A DNA stretch of 32,433 bases, taken from a virus. Positions 1-32,433 of the stretch are shown piece by piece. The notes under the pieces were generated by a model. It saw only the letters and a program-made list of their open reading frames with translations, searched no databases and had not been told where the DNA came from. The position numbers and the translations under genes are program-made. How positions within the stretch are numbered: position 1 is the stretch's first letter; the number at the start of each line of letters is the position of its first letter. Where the stretch lies: IMG/VR virus record IMGVR_UViG_3300042924_001029, positions 1-32,433 of that record; one strand, given 5' to 3'.

Positions 1-2
1 CC

Positions 3-206
3 GAGATACATCATCCAAGGGCCGGAACAGGGGCTGGGAGACGCGCAAGCCACTGGGATGCTATCCCACTATGCCCAGAGCATCACCGCGGCAAGACGGG
101 GCTGCACGGCCTTGGCACGAAGGGCTGTCCCAAGCACTACGGCTACGACGAGGCGGATCTGCTGGCCGACACCAGGGAGCTTTTGGGGATTAGGGTAAGT
201 CCCTAG
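3..206 (+). CDS. Ref-like HNH nuclease, C-terminal part (5' end outside window)
   Basis: An open frame runs in from the window edge and stops at 204-206. The peptide reads EIHHPRAGTG, then IPLCPEHHRG, then LHGLGTKG and a helical tail HYGYDEADLLADTRELLG. The histidine-rich EIHH and LCPEHH pairs with a following LHG are typical of the HNH fold in the Ref (recombination enhancement, RecA-dependent nuclease) and DUF968-like phage families. Such proteins cut DNA during phage recombination or replication. Only about 67 residues are visible, so the N-terminus, the length and the full active site cannot be judged. The family call comes from the motif pattern alone. It could also be another HNH endonuclease with the same C-terminal layout. 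Confidence 0.7.
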   Translation, partial: EIHHPRAGTGAGRRASHWDAIPLCPEHHRGKTGLHGLGTKGCPKHYGYDEADLLADTRELLGIRVSP

Positions 207-235
207 AAAATAATTGGGTTTGCCTCTGGTGCGTT

Positions 236-307
236 GTAATTTGCTGTTACACTACCTTCACTGTCAAGCAATAGTGCAAGACGGCCAACAGCGAAGGAAC
301 AGCGAAC
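236..307 (+). promoter_or_regulatory. Dyad GTAA-N7-TTAC plus shared leader upstream of the 308 gene
   Basis: A dyad GTAA (236-239), seven bases, TTAC (247-250) overlaps a -10-like TTACACT (247-253). It is followed by TTCACTG and then the leader CAACAGCGAAGGAAC directly before the ATG at 308. The same order of elements occurs before the gene at 1671. No good -35 hexamer sits at the expected distance. I read this as a regulated promoter with the operator over the -10, and the GAAGGA stretch as the ribosome binding region. This is inference from two copies. Confidence 0.45.
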
Positions 308-592
308 ATGATCACCACTACCCACAACATCGACGAGCTTGGCAACCTGCTGGCTCAGATCAAGACCTTGACCTCTAAGGTTGATGCCATCAAGAAGGAC
401 ATCAAGGAAGAGGCCAGCCTCTCCGGTCAGAAGAAGTTCGAGGGCGATGATTACGTTGTCACCTACGTTGAGTCCAACGTGTCCACCGTGGACTGGAAGG
501 CCATCGCTAAGGCCCTCAACATCCCTGCCGAGCTTATCGCGCAGCACACCAAGACCTCCGCCCGCTACACCGTCAACTGCGACGCCAAGTAA
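308..592 (+). CDS. Conserved phage protein of unknown function (94 aa)
   Basis: I cannot assign a function. The first 40 residues form a charged amphipathic helix (DELGNLLAQIKTLTSKV) able to make a coiled coil. A basic turn and a strand-rich part (DDYVVTYVESN) follow, then a tail with TVDWKAIAKAL and TARYTVN-like spacing. The layout resembles small phage proteins that sit beside recombination genes, which fits the Ref-like nuclease just upstream, but this is only positional. The start is the first ATG after the shared CAACAGCGAAGGAA leader. A stable UUCG hairpin follows the stop codon. Confidence 0.75.
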   Translation: MITTTHNIDELGNLLAQIKTLTSKVDAIKKDIKEEASLSGQKKFEGDDYVVTYVESNVSTVDWKAIAKALNIPAELIAQHTKTSARYTVNCDAK

Positions 593-598
593 TCAACC

Positions 599-614
599 GG
601 GGGCTTCGGCCCCC
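599..614 (+). terminator. UUCG-capped GC hairpin after the 308 gene
   Basis: GGGGGC (599-604) and GCCCCC (609-614) pair around a TTCG loop, giving a very stable cUUCGg hairpin seven bases after the stop codon. No T-run follows, so it may protect or process the mRNA, or attenuate, rather than fully terminate. Very similar hairpins lie at 17351 and 19010. Confidence 0.5.
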
Positions 615-627
615 ACAGGAGAACACC

Positions 628-936
628 ATGCAATACGCAAATCATTACGGCTACAGCGACGTGACCCCTTACGAGGTGGTGCGCCAAATCAGCGAGCAGA
701 CCATCGAGATCCGCGAGATGGACGCGGTGTTTGACGAGTCGGTCAAGCTGGAGTGGGCACCCGGCGGCTTTGCTGGCCACTGCATCAACCAGCGTGACCA
801 GAAGTGGCACATCACGAGCAACCCCGAAAACAACATCATCCGCATCCGCCTGGGCAAGCAGGGCTGGAAAGACAAGCATGGCCGCAAGTTCGGCCTGTCG
901 GACAAGCCAATCAAGTTCTACGACTACAACTTCTGA
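628..936 (+). CDS. Conserved phage protein of unknown function (102 aa)
   Basis: The product has an N-terminal helix-like segment (YEVVRQISEQTIEIREM) and then strands with aromatic and basic residues (GHCINQRDQKWHITSN, IIRIRLGKQGWKDKHG), ending in a Phe/Tyr-rich tail. This looks like a small alpha/beta, possibly nucleic-acid-binding, domain. No named family is recognised. The start ATG has an AGGAGA ribosome site (616-621) at good spacing, just after the UUCG hairpin. The next gene starts two bases after its stop, so the two are probably co-translated. Confidence 0.75.
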   Translation: MQYANHYGYSDVTPYEVVRQISEQTIEIREMDAVFDESVKLEWAPGGFAGHCINQRDQKWHITSNPENNIIRIRLGKQGWKDKHGRKFGLSDKPIKFYDYNF

Positions 937-938
937 TC

Positions 939-1142
939 ATGAAAAACACCGAGTCCCAGTACATCAATGCCGGCTACCGGCTTGAGAAGGCCATCATTGA
1001 CGGCAAGCCCGACACGGCCATCATTGCGAAGATGCAGGGCATCCGCCTGATGCTTGAGTCCGAAGCAATCGACGAACACGAGGAGGCCCGCCGCCTTGTC
1101 GAGCGGGGTCGCCAGGAGGCTCGCAGTGAGACGCATCGCTGA
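939..1142 (+). CDS. Small helical protein, unknown (67 aa)
   Basis: A short, charged, almost all-helical protein. One helix covers the first 40 residues (INAGYRLEKAIIDGKPD, then AIIAKMQGIRLMLES), and an Arg/Glu-rich tail ends in RSETHR. No family is recognised. It starts two bases after the stop of the 628 gene, and its last 17 bases overlap the start of the sigma-like gene at 1126. The overlap contains that gene's AGGAGG site, so translation of the two is probably coupled. Confidence 0.7.
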   Translation: MKNTESQYINAGYRLEKAIIDGKPDTAIIAKMQGIRLMLESEAIDEHEEARRLVERGRQEARSETHR

Positions 1143-1608
1143 GAAGCCACTGGCCCAGTACCACCCCCAAGTAGGTGATCTCTGGCGCAGCCGGCATCAG
1201 GAGCCGGAGAGCGAGGAGTTCGACAGCCTGCCTGATTGGATGATTACCGACCCGATACCCCAAGAAGATCTGGCCGACATTGGCCGAATCATCGGTGAGT
1301 GCATAGATGGAGCTCTCACCAATCGTGAGATGCTGATGATCCGCATGCGGTTTTGGGGTGACCTCACACTTGAAGAGTCAGGCATCAAGATGGGCGTCAC
1401 CAGGGAGAGGGCTCGGCAGATAGAGATGAAGGCCCTGCGCAAGCTGCGTAACCCGGTCATCAGGGCCAAGCTGCGCGATTACAGCCTGTGGTCTAACTGG
1501 TTTGACTGGATTGGCCGTAACGGCTCAGAGCGCGACAAGCGCAGGGCCCTCATACTGCGAAGGGCTGAATACCCGACAAATCGATGGGGCTATATCATTG
1601 ATCTGTAA
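1126..1608 (+). CDS. Free-standing sigma-70 region 4 protein (putative transcription regulator)
   Basis: The 160-residue product contains a clear sigma-70 region 4 at residues about 60-112. LTNREMLMIRMRFWGDLTLE leads into a helix-turn-helix with VTRERARQIEMKALRKLR, which closely follows the RpoD region 4.2 pattern (VTRERIRQIE...KALRKLR). Regions 1 to 3 are missing, so it cannot be a complete sigma factor. It probably binds RNA polymerase beta flap or -35 DNA to redirect transcription. The GTG at 1126 is chosen because a perfect AGGAGG (1114-1119) lies six bases upstream; the longer upstream reading is the 939 gene in another frame. The C-terminal 50 residues (Trp, Arg-rich) are unassigned. 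Its stop codon lies inside the dyad controlling the next gene. Confidence 0.8.
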   Translation: MRRIAEKPLAQYHPQVGDLWRSRHQEPESEEFDSLPDWMITDPIPQEDLADIGRIIGECIDGALTNREMLMIRMRFWGDLTLEESGIKMGVTRERARQIEMKALRKLRNPVIRAKLRDYSLWSNWFDWIGRNGSERDKRRALILRRAEYPTNRWGYIIDL

Positions 1609-1670
1609 CTTCAGATTACAATGTCCATCACTGCAACACGCAGTAAATCAACAGCGAAGGAAAAAGCGAA
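1605..1670 (+). promoter_or_regulatory. Second copy of GTAA-N7-TTAC dyad and CAACAGCGAAGGAA leader
   Basis: GTAA (1605-1608) and TTAC (1616-1619), seven bases apart, overlap TTACAAT, a near-consensus -10 hexamer (TACAAT 1617-1622). ATCACTG and then CAACAGCGAAGGAA (1649-1662) with AAAGCGAA precede the ATG at 1671. This matches the module at 236-307 element by element. The dyad overlaps the TAA stop of the sigma-like gene. No canonical -35 is visible. Confidence 0.5.
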
Positions 1671-1889
1671 ATGTACGAGTTGGAAATCAAGTTCATCAAC
1701 GATGACGGCGAAGTGCGCTACCGCCCGAGCCCCGATTACGCAAGCGCCCTGGCCCACGACCGTCTGGCCTTCTGCTCTGTCTGCACGCAGGTGCATGATG
1801 ACATCGGGCCAAACTTTGCGTATAGATATTGCCCCGACTGCAAGAACGACACCGTCTTCGGCCATCTTCATTTCGACAAAATTGTTTAA
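1671..1889 (+). CDS. Small zinc-ribbon-like protein (72 aa)
   Basis: Two CxxC knuckles are visible, FCSVCTQVH near residues 35-38 and YCPDCKND near 54-57, with a His after each pair. This is the layout of a small zinc ribbon. The N-terminal 30 residues are acidic and strand-like (YELEIKFINDDGEVRYR). The role is unknown; such proteins in phage early regions often bind nucleic acid or a host protein. The start follows the shared leader closely, with GAAGGA as the likely ribosome site. Confidence 0.7.
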   Translation: MYELEIKFINDDGEVRYRPSPDYASALAHDRLAFCSVCTQVHDDIGPNFAYRYCPDCKNDTVFGHLHFDKIV

Positions 1890-1900
1890 GGAGCGACACC

Positions 1901-2086
1901 ATGCAAAGCGAAAAACTTCTCGATTTCTCCATCGCCGTCAACGATGCCCGCATCTTTATTGATCCGCACGAAGATGGCGTCTGGATCTCAATGGCTGTGC
2001 GTGGCGGCAGCGCCTATGCAACGATGAGCAAAGATCAGGCACGCGAGATGGTCGCGGCTCTGATGCTGGTGATCGAGTCCGACTGA
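1901..2086 (+). CDS. Small acidic protein, unknown (61 aa)
   Basis: A 61-residue acidic protein with a strand-rich centre (RIFIDPHEDGVWISMAVRGG) and a C-terminal helix (KDQAREMVAALMLVIESD). No family is recognised. The ATG at 1901 has AAGGAG (1888-1893) at suitable spacing. The stop overlaps the ATG of a possible 35-codon gene (TGATG). It belongs to the run of tiny genes from 1671 to 3722. Confidence 0.7.
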   Translation: MQSEKLLDFSIAVNDARIFIDPHEDGVWISMAVRGGSAYATMSKDQAREMVAALMLVIESD

Positions 2087-2193
2087 TGTGGCCCTTCCCG
2101 CCGTTCCCAAACCCCTTGGATCGGCCTGGGCAACCGCCTGGGCCTGATCGGTTCAACCCTGCCGAAGACGACTATGAGCAAGCGCCGTACTGA
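2086..2193 (+). CDS. Possible 35-aa proline-rich micro-protein
   Basis: Thirty-five codons start at the ATG of a TGATG junction with the previous gene and fill the otherwise empty gap to 2174. The product is proline-rich (MWPFPPFPNPLDRPGQPPGP) with an acidic tail DDYEQAPY. Tight coupling and the lack of another gene in this gap argue for it. The weak ribosome site and biased composition argue against it. Function unknown. Confidence 0.4.
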   Translation: MWPFPPFPNPLDRPGQPPGPDRFNPAEDDYEQAPY

Positions 2194-2362
2194 TGCCAAG
2201 CGCATCACGCTGCCGGTGTCGCAAGACATCGACAAGATCCGCGACAGGCTTGAGCGCGACACGGGCGTGCGCATGACGTACACCCAGACCTTTAACTTCT
2301 TGGTGCATTTTTACGTCCAGCGGGCGAACGAACCGAAAAGTAAGTGGAGGGCTTTGGAATGA
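2174..2362 (+). CDS. Possible ribbon-helix-helix-like small DNA-binding protein (62 aa)
   Basis: The basic start MSKRRTDAKRITLPVSQDI gives a short strand of the type that inserts into DNA in ribbon-helix-helix repressors. Two helices follow (IDKIRDRLERDTGV and YTQTFNFLVHFYVQR). Length and layout fit that fold, but the call rests on pattern only. A dimer of such a protein would be a candidate reader of dyads like GTAA-N7-TTAC; nothing in the sequence proves this. It overlaps the proline-rich frame upstream, and its stop overlaps the next ATG (ATGA). Confidence 0.55.
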   Translation: MSKRRTDAKRITLPVSQDIDKIRDRLERDTGVRMTYTQTFNFLVHFYVQRANEPKSKWRALE

Positions 2363-2682
2363 GCATTAAAGCAATGAAGCTGGCTGCTGACAAGTTGGAG
2401 ATTGGGTTGGCTTATCCCGGTATGCGGCTTTATCACGACGACATCCGTGCAGCCATCGCCGCCCTCCGCGCCGCCATCGAGCAGGCTGAGAAGCAGGAGC
2501 AGGATGGGGTTGGCTGGCTTCGAAAAGACGGGGGCTATTTTGCCCAATCCGCAGCACAGCAAGAAGCAGTGCTGGCCGAGCGCGAGGCGTGTGCGAAGGT
2601 GGTGGAGGCCAGTCCATCGTATGACTGGCATCGCTTTGCCTGTGAAGCTGCCGCCGCCATCCGAGCGAGGGGGCAAGAATGA
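2359..2682 (+). CDS. Conserved phage protein of unknown function (107 aa)
   Basis: A mostly helical protein. Helix one is KAMKLAADKLEIG, helix two AAIAALRAAIEQAEKQEQ, then a Trp/Gly-containing turn (DGVGWLRKDGGYF) and helices with EREACAKVVEAS and a final AAAIRARGQE. The ending EREACAKV...AAAIRARG is a pattern I recognise from many uncharacterised phage and prophage proteins, with no known role. It starts in an ATGA overlap with the previous stop and ends in one with the next start. Confidence 0.75.
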   Translation: MSIKAMKLAADKLEIGLAYPGMRLYHDDIRAAIAALRAAIEQAEKQEQDGVGWLRKDGGYFAQSAAQQEAVLAEREACAKVVEASPSYDWHRFACEAAAAIRARGQE

Positions 2683-2906
2683 GCAAACTCAAAACCTTGA
2701 CCATCCCTGATCACCACAAGGTGCAGGCCAAGGCGGTGCTGAACGAGGCTGCCGATGAGCAGCCCGACTCTGTGATCGTGCTGTGCTTCTGGAAAGACCG
2801 GGGCCAGTTCAAGATCAAGACATCGACAGTGCCTGACCGGCTTACCCTGATCGGTGCGCTGGAGGAGGCGAAGAACAAAGTCATTACGGATGGGTATGCA
2901 TCATGA
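2679..2906 (+). CDS. Small protein, unknown (75 aa)
   Basis: An alpha/beta protein of 75 residues. It opens with a strand, then a helix (HHKVQAKAVLNEAADEQ), the hydrophobic strand DSVIVLCFW, a basic loop KDRGQFKIKTSTV and a C-terminal helix (LTLIGALEEAKNKVI). No motif or family is recognised. ATGA overlaps at both ends place it in a strictly coupled group running from 2359 to 3205. Confidence 0.7.
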   Translation: MSKLKTLTIPDHHKVQAKAVLNEAADEQPDSVIVLCFWKDRGQFKIKTSTVPDRLTLIGALEEAKNKVITDGYAS

Positions 2907-3205
2907 AGCCGTTGAGCAAACTACACGCGGAAGCCGTTGCCAAGGCAAAGACAGACGATGAGAAAGTCAAAGCCGCAGCGGTTGCCATGATTGAAACGCC
3001 GATGGAGATGATCCGCGCCATCTTGCTCAAGCACGAGCAAGCGGTCATTGAGGTGATGAAGGAATTGTCTGAGGAGCGTGATCGTGCGCTTGAACTACTG
3101 CGCCAAGCAGAGACAGAGATGCGCTACGCAGGATGGAACAAGTACGAGACAGACAACAGCGCCCGCAACGGCGTGTACGAGCAGATCGTGGGGTTTTTGA
3201 AATGA
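2903..3205 (+). CDS. Coiled-coil small protein, unknown (100 aa)
   Basis: Almost entirely helical and highly charged. Residues about 5-85 have a repeating hydrophobic spacing (EMIRAILLKHEQAVIEVMKE, then ERDRALELLRQAETEM), consistent with a coiled coil. The end (ARNGVYEQIVGFLK) looks like a short closing helix. No enzyme motif is present. It overlaps both neighbours by an ATGA. Function unknown. Confidence 0.7.
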   Translation: MKPLSKLHAEAVAKAKTDDEKVKAAAVAMIETPMEMIRAILLKHEQAVIEVMKELSEERDRALELLRQAETEMRYAGWNKYETDNSARNGVYEQIVGFLK

Positions 3206-3444
3206 GAACACACAAAGACAAGCTACAGGCGCTGCTGCACTACCTTGAACTTAACACTGTGATTGCCACGTACCGCCTGCGAGCCGAACAGTTCTATGAC
3301 ATGGATGACGAGGTAACAAGTTGGGAATATTTGTTCCGCTGGGTCAAGGCAAAGGACCAACGCGCTCAGATGTGGACATGGTTCCAGGACGAATATTCAG
3401 ACGCCGTGATACTCAAGGAGGGATACTATGAAACACACAAATGA
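3202..3444 (+). CDS. Small protein, unknown (80 aa)
   Basis: A helical protein rich in aromatic residues (EQFYDMDDEVTSWEYLFRWV, then QMWTWFQDEYSD). The start is ATG 3202, in an ATGA overlap with the previous gene; a longer in-frame extension upstream lies inside the 2903 gene and is not supported. Its last 17 bases overlap the next gene, whose GGAGG ribosome site lies inside this coding sequence. No family is recognised. Confidence 0.7.
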   Translation: MRTHKDKLQALLHYLELNTVIATYRLRAEQFYDMDDEVTSWEYLFRWVKAKDQRAQMWTWFQDEYSDAVILKEGYYETHK

Positions 3445-3649
3445 CATCATTGCAATGGCGCGGGAGGTTGGTTTTGTTGCATACGGCGAGGACGCTGGCG
3501 AATACCGCATACCGACACCCGCTTTCCACACTCGCCTTGAACGCTTCGCCGCTCTTGTCGCAGACCGCTGCGCCGAGATCGCATACGAAGCCGAGCCGTT
3601 CTATTCTGCTGACCTTATCCGAAAGGAGTTCAATTGTGAAAAACGGTGA
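3428..3649 (+). CDS. Small conserved phage protein, unknown (73 aa)
   Basis: The product has the pattern MAREVGF...RIPTPAFHTRLERFAALVAD followed by CAEIAYEAE. This is seen in many small uncharacterised phage proteins near replication or accessory genes; I know no function for it. A GGAGG (3418-3422) lies just before the ATG at 3428. The C-terminus is basic and ends FNCEKR, and the final 14 bases overlap the small membrane peptide gene at 3636. Confidence 0.7.
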   Translation: MKHTNDIIAMAREVGFVAYGEDAGEYRIPTPAFHTRLERFAALVADRCAEIAYEAEPFYSADLIRKEFNCEKR

Positions 3650-3722
3650 AGAAGGACTGATCTGGGAAGTGCTGGCAGCCGTATCGTTCTTCGGTGCAGT
3701 CCTTCTTGCGTGCTTTTTGTAA
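3636..3722 (+). CDS. 28-aa single-pass membrane micro-protein
   Basis: A GTG start follows a strong AAAGGAG (3622-3628) with seven bases between. The peptide is a short polar acidic head (KNGEEG) and one hydrophobic segment of about 20 residues (IWEVLAAVSFFGAVLLACFL) that runs to the very end. This is enough for one transmembrane helix with the N-terminus inside or outside. It could be a holin-like or host-membrane-modulating peptide, but it is too short to place in a family. It is the last gene before the 3723-4299 gap. Confidence 0.6.
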   Translation: MKNGEEGLIWEVLAAVSFFGAVLLACFL

Positions 3723-3778
3723 CCGAATCGAAACCCAGTCGAAAGCGAATCGGTTATAAAAATACTTCGTAGCATCTG

Positions 3779-3806
3779 TTGACACACGTTGAGTCGGGCG
3801 TATACT
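3779..3806 (+). promoter_or_regulatory. Strong sigma-70 promoter
   Basis: TTGACA (3779-3784), 16 bases, TATACT (3801-3806). The -35 is a perfect consensus and the -10 differs at one base. It is the best housekeeping-type promoter I see in the window. Transcription should start near 3813 and give the short RNA that ends at the terminator at 3910. Confidence 0.85.
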
Positions 3807-3833
3807 TCGCTCCGTTGCCGTAGGAAGCGACAG

Positions 3834-3899
3834 ATGAAGGCCGTTTACTCATGCTCCTGCCCTTGGTCAAACAAGGGTTCCTACCGGGAGCAGCAGTAA
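3834..3899 (+). CDS. Possible 21-codon peptide inside the small RNA
   Basis: ATG at 3834 has AGGAAG (3822-3827) six bases upstream, which is good spacing. The 21-codon frame encodes MKAVYSCSCP followed by WSNKGSYREQQ. It has two Cys and one Trp and stops at 3897-3899, inside the 3' arm of the terminator stem. Translation would melt the rod, so it could be a leader or regulatory peptide, or a small product in its own right. The ribosome site supports it; the short length leaves doubt. Confidence 0.45.
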   Translation: MKAVYSCSCPWSNKGSYREQQ

Positions 3900-3910
3900 A
3901 CGGCTTTTTT
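3840..3910 (+). terminator. Rho-independent terminator of the small RNA
   Basis: GCCGTTTACT (3840-3849) pairs perfectly with AGTAAACGGC (3895-3904), immediately followed by TTTTTT (3905-3910). The loop is long but itself folded. A perfect stem plus a T6 run is a textbook intrinsic terminator. Confidence 0.85.
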
Positions 3911-3952
3911 GTTTCCAGTGGTAACCGCACATCATGCGGTACGTCGGTGGTG

Positions 3953-4141
3953 ATGAATGCGAAACCCCGTGACACGAGCAAGCCAGAGCGGGGGCGGTGG
4001 GCGAATCCCAGAGCCGGGCGGTTGAAAGAAGTCTGGGATGCTGTCGAGGAATGGCTCCATACGGCAGGAAAGCGGGCCCGTGTCTCACGGTATGGGCTTG
4101 CTATGCTCAGAATTCCACCACCGGCAGTCGAAATCGGTTAA
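3953..4141 (+). CDS. Doubtful 62-aa basic protein in the 3.9-4.1 kb gap
   Basis: An open frame of 62 codons starts at ATG 3953. The product begins with a basic, proline-containing stretch (KPRDTSKPERGRWANPRAGR), then a plausible helix (LKEVWDAVEEWLHTAGKRA), and ends IPPPAVEIG. Ribosome binding is weak (GGTGG close to the ATG). Several inverted repeats overlap the same bases, so the stretch may be structured RNA or a packaging region rather than a gene. No homology is recognised. Confidence 0.3.
   Translation: MNAKPRDTSKPERGRWANPRAGRLKEVWDAVEEWLHTAGKRARVSRYGLAMLRIPPPAVEIG
4005..4102 (+). other. Cluster of inverted repeats (possible structured RNA or DNA site)
   Basis: ATCCCAGA (4005-4012) pairs with TCTGGGAT (4032-4039). 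CCATAC (4057-4062) pairs with GTATGG (4090-4095). CGTG (4079-4082) pairs with CACG (4086-4089) inside it. AGCAAGCC (3977-3984) is complementary to GGCTTGCT (4095-4102), crossing the others. This is more pairing than expected in about 120 bases, next to the terminase genes. It could be a structured RNA or a packaging-initiation region; neither is proven. Confidence 0.35.
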
Positions 4142-4238
4142 AATGGCAAGGCGGGCGAAGCTCCGAGAGCGCATGCGCCGGTAGGGTAGTAGTCCGCACC
4201 AACAATCAAGCGAGTCAACAGCGAAACGAAAGCGAAGA
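4126..4238 (+). promoter_or_regulatory. Upstream region of the Cys-rich peptide gene with third CAACAGCGAA leader
   Basis: GTCGAAA and TCGGTTAAAAT (to 4144) resemble GTCGAAA and TCGGTTATAAAAAT at 3739-3762, giving a -10-like TAAAAT (4139-4144). A perfect 10-base palindrome GCGCATGCGC lies at 4169-4178. Farther down, TCAACAGCGAAACGAAAGCGAA (4215-4236) is a diverged copy of the leader seen at 286 and 1649. It is probably the promoter and leader for the packaging operon; no -35 is clear. Confidence 0.35.
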
Positions 4239-4299
4239 GAAACCGATTCGGTTTCGACCGGTGAACCGCCGGGAAACATCAAACCTCAAGGAGAGAGAA

Positions 4300-4452
4300 A
4301 TGGTGAAAAGGATTCTTGCCGCTTTCGGCATTGCACTCGTAACGACCGGTGCTTGGGCTCAATGCTCTACGCATACGATCTTCAGCGGTAGCCGTATGGT
4401 GACATGCACGACGTGCTGCTACGGCGGAAACTGCACGACCAACTGCTTCTGA
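4300..4452 (+). CDS. Secreted Cys-rich micro-protein (50 aa)
   Basis: A typical signal peptide (basic VKR, hydrophobic ILAAFGIALVTTG, then AWA before Gln) should be cut after residue 20. That leaves a mature peptide of 30 residues with six Cys (pattern C...C..CC....C...C) and many Thr/Ser. This suggests a disulfide-knotted peptide in the periplasm. A strong AAGGAGAGAG lies before the ATG; GTG three bases on is an alternative start. Genes of this type (signal peptide plus CTTCCYGG-like core) appear, as far as I recall, near terminase genes of uncultured phages, with no known function. The stop is two bases before the small terminase ATG. Confidence 0.7.
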   Translation: MVKRILAAFGIALVTTGAWAQCSTHTIFSGSRMVTCTTCCYGGNCTTNCF

Positions 4453-4454
4453 CC

Positions 4455-5051
4455 ATGCCGCGCAAGCCCCTAGAGGCCCCTCAGAAGGCCGAAAAGCCGC
4501 GGGCTAAGGGTAAGGTAGCCCCAGAGCCGCAAATCGCCCAGGAGCCCGCAAAGAAGAAGATGGGCAGGCCAACGATGTACACCCAACAGATGGCAAGCCT
4601 CATCTGCCTGCGAATAGCAGAAGGGGAGAGCCTGAGGGAGATCGTAAAGACGGAGGGGATGCCAGAGCGGACTACGATCTATGAGTGGCTGCTCAACAAG
4701 CCCGACTTTGCTGACCAATACACTCGCGCACGGGAAGAGCAGGCTGACACCCTGGCCGACGAGATCATCGCCATCGCCGACGAGCAGCCCGAGATCATCC
4801 CGGTGATCGACCGCCGCACCGGGGAGTTGATCGAGCACAAGCTGGACGGGGCCTTCCTTCAATGGCAGAAGAACCGGATCGACGCCAGGAAGTGGACGGC
4901 CATGAAGCTCAAGCCCAAGAAGTACGGGGAGCGGGTGGCCCTGGCCGGGGATGCGGACAACCCGATCAAGGTCGAGGCCGAGGTGCAGGCTGAGAACCTG
5001 CTTTCGGCGATGCTCAAGAACGTCGAGCTCAAGAAGCAAGTCGATGACTGA
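4455..5051 (+). CDS. terS: Terminase small subunit
   Basis: The small terminase recognises phage DNA and starts packaging together with the large subunit encoded next. The 198-residue product has a Lys/Pro/Ala-rich flexible N-terminus (1-35), then GRPTMYTQQM and a helix-turn-helix at about 57-80 (GESLREIVKTEGMPERTTIY). This is the DNA-binding pattern of this terminase family. A long helical region follows (YTRAREEQADTLADEIIAIA), a segment ending in KKYGERV, and a C-terminal helix likely for oligomerisation or TerL contact. ATG 4455 is preferred over an in-frame ATG at 4404, which would overlap the whole end of the Cys-rich peptide gene. It overlaps terL by 8 bases. Confidence 0.88.
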   Translation: MPRKPLEAPQKAEKPRAKGKVAPEPQIAQEPAKKKMGRPTMYTQQMASLICLRIAEGESLREIVKTEGMPERTTIYEWLLNKPDFADQYTRAREEQADTLADEIIAIADEQPEIIPVIDRRTGELIEHKLDGAFLQWQKNRIDARKWTAMKLKPKKYGERVALAGDADNPIKVEAEVQAENLLSAMLKNVELKKQVDD

Positions 5052-6462
5052 CGTAGCCGAGATCCTCGCCGACCCCCAGGTGCAGGCGAGTCTCAAGGCG
5101 GTAAAGCCGGAGGTAAGGCTTGCCTGGGCATGGCGCATGAACTGGTTCCAGGCCCAGCACAAGCATCAGGTGCTGCCGCACGGGGACTGGTGGTCGATCT
5201 GGCTGATGCTCGCTGGCCGCGGTGCCGGCAAGACCCGGACTGCCGCAGAGCAGATCGGCTGGTGGGCTTGGGAGAACCCCGGCACCCGCTGGCTGGTGGC
5301 CGCCCCGACATCGAGCGACGTCCGCTCCACCTGCTTTGAGGGCGACTCCGGCCTCATGACAGTGATCCCGTCGGCCCTGATCGCCGACTACAACAAGGCC
5401 CTCCACGAGCTCAAGCTGATCAATGGGAGCTTGATCAAGGGCATCCCGGCGTCGGAGCCCGAGCGTTTCCGGGGCCCGCAGTTTCATGGCGCTTGGTGCG
5501 ACGAGCTTGCGGCCTGGGACTATCTTCAGGACGCATGGGACCAGATCATGTTCGGCGTCCGCCTAGGCACCCGCACCCGTATCATTTGCACCACAACCCC
5601 GAAACCCAAGGATTTGATCGTCGAGCTTGTGGGCCGGGAGGGCGACGACGTGGTGCTGACGACCGCCTCGACCTACGCCAATCTTGCGAACCTGTCGGAC
5701 AACTTCAGGAAGCAGATCCTTCAATATGAGGGCACGACCCTGGGCCGCCAGGAGATCTACGCCGAGATCATCGACCCCGAGGAGGGCGGCATCGTCAGCC
5801 GGGACATGTTCAAGCTCTGGCCTGCCGGGCGGGCCTTCCCGAAGTTCGAGTACATCCTCCAGTCCTACGACGTGGCCACCAGCGAGAAGGTGCAGAACGA
5901 CCCGACCGCCTGCATCACGTTCGGCGTGTTCAAGCCCCTGGACGGCCCGATGAGCGCGATGGTGATCGACTGCTGGCAAGAGCGAATGCAGTACCCGGAT
6001 CTGCGCCCCAAGGTCATCGAGGAGTACGAGACCGTCTTCGGCGAGGGCAAGGACAAGAAGCGGGTCGATCTGCTGCTGATCGAGGACAAGAGCGCCGGCA
6101 TCAGCCTGATTCAGGACTTGCAGCGGGCGCACCTGCCCATTCGCGCCTACAACCCAGGCAAGGCTGACAAGGTGCAGCGCCTGAACATCGTCTCCAACAT
6201 CATCGCCCGTGGCCGGGTCTGGATCCCCGAGTCGGACGCCAGGAAGGGCTACGTCAAGGACTGGGCCGAGGGGTTCGTGAGCCAGATCTGCTCGTTCCCC
6301 GAGACTACGCACGACGACTACGTCGATGCCTGCACCCAGGCCCTGCGGTATCTGCGTGACGCCGGCTGGCTTGAGATCGACCCGCCTCCCCGCGATGACT
6401 GGGACGACGAGGATTACGCCGACACCGGCAGGCAGCGTAGGGTTAACCCGTATGCAGTCTGA
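5044..6462 (+). CDS. terL: Terminase large subunit (packaging ATPase/nuclease)
   Basis: The motor that pumps DNA into the prohead and cuts the concatemer. The 472-residue protein has Walker A GRGAGKT at 58-64, Walker B with acidic pair at about 153-154 (WCDELAAW), and a CTTTPKP coupling motif after it. The C-terminal RNase H-like nuclease has its first acidic residue in LQSYDVAT, the second in LLLIEDKSAG, and the third around THDDYVDACTQAL. Length and domain order are normal for the family, so it looks intact. The start ATG lies inside the end of terS (translational coupling); its own stop overlaps the next small gene. Confidence 0.95.
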   Translation: MTDVAEILADPQVQASLKAVKPEVRLAWAWRMNWFQAQHKHQVLPHGDWWSIWLMLAGRGAGKTRTAAEQIGWWAWENPGTRWLVAAPTSSDVRSTCFEGDSGLMTVIPSALIADYNKALHELKLINGSLIKGIPASEPERFRGPQFHGAWCDELAAWDYLQDAWDQIMFGVRLGTRTRIICTTTPKPKDLIVELVGREGDDVVLTTASTYANLANLSDNFRKQILQYEGTTLGRQEIYAEIIDPEEGGIVSRDMFKLWPAGRAFPKFEYILQSYDVATSEKVQNDPTACITFGVFKPLDGPMSAMVIDCWQERMQYPDLRPKVIEEYETVFGEGKDKKRVDLLLIEDKSAGISLIQDLQRAHLPIRAYNPGKADKVQRLNIVSNIIARGRVWIPESDARKGYVKDWAEGFVSQICSFPETTHDDYVDACTQALRYLRDAGWLEIDPPPRDDWDDEDYADTGRQRRVNPYAV

Positions 6463-6664
6463 AGCGTCATGGATGTCCATCACTGGCGTGACCGACTCGG
6501 GCGGTCTGGTGACCCACGTCCTGCCGATTGACGACACGCACGAGCACGAGCTCTCGTCCGATTGCTGGTGCGAGCCGTACCTCGACCACGAGCATTGGGT
6601 GGCCACGCACCAAAGCGCAGATGGCCGGGAGGCGTTCGAGAGCGGCGCGAGGAAGCCTTCATGA
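6452..6664 (+). CDS. Small His/Cys-containing phage protein (70 aa)
   Basis: A short protein with the cluster VLPIDDTHEHELSSDCWCEP and then DHEHW near residues 23-50. This gives several His and two Cys that could bind a metal. The block PI.D...HE.S..CWC.P followed by SADGREAFE is one I recall from small uncharacterised phage proteins near terminase genes. Function unknown. It overlaps terL by 11 bases and the next gene by an ATGA. Confidence 0.7.
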   Translation: MQSEASWMSITGVTDSGGLVTHVLPIDDTHEHELSSDCWCEPYLDHEHWVATHQSADGREAFESGARKPS

Positions 6665-6864
6665 CCTACGGCTGCCACAACCGCCCGGCGTTCAAGCGCA
6701 GCCACTTCGCCCAGGACGGCTGGTGGGTTGACGGGGTGCAGCGCATTGCGAAGCTGATCACCGTGCCGTTCAAGATGGCCGAGGAGTGCCAGTACACGCT
6801 GACCGACCTGGGCAAGGCTGACGAGCGATGCCAGGGCTGCAAGCACAGGAGGGATGTCCAATGA
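6661..6864 (+). CDS. Small Cys-containing protein, unknown (67 aa)
   Basis: Four Cys (MTYGC near the start, EECQY in the middle, and ERCQGCKHRR at the end) suggest a small metal-binding domain. The segment between them is DGWWVDGVQRIAKLITVPFK. ATG 6661 sits in an ATGA overlap with the previous gene. Upstream in-frame extension would lie within the previous coding sequence and is unlikely. No family is recognised. Confidence 0.65.
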   Translation: MTYGCHNRPAFKRSHFAQDGWWVDGVQRIAKLITVPFKMAEECQYTLTDLGKADERCQGCKHRRDVQ

Positions 6865-7073
6865 TCAACGTGTCCGCAACTGAGGGCGTGAAGTTCGCCA
6901 AAGTGAGCCAGTGCGAGAACCGGCTTGAGTTGCTGGTTGATCCGGGCATGAGGTCAGACACCATTGAGAAGTGGGCACACGCTGCGGTTGATCACTGGCT
7001 TGCCTCAAGGGTGGACTTGACAAGCCCCGGCGTTTATGATGTCGGCACTGTGAAGGGGTCTGGGCATGGCTAA
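6861..7073 (+). CDS. Small protein, unknown (70 aa)
   Basis: An alpha/beta protein with no clear motif: a strand (MINVSATEGVKFAKV), strand LELLVDPG, then a helix (SDTIEKWAHAAVDHWLAS) and a Gly-rich end. GGAGGG lies shortly before the ATG. The start overlaps the stop of the preceding gene by an ATGA, and its last 8 bases overlap the start of the 1327-residue gene. Function unknown. Confidence 0.65.
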   Translation: MINVSATEGVKFAKVSQCENRLELLVDPGMRSDTIEKWAHAAVDHWLASRVDLTSPGVYDVGTVKGSGHG

Positions 7074-10000
7074 AACCGGCGCGATTGCAAAACTTGAGGC
7101 GATAGCCAAGAATCGCTCGTCCGCGAAATCTCTCAAAGAGTGGGCGGATGCCGGTGGTGATGTTCCCCTGAGCTACAAGGGCCGCGAGCATGTTTGGGCC
7201 AAGAAGGTCAAGAAGTTCGCAGAGGGCGGCGGAGTCAGCAGGGCCGCTCAAATAGACGGCAACGACTTTGTGCTGGCCGCTCAAAAGCACGGCCTCGGTC
7301 AGGACATCGGCACACTCAACAAGATGGTCGCGCTCGTGAACAAGGGTGCCACTGTCGAGCAGGCCGCCCGCGCAGTCGCCCAGGGCGGCAAGGAGCGCAA
7401 CCTCCAGGCCGGCGGTATCGCCAAGCTGGCCAAGGCCCTCAAAGGGACGCAGAAGGCCGATGACGCCGCCAAGACTTCCCTGGGTGAGGTTGGCAGCATG
7501 GTGTCCAAGATGGGCGAAGAGGAGCGTTCGCCTATCATCCCCATGCCGAACCGCTGGTTCTTGCAGCCTGACAAGTTCCCGCACCAGCAGAAGATGGTCG
7601 AGCGCGTGCTTGAGCGCACTGGTCTTCGGCGCGAGGACTTTCCATCGGGTGCGTTCGTTGACCCGCGCACTGGCGAGGTGCTTGACTCCCGCATCATGAA
7701 CGAGCTTGGCGTGGTCATTGACCCAAAGACCAACCGGCCAATGATGTCGGCAAAGGGCGAGTCGGGCATCGAGCGCATTGATCCGAAGACCGGATCGTTT
7801 ACCAGAAGCAACTTGGTTCGCAAGGGTTTGTTCAAGCCGGAGGGCGGCGACCCGCTGCTCAACGACCTAAACTTCCTGGCAACCATCGAGAAGGGCGATG
7901 TTGGTCACAAGTACGGCTTGGCCACAGAGTACGCAAGTCCCGCGGAGCTTTGGAACACCGGCACGGGTGCGAACCCCACGCTTCGGCCAAGGAGTCGTGG
8001 CGACCTGTTCGGCGTCGGCGACGTTGTCGGTCGAGTTCGTGTTGGCCGCAGTGAGCCGCACGACGTGTACGAGAAGCTGTTTGTCGCGCCCAAGGGCTCT
8101 GACGTCCAGGGCGTCAAGTTGAGCAAGGCCAAGGGCGGCGAAGTCCACATGAAGAAGGGCGGCGAACCGCTTGATCCGCGCTTTCGCACTGCTGGCGGTG
8201 ACCCGCTCAATGAGTTCGTTCCCCCTCGCTACCGCAGTGCTGGCCGCAGACCGGAGTCGCAGAACGACCGCGAGGCAGCAGCCAACATCCCGGTGGCAGT
8301 CGCCCGTGGTCTGGTGTCCGGCACCTTGGGCCTGCCTGGGGATATCGAGTCCATCGCCCGCCTGCCGTATGAACTGATCACCGGCAAGGATTCCCCAACG
8401 ATCCTGCCGACATCCTCGGACATTGAGAAGCGCCTGCCATTCCGAGGGGCAAGCCAGACTCCCGCGGGGCAGTTGTTCACTGGGGCAGGCCAGTTGGCTG
8501 GCGGGGCATACACCGGGCCGCTGTCTGGTGCCAGGGCTATGATGGCTGTGCCAAGGGCCGCGGTGAGGGCTGGCCGAGACTTCGTGCAGTCTGCTGGTCA
8601 GACCGTTTCCCCGCTGACCGTGTACCACGGCTCCCCGCACAAGTTCGACCGATTTGATGCCAGCAAGATCGGCACTGGCGAAGGGGCGCAGGCTTACGGG
8701 CATGGGCTGTATTTGGCTGAAGCGCCTGGAGTTGCGGAGGATTACCGAAGAGCCCTTGCAGGCAATAAGCTGACATTTGCTGACGATGCAGTAAGAGAGA
8801 GCGCGACAAAGTTAATGCCTTTTGGGTTTGAAGACCCCGTCGCCGTGATGAAGGGTGCATTGGGTTTGAACAACGATGTCGCCTCTGCCATCAAGACATT
8901 GAGGGGCGGTTACGATAAAGATCCAAATTTGAAGGCTCATGCAAATCATCTTGCGGATTTGCTGGAAAGCGGTGCTGTACGCCCAGAGCGTGCCGGTCAT
9001 GTCTACACCGTAGACCTCCCCGACGAAAAGATCGCTCGGATGCTGGACTGGGACAAGCCCCTGAGCCAGCAGCCCGAAGTGATCAAAGCCCTCAAGGGAA
9101 CAGACTACGAGGTCGGCATGAGCCAGAGGGAGGCCGAGAAGGTCGCCGATATGCGCTTGCGCCAGGAGGCCGATGAGTGGGCAGAGATGACCGGAGGTGA
9201 CCCGGTTGACTACTCCAATAATGTTGACTGGGAGAAATATGTTGATCAGGTTCGCAAGGAGTCCGGCAGCATTGACAGCAGCATCACCGGCAAAGACCTG
9301 CACCGCATGATCATGCGCGATGAGGGCTACCGCCCTGAACTGTTTGATCCAGAGAACTATCAGATCGGCACCAGCGAGGCTCTGAGGGGCTACGGCATCC
9401 CAGGCATCAGATACCTTGACGCGAGCAGCAGGGATGCAGGTAAGGGAACCAGCAACTTCGTGGTGTTCCCAGGCGAAGAGGATGCGCTGACCATCCTTGA
9501 GCGCAAGAAGGAAGGCGGAGAAGTGAAGATGGCTGATGGCGGAGCAGCCTTTGGCCGCTACACCACCGGCAAGAAGTACCAGGGCGCTGTCAAGCGAGCC
9601 AAGGAAGCGGATGTCAACACCCTGGCAGATCCACGCACCTACGCTGCTGTGATGGGCCTGCTGGGCAGCGCCCCTGACCAGCTTGGCTTTAGCGTGATGC
9701 ACCCGGACTACAAGGGCATTCAGAAGGCCGGCGGCGAGGTCAATCTATCAGGTGGTGGTTTGTCAAAAATTGCCACAGAGGCCATGTCCAAATTAAAGGG
9801 CGTGAGAAAAGAATTCGTTGACAAGGTCGCTGAACAAGCTCGGTATCAAAAAGAAACGGCACATATACCAACGAAGGATTTGCCGAGTTTTGAAGAATGG
9901 AAAGCCAAGCAGATCAACGTCACTCCTGAGAACATTGAGCAGTTGAGGAAAGAGACCGGCAATCGGGCCGGCGGTGAAGTCAAGATGCAGGCAGGAGGGG

Positions 10001-11049
10001 CGATCAAGACCCTCAAGAACCTGCTCGGCGGTGGGTCAAAGGCCGAAGATGCAGCCACCGCAGCGCAAAGGGCTGCTGCTGGTCGCATGGCCGCTGACGT
10101 TGCAAAGGCAACCGAGCCGATGAAGATGTCCGAGGCCCTCGGCAAACTCAACGTCGAAGGCAAGGGCAAGGTCAAGGTGACCCAGTCTGACCGCACCCGA
10201 GTCGGCGGCGGCAACATCGGCGGGGCCATGTTCCCTGGCCTGTCTCAGGTCGATCCCTTCTATCAAGATCTCGTCTGGGGCGTGGGCAAAAAATCAACCG
10301 GCAGCGGCCTGATCAATCAGTCTGACGACCTGACGTACTGGTCAACCCTTCTCGGTTCCGAGGATCAGCTTAAGAGCAACCCGATTGTGTTCAACAAGCT
10401 GCGTTCCGGATTCGTTGACGCCATGAAGCAGGGCAAACTGTCAAAAGAGCTTGAAGACAAGATCAACAAGAATCTCTCCGTGACCTTTGGCGAGGGTGCT
10501 GACATCCGCGACCCGAAGATTTGGCAGAAGGCAGACACCTTTGACAGGCGCACCGCCTTGGCAGATGTGATGCTTGGCCAGGGCCTGCCTCCCAGCAAGG
10601 GTGGCGTGCCGCTTGGCGGCGAGAAGAGCGGCAAGGGCGTGATCTTCAAGCCTACGGACGTTCTCAAGCGCGAGACTGAGCCGATGCTGCTGCATCCAGA
10701 GCACGGCGGGGATGTGCCGACGTTCGCAGTGGGCCCGAGGCTTTTCCAGTTCAGCGGCGGCATGCAGGTTCGCCCCGACTTGCACCCTGGCTTCCCCGTT
10801 TTGCTTGAGGGCCAGGACATGGGCATGGTGTTCCGCCCGGCCCCTGGAGAGATTGCGATGCGAGACTTCACTGAGCGCATGGTGAACGAGCGTGGTCGCA
10901 AGCCCGGCTACTATGAGTGGACAATGGGCGAGAGGGGCAAAGGACTGCCATCTCAACTCATCACCGACGAATACCTCACCTACCTGCAAAAGCGGGGCTA
11001 TGCAGATGGCGGCTCGGTTAGCGGCCTATCCGTTCTTGAAAAGGTTTGA
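7066..11049 (+). CDS. Giant multidomain protein with ADP-ribosyltransferase-like domain (1327 aa)
   Basis: This is the longest gene in the window, between terminase and portal. Such proteins are usually packed in the virion and may be ejected into the host; that is inference. Domains seen: a helical N-terminus; a region of unknown fold at about 60-350; a Gly/Ala-rich, possibly membrane-active stretch near 410-510 (VARGLVSGTLGLPGDIESI); and an ADP-ribosyltransferase-like domain at about 520-810. That domain starts YHGSPHKFDRFD (Y520), has YGHGLYLAE (Y549), and ends with the strand NFVVFPGEE. The C-terminal domain at about 990-1310 is unassigned. Gly-Gly-x-Val motifs at about 55, 357, 817, 889, 969 and 1315 fall at domain edges. 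The exact catalytic Glu is uncertain. Patches near 8720-8960 and 9750-9960 are richer in A+T than the rest. Confidence 0.85.
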   Translation: MAKTGAIAKLEAIAKNRSSAKSLKEWADAGGDVPLSYKGREHVWAKKVKKFAEGGGVSRAAQIDGNDFVLAAQKHGLGQDIGTLNKMVALVNKGATVEQAARAVAQGGKERNLQAGGIAKLAKALKGTQKADDAAKTSLGEVGSMVSKMGEEERSPIIPMPNRWFLQPDKFPHQQKMVERVLERTGLRREDFPSGAFVDPRTGEVLDSRIMNELGVVIDPKTNRPMMSAKGESGIERIDPKTGSFTRSNLVRKGLFKPEGGDPLLNDLNFLATIEKGDVGHKYGLATEYASPAELWNTGTGANPTLRPRSRGDLFGVGDVVGRVRVGRSEPHDVYEKLFVAPKGSDVQGVKLSKAKGGEVHMKKGGEPLDPRFRTAGGDPLNEFVPPRYRSAGRRPESQNDREAAANIPVAVARGLVSGTLGLPGDIESIARLPYELITGKDSPTILPTSSDIEKRLPFRGASQTPAGQLFTGAGQLAGGAYTGPLSGARAMMAVPRAAVRAGRDFVQSAGQTVSPLTVYHGSPHKFDRFDASKIGTGEGAQAYGHGLYLAEAPGVAEDYRRALAGNKLTFADDAVRESATKLMPFGFEDPVAVMKGALGLNNDVASAIKTLRGGYDKDPNLKAHANHLADLLESGAVRPERAGHVYTVDLPDEKIARMLDWDKPLSQQPEVIKALKGTDYEVGMSQREAEKVADMRLRQEADEWAEMTGGDPVDYSNNVDWEKYVDQVRKESGSIDSSITGKDLHRMIMRDEGYRPELFDPENYQIGTSEALRGYGIPGIRYLDASSRDAGKGTSNFVVFPGEEDALTILERKKEGGEVKMADGGAAFGRYTTGKKYQGAVKRAKEADVNTLADPRTYAAVMGLLGSAPDQLGFSVMHPDYKGIQKAGGEVNLSGGGLSKIATEAMSKLKGVRKEFVDKVAEQARYQKETAHIPTKDLPSFEEWKAKQINVTPENIEQLRKETGNRAGGEVKMQAGGAIKTLKNLLGGGSKAEDAATAAQRAAAGRMAADVAKATEPMKMSEALGKLNVEGKGKVKVTQSDRTRVGGGNIGGAMFPGLSQVDPFYQDLVWGVGKKSTGSGLINQSDDLTYWSTLLGSEDQLKSNPIVFNKLRSGFVDAMKQGKLSKELEDKINKNLSVTFGEGADIRDPKIWQKADTFDRRTALADVMLGQGLPPSKGGVPLGGEKSGKGVIFKPTDVLKRETEPMLLHPEHGGDVPTFAVGPRLFQFSGGMQVRPDLHPGFPVLLEGQDMGMVFRPAPGEIAMRDFTERMVNERGRKPGYYEWTMGERGKGLPSQLITDEYLTYLQKRGYADGGSVSGLSVLEKV

Positions 11050-11052
11050 CCT

Positions 11053-13590
11053 ATGGCTACAGAATTCCCCATCGATCCCGAGTTTGGCCGCTTCATTGGA
11101 GGCGAGCCTCAGGATCAAGACGATGAGCAAGGCGTTGTCGTTGACATGCCGATGGAAGACGCAGAGATTGAAGAGCTTCCAGACGGCTCGGCCATCGTCC
11201 GCATGGACAGCAAGGGGCCGATGGAAGACCAAGACTTCTACGCCAACCTCGCTGACAACGACATCATCAGCCCGATTGACCTCGACAAGATGGCCTTGCG
11301 CTACATCGAACTGGTCGAGAAGGACAAAGAGGCCCGCAAGCAGCGCGACAAGCAGTACGAAGAGGGCATCAAGCGCACCGGCATGGGCAATGACGCGCCT
11401 GGGGGAGCCAATTTCCAGGGCGCATCAAAGGTTGTCCACCCCGTAATGGCCGAGGCCTGCATCGATTTCGCTGCCAGAGCCATCAAAGAGATGTTCCCGC
11501 CGGACGGCCCGACCAAAACCAAGATTTTGGGCGACGTGACCGAGGACAAGAGCGCATCTGCCGAGCGCAAACGCGACTACATGAACTGGCAGTTGACCGA
11601 GCAGATCGAGGAATTCCGCGACGAGCAGGAGCAATTGCTCACCCAACTGCCTTTGGGCGGCTCGCAGTACCTCAAGCTCTGGTACGACGAGAAGAAAAAG
11701 CGCCCCTGTGCGCAGTTTTTGCCTATCGACAACGTGCTTTTGCCATTTGCGTCGGCCAACTTCTATACCGCCCAACGGTTTACTGAGGTCGATGACATCT
11801 CCGAGTGGGAATTCAAGCGCCGGATCGAGTCGGGGCTGTACAAAGACACCGCCTTGACCCGTGCCACGATGGATCCGGAGCCAACCGCGTCCCAAAAGGC
11901 CACCAACAAGATTGAAGGCAAGTCCCCGAACGAGAACGAGGACGGCCTGCGCCGGGTTTATCACGTCTACACATGGCTGGAACTCGACGACGACCCGATT
12001 ACGAAGGGCGAGAGCGCCCCGTACATCCTGATGATCGACGATTTGTCGTCAGAAGTGCTCGGCCTGTACCGCAATTGGGAAGAAGGCGACGACACGATGA
12101 CCAAATTGGACTGGGTCATTGAGTTCAAGTTCATTCCCTGGCGTGGAGCCTACGCCGTTGGCCTGCCGCAGCTTATTGGAGGCCTCTCTGCGGCCCTTAC
12201 GGGCTCTCTGAGGGCCTTGCTGGACTCTGCCCACATCAACAACGCTGCAACGCTCCTGAAGCTCAAGGGCGGCAAGATTTCCGGGCAGTCCCAAGAGGTC
12301 GAAGTCACCCAGGTGGTGGAGATTGAGGGCGCTCCTGGCGTCGATGACGTGCGCAAGCTGGCCATGCCCATGCCGTTCAACCCGCCCTCGCCGGTTTTGT
12401 TTCAGCTTTTGGGCTGGCTGACCAACGCAGCCAAGGGTGTGGTGACCACAGCCGAGGAAAAGATCGCCGATGTCGGCCAAAACACGCCGGTCGGCACCAC
12501 CCAGGCGCTGATCGAGCAGGGCGCAGCGGTTTTCTCGGCCATTCACGCCAGATTGCACGAGTCCCAGGGCCGTGTGCTGCGAGTTTTGAGCCGGATCAAC
12601 CGCTGGTATCTCGACGACATGCAGCGCGGCGAGATCATCGAGGATTTGGACATCAAGCGCGAGGATTTCATGCGGATCACCGACGTGATCCCGGTGTCCG
12701 ACCCGCACATCTTCAGCGAAACCCAGCGGATGGCCCAGACCCAGGCGGTTATGGCCATCATGGACAAGAACCCCGACATTTTCAACAAGAGGGCGGTGAT
12801 ACAGCGGTTCCTCAAGCAGATTAAGGTGCCCGGCATCAACGAATTGATGATCGACGTTCCCGCTCCGGTCAAGCAGGACGCTGCCAACGAGAACGTCGCT
12901 CTGTCCATCGGGCAGGCGGCCTTTGCCTACCCCGAGCAGGATCACCTGGGCCACATCCAGACCCATTTGGACTTCGCCAAGAGCCCGATTTTCGGCTCCA
13001 ACCCGATGATCGCGCCGACGTACCTGCCCAAGGCGATTGAGCACATCAAGCAGCACATCGTGCTGTGGTATCTCAACCGCATGAACGGCTACGTCCAGAA
13101 GGCCGCGGGGGACAAGCTGCCCGAGTACGAGTTGCACAACGATCCGAAGATCATCGACCGCATGTTCGGTGCTGCATCGCAGCATGTCGAGATGGATGCA
13201 GAGCAGACCCTCCAGGGGATTTTGCCGGTCGTGCAGCAACTCATGCAGAGCTTGCAGCAGTTCAAGCAGCAGCCCCAACTGCCGCCCGAGGCCAAGGTTT
13301 TGCTCGACACCAGCATGGCCGAGACTCAGCGCCGGCAGGCCCGCGATCAGGCCGAGATGCAACTCAAGGACAAGGAGTTGGCGGCCAAGATCCAGATGGA
13401 CATGCAAGAGCTCCAGCAGCGCCAGCAGCGCGAGATGGAAGAGATGGAGTTGAAGCTGGCGATTGCCAAAGGCGACAACGAGATGAAGGAACGCATCGAA
13501 TCAGCCCGCCTCACGCGAGATGCGGCCAAGCTCAATTTCGAGCAGGTCAAGGCTGTTCAACCCCAAGGAGGCCAATATGGCTACGAGTGA
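11053..13590 (+). CDS. Portal protein
   Basis: The dodecameric portal forms the DNA entry channel at one vertex of the head and docks terminase and the adaptor. At 845 residues it is in the range of large podovirus (P22-like) portals. An acidic N-terminal arm (1-75) is followed by a long wing/clip region with FQGASKVVHPVMAEACIDFA and an AIKEMFPPDGP motif, typical of this portal type. The last about 130 residues are a Gln/Glu/Met-rich helix (ELQQRQQREMEEMELKLAIA) consistent with a C-terminal barrel or coiled coil. It starts three bases after the giant gene and overlaps the next gene, with an AAGGAGG inside its end. Confidence 0.85.
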   Translation: MATEFPIDPEFGRFIGGEPQDQDDEQGVVVDMPMEDAEIEELPDGSAIVRMDSKGPMEDQDFYANLADNDIISPIDLDKMALRYIELVEKDKEARKQRDKQYEEGIKRTGMGNDAPGGANFQGASKVVHPVMAEACIDFAARAIKEMFPPDGPTKTKILGDVTEDKSASAERKRDYMNWQLTEQIEEFRDEQEQLLTQLPLGGSQYLKLWYDEKKKRPCAQFLPIDNVLLPFASANFYTAQRFTEVDDISEWEFKRRIESGLYKDTALTRATMDPEPTASQKATNKIEGKSPNENEDGLRRVYHVYTWLELDDDPITKGESAPYILMIDDLSSEVLGLYRNWEEGDDTMTKLDWVIEFKFIPWRGAYAVGLPQLIGGLSAALTGSLRALLDSAHINNAATLLKLKGGKISGQSQEVEVTQVVEIEGAPGVDDVRKLAMPMPFNPPSPVLFQLLGWLTNAAKGVVTTAEEKIADVGQNTPVGTTQALIEQGAAVFSAIHARLHESQGRVLRVLSRINRWYLDDMQRGEIIEDLDIKREDFMRITDVIPVSDPHIFSETQRMAQTQAVMAIMDKNPDIFNKRAVIQRFLKQIKVPGINELMIDVPAPVKQDAANENVALSIGQAAFAYPEQDHLGHIQTHLDFAKSPIFGSNPMIAPTYLPKAIEHIKQHIVLWYLNRMNGYVQKAAGDKLPEYELHNDPKIIDRMFGAASQHVEMDAEQTLQGILPVVQQLMQSLQQFKQQPQLPPEAKVLLDTSMAETQRRQARDQAEMQLKDKELAAKIQMDMQELQQRQQREMEEMELKLAIAKGDNEMKERIESARLTRDAAKLNFEQVKAVQPQGGQYGYE

Positions 13591-13729
13591 CCAAGAGCAA
13601 AAAGGTATCAACGTGCCCCAGCACAAGCGTATCGCAATGGGCGAGAAACTTGACGGCTCAAGCATGCAACCCAAGGGCCAAACCGGCTCCAAACCACAAG
13701 GAGGTCTGCAACAAGCGAAGAAAAAATGA
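13577..13729 (+). CDS. Small conserved head-module protein (50 aa)
   Basis: A short polar, basic peptide with INVPQHKRIAMGEKLDG and a Gln/Lys-rich tail (GLQQAKKK). I recognise the PQHKRIAMGE block from small genes next to portal genes in other phages, with no function known. AAGGAGG (13564-13570) stands six bases before ATG 13577. It overlaps the portal stop by 14 bases and the next gene by an ATGA. It probably has little fixed structure. Confidence 0.65.
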   Translation: MATSDQEQKGINVPQHKRIAMGEKLDGSSMQPKGQTGSKPQGGLQQAKKK

Positions 13730-13911
13730 AAACCATCGGCGACCTGATTGGTGGCATCAAGTCTAGGCAGGCTGAAATAGCCGCGTCCCTCGCTGCTGGT
13801 AATGCGGCGAACTGGGAGGCTTACCACCGCATGGTCGGACATTTCGCGGGCTTACAGGAGGCCCTTGACATCCTGAACAACCTGATGAAGGAAGACGATG
13901 AACATGAGTGA
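13726..13911 (+). CDS. Small helical head-module protein (61 aa)
   Basis: Two helices can be seen (IGGIKSRQAEIAASLAAGNA and WEAYHRMVGHFAGLQEALDI), ending in an acidic tail KEDDEHE. Small proteins with this layout sit between portal and capsid genes in related phages, as I recall, but their role is not known. It starts in an ATGA overlap, and its last 14 bases overlap the start of the co-chaperonin gene. Confidence 0.65.
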   Translation: MKTIGDLIGGIKSRQAEIAASLAAGNAANWEAYHRMVGHFAGLQEALDILNNLMKEDDEHE

Positions 13912-14335
13912 ACCGGTAGCTTTTGACGAAGCTGAGTTGGCTTGGGCTTTTCCGAGCGTAGACCCCGGTGCTAAACCTCTTGGCGGACGCATTCTCGTGC
14001 AATTGCGCCGCACCAAAAAGAAGGCAACAAGCGCAGGGATTATTTTGGTTGAAGAGACTAAAGAAACCGAAAAGTGGCAGAACATGGTGGCCAAGGTCGT
14101 CGAGATCGGTCCGCTGGCATTTAAGCATCGGGACACGATGCAGGCATGGCCAGAGGGGTCTTGGTGTTCCGTGGGCGACTACATCCGCGTCCCCAAATGG
14201 GGCGGTGATCGCTGGGAAGTCAAAGTCCCCGGCGATGACGATTTTGAAGATCCGGCACTGTTTATGGTTCTGAACGATCACGAGGTGATTGCAAAGCTCA
14301 CTGGTGATCCACTTGCAATGAGGGCCTTCCTGTGA
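13898..14335 (+). CDS. GroES-like phage co-chaperonin
   Basis: The core (about residues 25-125) follows the GroES/Cpn10 pattern. PLGGRILVQLRR equals the N-terminal RPLHDRVIVKR, KKATSAGIILVEET equals the GroEL-binding mobile loop with its hydrophobic I-V-L triplet (here I-I-L), then VAKVVEIGP, VGDYIRVP, and a final strand-and-helix LNDHEVIAKL. At 145 residues it is longer than bacterial GroES (about 97), with an extra N-terminal arm of about 25 residues and insertions near the roof. It probably works with host GroEL to fold the capsid protein, as T4 gp31 does; its place between portal and scaffold supports this. ATG 13898 or 13904 may be the start. It overlaps the scaffold gene by a GTGA. Confidence 0.82.
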   Translation: MNMSEPVAFDEAELAWAFPSVDPGAKPLGGRILVQLRRTKKKATSAGIILVEETKETEKWQNMVAKVVEIGPLAFKHRDTMQAWPEGSWCSVGDYIRVPKWGGDRWEVKVPGDDDFEDPALFMVLNDHEVIAKLTGDPLAMRAFL

Positions 14336-15282
14336 CTACAGAAAAAGCACAAGACCAGAACGAAGAAATTGCAGTCGTTGAAGAAAAGGACGGGTCGGTC
14401 ACCGTTCAGCTTCCCAACGACATGGAGTCCCCCGACGCTCAAGAAGAGCAGGCGGAGGCTCATCAAGACGACGGCGGAGATGAGGATCATCCCGACGATA
14501 CCGATGCCATCCGAGAGGCCAGACGCAACCGTCGCCGGGCCAAAAAGGATTACATCAAGCGCACCAACGAGGAAAAGGACGCCAAGCTGCAACTGCTTGA
14601 GCGCCAGAACCGCGAGTTGATGGAGCGCCTGTCTGTCGTGGAGCGCAAGACCCACGGTGCCGATTTGGCTCGCTTTGAGAAGGCCATCGAGGACGAACAG
14701 TACCGCCTCCAATACGCGCAGCGCAAAATGCAGGAAGCCACCGATAACTCGGACGGAGCCGCATTTACCAAGGCGCAGGAGATGTGGTACGACAGCCGCC
14801 GCAAACTTGAGGCGATGCAGAACTACAAGGAACGCGCAGCACGAGCCGACACGCAGGAATCTGCCCCGGCAAACCCCAAATTGGTCAGGCTGGCCAATGA
14901 CTGGATGGAGCGCAATTCTTGGTACAACCCCGATTCCGGCGACGAGGACACGGCCATTGCCAAGGTCATCGACCAGCGGCTGGTGTCCGAGGGTTGGGAT
15001 CCCGCAACAAAAGATTATTGGGATGAGCTTGACAACCGCTTGCAAAAGCGATTGCCACACCGTTATACTCGATCACAAGACGAAAGTCCGTCCAGAAGGA
15101 GCCCTCGTAGCTTTGTGACTGGGTCGAGTCGTGAGTCAGCCGGAAGAGGCGGCGGCAACGAATTTGTTTTGGAGCCTGAACAGGTCCGAGCAATGAAGGA
15201 AGCCGGTTTTTGGGATGATCCCCAGAAACGCAGCCGGATGATTAAACGATACGCCCAAGACGCACGCAACAAAAGGAGCTAA
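14332..15282 (+). CDS. Scaffolding protein
   Basis: An internal scaffold that guides capsid assembly and is later lost. The 316-residue protein is very acidic at the N-terminus (about 1-60, many Asp/Glu), followed by an Arg/Lys-rich helix and a long coiled-coil region (about 80-165: KLQLLERQNRELMERLSVVE, FEKAIEDEQYRLQYAQRKMQ). The C-terminal third has ANDWMERNSWYNPDSGDEDT, a Ser/Arg-rich linker, and a short basic end expected to bind the capsid protein. The GTG start lies in a GTGA overlap with the co-chaperonin. Position just before the capsid genes and composition support the call. Confidence 0.75.
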   Translation: MTTEKAQDQNEEIAVVEEKDGSVTVQLPNDMESPDAQEEQAEAHQDDGGDEDHPDDTDAIREARRNRRRAKKDYIKRTNEEKDAKLQLLERQNRELMERLSVVERKTHGADLARFEKAIEDEQYRLQYAQRKMQEATDNSDGAAFTKAQEMWYDSRRKLEAMQNYKERAARADTQESAPANPKLVRLANDWMERNSWYNPDSGDEDTAIAKVIDQRLVSEGWDPATKDYWDELDNRLQKRLPHRYTRSQDESPSRRSPRSFVTGSSRESAGRGGGNEFVLEPEQVRAMKEAGFWDDPQKRSRMIKRYAQDARNKRS

Positions 15283-15287
15283 ACATT

Positions 15288-15830
15288 ATGGACACACGTC
15301 TCAAAAAAACTCTCAACGCTGGTGGCCGCGAGAATCGATCTTCGCAAGATCAGACCCGAGCCGCCCCCGAAGAGAAGTTCATGTCAGCGCAGGAACGTCG
15401 AAAGATGTGGAGCGATGAGTGGACACAAAGTGCGCTGCCAAAAGTTCCGGAAATGCCGGGATGGCACCTTTGCTGGTTATCGACGACCAATGGATACGAC
15501 AGCATCGATAAGCGGATGCGACTCGGCTACATACCTGTTCGCGCAGATGAGTTGCCTGGGTTCGAGAATTACCGCGTAAAGGCTGGAGAGGATATTGGGT
15601 TTATTGCGTGCAACGAGATGCGCCTGTACAAACTTCCGATGGATGTTTATCAGGACATCATGCTGCAAATGCACCATGAGGCTCCTCAGGACGAGGCGGA
15701 CAAGATCCGGGTTCAAGCTGAGAATCTTCAGGGCGCACGCGATAGTTCGGGGAAATCCCTGGGCGCTGTCGAAGGCGAGGGTTTTGGCAACATCGACCGA
15801 ACTGTTAGAACCCCTGTATTCCAGGGATAA
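15288..15830 (+). CDS. Conserved head-module protein, unknown (180 aa)
   Basis: A soluble protein lying between scaffold and decoration genes. The first 35 residues are polar and probably disordered. The core has WSDEWTQSALPKVPEMPGWH, then GYIPVRADELPGF and a helix (LPMDVYQDIMLQMHHEAP), and the C-terminus is Gly/Asp-rich. I know similar proteins in this position from uncultured phages only as a conserved unknown. It may be a minor virion or assembly protein. The start has AGGAG (15274-15278) at slightly long spacing. Confidence 0.7.
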   Translation: MDTRLKKTLNAGGRENRSSQDQTRAAPEEKFMSAQERRKMWSDEWTQSALPKVPEMPGWHLCWLSTTNGYDSIDKRMRLGYIPVRADELPGFENYRVKAGEDIGFIACNEMRLYKLPMDVYQDIMLQMHHEAPQDEADKIRVQAENLQGARDSSGKSLGAVEGEGFGNIDRTVRTPVFQG

Positions 15831-15845
15831 CCAAGGAGTAAGACT

Positions 15846-16418
15846 ATGTCTTCAAGTAATGCTCCGTTCGGCTTGCGTCCTGCGTTCCATCCCTCCGGCT
15901 TGGATCGCGCACAGGCGCTGGCTAACGGTATTGCGTCGGCTTACAACACCGACATTCTGAAGGGCCAACCGGTCAAGCTCAATTCGAGCGGCAATCTGGT
16001 TGTTGCTGCTGCTGGCGATGCCTTCCAAGGCGCTTTCGCTGGCGTTGAGTTCACCGACACCACTGGTCGTCGTCGCGTCTCGAACTACTGGCCTGCCAAT
16101 ACGGCATACCAGACCGGTTCGTGCGTCGCCTATTTCTACAACGATCCCAACATCGTTTATGAAATCCAGGCTGCCGGCTCGCTGGCTCAGACCTCGATTG
16201 GTGATATGGCTGATCTGTCCAACACCACCGCTGGCTCCAACGTGACCGGCCTGTCGCAATGCACTCTGTCCACCACCCTGGTGGGCGCAGGCAACAGCGC
16301 ACAGATGCTGATCCGTGATCTGGCTCCCTACCCCGACAATGAGTGGGGCGATGCGTACACGATTGTGCGCGTAACCATCAACGAGTCGCAGTTCAATGCG
16401 TCCGTGAACGCAATCTAA
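15846..16418 (+). CDS. Putative capsid decoration protein
   Basis: The 190-residue product opens with PFGLRPAFHPSGLDRAQALA, then strand-rich sequence with LKGQPVKLNSSGNLVVAAAG and FQGAFAGVEFTDTTGRRRVS. This beta-rich layout immediately before the major capsid gene fits head decoration or cement proteins. It would bind the outside of the capsid lattice. The call rests on position and beta-strand content; a specific family is not named. AAGGAG lies just before ATG 15846. A highly regular codon choice, as in the capsid gene, suggests high expression. Confidence 0.6.
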   Translation: MSSSNAPFGLRPAFHPSGLDRAQALANGIASAYNTDILKGQPVKLNSSGNLVVAAAGDAFQGAFAGVEFTDTTGRRRVSNYWPANTAYQTGSCVAYFYNDPNIVYEIQAAGSLAQTSIGDMADLSNTTAGSNVTGLSQCTLSTTLVGAGNSAQMLIRDLAPYPDNEWGDAYTIVRVTINESQFNASVNAI

Positions 16419-16430
16419 GGAGAGTGAATC

Positions 16431-17345
16431 ATGGCCGCTCCGATGCGCAGTACCGACTTTCGGTCAATTGTTGAACCTATCCTGAACGAGTGCTTTGACG
16501 GCGTGTACGATCAACGCACTGACGAGTGGAGCCGAGTGTTCCGCGAGCAGGAAGGTATTCCCCGTAACTACCACGAAGAGCCCGTCCTGTACGGCTTTGG
16601 CGCTGCCCCGCAGTTGCCTGACGGCACCCCCGTCAGCTACCAGCAGGGTGGTGTGCTGTTCCTCAAGCGATACGTTTACAACGTGTATGGTCTGGCCTTC
16701 GCGCTGACCAAAGTGCTTGTTGAGGACGGCGACCATATCCGTATCGGTCAGGTGTACGCTCGTCACCTCGCCCAGTCGCTGATCGAGACCAAAGAGACGC
16801 TGTCGGCCAACGTGCTGAACCGCGCTTTCAATGCCTCGTATCCTGGCGGCGACGGCGTGGCTCTGAACAGTGCTTCGCACCCCATCGTCAACGGCACCGC
16901 CAGCAACCTGCTGACCACTGCCGCCAACCTGTCTCAGACCTCGCTTGAGCAGATGTTGATCCAGATCCGTCAGGCTGTGGACAACAACGGCAAGAAGATT
17001 CGTCTGGTGCCCCGCCAACTGGTGGTCGCTCCTGGCAACGTCTTCCAGGCCGAAGTTCTGCTGAAGTCCGTGCTGCGTGCCGGCAACGCGAACAACGACA
17101 TCAACCCCATCAAGTCGATTGGCTTGCTGGACGAGGGTGCCGCTGTTATCTCGCGTCTGACCAGCGCCACCGCATGGTGGGTTCAGACCGACGCTCCCGA
17201 GGGCATGAAGCTCATGATGCGTCGTCGTCTGGAGAAGACGATGGAAGGCGACTTCGAAACTGACTCGATGCGCTACAAGGCCACCGAGCGTTACGACGTC
17301 GGCTTCACCGACTGGCGTGCGATGTACGGTACCCCCGGCGTCTAA
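16431..17345 (+). CDS. Major capsid protein
   Basis: The main shell protein, expected to have the HK97 fold. At 304 residues, the N-terminus MRSTDFRSIVEPILNECFDG and the block KRYVYNVYGLAFALTKVLVE (E-loop and spine-helix region) are of the Mu gpT-like head protein type. The C-terminal half has RQLVVAPGNVFQAEVLLKSV and a final strand region KATERYDVGFTDWRAMYG, as in that family. It follows scaffold and decoration genes and precedes a strong GC hairpin, as expected for a highly expressed structural gene. GGAGAG is the ribosome site. The fold assignment is from sequence pattern only. Confidence 0.85.
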   Translation: MAAPMRSTDFRSIVEPILNECFDGVYDQRTDEWSRVFREQEGIPRNYHEEPVLYGFGAAPQLPDGTPVSYQQGGVLFLKRYVYNVYGLAFALTKVLVEDGDHIRIGQVYARHLAQSLIETKETLSANVLNRAFNASYPGGDGVALNSASHPIVNGTASNLLTTAANLSQTSLEQMLIQIRQAVDNNGKKIRLVPRQLVVAPGNVFQAEVLLKSVLRAGNANNDINPIKSIGLLDEGAAVISRLTSATAWWVQTDAPEGMKLMMRRRLEKTMEGDFETDSMRYKATERYDVGFTDWRAMYGTPGV

Positions 17346-17350
17346 ACCTA

Positions 17351-17372
17351 AGCGGGGGCCTCGGCCCCTGCT
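17351..17372 (+). terminator. GC hairpin after the capsid gene
   Basis: AGCGGGGGC (17351-17359) pairs with GCCCCTGCT (17364-17372), with one G-T pair, around a CTCG loop. It lies six bases after the capsid stop and has no T-run, so it may stabilise the upstream mRNA or terminate only partly. Confidence 0.5.
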
Positions 17373-17390
17373 CCATTAAGGAGTAAGACA

Positions 17391-17840
17391 ATGGCACAGA
17401 CCTACTTTGGCAGCACTGTCCGCGCTGGCTCTGGGACTCTGACCGATACCGTCGACGGCGGTTTCACGGTTCTGACCCAGACCACCACGGTCACGACCGC
17501 AGCCGCAGGCACCGCAACCAGTGCAACCCTGACTCTCCCCGCTTCGTCCCAGATCATCGACTTTTATGTCGATATGGTTCAGGATGAGGTCGTGGGAGGT
17601 GGCACGGCCACTGCAATCGCAATGACTATTGGCACCGCTGCGGCTGGGACACAGTATGTGTCTTCGACCGACATCTTTGCCGGTGGTCGTGCGGCTTTGA
17701 CTTTTACCGCAGCCCAACTGGCGGCGATGGCGGACATTGGCACCAGCCAATCCGTTGTCATCACCGTTGATCCCAACGGCACGATCAGCACGACCCAGGC
17801 GATTGTTCGTCTGACGGTTGTGTATGCTCAGAAAGTTTGA
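17391..17840 (+). CDS. Beta-rich virion protein (149 aa), possible decoration protein
   Basis: The protein is nearly all short beta strands rich in Thr, Ala and Gly (TVTTAAAGTATSATLTLPAS, AIVRLTVVYAQKV), with no charge clusters. This is typical of head-decoration or spike-type virion proteins. It follows the capsid gene and hairpin and has GGAG (17380-17383) before ATG 17391. Exact family and location on the virion are not known. Confidence 0.6.
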   Translation: MAQTYFGSTVRAGSGTLTDTVDGGFTVLTQTTTVTTAAAGTATSATLTLPASSQIIDFYVDMVQDEVVGGGTATAIAMTIGTAAAGTQYVSSTDIFAGGRAALTFTAAQLAAMADIGTSQSVVITVDPNGTISTTQAIVRLTVVYAQKV

Positions 17841-17848
17841 GGCGAATC

Positions 17849-19003
17849 ATGGGCCAATTCAAGCCAATGGTCAAAATGATGACCACTGAGCCTTCGGTTG
17901 AACTGAAGCTCAAAAAAGGCGGCAAGGTTGAGAAGAAGATGCAGATGGGCGGCATGCCCGGTGCAACTCCTGCGATGCCTGCTCGTGGCGGAATGATGCC
18001 TGCCCGCGCCCCAATGAAGCCCTCTATGGCCGCTCGTCGTCGTGCGATGATGGCTATGCCCGCTGGTGCCGCTCCCGCGGCTCCGGTTGGTATGGCCGGT
18101 CGCATGATGAAGGAAGGCGGCGAGTCCAAGTCCATGCACCAAGCCGAGATGAAGGCCATCAAGGGCCTGAAGTCTGAGATGCAGTCCCACAAGGACAAGC
18201 CTGCGTCGAAGGCCCACAAGGGTCTGAAGACCGGCGGCGTGGTCATGGGTCAAGGCGGCTACAAAAAGGGCGGCATGGTCAAGATGGCTGAGGGTGGCGT
18301 TCCCAAGAGCGGCATCATCAACACCGAAGGCCAGGGCGGCAAGTACCGCGACACCCTGATGCACACTGCAAAGCCTGATCACTCCCCGGCCAAAACCGGT
18401 GACGTGAAGCTGGGCAACGGCGGTGGCTACGCTACTGGTGGCGTTGCGAAGTCCAACGGCGGCGGCTATCGTAAAGGTGGTGCCGCAAAAAAGGGCTACG
18501 CGGCGGGGGGAGTTGTTGATAGCGGTGCCCCCGTCGCTATGCCGCAGGGCCGTAAAAAGCCGAGCACTCCCGTGAGCATCAACCAGCTTTCTGGCACCTT
18601 CAAGAAAGGCGGCAGTGTCACTGCTGCTGAAGGCCGCTTGCAGAAAAACTTCAAAAGCGAGAACGCTACGGCCATGAAACAGGCCAAGGCGTACTCCAAC
18701 GAGGTCTACAGCAAGTACGGCAAGAAGATGAACGAAGGCGGCAAGGTTGACTTGTCCAAGGGTGCTTACGACGCCGCGATTGGTCCGACCAAGGAAGAGA
18801 TGGACATGGCCAAGGCCATTCGGTCTATTCCCCGTCGGATGTTCGAGGGGGCGAAAAGTCTGTTCGGTCAAGGCAGCGTCACCGAAGCGGAGCGTAAAGC
18901 TCTGCAAGGGGCGACGGCAAAGCCTGCCGGCAGCGTCACCAAGACAGAGAAATCTGTCACGGTGGAGCCCGCCAAGAAGCGCGGTGGTTTGGCGACGTGC
19001 TGA
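17849..19003 (+). CDS. Lys/Gly/Met-rich low-complexity protein with Gly-Gly motif repeats (384 aa)
   Basis: The sequence is low in complexity and strongly basic. It is dominated by repeats of the form K-x-GG-x-V: LKKGGKVEKKMQMGG, YKKGGMVKMAEGGV, FKKGGSVTAAEG, NEGGKVDLSKG, ending KRGGLATC. Met/Pro/Ala-rich stretches lie at about 35-90. Helix-prone pieces separate the motifs (QAEMKAIKGLKSEMQSHKDK). I know Gly-Gly motif proteins of this look from uncultured marine and freshwater phages, with no known role. It could be a DNA-associated internal virion protein. ATG 17849 is used rather than an in-frame TTG at 17837 that overlaps the previous gene. A terminator follows at 19010. Confidence 0.7.
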   Translation: MGQFKPMVKMMTTEPSVELKLKKGGKVEKKMQMGGMPGATPAMPARGGMMPARAPMKPSMAARRRAMMAMPAGAAPAAPVGMAGRMMKEGGESKSMHQAEMKAIKGLKSEMQSHKDKPASKAHKGLKTGGVVMGQGGYKKGGMVKMAEGGVPKSGIINTEGQGGKYRDTLMHTAKPDHSPAKTGDVKLGNGGGYATGGVAKSNGGGYRKGGAAKKGYAAGGVVDSGAPVAMPQGRKKPSTPVSINQLSGTFKKGGSVTAAEGRLQKNFKSENATAMKQAKAYSNEVYSKYGKKMNEGGKVDLSKGAYDAAIGPTKEEMDMAKAIRSIPRRMFEGAKSLFGQGSVTEAERKALQGATAKPAGSVTKTEKSVTVEPAKKRGGLATC

Positions 19004-19009
19004 AACAAG

Positions 19010-19033
19010 GTGGGGGCTTCGGCCCCCGCTTTT
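19010..19033 (+). terminator. UUCG-capped terminator with T-run
   Basis: GTGGGGGC (19010-19017) pairs with GCCCCCGC (19022-19029) around TTCG, with one G-T pair, then TTTT (19030-19033). The short T-run makes this the best classic terminator among the three GC hairpins. It would end transcripts of the capsid block. Confidence 0.65.
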
Positions 19034-19047
19034 GATTGGGGAAACAA

Positions 19048-19353
19048 ATGAAAGTCCAAACCGTAGCCCGCACCGGCACAGGTTCTACTGATGCGGTGGT
19101 CATCAACACCAACGTGACCCCGGTAAATATTGGCTTTGCGGTCATCGTGACCGGCACGGTCAACTATTCCGTCCAATACAGCTACGATGATCCTGGCGTT
19201 GGCTTCACGACATGGTTCGATGATGCCACGATCACCAGCAAGACTGGCAACGAGGACGGCTCAATCAACTTCCCGATTACTGGCTTGAAGGTTCTGGTCA
19301 ATTCTGGCACCGGTACCGTCACGCTGAAGGTCGTTCAGGCGGGGATCGCCTGA
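19048..19353 (+). CDS. Small beta-sandwich-like virion protein (101 aa)
   Basis: A strand-rich protein without charge clusters (VVINTNVTPVNIGFAVIVTG, VQYSYDDPG, FTTWFDDATI, then NFPITGLKVLVNSGTGTVTL). The layout suggests an Ig-like or jelly-roll virion domain. It follows the terminator, so it should have its own promoter or be read through. ATG 19048 has GGGGA just upstream; an in-frame TTG at 19036 is less likely. It overlaps the next gene by one base (TGATG). The role on the virion is not known. Confidence 0.6.
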   Translation: MKVQTVARTGTGSTDAVVINTNVTPVNIGFAVIVTGTVNYSVQYSYDDPGVGFTTWFDDATITSKTGNEDGSINFPITGLKVLVNSGTGTVTLKVVQAGIA

Positions 19354-20132
19354 TGGCCACGACCATCTCCTCCATCACGAGGCAGGGCACATTCGAGCCC
19401 TTTGAGCTTCAGGTCTCTCGCGGCCAGATCCAGGGTCACCGCAACGTCACCGTTTTTGGTTTCAACCCAGACGTAGATACGACTCAAGTCAGCGTATGGC
19501 CGCTGCCCAGTCTGATCACTTTCCCCGCGGCTGCCTTGCAGATGACCGTAAGTTCGACGAGCGCAAACGATACGGCAGCAGGAACTGGCGCTCGCACGGT
19601 TGTTGTGCAGGGTGTGGACGCAAACTACAACGAGGTCACAGAGACCGTCACCCTCAACGGTCAGACCGCAGTCACGATGACGGCGTCTTTGCTGCGCGTG
19701 AACTACGTCTACGTTGGCACCGTGGGGTCGGGAAATAGCGCCGCTGGCGACATCTACATCGGCACGGGCACCGTGACCGCAGGCGTTCCTGCAACGACCT
19801 ACGACATCATCAAGTTTGACTACAACAACACGACGACGGGCAGCTATACGGTGCCTGCCGGGTACACGGCTTATGTTTCGCAGGGCCTTTTCTCGACGGG
19901 TCAGGCTGGTGGATCCAACCCTGTTCAGGGTCGTCTTTTGACCAGGGGCGTGGACAACGTGCGTCGCACTGCCGCAATCACGACCATCAACAATGGCGTG
20001 GCCAACTACGTTTTTGAGTACCCGCTGGCCATTCCAGCGAAGACCACGGTTGAGGCAACGGCTATTGGGGCTTCGAGCAACAACTCCGTCTCTTCAATGT
20101 TCATTCTCTTGCTTGTCAAAGAGGGGCCGTGA
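19353..20132 (+). CDS. Virion structural protein (259 aa), unknown location
   Basis: A long beta-rich protein containing NVTVFGFNPDVDTTQVSVWP, the block VVVQGVDANYNEVTETVTLN and IYIGTGTVTAGVP. I recognise these blocks from structural proteins of many podoviruses and uncultured phages. It probably forms part of the head or neck; the precise position is unknown. The product has no membrane segment or signal peptide. It is coupled to both neighbours by one-base overlaps (TGATG). Confidence 0.65.
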   Translation: MATTISSITRQGTFEPFELQVSRGQIQGHRNVTVFGFNPDVDTTQVSVWPLPSLITFPAAALQMTVSSTSANDTAAGTGARTVVVQGVDANYNEVTETVTLNGQTAVTMTASLLRVNYVYVGTVGSGNSAAGDIYIGTGTVTAGVPATTYDIIKFDYNNTTTGSYTVPAGYTAYVSQGLFSTGQAGGSNPVQGRLLTRGVDNVRRTAAITTINNGVANYVFEYPLAIPAKTTVEATAIGASSNNSVSSMFILLLVKEGP

Positions 20133-20536
20133 TGCCTGCAAAGTCTCAAGCCCAGTTCCGCCTGATGAAGGCCGCGGAGAACAATCCCAAGTTCGCCAAG
20201 AAGGTGGGCATCAAGCAGAGCGTTGCTGCTGAGTACACCCAGGCCAACAAGGGCAAGAAGGCCTATAGCAGCCTGCCAGAGCGCATGAAAGAGGGCGGGG
20301 TATCCCTTGCTGTGGGCCGAGGCGAGAAGATGCCTGTAGAGCGTGGTGCTGGGCTGACGGCAAAAGGCCGCGAGAAGTACAACCGCGAGACGGGTGCAAA
20401 TTTGAAGGCTCCGCAGCCTCAAGGAGGCTCCCGCAGAGACTCTTTTTGCGCGAGAATGGGTGCCATAGCAGAGAAGAGTGAGAAGGGCAGCCGCTCCCGC
20501 GCCTCCATGAAGCGTTGGAATTGCCCCGGATGGTGA
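20132..20536 (+). CDS. Basic virion-associated protein with conserved C-terminal module (134 aa)
   Basis: The start MPAKSQAQFRLMKAAENN and the C-terminal module (GLTAKGREKYNRETGANLKA, then GGSRRDSFCARM and SRASMKRWNCPGW) are strongly basic. They are a pattern I have seen in many phage and cyanophage proteins, possibly the family called DUF6321; I cannot verify the number. A Gly-Gly-Val motif (MKEGGVSLAVG) lies between. It may be an internal or DNA-binding virion protein. ATG 20132 is used, overlapping the previous stop by one base; GTG 20129 is an alternative. Confidence 0.65.
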   Translation: MPAKSQAQFRLMKAAENNPKFAKKVGIKQSVAAEYTQANKGKKAYSSLPERMKEGGVSLAVGRGEKMPVERGAGLTAKGREKYNRETGANLKAPQPQGGSRRDSFCARMGAIAEKSEKGSRSRASMKRWNCPGW

Positions 20537-20544
20537 GGTAAAGC

Positions 20545-21606
20545 ATGGCCTACTCGGGAACCGTTGGCACGACTGTCATCCAAGTCCAGACCCTGATTGA
20601 TCACGGGGCGCGTCGCTGCGGGAAATTGGCCGAGGAGTTGACCTCTGAGCAGCTTTTGAGCGCCAGGGAGTCGCTGTATTTTCTGCTGTCGAACCTGATC
20701 AACATCGGAATCCAGTACTGGGCCATCGACAAGAAGGTCTACGGGGTCCAGGCGGACAAATACGTCTACAAGCTGCCCCTGGGCGGCAATGATGTGCTCC
20801 AGGCCCTGTATCGCCGCATGAATCGGCCCTCCGGCTCCTATGCGACGAGTGCCGGCGGCAACGTGGCCAACGCATTCGACAGCAACATCGACACGATTTG
20901 TACCCAGACATCCGCAAACGGCAACATTTCGGTCAACTACGGCACCGACAACCCGGTTTATGTGGGCTCCATCGGCGTTTTGCCTGGGGTTTCGGGCAAT
21001 TTCAACGTCGTCTTTGAGTATTCGGCTGACGGAATTACTTGGAGCACCCTGCTTGCGCCTGGGGTGACCGCCTGGGTCAACAATGAATGGCTTTGGTACG
21101 ACATTGAGGCCGGTCAGACGGTGCAGTACTACCGGATCCGCGAGACCGGCGGCAATACGCTGTCCCTGCGCGAGCTTTATTTCGGCAACAACTCGACCGA
21201 AATCACGATGGCTCGCCTGAACCGGGACGACTACACGAACCTGCCCAACAAGAATTTCACGGCCAACCAGCCGTTCCAGTATTGGTTCAACCGGACGATC
21301 CCGCAGTCGGAGATTTATCTCTGGCCGGTGCCGTCTGACCCCTTCGTGCAGATGACGGTCTGGTATTCGCGCCAGATCATGGACGTTGGCGACCTCTACG
21401 GCGAGCTTGAAGTGCCGCAGCGGTGGTTTGAGGCCGTCATCTTTATGCTGGCCCACCGCATGAGCCTGGAGTTGCCTGGGGTGGACACCGCCCGCATCCA
21501 GTACCTTGAGGGGCAGGCCGACAAGTATTTGGGACTGGCCGAAGCCGAAGAGCGCGACAAGTCGCCGATCTACTTTGCACCAAATATCAGCGTGTATACG
21601 AGGTGA
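20545..21606 (+). CDS. gp4-like head-tail adaptor with inserted F5/8C-type domain
   Basis: The adaptor of short-tailed phages plugs the portal and links the tail. The outer parts fit the gp4 (tail accessory factor) type: N-terminal helices with LLSNLINIGIQYWAI and YVYKLPLGGNDVLQALYRRM (to about 95), then LNRDDYTNLPNKNF, FNRTIPQSEIYLWPVP and C-terminal helices (about 217-353). Between them, residues about 97-216, is an insert with the F5/8 type C (discoidin) pattern: NAFDSNIDT near 109-117, FEYSADGITW at 157-166, and a final strand YYRIRE. Such beta-sandwich domains often bind sugars. The insert would project from the neck. The reading frame is intact. Confidence 0.72.
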   Translation: MAYSGTVGTTVIQVQTLIDHGARRCGKLAEELTSEQLLSARESLYFLLSNLINIGIQYWAIDKKVYGVQADKYVYKLPLGGNDVLQALYRRMNRPSGSYATSAGGNVANAFDSNIDTICTQTSANGNISVNYGTDNPVYVGSIGVLPGVSGNFNVVFEYSADGITWSTLLAPGVTAWVNNEWLWYDIEAGQTVQYYRIRETGGNTLSLRELYFGNNSTEITMARLNRDDYTNLPNKNFTANQPFQYWFNRTIPQSEIYLWPVPSDPFVQMTVWYSRQIMDVGDLYGELEVPQRWFEAVIFMLAHRMSLELPGVDTARIQYLEGQADKYLGLAEAEERDKSPIYFAPNISVYTR

Positions 21607-21609
21607 TCC

Positions 21610-21945
21610 ATGCCGATCTTCCTCGACACCCTCGGCTACTCGGACATCGCAATCGCGGTATGCGACCGCTGCAAGATGAAGCGTCCGCATGCGGTAATGC
21701 GCAGCGATCCCAATTTCCCAGGCCTGCAAGTGTGCGATCAAGGGTGCGCCGACAACTTCGACCCCTATCGCCTGCCTGCTCGCAAAACCGAAAGGATAAC
21801 GATTCGGTTTCCAAGGCCTGACGTTTCGGTTGCGCTTGACCCCAACGACTTGATCACAACGGGCAATAATCAGTATGTGATTTCTACCGAGCAGAACACG
21901 CAAACGCCAGAAAATAATGGCAATCTCGACGGCATTGAGGTATAG
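21610..21945 (+). CDS. Cys-rich virion-associated protein (111 aa)
   Basis: The N-terminus holds a metal-binding-like set: AVCDRCKMKRPHA near 17-28 and QVCDQGCADNFDP near 42-53. Together these give Cys x4 and a His, which fits a zinc ribbon. The rest is an acidic, probably flexible tail with Asn/Thr-rich sequence and no motif. ATG 21610 lies three bases after the previous stop, and the fibre gene starts three bases after this one. Conserved position between adaptor and fibre genes suggests a tail role, but this is positional evidence. Confidence 0.62.
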   Translation: MPIFLDTLGYSDIAIAVCDRCKMKRPHAVMRSDPNFPGLQVCDQGCADNFDPYRLPARKTERITIRFPRPDVSVALDPNDLITTGNNQYVISTEQNTQTPENNGNLDGIEV

Positions 21946-21948
21946 AGC

Positions 21949-24444
21949 ATGGCCAATGTAACGATCACTCAACTGCCTGCGGCTGGTCCGATCCAGGGAA
22001 GCGAGCTTGTTCCAGTCGTCCAGAATGGGCAGACCGTGCGCACGACCGCATCTGCCCTGGCTGGATCTCCGGTTCAAACTCAGACGTTCCTGACGCTCAA
22101 TCAAGAGCCGACCCTGGTCAACAGCCGTGCGCTTGCCGGCGGTACTGGTATCGGGTTGGTCGACGGCGGTGCGCTCTCAACGCTTCAGGTCACGCTCAAT
22201 GGCACTTCTGGCGCTCTGGAGAGTGCTGGTACAGGGGTCATTGTCAAAACCGGCGCTGGGGCCGTTTCTGCCCGTTCTGTGGCGGTTTCTGGCACCGGTC
22301 TGGCCATCTCCAACGGATCTGGTGTTTCGGGCAACCCGACCATCTCCTTGGACGGGCTGATCTCCAACATCGCCCAGGTTGGCGGCACCGGCCTGCTGGC
22401 AATCCAAAGCGGAACGACAGCCGGCGGGGTTCTGATTGCAGGGACCGCAAACCAGATCGACGTGGCCAACGGCAACGGCTCTGGCGGAAATCCGACTATC
22501 TCTCTGGCCAGCGACGCGGTGTTTCCGGGCAATGCCGCCATCACCGTTCCCCTTGGCAATACCGCGCAGCAGCCTGTCGGTGCGGATGGGCAGTTCCGTT
22601 TCAATACGGATACCCAAACCTTTGACGGATATGCCTCCGGATCTTGGCGGCAGTTTTCTCTGGCTGGTGGCGTCACGAGCTTTAGCGCCGGCTCTACCGG
22701 CTTTACCCCGGCGTCCACCACTTCTGGTGCGGTGGTGCTGGCTGGTATTTTGAACCCGGCAAGCGGCGGTACTGGCATCAACAATGGCTCGTACACCACG
22801 ACCTTGGGTGGCAACGTCAGCACAGCAGGCGCGTTTTCGACCTCCGGCAGTTACGCCGTAACCCTGACGGCCACCGGTTCGACCAACGTCACACTGCCCA
22901 CAACGGGCACCCTGGCAACGCTGGCCGGCGCAGAGACCCTGACAAACAAGACGATGTCGGGGTCGCTCAACACGTTTTCGAGCATCGGCAATGCCAGCCT
23001 GACCAATTCGAGCGTGACCTTCAACGGGGTCACCGTGGCCCTTGGAGCATCTGGAACGATCACAGCCGCCACTACGGCTGCTTTGACCGCAGGCACGGGC
23101 TTGCAGTTCAACTCCGGCACCACGTTTGACGGCTCTGCTGCCAAGACCCTCAGTATCGACAGCACTGTGGCCACCCTGACGGGCTCGCAGACGCTGACGA
23201 ATAAGGCAATCAGCGGTTCGGCCAACACCCTGAGCAACATCCCGAACGCGGCACTCGACAACTCGTCGGTGACCATCGGGACGACCGCCATTTCTCTGGG
23301 CAGCAGCAGTCTGACTCTTGGTGGGCTGACATCGGTGGCGGTGACGCAAGACCCCACATCGGCACTGCAACTGGCCACCAAGCAGTATGTTGACGCCGTT
23401 GCAGAAGGTCTGCATGTGCATGCCTCGTGCGCTGCGGCCACACCCAATACCCTGGCCTCGCTGACCGGCGGGACGGTGACCTACAACAACGGCACCGCTG
23501 GTGTCGGAGCGACCCTGACCCTGTCGGTGGCCCTGACGATTTTGGACGGGTACACGCTGCAAAACGGCGACCGTGTGCTTGTCAAGAACGAGGCGACCCA
23601 GGCAAACAACGGCATCTACACCTGGGCGACCGGTGGTACGGTTCTGACCAGGGCGACGGACTTTGACACCGCGGTTGAGATCGCTGGTGGTGACTTTACG
23701 TTTGTCTCAAACGGCACGCTGTATGCCGATACCGGCTGGGTTCAGATCGATGAGGTTACCACCATCGGCACAGACCCGATCATCTGGCAGCAGTTCTCCG
23801 GTGCGGGGACGTACACCGCAGGCACGGGCCTGACGCTTGCCGGATCGCAGTTCAGCATCACCAACACCGGGGTGACCGCTGCGTCGTATGGTGGCGCGGC
23901 CTCGGTTGCGACATTTACGGTCAATGCTCAGGGTCAGTTGACCACCGCGGCCAGCACGTCGATTGCAATTGACGCGAACCAGATTACCACTGGGACGATT
24001 GACAGCGCACGGATCAGCGGCTCCTACACCGGCATTACTGGGGTGGGCACACTTGCTGCTGGCGTCTGGAACGCAACGGCGATTGGCGCGGCTTATGGCG
24101 GCACGGGCCTGACCACCTACACAGCCGGTGATCTGGTTTATGCGTCCGCAACGACCACGCTATCGAAGCTGACCCTCGGAACAAGTGGTCAGGTGCTGAC
24201 CGCGGGAGCATCTGCTCCTCAGTATGTCGATCAAAGCACTTTGTCGGTCGGTTCTGCAACCAACGCAACCAACGCGACGAATGCAACAAACACCGCCATT
24301 ACGGCCAGCACAACCAATGCAGCGCACTACCTGACGTTCGCTTCTGCCACTACAGGAAATCTGCCCCAATTGGTAAACTCATCGATAACCTGCAACCCCA
24401 GCACAGGCCAAATTACTGGCGGCGTTGCTGGCGGCTCATTCTGA
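21949..24444 (+). CDS. Tail fibre / receptor-binding protein (831 aa)
   Basis: A long fibrous protein that probably attaches to the virion at its N-terminus (MANVTITQLPAAGPIQGSEL). It continues in Gly/Thr/Ser/Ala-rich repeats. Two copies of TLTNKxxSGSxNTxSxIxNA followed by LxNSSVT lie near 320-350 and 410-440. A recognisable phage fibre module follows: LATKQYVDAVAEGLHVHASC, DGYTLQNGDRVLVKNEATQA, then NGIYTWATGG. The C-terminus has several GTGL-type repeats. It lacks a clear receptor-binding tip domain. It begins an array of fibre genes reaching 29896. Confidence 0.8.
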   Translation: MANVTITQLPAAGPIQGSELVPVVQNGQTVRTTASALAGSPVQTQTFLTLNQEPTLVNSRALAGGTGIGLVDGGALSTLQVTLNGTSGALESAGTGVIVKTGAGAVSARSVAVSGTGLAISNGSGVSGNPTISLDGLISNIAQVGGTGLLAIQSGTTAGGVLIAGTANQIDVANGNGSGGNPTISLASDAVFPGNAAITVPLGNTAQQPVGADGQFRFNTDTQTFDGYASGSWRQFSLAGGVTSFSAGSTGFTPASTTSGAVVLAGILNPASGGTGINNGSYTTTLGGNVSTAGAFSTSGSYAVTLTATGSTNVTLPTTGTLATLAGAETLTNKTMSGSLNTFSSIGNASLTNSSVTFNGVTVALGASGTITAATTAALTAGTGLQFNSGTTFDGSAAKTLSIDSTVATLTGSQTLTNKAISGSANTLSNIPNAALDNSSVTIGTTAISLGSSSLTLGGLTSVAVTQDPTSALQLATKQYVDAVAEGLHVHASCAAATPNTLASLTGGTVTYNNGTAGVGATLTLSVALTILDGYTLQNGDRVLVKNEATQANNGIYTWATGGTVLTRATDFDTAVEIAGGDFTFVSNGTLYADTGWVQIDEVTTIGTDPIIWQQFSGAGTYTAGTGLTLAGSQFSITNTGVTAASYGGAASVATFTVNAQGQLTTAASTSIAIDANQITTGTIDSARISGSYTGITGVGTLAAGVWNATAIGAAYGGTGLTTYTAGDLVYASATTTLSKLTLGTSGQVLTAGASAPQYVDQSTLSVGSATNATNATNATNTAITASTTNAAHYLTFASATTGNLPQLVNSSITCNPSTGQITGGVAGGSF

Positions 24445-24453
24445 GGAAGCAAA

Positions 24454-25209
24454 ATGGCCCAGACCGGATACACCCCAATTCTCATCTACGGAAGCGGCAC
24501 CGCTTCTGCTGCGCCATCTGCTGGCAACTTGACGACCAGTGCAAACGGCGTTGAGCTTGCCCTCAACTACACCGACGGCAAGCTGTTCTACAAGGACAAC
24601 GGAGGCGTCGTTCAGGTCTTGGCCGGCAAGGGCGGCTCCGGTGTTGTCGCAGGATCGAACACGCAGCTTCAGTTCAACAACAGCGGCGTTTTTGGCGCAT
24701 CTGCAAATTTGACATGGAGCGGCACGGTACTTTCGACGACCGGATTTACCGCATCTTCTGATTCGTCCTTCACATCGACGGGTGCTCTGACCATCAGCAA
24801 GGGAACGACTGGAGAGCGTCCCAGTGCTGTAAGCGGGATGCTGCGGTTCAACACCACGACGACCGAGTTCGAGGGCTACAACGGCACTGCATGGGCTTCT
24901 GTCGGCGGTGCGGCTTTGAGCAATGACACCTCGACCTCAACAAATCTGTACCCGCTTTTCGCAAATGCAACGAGCGGATCTGCCTCGACGCTGTACACAA
25001 GCAACGCCAAGCTGCTCTACAAGCCATCGACGGGCGAGTTGCAGGCATCTGCTGCGGTATCGACAAACGGTCTGATAATCAACAGCACGACGGTGTCTGC
25101 CAGCTACACAATAGCAACCGGTCAAAACGCTATGAGTATTGGGCCGATGACCATAAACTCCGGCATCACGGTGACCGTATCTTCGGGCCAGCGTTGGCTG
25201 GTTCTGTAA
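24454..25209 (+). CDS. Tail fibre protein (251 aa)
   Basis: The N-terminal pattern MAQTGYTPILIYGSGTASA, LNYTDGKLFYKDNGG and VLAGKGGSG is widespread at the start of phage fibre proteins. A segment SGMLRFNTTTTEFEGYNGTA follows, also typical of fibres. The C-terminus (SASYTIATGQNAMSIGPMTI) forms a short beta-helical or sandwich end that may trimerise. It is part of the fibre array, starting nine bases after the previous stop behind GAGGAAG (24443-24449). Its exact receptor is unknown. Confidence 0.75.
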   Translation: MAQTGYTPILIYGSGTASAAPSAGNLTTSANGVELALNYTDGKLFYKDNGGVVQVLAGKGGSGVVAGSNTQLQFNNSGVFGASANLTWSGTVLSTTGFTASSDSSFTSTGALTISKGTTGERPSAVSGMLRFNTTTTEFEGYNGTAWASVGGAALSNDTSTSTNLYPLFANATSGSASTLYTSNAKLLYKPSTGELQASAAVSTNGLIINSTTVSASYTIATGQNAMSIGPMTINSGITVTVSSGQRWLVL

Positions 25210-25218
25210 GGAGTAGAA

Positions 25219-25731
25219 ATGAGCAAAGTAGCAATTTCGGGTGACGGAAGCGGAACCGGCACGTTCACCATCACGTCGCCAAACTCAAACAATAACCGGA
25301 CGATAACGCTGCCTGACAGCACCGGCACGATTGCTCTTACGTCGGATGTTTCTTCTTTTCCGTCTGGCACGGTCATGCTCTTCGGGCAGACTTCTGCCCC
25401 GACCGGATGGACAAAGGACACGACCAACTACAACAACTCTGCCCTTCGGGTTGTGACAGGCGCTGCCTCAACCGGCGGATCGGTTGACTTCACCACTGCG
25501 TTTGCATCTGGGTTGTCCGCTGGAGCCACTACGTTGACAACCACGCAGATTCCGAGCCATACGCATACTTTTACTGGAGGAGGTGGTGGCGGTGGTAATG
25601 CTTTAACTTACTCGTGTAGTGGCGGTGGTAGTATCAATACTGGCGCAACTGGTGGCGGCGGCTCCCACACCCATACGCTTCCCAGCTTTGCGGTCAAATA
25701 TGTGGATGTGATTCGTGCAACAAAGGACTGA
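25219..25731 (+). CDS. Short tail-collar-like fibre protein (170 aa)
   Basis: Contains the typical collar domain ending: FPSGTVMLFGQTSAPTGWTK near 51-70, LRVVTGAASTGG, and the metal-binding-like Thr/His repeats SHTHTF and HTHTLPSFAVKYVDVI. These are found in T4 gp12-like short fibres and in microcystin-dependent-protein-like sequences. His-x-His pairs in such tips can bind a metal. A Gly-rich loop sits between the two His-Thr stretches. GGAG (25210-25213) is the ribosome site. It is probably a receptor-binding tip or collar fibre. Confidence 0.8.
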   Translation: MSKVAISGDGSGTGTFTITSPNSNNNRTITLPDSTGTIALTSDVSSFPSGTVMLFGQTSAPTGWTKDTTNYNNSALRVVTGAASTGGSVDFTTAFASGLSAGATTLTTTQIPSHTHTFTGGGGGGGNALTYSCSGGGSINTGATGGGGSHTHTLPSFAVKYVDVIRATKD

Positions 25732-25734
25732 TGC

Positions 25735-26034
25735 ATGAAGCTCGAAACCAAATCCAATTGCCCCTTGAATGGGTTTAAACCATGCAAGCAGCTTGAGTGT
25801 GCGTGGTTTATTCAAATCCAAGGCACGAACCCGAGCACCGGGCAAGATGTAAACGAGTGGGGATGCGCCATTGCATGGCTTCCGATCTTGACGATAGAAA
25901 ACAGCCAGCAGCAGCGTCAAACCGGCGCAGCGGTTGAATCATTCCGCAATGAGATGGTGAAGTCCAACGAGGTCAGCCAACAGGTTTTGTTGCGGGCGGC
26001 AAACGCAAACATGGTTTTGGAGAACAAGCAATGA
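25735..26034 (+). CDS. Small Cys-rich phage protein, unknown (99 aa)
   Basis: Four Cys in the first half (SNCPLNGFKPCKQLECAWFI, then EWGCAI) suggest a metal or disulfide site. A long C-terminal helix follows (AVESFRNEMVKSNEVSQQVL). I recall similar proteins in uncultured phages near fibre genes, without assigned function. It overlaps the next gene by an ATGA. Confidence 0.62.
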   Translation: MKLETKSNCPLNGFKPCKQLECAWFIQIQGTNPSTGQDVNEWGCAIAWLPILTIENSQQQRQTGAAVESFRNEMVKSNEVSQQVLLRAANANMVLENKQ

Positions 26035-26339
26035 GATTGACCATCATTCCTGAAGACAAGGCCGTTTACAAAGACGGGGTAATGAAGGCGTGGACCGCAC
26101 CAGAATTGGACTTGTCTGGCTGCGGCATCCCCGCAAATTGCCATGCCTTGCAGTGGTACGACACCTACGGGGAAATTGAGTTTGATCCCGCCCAGCCGGG
26201 TCAGCCCAAGCCGCCCAATGAATCCATCACTGCACTGCCGCAGTGGGCCTTCAATTGTGTTGCTGTGTGGGACGCATGGGTTCCAGCGCCCCCACCGCCC
26301 GAGGATCAACCAACGACCACCGGAGCACAAACGCTGTGA
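26031..26339 (+). CDS. Small protein in fibre array, unknown (102 aa)
   Basis: Strand-rich N-terminus (MRLTIIPEDKAVYKDG), a central WYDTYGEIEFDP followed by a Pro-rich linker, and WAFNCVAVWDAWVPAPPPPE at the end. The Trp/Pro-rich end looks unstructured or peptide-binding. No known domain. Perhaps a tail-fibre assembly factor, by position. It overlaps the neighbours at both ends by a few bases. Confidence 0.6.
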   Translation: MRLTIIPEDKAVYKDGVMKAWTAPELDLSGCGIPANCHALQWYDTYGEIEFDPAQPGQPKPPNESITALPQWAFNCVAVWDAWVPAPPPPEDQPTTTGAQTL

Positions 26340-26614
26340 ACATGCTTGCCCCTCGCTTTAGCGTGACCTATGACGGTGCGGTACTGAACGTGTACCACGC
26401 CGACAAGGGCGAGGGCTTGCCGCGTCACGAGCACATTTATTCTCACCTGACCATGTGCCACGCAGGATCGTGTATCGTGCGCAAAGAAGGCAAAGAGTTG
26501 GTGATGACCAAGGACACACAGCCGGTCAATTTGATCGGCAGTGAGTGGCACGAGATTGAAGCATTGGAAGACGGCACGGTTTTTGTAAACGTGTTTTCTG
26601 AAGGAAAGTATTGA
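26336..26614 (+). CDS. Mini-cupin protein (92 aa)
   Basis: The sequence follows the two cupin motifs. Motif 1 is GLPRHEHIYSHLTMCHAG (residues 27-44), with His31, His33 and His37. Motif 2 is GSEWHEIEALEDGT, with His72. A six-strand barrel is implied by the alternating hydrophobic pattern (LNVYHADKG, VFVNVFSEG). Such single-domain cupins can bind a metal and sugars or other small molecules; the substrate is not known. GTG 26336 is in a GTGA overlap with the previous stop; ATG 26342 is another possible start. Standing among fibre genes, it may modify or bind a surface sugar. Confidence 0.7.
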   Translation: MNMLAPRFSVTYDGAVLNVYHADKGEGLPRHEHIYSHLTMCHAGSCIVRKEGKELVMTKDTQPVNLIGSEWHEIEALEDGTVFVNVFSEGKY

Positions 26615-26623
26615 GGAGCAACC

Positions 26624-27523
26624 ATGACACTGATTCTTAATGGTGACACGGGCCTGTCTGATGTAGACGGCTCTGCTGCTACTCCTGCCATCAGGGGTAC
26701 GGATTCCAACACCGGCATCTTTTTCCCTGCTGCTGACACGATTGCGTTTGCAGAGGGCGGTGTGGAGTCTGCTCGGTTTGATAGCAGCGGAAGATTGCTT
26801 GTTAATTCTACTTCTGCCCGCGCCAATTTATTCAACTCAACAACCACAGCGTCCTTGCAAATTGAAGGCACTACGGCTGACACATCAGCTGTTCTTGCAG
26901 TTAGAGATACAGATACAGCAGCCGCTGGCCCATTCTTTATTCTTGCTCGCGCAAGGGGAACGACCGTTGGTAGCACGACCGTTGTGCAAAGCGGTGATGT
27001 TGCTGGATCAATTAGCTTTCAAGCCTCCGATGGAACTGAATTTGTTGAAACTGCAAGAATACAGTCTATTGTGGATGGCACTCCCGGGGCTAACGATATG
27101 CCCGGTGCGTTACTGTTTTCCACCACGACTGACGGTGGATCGTCAAGCACCGAACGTATGCGCATCGACTCCAGCGGCAACCTGCAATTCAACTCAGGCT
27201 ACGGCTCTGTTGCCACAGCCTACGGTTGCCGTGCATGGGTCAACTTCAACGGCACCGGCACTGTAGCGATTCGTGCGTCTGGTAATGTGACGAGTATCAC
27301 CGACAACGGTGTGGGCAATTATTTAATAAACCTTACTACAGCATTGCCTGATTCCAATGCTTCAGTGACTATCGGATTGGGCGCAGATAGCGGCAGCAGC
27401 GGAACAGGTGCTTGGGCGTCAAGAATTAACTCCATAAGCACAACAGTCATTCAAATTTTAAGCGCCAGACCTGATGGTAGTTATTCCGACGCATCAATCG
27501 CTTGCGTTTCCGTCCACCGCTAA
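26624..27523 (+). CDS. Tail fibre protein (299 aa)
   Basis: Contains the fibre module SNTGIFFPAADTIAFAEGG followed by VESARFDSSGRLLV, and again STERMRIDSSGNLQFNSGYG. These modules precede chaperone or head domains in many phage fibres. No S74 peptidase catalytic site was found, so the usual C-terminal chaperone is missing here; the end (ILSARPDGSYSDASIACVSV) looks like a short receptor-binding head. Part of the gene (about 26780-27110) is richer in A+T than the array average, suggesting recent exchange. Confidence 0.75.
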   Translation: MTLILNGDTGLSDVDGSAATPAIRGTDSNTGIFFPAADTIAFAEGGVESARFDSSGRLLVNSTSARANLFNSTTTASLQIEGTTADTSAVLAVRDTDTAAAGPFFILARARGTTVGSTTVVQSGDVAGSISFQASDGTEFVETARIQSIVDGTPGANDMPGALLFSTTTDGGSSSTERMRIDSSGNLQFNSGYGSVATAYGCRAWVNFNGTGTVAIRASGNVTSITDNGVGNYLINLTTALPDSNASVTIGLGADSGSSGTGAWASRINSISTTVIQILSARPDGSYSDASIACVSVHR

Positions 27524-27532
27524 AGGCCAACC

Positions 27533-27721
27533 ATGAACTCAAGGATTATCTACCCCAACGACGATGGCGGCGTGTCCGTCATCGTGCCTGCTGCCGAGTG
27601 CGGCCTGACGATTGAACAGATCGCGGCTAAGGACGTGCCGGCAGGCAAACCCTTCCAGATCGTGGATGTCGCTGACATTCCGTCTGATCGCACGTTCCGC
27701 AACGCATGGGAGTACGCATGA
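27533..27721 (+). CDS. Small fibre-module protein (62 aa)
   Basis: A 62-residue protein with RIIYPNDDGGVSVIVPAAEC, GLTIEQIAAKDVPAGKPF and VADIPSDRTFRNAWEYA. I know this pattern from small genes beside tail fibres in many phages, probably a fibre-assembly or tail-associated protein, but its role is not established. AAGGCCAA precedes the ATG weakly. It ends in an ATGA overlap with the next gene. Confidence 0.7.
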   Translation: MNSRIIYPNDDGGVSVIVPAAECGLTIEQIAAKDVPAGKPFQIVDVADIPSDRTFRNAWEYA

Positions 27722-27951
27722 TCCAGATCAACATGACCAAGGCGAAGGCTATCGCCCATGATGCCCGTCGCGCTGCCCGTGCCGCTGAGTTTGAGCCGTT
27801 TGACAACGCCATTGCCAAGCAAATTCCCGGTCAGGTAGACGGTGCAGAAGCCGAGCGCCAGAAGATTCGTGACAAATACACGGCCATCCAAGCTCAGATG
27901 GACGCGGCCCAGACACCCGAGCAACTCAAAGCCTTGATGCCCAAGGAGTAA
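27718..27951 (+). CDS. Small helical fibre-module protein (77 aa)
   Basis: Helical and charged (MTKAKAIAHDARRAARAAEF, EAERQKIRDKYTAIQAQMDA). It has the look of a small assembly chaperone with coiled-coil potential, but no family is recognised. It is translationally coupled to the previous gene by an ATGA. A longer upstream start would overlap that gene and is rejected. Confidence 0.65.
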   Translation: MIQINMTKAKAIAHDARRAARAAEFEPFDNAIAKQIPGQVDGAEAERQKIRDKYTAIQAQMDAAQTPEQLKALMPKE

Positions 27952-27954
27952 AAA

Positions 27955-28527
27955 ATGCCCGCAATCATCAACAGCGACAACGGAGTCGTATCCGGCTCCG
28001 CAGGTTTGAAGACCTCTGGTGCCAACGACGGCATTCTGGTTTTCCAGACCAGCGGGACGGAAACCGCCCGCATCAACACGGACAGCCAGATTGTTGCTGT
28101 TGCAGGGACTGCTTCTCTCCCAGCCCTGACGTTCACTGGTGACCTGAACACCGGCATCTACTCCTCCGGCGCAGACGCAGTAAATTTCGCAGAGGGTGGC
28201 GTGGGTTTCGGGGTGGGGTACAGAAACATCCCGCCGTCTGGCACCAGAACCGGCTCGTACACCCTGGTCACGTCTGATGTTGGCAAATACGTTCAGATTG
28301 GCTCAGGCGGCTCCATCACCATTCCAACAGGCACATTTGCTGAGGGGGATGCGATCTCGCTTGCCAACAACACCACGGGCAGCATCACGATCACCTGCTC
28401 TGCCCCGACCGCGTATATCGCCGGGACGAACACGATCAAGACCTCGATGACGCTTGCAACACGCGGCGTGGCAACGGTGCTGTTTATCTCCAGCAGCGTT
28501 TGTTTTGTTACCGGAAATGTGACCTGA
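27955..28527 (+). CDS. Tail fibre protein (190 aa), partial paralogue of the 26624 gene
   Basis: Shares the fibre module LNTGIYSSGADAVNFAEGGV with the 26624 protein (NTGIFFPAADTIAFAEGGV). The C-terminal domain (YTLVTSDVGKYVQIGSGGSI, then ITIPTGTFAEGDAISLANNT) is a beta domain seen at fibre tips. It is three bases after the previous stop. It is probably a receptor-binding fibre segment or an alternative tip; the two genes may have arisen by duplication and tip exchange. Confidence 0.72.
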   Translation: MPAIINSDNGVVSGSAGLKTSGANDGILVFQTSGTETARINTDSQIVAVAGTASLPALTFTGDLNTGIYSSGADAVNFAEGGVGFGVGYRNIPPSGTRTGSYTLVTSDVGKYVQIGSGGSITIPTGTFAEGDAISLANNTTGSITITCSAPTAYIAGTNTIKTSMTLATRGVATVLFISSSVCFVTGNVT

Positions 28528-28529
28528 TC

Positions 28530-29312
28530 ATGTCTGGCATCATGCTCATGGTTGTGGGGCGGGAGCCTGGGTCATTCCAGTTTACCATCTCGTCCAACCA
28601 AACCAATGCCAACCTTCGTACCCTCGCAGTCAATGCCGGGTGGGATCAAACCACTAAAGTTGCCGCCACAATTGGCTCAGGCGTTTATATCAGCAGTAAT
28701 TCGACAGGCACCCCCGCGCTTACTGTAAATGGCTCTTTCCCCAATGGAGTCGAGTTAACAAACAGCGGCTTCATTATTGGCAGGGGCGGTAACGGTGGTG
28801 TTGGTGCGGGCAACGGTGCTGGCACTGCGGGCGCAGCAGGGGGGCTAGCGCTTTCTGTGTCGTCCGCAATTTCCATCAACAACGCAGGGACTATTGGCGG
28901 TGGCGGTGGCGGCGGTGGCGGGGGTCGATATAGGTATCAAACTGACAGCAAAACAGGCACTGACACAATATGGGGTGGAGGCGGCGGGGGTGGTGGCCGA
29001 AGTAGTAATGCTGCTAACTCATCTGGAGGCGCAGGAGGCCCTGGTAACAATGGCGGCCCCTCTGGCTCCGCAGGTGGCACCGGAACTGTTAGTAGCGCGG
29101 GTGGCGGCGGTGCTGGCGGGAGTGCCGGCACTATAGGCGGGGCCGGTGGGGCGGGTGGCGGCTGGGGTTCTGCGGGTAGCACGGGAGGCCAAGGATCAGG
29201 CAGCACCGCAGGCGGTGGCCCCCAGAGTGGCGGCTCAGGAGGCGGCGCAATCACAGGAAATTCAAATATCACATGGGTTGCCTTCGGCACCCGTCTTGGG
29301 AGTATCACATGA
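28530..29312 (+). CDS. Glycine-rich adhesin-like fibre protein (260 aa)
   Basis: After a short beta region (FQFTISSNQTNANLRTLAVN, ISSNSTGTPALTVNGSFPNG) the sequence is dominated by Gly runs (GGGGGGGGGG, then SGGAGGPGNNGGPSGSAGG) alternating with variable loops such as RYRYQTDSKTGTDTIW. Glycine-rich sandwich adhesins such as T2/S16 gp38 use such loops for receptor binding; the similarity here is in composition and layout. The final stretch GNSNITWVAFGTRLGSIT closes the domain. ATG 28530 is chosen; an upstream ATG at 28500 overlaps the previous gene. Simple repeats in the DNA (28890-29260) could slip. Confidence 0.72.
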   Translation: MSGIMLMVVGREPGSFQFTISSNQTNANLRTLAVNAGWDQTTKVAATIGSGVYISSNSTGTPALTVNGSFPNGVELTNSGFIIGRGGNGGVGAGNGAGTAGAAGGLALSVSSAISINNAGTIGGGGGGGGGGRYRYQTDSKTGTDTIWGGGGGGGGRSSNAANSSGGAGGPGNNGGPSGSAGGTGTVSSAGGGGAGGSAGTIGGAGGAGGGWGSAGSTGGQGSGSTAGGGPQSGGSGGGAITGNSNITWVAFGTRLGSIT

Positions 29313-29896
29313 GCATTCAGTACGGCTACGAAATCACCAGCGTCGATCAAACGGCGCGTTGCATGGAGGTGGTCTACACCGCCGCCGGGCGGCAGACCAT
29401 GCACATCGGCGCACGGCTCCCCTACGAGGGCGAATCGCTTGAGGCTGTTGTGGCGATGTATGCCCCGGTGGCATATTGGTTGGAGCAGCAAGCGGCTGTC
29501 ACGGCTCCGTCTGTCGGGGCTTCTGGTGTTATGGGGACGCCGGTTACCGAAACCCTTGCATCTGCCAAAGCCAAGCGGCTGGCAGAGATTGCCGCGTGGC
29601 GATACGAAAAAGAGGTGTCTGGCATCACTCATAACGGCGCTCAGATTCGCACCGACCGCGAGTCTCAGGCGCAGATCACCAGCGCATACACCAGCCTGAA
29701 AAATGGGCTGCTGACCTCTGTGAACTGGAAGGCCGCAGATGGCCAGTGGGTGGAGATGACGCTGACTGCGATTGAGCCTATTGCTGGCGCAGTCGCTCAA
29801 CATGTGCAGTCTTGCTTCAACGCCGAGAAAGCGTTGGCGCAGCAGGTCAATGCCGCTCAAACCATCGAGGCCGTCAACGCCGTAACCATCGTATGA
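29309..29896 (+). CDS. DUF4376-type fibre-associated protein (195 aa)
   Basis: The C-terminal half (about 90-190) fits the DUF4376 domain found in phage tail-fibre assembly and fibre-tip-associated proteins: KRLAEIAAWRYEKEVSGITH, then RTDRESQAQITSAYTSLKNG, and WKAADGQWVEMTLTAIEPIA. The N-terminal half (YGYEITSVDQTARCMEVVYT, LPYEGESLEAVVAMYAPVAY) is of unknown fold. It is the last gene of the array, overlapping the adhesin gene and the ATP-grasp gene by ATGA. Likely a fibre-assembly chaperone or tip partner. Confidence 0.72.
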   Translation: MSIQYGYEITSVDQTARCMEVVYTAAGRQTMHIGARLPYEGESLEAVVAMYAPVAYWLEQQAAVTAPSVGASGVMGTPVTETLASAKAKRLAEIAAWRYEKEVSGITHNGAQIRTDRESQAQITSAYTSLKNGLLTSVNWKAADGQWVEMTLTAIEPIAGAVAQHVQSCFNAEKALAQQVNAAQTIEAVNAVTIV

Positions 29897-30867
29897 CCAA
29901 GCTATTCATCAGCCTTTCTGAGCCGAGCTATGCGCGTCATTCTTTGACGACCGCAGCCGCACGGATTGGAGTAGAGGTGGTCGGTCACATTGACGGGCCT
30001 CATGTACTTGCGTTGAGCAATCGCACATCGCAGGCTCTGTCTCGGGTGGCTGGTGTCAACTTCATCAGCGCGTCTACCTTCGACATCTTGAGTGACTGCC
30101 GGGATCGTATTGACCACATGCCTGCGCTTCCTGCTGCGCAGTCTGAGGCAGATGTGCTGGCGATGAACTTTCCTGTGTTCGTCAAGCCCCGCAAGAACCT
30201 GAGAAAAGGCACCACGCCTTTGGCCTACACGCGCTGGGCCAGTGGCGCTGCGTTGCATTCGGCAAAGTGGCAAGAGTTCTCAACCGCAGAAGTTGAGTTG
30301 GGCGGGCTGGTGGCTCTACCGGATATGGGCAACCCCATGTCTTGCCTGGAAATTACCTTCGCGGTCAACGCAGACAGCGAGGTTTTTCTCATGCATACGT
30401 CAACGCATGGGTTTGCCGAGCACAACAGGCCGACGAACCTTGTGTCTGGTGCAACTGCGCCAGCAGACCTCATGTCTGCCATCCAGTCGTTCTGCACAAC
30501 CCGGCAAATCCGTGGCGGCATCTTCAACGTGCAGGCAGTCGAGCATGGTGGAGCCTGGAAGGTCATGGACTGGAACACCCGACCCGACGGAACCTACGGT
30601 GTCGCCGCTGGCGCACACCCTGGGATGGCTGATGCAGGCTTGGCTCATATGCTTGGCCTGCCGGTGGTCGAGACGCCAGTTCACTTCGAGCTTCGCTCGT
30701 ACTGGTCAAACATGATCCCCAACCACCGGGCCGATGAGGTTCGCTCGTACGGTTTGATTCCAAGCTGGGTGTGGCACCGTGATGCGATTGGCCGCGTCTA
30801 CGGCATTGGCGACACAAAAGAAGAGGTACAGGCAAAGTTTGCCGCTTTTGAGGGGGCGATGCTGTGA
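29893..30867 (+). CDS. ATP-grasp superfamily enzyme (324 aa)
   Basis: ATP-grasp enzymes join a carboxylate to an amine or thiol via an acyl phosphate. The sequence has a small N-terminal alpha/beta part (LFISLSEPSYARHSL), the ATP-binding strand FPVFVKPRKNL with Lys98, a cleft region with NPMSCLEITFAV, and a catalytic metal-binding end GGIFNVQAVE followed by WKVMDWNTRPDG, with Asn228 and Arg230. These are the usual marks of the fold. The C-terminus (about 250-324) is unassigned. The substrate is unknown. It is coupled by ATGA to the fibre-associated gene and by GTGA to the TctC-like gene, so it may modify a surface molecule or a ligand. Confidence 0.68.
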   Translation: MTKLFISLSEPSYARHSLTTAAARIGVEVVGHIDGPHVLALSNRTSQALSRVAGVNFISASTFDILSDCRDRIDHMPALPAAQSEADVLAMNFPVFVKPRKNLRKGTTPLAYTRWASGAALHSAKWQEFSTAEVELGGLVALPDMGNPMSCLEITFAVNADSEVFLMHTSTHGFAEHNRPTNLVSGATAPADLMSAIQSFCTTRQIRGGIFNVQAVEHGGAWKVMDWNTRPDGTYGVAAGAHPGMADAGLAHMLGLPVVETPVHFELRSYWSNMIPNHRADEVRSYGLIPSWVWHRDAIGRVYGIGDTKEEVQAKFAAFEGAML

Positions 30868-31655
30868 TTCGATTTCTGGCGGCGTTGCTGATATTTGCTG
30901 GCTTGGCCCATGCCCAGCCGCTGACGTTTGTCACGCTGACGGGTGCTGGCTCTTTGTCTGACACCGCCATACGTCAAGCCGCCCCTGAAATTGAAAAGCA
31001 AACGGGTCGCCCCGTTGTTGTGGTCAACATGCCCGGAGCAAATGGCTTGATTGGGGTTCGATACTTTTTGTCCCAGCCATCAGACCAAACTGTGTTGGTT
31101 GGAAATTCCTCAATCGGGTACTTGAAAGCAGTAGGGCAGTTTGATGGTCCTCTGATCCCACTTGCAGGGCTTACCAAAACCGATCTGGCTGTTTACACCA
31201 GTGACAAAAGCCCATTTGCTGCCGCCTACCGGGGATCAACGCTTCGTGCTGCATCCACATCGCCTATGACAAACATGAGCATCTGCATGTTTGATAGCCA
31301 GCATCGGACGGCAACGACCATCGTCCCGTATAAACAGTTTGGGCAGGCGTTAATCGACACAGTTGAGGGCCGCGTTGATTATGTGGTTGCCCCGTCTGGC
31401 GCAGCTTCATTGGAGGGAATGGTGAGCGCAGGCAGGTTGCGCATGGCGCATTTGCTTGGCCCAAAGTTTGGATGGAATGCGCTATTTGTCTCTGGCAATG
31501 GAATCAACGCACCTTGGCGGCAGGGCGTTCTCAATGCAGTCAAAGAAACCCGGTTTGTTGGATTGAACCGTTTTGATGCCACGGCAATCCAGATTACGGA
31601 AATCCAACAACAAGAGCACAACACAATCTCGAACTGCTTGAGAAGCACGGTTTGA
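30864..31655 (+). CDS. Secreted TctC/Bug-type solute-binding protein (263 aa)
   Basis: A signal peptide (residues 1-17, IRFLAALLIFAGLAHA) precedes a periplasmic two-lobe binding protein of the TctC (Bug) family. The family pattern is visible: TFVTLTGAGSLSDTAIRQAA near 21-40, IEKQTGRPVVVVNMPGANGL and the second-lobe block VPYKQFGQALIDTVEGRVDY. In bacteria these proteins catch tri- or dicarboxylates for a TTT transporter. At 263 residues it is shorter than usual (about 320), with the C-terminal lobe reduced. The GTG start is in a GTGA overlap with the ATP-grasp gene. Its role in a phage may be to alter host uptake during infection, but this is inference. A palindrome and terminator follow. Confidence 0.78.
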   Translation: MIRFLAALLIFAGLAHAQPLTFVTLTGAGSLSDTAIRQAAPEIEKQTGRPVVVVNMPGANGLIGVRYFLSQPSDQTVLVGNSSIGYLKAVGQFDGPLIPLAGLTKTDLAVYTSDKSPFAAAYRGSTLRAASTSPMTNMSICMFDSQHRTATTIVPYKQFGQALIDTVEGRVDYVVAPSGAASLEGMVSAGRLRMAHLLGPKFGWNALFVSGNGINAPWRQGVLNAVKETRFVGLNRFDATAIQITEIQQQEHNTISNCLRSTV

Positions 31656-31666
31656 TGTATTTAGTA

Positions 31667-31685
31667 TTGCCGGTTTTACCGGTAA
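31667..31685 (+). promoter_or_regulatory. Palindrome after the TctC-like gene
   Basis: TTGCCGGT (31667-31674) pairs with ACCGGTAA (31678-31685) around a TTT loop, with one G-T pair. As DNA it is a near-perfect dyad and could be an operator; as RNA it is a short hairpin. It lies 11 bases past the stop codon and just before a weaker hairpin. Confidence 0.45.
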
Positions 31686-31691
31686 GGCAGC

Positions 31692-31716
31692 CCACCAGCC
31701 TCTGATGGTGGATTTT
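31692..31716 (+). terminator. Weak intrinsic terminator
   Basis: CCACCA (31692-31697) pairs with TGGTGG (31706-31711) around an eight-base loop, and ATTTT follows. The stem is short and the T-run only four, so termination may be partial. It separates the ATP-grasp/TctC pair from the final gene group. Confidence 0.45.
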
Positions 31717-31728
31717 GGGAGATACGCT

Positions 31729-31941
31729 ATGGGCAACAACAAAGAGCCCCAGACCGTAAGCATTGAAGGCAAGGAATACAGGCTGGACAACTTCACACAG
31801 GAGCAAAAGATGTTGCTTGATCATTGTGTGGACTTGGACAGAAAAATTGCTTCTTGTCAGTTTCAATTTGATCAACTTCGAGTCGGCAAGGATGCATTCC
31901 TGAAGATGCTCCAGCAGTCTTTGGAAGAGCAACCTCAGTGA
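31729..31941 (+). CDS. Small phage protein with coiled-coil end (70 aa)
   Basis: An N-terminal strand-like part (VSIEGKEYRLDNFTQEQKML) is followed by a helix (HCVDLDRKIASCQFQFDQLR, then AFLKMLQQSLEE) with coiled-coil spacing. The form EGKEYxLDNFxxEQ followed by DLDRK is known to me from many small uncharacterised phage proteins near lysis genes. ATG 31729 has TGGGAG (31716-31721) upstream; an earlier in-frame GTG at 31705 would lie in the terminator hairpin and is not preferred. Function unknown. Confidence 0.68.
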   Translation: MGNNKEPQTVSIEGKEYRLDNFTQEQKMLLDHCVDLDRKIASCQFQFDQLRVGKDAFLKMLQQSLEEQPQ

Positions 31942-31948
31942 GGATTTG

Positions 31949-32170
31949 ATGGAAACGCAGGCGATATTCAACGTGATTGTTGGAATCGCCGCCTTTTTTG
32001 GCGGCTGGGTCTTGAACAACATTACCAAGGCGATTGAGCGCCTGGACAAAGACGTTCGGGAGATGCCGCACAACTACGTCTCAAAAGACGACTATCACCG
32101 CGACATCGACGAAATCAAGGACATCTGCAAGCAGATCTTCAACAAGCTCGATCACAAGATGGACAAGTGA
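31949..32170 (+). CDS. Small membrane-anchored protein (73 aa), possible holin or spanin part
   Basis: One membrane segment near residues 6-24 (IFNVIVGIAAFFGGWVLNNI) is followed by a charged helix (KAIERLDKDVREMPHNYVSK, then DEIKDICKQIFNKLDHKMDK). This is the layout of an inner-membrane anchored coiled-coil protein, as found for some phage holins and i-spanins, and in many unnamed phage proteins. No lysis enzyme is in the window, so the lysis role is a guess from position and shape. AGTGAGGA lies before the ATG. Confidence 0.65.
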   Translation: METQAIFNVIVGIAAFFGGWVLNNITKAIERLDKDVREMPHNYVSKDDYHRDIDEIKDICKQIFNKLDHKMDK

Positions 32171-32177
32171 GTGCATC

Positions 32178-32433
32178 ATGATCGACCCCATCACCGCTCT
32201 TGCTGCCATATCGTCAGCGGTCGAACTTGTTAAAAAAGTTGCCGCGACGGTTGATGATGTCACTTCGCTCGGGCCGGTGCTGGGAAAATATTTTGATGCC
32301 AAAGCTGACGCCATCGAAGTTGTTCAAAAGTCGCAGCAGGGTGAGTTCAAAGGGTCCGCTTTAGGCAAGGCGCTTGAACTGGAAATGGCCATTGAGCAGG
32401 CCAAGCAGTTTGAGGAACAGATCAAGATGCTGT
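32178..32433 (+). CDS. Helical phage protein, cut off at window end (at least 85 aa)
   Basis: An open frame starts at ATG 32178, eight bases after the previous stop, and runs out of the window without a stop codon. The visible part is helical and Ala/Glu/Lys-rich (MIDPITALAAISSAVELVKK, GPVLGKYFDAKADAIEVVQK, KALELEMAIEQAKQFEEQIK). I recall proteins with this start (MIDPITA...) near the end of structural modules in uncultured phages, with no known role. The product length is unknown. Confidence 0.65.
   Translation, partial: MIDPITALAAISSAVELVKKVAATVDDVTSLGPVLGKYFDAKADAIEVVQKSQQGEFKGSALGKALELEMAIEQAKQFEEQIKML

Follow-up and report, generated by a model that had tools for sequence, protein, structure and literature searches.

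Promoter-to-terminator unit in the window

The window, which is the whole stretch of 32,433 bases analysed here, is an IMG/VR virus record in which phage terminase, portal and head genes are present. A gene at 1054-1605 has a sigma-factor match (phrog_351, E 4e-13) with the look of a region 4. Further downstream, a sigma-70-type promoter (-35 box TTGACA at 3779-3784, a 16-nt spacer and -10 box TATACT at 3801-3806) matches the consensus at 11 of 12 positions, and a perfect 10-bp stem (GCCGTTTACT at 3840-3849 with AGTAAACGGC at 3895-3904) runs into a T6 tract that ends at 3910; both lie exactly where the original prediction had placed them. The promoter is the sole sigma-70-like site with at least 9 of 12 matches within 2500-6500 and is weak proof by itself, since shuffled sequences average 1.2 such sites over the same interval. 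Aligned homologs have a -10-like box at the matching position, often lack the -35 box and also carry a T run 3' of the stem. That promoter, stem and U-tract are retained in homologs as one set supports the proposed single short promoter-to-terminator unit, the RNA of which is hereafter called RNA1 (Table 1).

The interpretation of this stretch as a rod-like phage RNA unit has thus held, while the peptide and switch readings offered with it have not, and a second structured RNA downstream, RNA2, had been overlooked. At 3721-3758 and 4241-4261, the cassette is flanked by inverted repeats (AACCGAATCG / CGAATCGGTT) and by a 21-nt pair (3735-3755 / 4241-4261), which may be likened to operator or recombination sites. 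Positions 4300-4452, which lie between RNA2 and the gene for the small terminase subunit, encode a small protein that is rich in cysteine and has a signal-like N-terminus (MVKRILAAFGIALVTTGAWAQCSTHTIFSG...).

Table 1 Features of the RNA1-RNA2 cassette in the window
Feature	Position	Strand	Remarks
Sigma-70-type promoter, TTGACA-16-TATACT	3779..3806	+	predicted start ~3813
RNA1, structured RNA of ~98 nt (predicted)	3813..3910	+	fold z -6.5, homologs, covariation
P1 hairpin, 3814-3818 with 3827-3831	3814..3831	+	98.7% paired; two-sided changes in 4/5 pairs
Pseudoknot 5' strand GUAGGAA, the P1 loop; contains AGGAAG	3820..3826	+	homologs, covariation
21-codon frame, judged incidental	3834..3899	+	frame not conserved
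P2, outer (terminator) stem, 3840-3849 with 3895-3904	3840..3904	+	two-sided changes in 10/10 pairs
CA/GY internal loop between P2 and P3, 3850-3851 / 3893-3894	3850..3894	+	
P3, 3852-3859 with 3885-3892	3852..3892	+	99% paired; two-sided changes in 7/8 pairs
P4, tip hairpin, 3860-3865 with 3872-3877	3860..3877	+	86.8% paired
Pseudoknot 3' strand UUCCUAC, bulge on 3' side of rod	3878..3884	+	97.4% paired; two-sided changes in 6/7 pairs
U-tract, T6	3905..3910	+	T run also 3' of stem in homologs
RNA2, motifs shared with Rfam RF02932 Betaproteobacteria-1	3920..4121	+	ends approximate
Direct repeat CGGCAG, 4062-4067 and 4122-4127	4062..4127	+	inside RNA2 and at its 3' edge

Fold and pseudoknot

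The folded 100 nt have a minimum free energy of -47.9 kcal/mol, against -27.4 +/- 3.1 for shuffled sequences (z = -6.5; 0 of 200 as low), and the three stacked helices that had been proposed to form one rod (P2, P3 and P4) are present at 3840-3904. Missing from that description were the 5' hairpin P1 and a 7-bp pseudoknot, in which the P1 loop pairs with a bulge between P4 and P3. The least constant helix is P4, the length of which differs among phages. The CA/GY internal loop is kept in most homologs, though not in the most divergent ones, its constancy in alignment A1 (see below) being partly due to the choice of pattern. The pseudoknot and the terminator stem use separate bases and do not compete; no competing (antiterminator) pairing was noticed in RNA1, and covariation supports all helices simultaneously. 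A tRNA-like nature of RNA1 was considered and rejected, as ARAGORN calls no tRNA there.

Homologs and covariation

More than 100 distinct homologs of RNA1 were found in IMG/VR phage contigs, counts that are lower bounds; many of the contigs are short and partly redundant. A scan of IMG/VR with a pattern for the outer stem only returned at least 65 stretches, nearly all of them homologs in which loop and bulge co-vary, for example GTAGTGG/CCACTAC (L039), GTTGCAC/GTGCAAC (L031) and GTCGTGG/CCACGAC (L025), and a looser pattern gave at least 120 matches. Among the 137 distinct pattern matches listed, 12 were discarded as chance occurrences inside other sequence, with neither stem, pseudoknot nor T-run; all others show the outer stem followed by a T-run, and those that include the 5' end add a pseudoknot of at least 6 and usually at least 7 bp, in about 40 different sequences.

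Alignment A1 holds 64 sequences collected by pattern, and its fixed TACTCATGC/GCAGYAGTA is partly a result of that selection. It shows two-sided changes in 25 of 36 pairs (373 such cells vs. 102 in shuffles), a signal that is lost when the register is slid. Because A1 was collected by pattern, we turned to a model (R1) built without the pseudoknot and to independently fetched members, namely alignment A3, the 49 distinct rows of which were obtained by terminase similarity or by a motif of the neighbouring RNA and not by any motif of RNA1. In A3, 97.4% of the pseudoknot cells are paired, and the covariation score of the pseudoknot is 0.651, compared to 0.179 +/- 0.020 in shuffles and only 0.04-0.18 in slid registers; the shuffle tests leave shared ancestry in, and the slid-register controls, which remove it, agree with them. 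Over all helices, compensatory changes occur in 33 of 36 pairs, among them each of the 10 pairs in the terminator stem, and the supposedly fixed sequence varies too (TTACACATGC, TTAAGCCTGA) while the architecture is unchanged. The window itself scores 114 bits against R1 and has the P1 hairpin, the terminator-closed rod and the compensated loop-to-bulge pseudoknot that define the family. The original prediction would have been refuted by stems broken without compensation in relatives; the covariation check found compensation, which favours the RNA. Comparative evidence of this kind puts the element far beyond chance.

A blastn search with several forms of the window RNA gave no match among named phages. 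Phages MW202545 and MW202484 were found only by RNA1 together with RNA2 of other groups, Acidovorax phage AP1 was retrieved by RNA2 alone, and nearly all members are uncultured contigs, with few exceptions. A contig in a MAG of the Comamonadaceae is among the carriers, and RNA1 occurs in 0 of 400 other genomes of the family. A bacterial chromosomal origin was rejected, as the 1 match in 401 Comamonadaceae genomes is the one known beforehand and lies on a short contig; matches of the model to the antisense strand, at ~20-30 bits, were set aside as echoes of the palindromic rod. Judging from these sequences, many uncultured freshwater phages appear to carry RNA1, with its shape kept by evolution.

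Genomic location

RNA1 is carried by 40 of 80 terminase relatives; 29 of these relatives have flanks of sufficient length on either side, and 17 of the 29 carry it. Its strand is that of the terminase in every case, and it lies 1.2-1.7 kb upstream, directly behind the stop codon (19 nt) or 0.2-1.8 kb away on the downstream side. In other carriers it adjoins replication-initiation, RusA, primase-helicase or portal genes, and in some it separates divergent recombination genes from a rightward operon. In MW202545, the terL of which is 71% identical to that of the window, it is found near the primase, behind a tRNA array and far from terL. The unit therefore shifts among neighbourhoods (terminase, replication, recombination, tRNA array) in the manner of stand-alone RNA genes, and this freedom of location favours a self-contained RNA gene and disfavours a packaging RNA. 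In Caulobacter phage RW, the annotation places a tRNA directly after terL.

RNA2 and its coupling to RNA1

RNA1 nearly always stands immediately 5' of RNA2. Usually 200-600 gene-free nucleotides follow RNA1, and the sequences there are linked by similarity in 102 of 110 loci, in several types. One of these is the Betaproteobacteria-1 RNA (RF02932), the gathering score of which is 49.4 bits: this threshold is reached at 64-103 bits by RNA2 of L003, L208, L024, L100 and L364 (83, 103, 93 and 64 bits, respectively, for the first four), and RNA2 of MW202545 scores 100 bits. RNA2 of this type mostly starts 10-15 nt past the U-tract of RNA1. In the window, RNA2 has covarying helices and shares motifs with confirmed RF02932 members, and it falls below the gathering score of the family, with no match up to E 10.

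RNA2 of the window type contains a direct repeat of 6-10 nt with a phage-specific sequence that matches within each phage. At 75 loci, most repeats share 6-9 nt, and copies taken from different phages mostly 3-4 nt. Acidovorax phage AP1 (OM049504; L363, 2961-3084) has an unannotated Betaproteobacteria-1 RNA (93 bits) directly behind the primase gene and lacks RNA1; as an isolated phage, it is a possible laboratory model for RNA2. The deposited annotation of MW202484 puts a hypothetical protein across the RNA1-RNA2 stretch (L365, 1523-1882), which is probably a false gene.

A reciprocal scan with an 18-nt RNA2 motif alone returned 68 loci not fetched before. A terminator rod lies just upstream of the motif in 61 of them, and 58 have a pseudoknot with like topology and 7 or more bp, compared to 0.4 per 94 in the shuffled upstream control. 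About 22 of these 58 have the window-class stem, and the remainder have unrelated stems (AACCCC..., AACCCTTTGG...). Such RNA1 classes of unrelated sequence and equal topology, in which a 5' segment pairs into the terminator rod, stand ~150 nt upstream of RNA2 in L257, L261, L264 and similar loci, and they have no Rfam match. A -10 box with at least 5 of 6 matches was found in the gap before RNA2 in 0 of 92 loci with the rod, and a -10 box precedes RNA2 in all three examined loci without RNA1 (L262, L268, L328). Near-identical RNA1 sequences stand before differing RNA2 types (L102 vs. L137; L138 vs. L146), which indicates that the two RNAs are separate exchangeable modules. In L295, L327, L355 and L182, RNA1 is separated from RNA2 by a third hairpin RNA, which is ~100 nt long. 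Sequence comparison establishes the fold, the pseudoknot, the boundaries of the unit and the coupling of RNA1 to RNA2.

Proposed function and alternatives

We consider RNA1 to be a new self-terminating structured noncoding RNA that heads a phage two-RNA operon and acts as an RNA, and give this reading a probability of roughly 0.55. Transcription, read-through, a protein partner and action in trans are what we infer for it. The host sigma-70 polymerase would initiate immediately 5' of the P1 hairpin, and the nascent RNA would fold into the rod, with a pseudoknot of 7-9 bp holding the 3' bulge of the rod against the hairpin loop. The outer stem and U-tract would terminate most transcripts, and polymerases that read through would make RNA2, which has no -10 box there. 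RNA1 would then owe its activity to its fold, most likely through a bound protein, and would serve neither as an mRNA nor as an antisense RNA; the protein partner is a guess. Action in trans is preferred for three reasons: RNA1 is not tied to one location, the modules are exchanged among loci, and a competing antiterminator could not be seen. That RNA1 classes of unrelated sequence are placed so tightly before RNA2 would suit a role in cis equally well.

The serious rival is accordingly a cis-acting leader, a pseudoknot-dependent conditional terminator that would set the amount of RNA2, with a ligand, a protein or the state of infection altering folding or termination. Its standing comes from the constant position before RNA2 and from a topology that recurs among unrelated sequence classes: the rod and pseudoknot were just upstream in 58 of the 68 loci picked only by the RNA2 motif, and a -10 box for RNA2 itself is confined to loci that lack RNA1. 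However, no antiterminator is visible, the pseudoknot and terminator stem not competing for bases; RNA1 and RNA2 types are swapped among loci; and the two can be separated by further RNAs or by a reading frame. We regard such a leader as possible, and as clearly less probable than a trans-acting RNA.

An antisense or sponge RNA, in which the hairpin loop or the linker would pair with an mRNA or a host small RNA, is unlikely. RNA1 is small and has its own promoter and terminator, the usual form of bacterial regulatory RNAs, but the loop sequence is free to vary provided that the rod strand paired with it stays complementary (~40 forms), the linker is variable, and a conserved unpaired seed is not seen in the alignment. 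Still less probable is a terminase packaging RNA acting like phi29 pRNA: although half of the terminase relatives (40/80) have RNA1 within 1.8 kb of terL and on the same strand, many homologs adjoin replication or recombination genes, that of MW202545 lies by the primase and tRNAs at a distance from terL, and conventional TerL/TerS genes are present.

A small peptide gene, or a switch in which translation disrupts the rod, can hardly be upheld: the ATG at 3834, AGGAAG at 3822-3827 (six bases upstream) and TAA at 3897-3899 are in place as the original prediction had them, and the nearest relatives share the ATG with AGGAAG, but start, frame and supposed ribosome-binding site are not conserved across homologs, and AGGAAG belongs to a strand of the pseudoknot and is not a ribosome site. 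The "Shine-Dalgarno" strand reads GTCGTGT, GTTGCAC, GTAGTGG and others elsewhere, and an ATG frame of at least 12 codons starting before the outer stem occurs in only 7 of 68 diverse homologs, at differing positions.

Returning to RNA1 as the head of a two-RNA operon, a wider and tentative proposal is that freshwater phages have a modular RNA operon in which a pseudoknotted self-terminating head RNA and exchangeable larger RNAs might form a joint takeover or counter-defence device. If true, this would be an RNA-based device unlike any described phage RNA system.

Comparison with known systems

The search with Rfam 15 covariance models gave no family at the gathering threshold over RNA1 and nothing up to E 5, in agreement with the early claim that no named family covers it. 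In the literature searched, with most subscription journals outside it, neither RNA1 nor an occurrence of RF02932 in phages is described. RNA1 is thus an apparently new, strongly covarying, pseudoknotted RNA family, common in uncultured freshwater phages and outside Rfam. Betaproteobacteria-1, which is the RNA2 of several relatives and shares motifs with that of the window, does not cover RNA1, a separate RNA upstream. It now gains a partner and a genomic context, which offers a route to testing the roles of both RNAs.

The phi29 pRNA is a small phage RNA with loop-loop contacts, and RNA1 resembles it in often lying near the terminase. In contrast to pRNA, the covariation of the RNA1 pseudoknot is explained within a single molecule, a three-way junction is not seen, and the location has no constant link to packaging genes. 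With terminator-type riboswitches and attenuators RNA1 shares the order of promoter, pseudoknotted structure, terminator and downstream product; it differs from them in that no competing antiterminator was noticed and that the downstream product is an RNA.

GOLLD and ROOL are structured RNAs of phages and prophages, of unknown function and often near tRNA islands (PMC12286853), and the RNA1-RNA2 cassette of MW202545 likewise follows a tRNA array. These RNAs are ~600-800 nt or more in length, whereas RNA1 has ~98 nt and matches no Rfam sequence or structure. As a structured phage RNA like GOLLD and ROOL, RNA1 belongs to a known kind; what is new, as far as can be told, is the arrangement of two RNAs in which the second module can be swapped.
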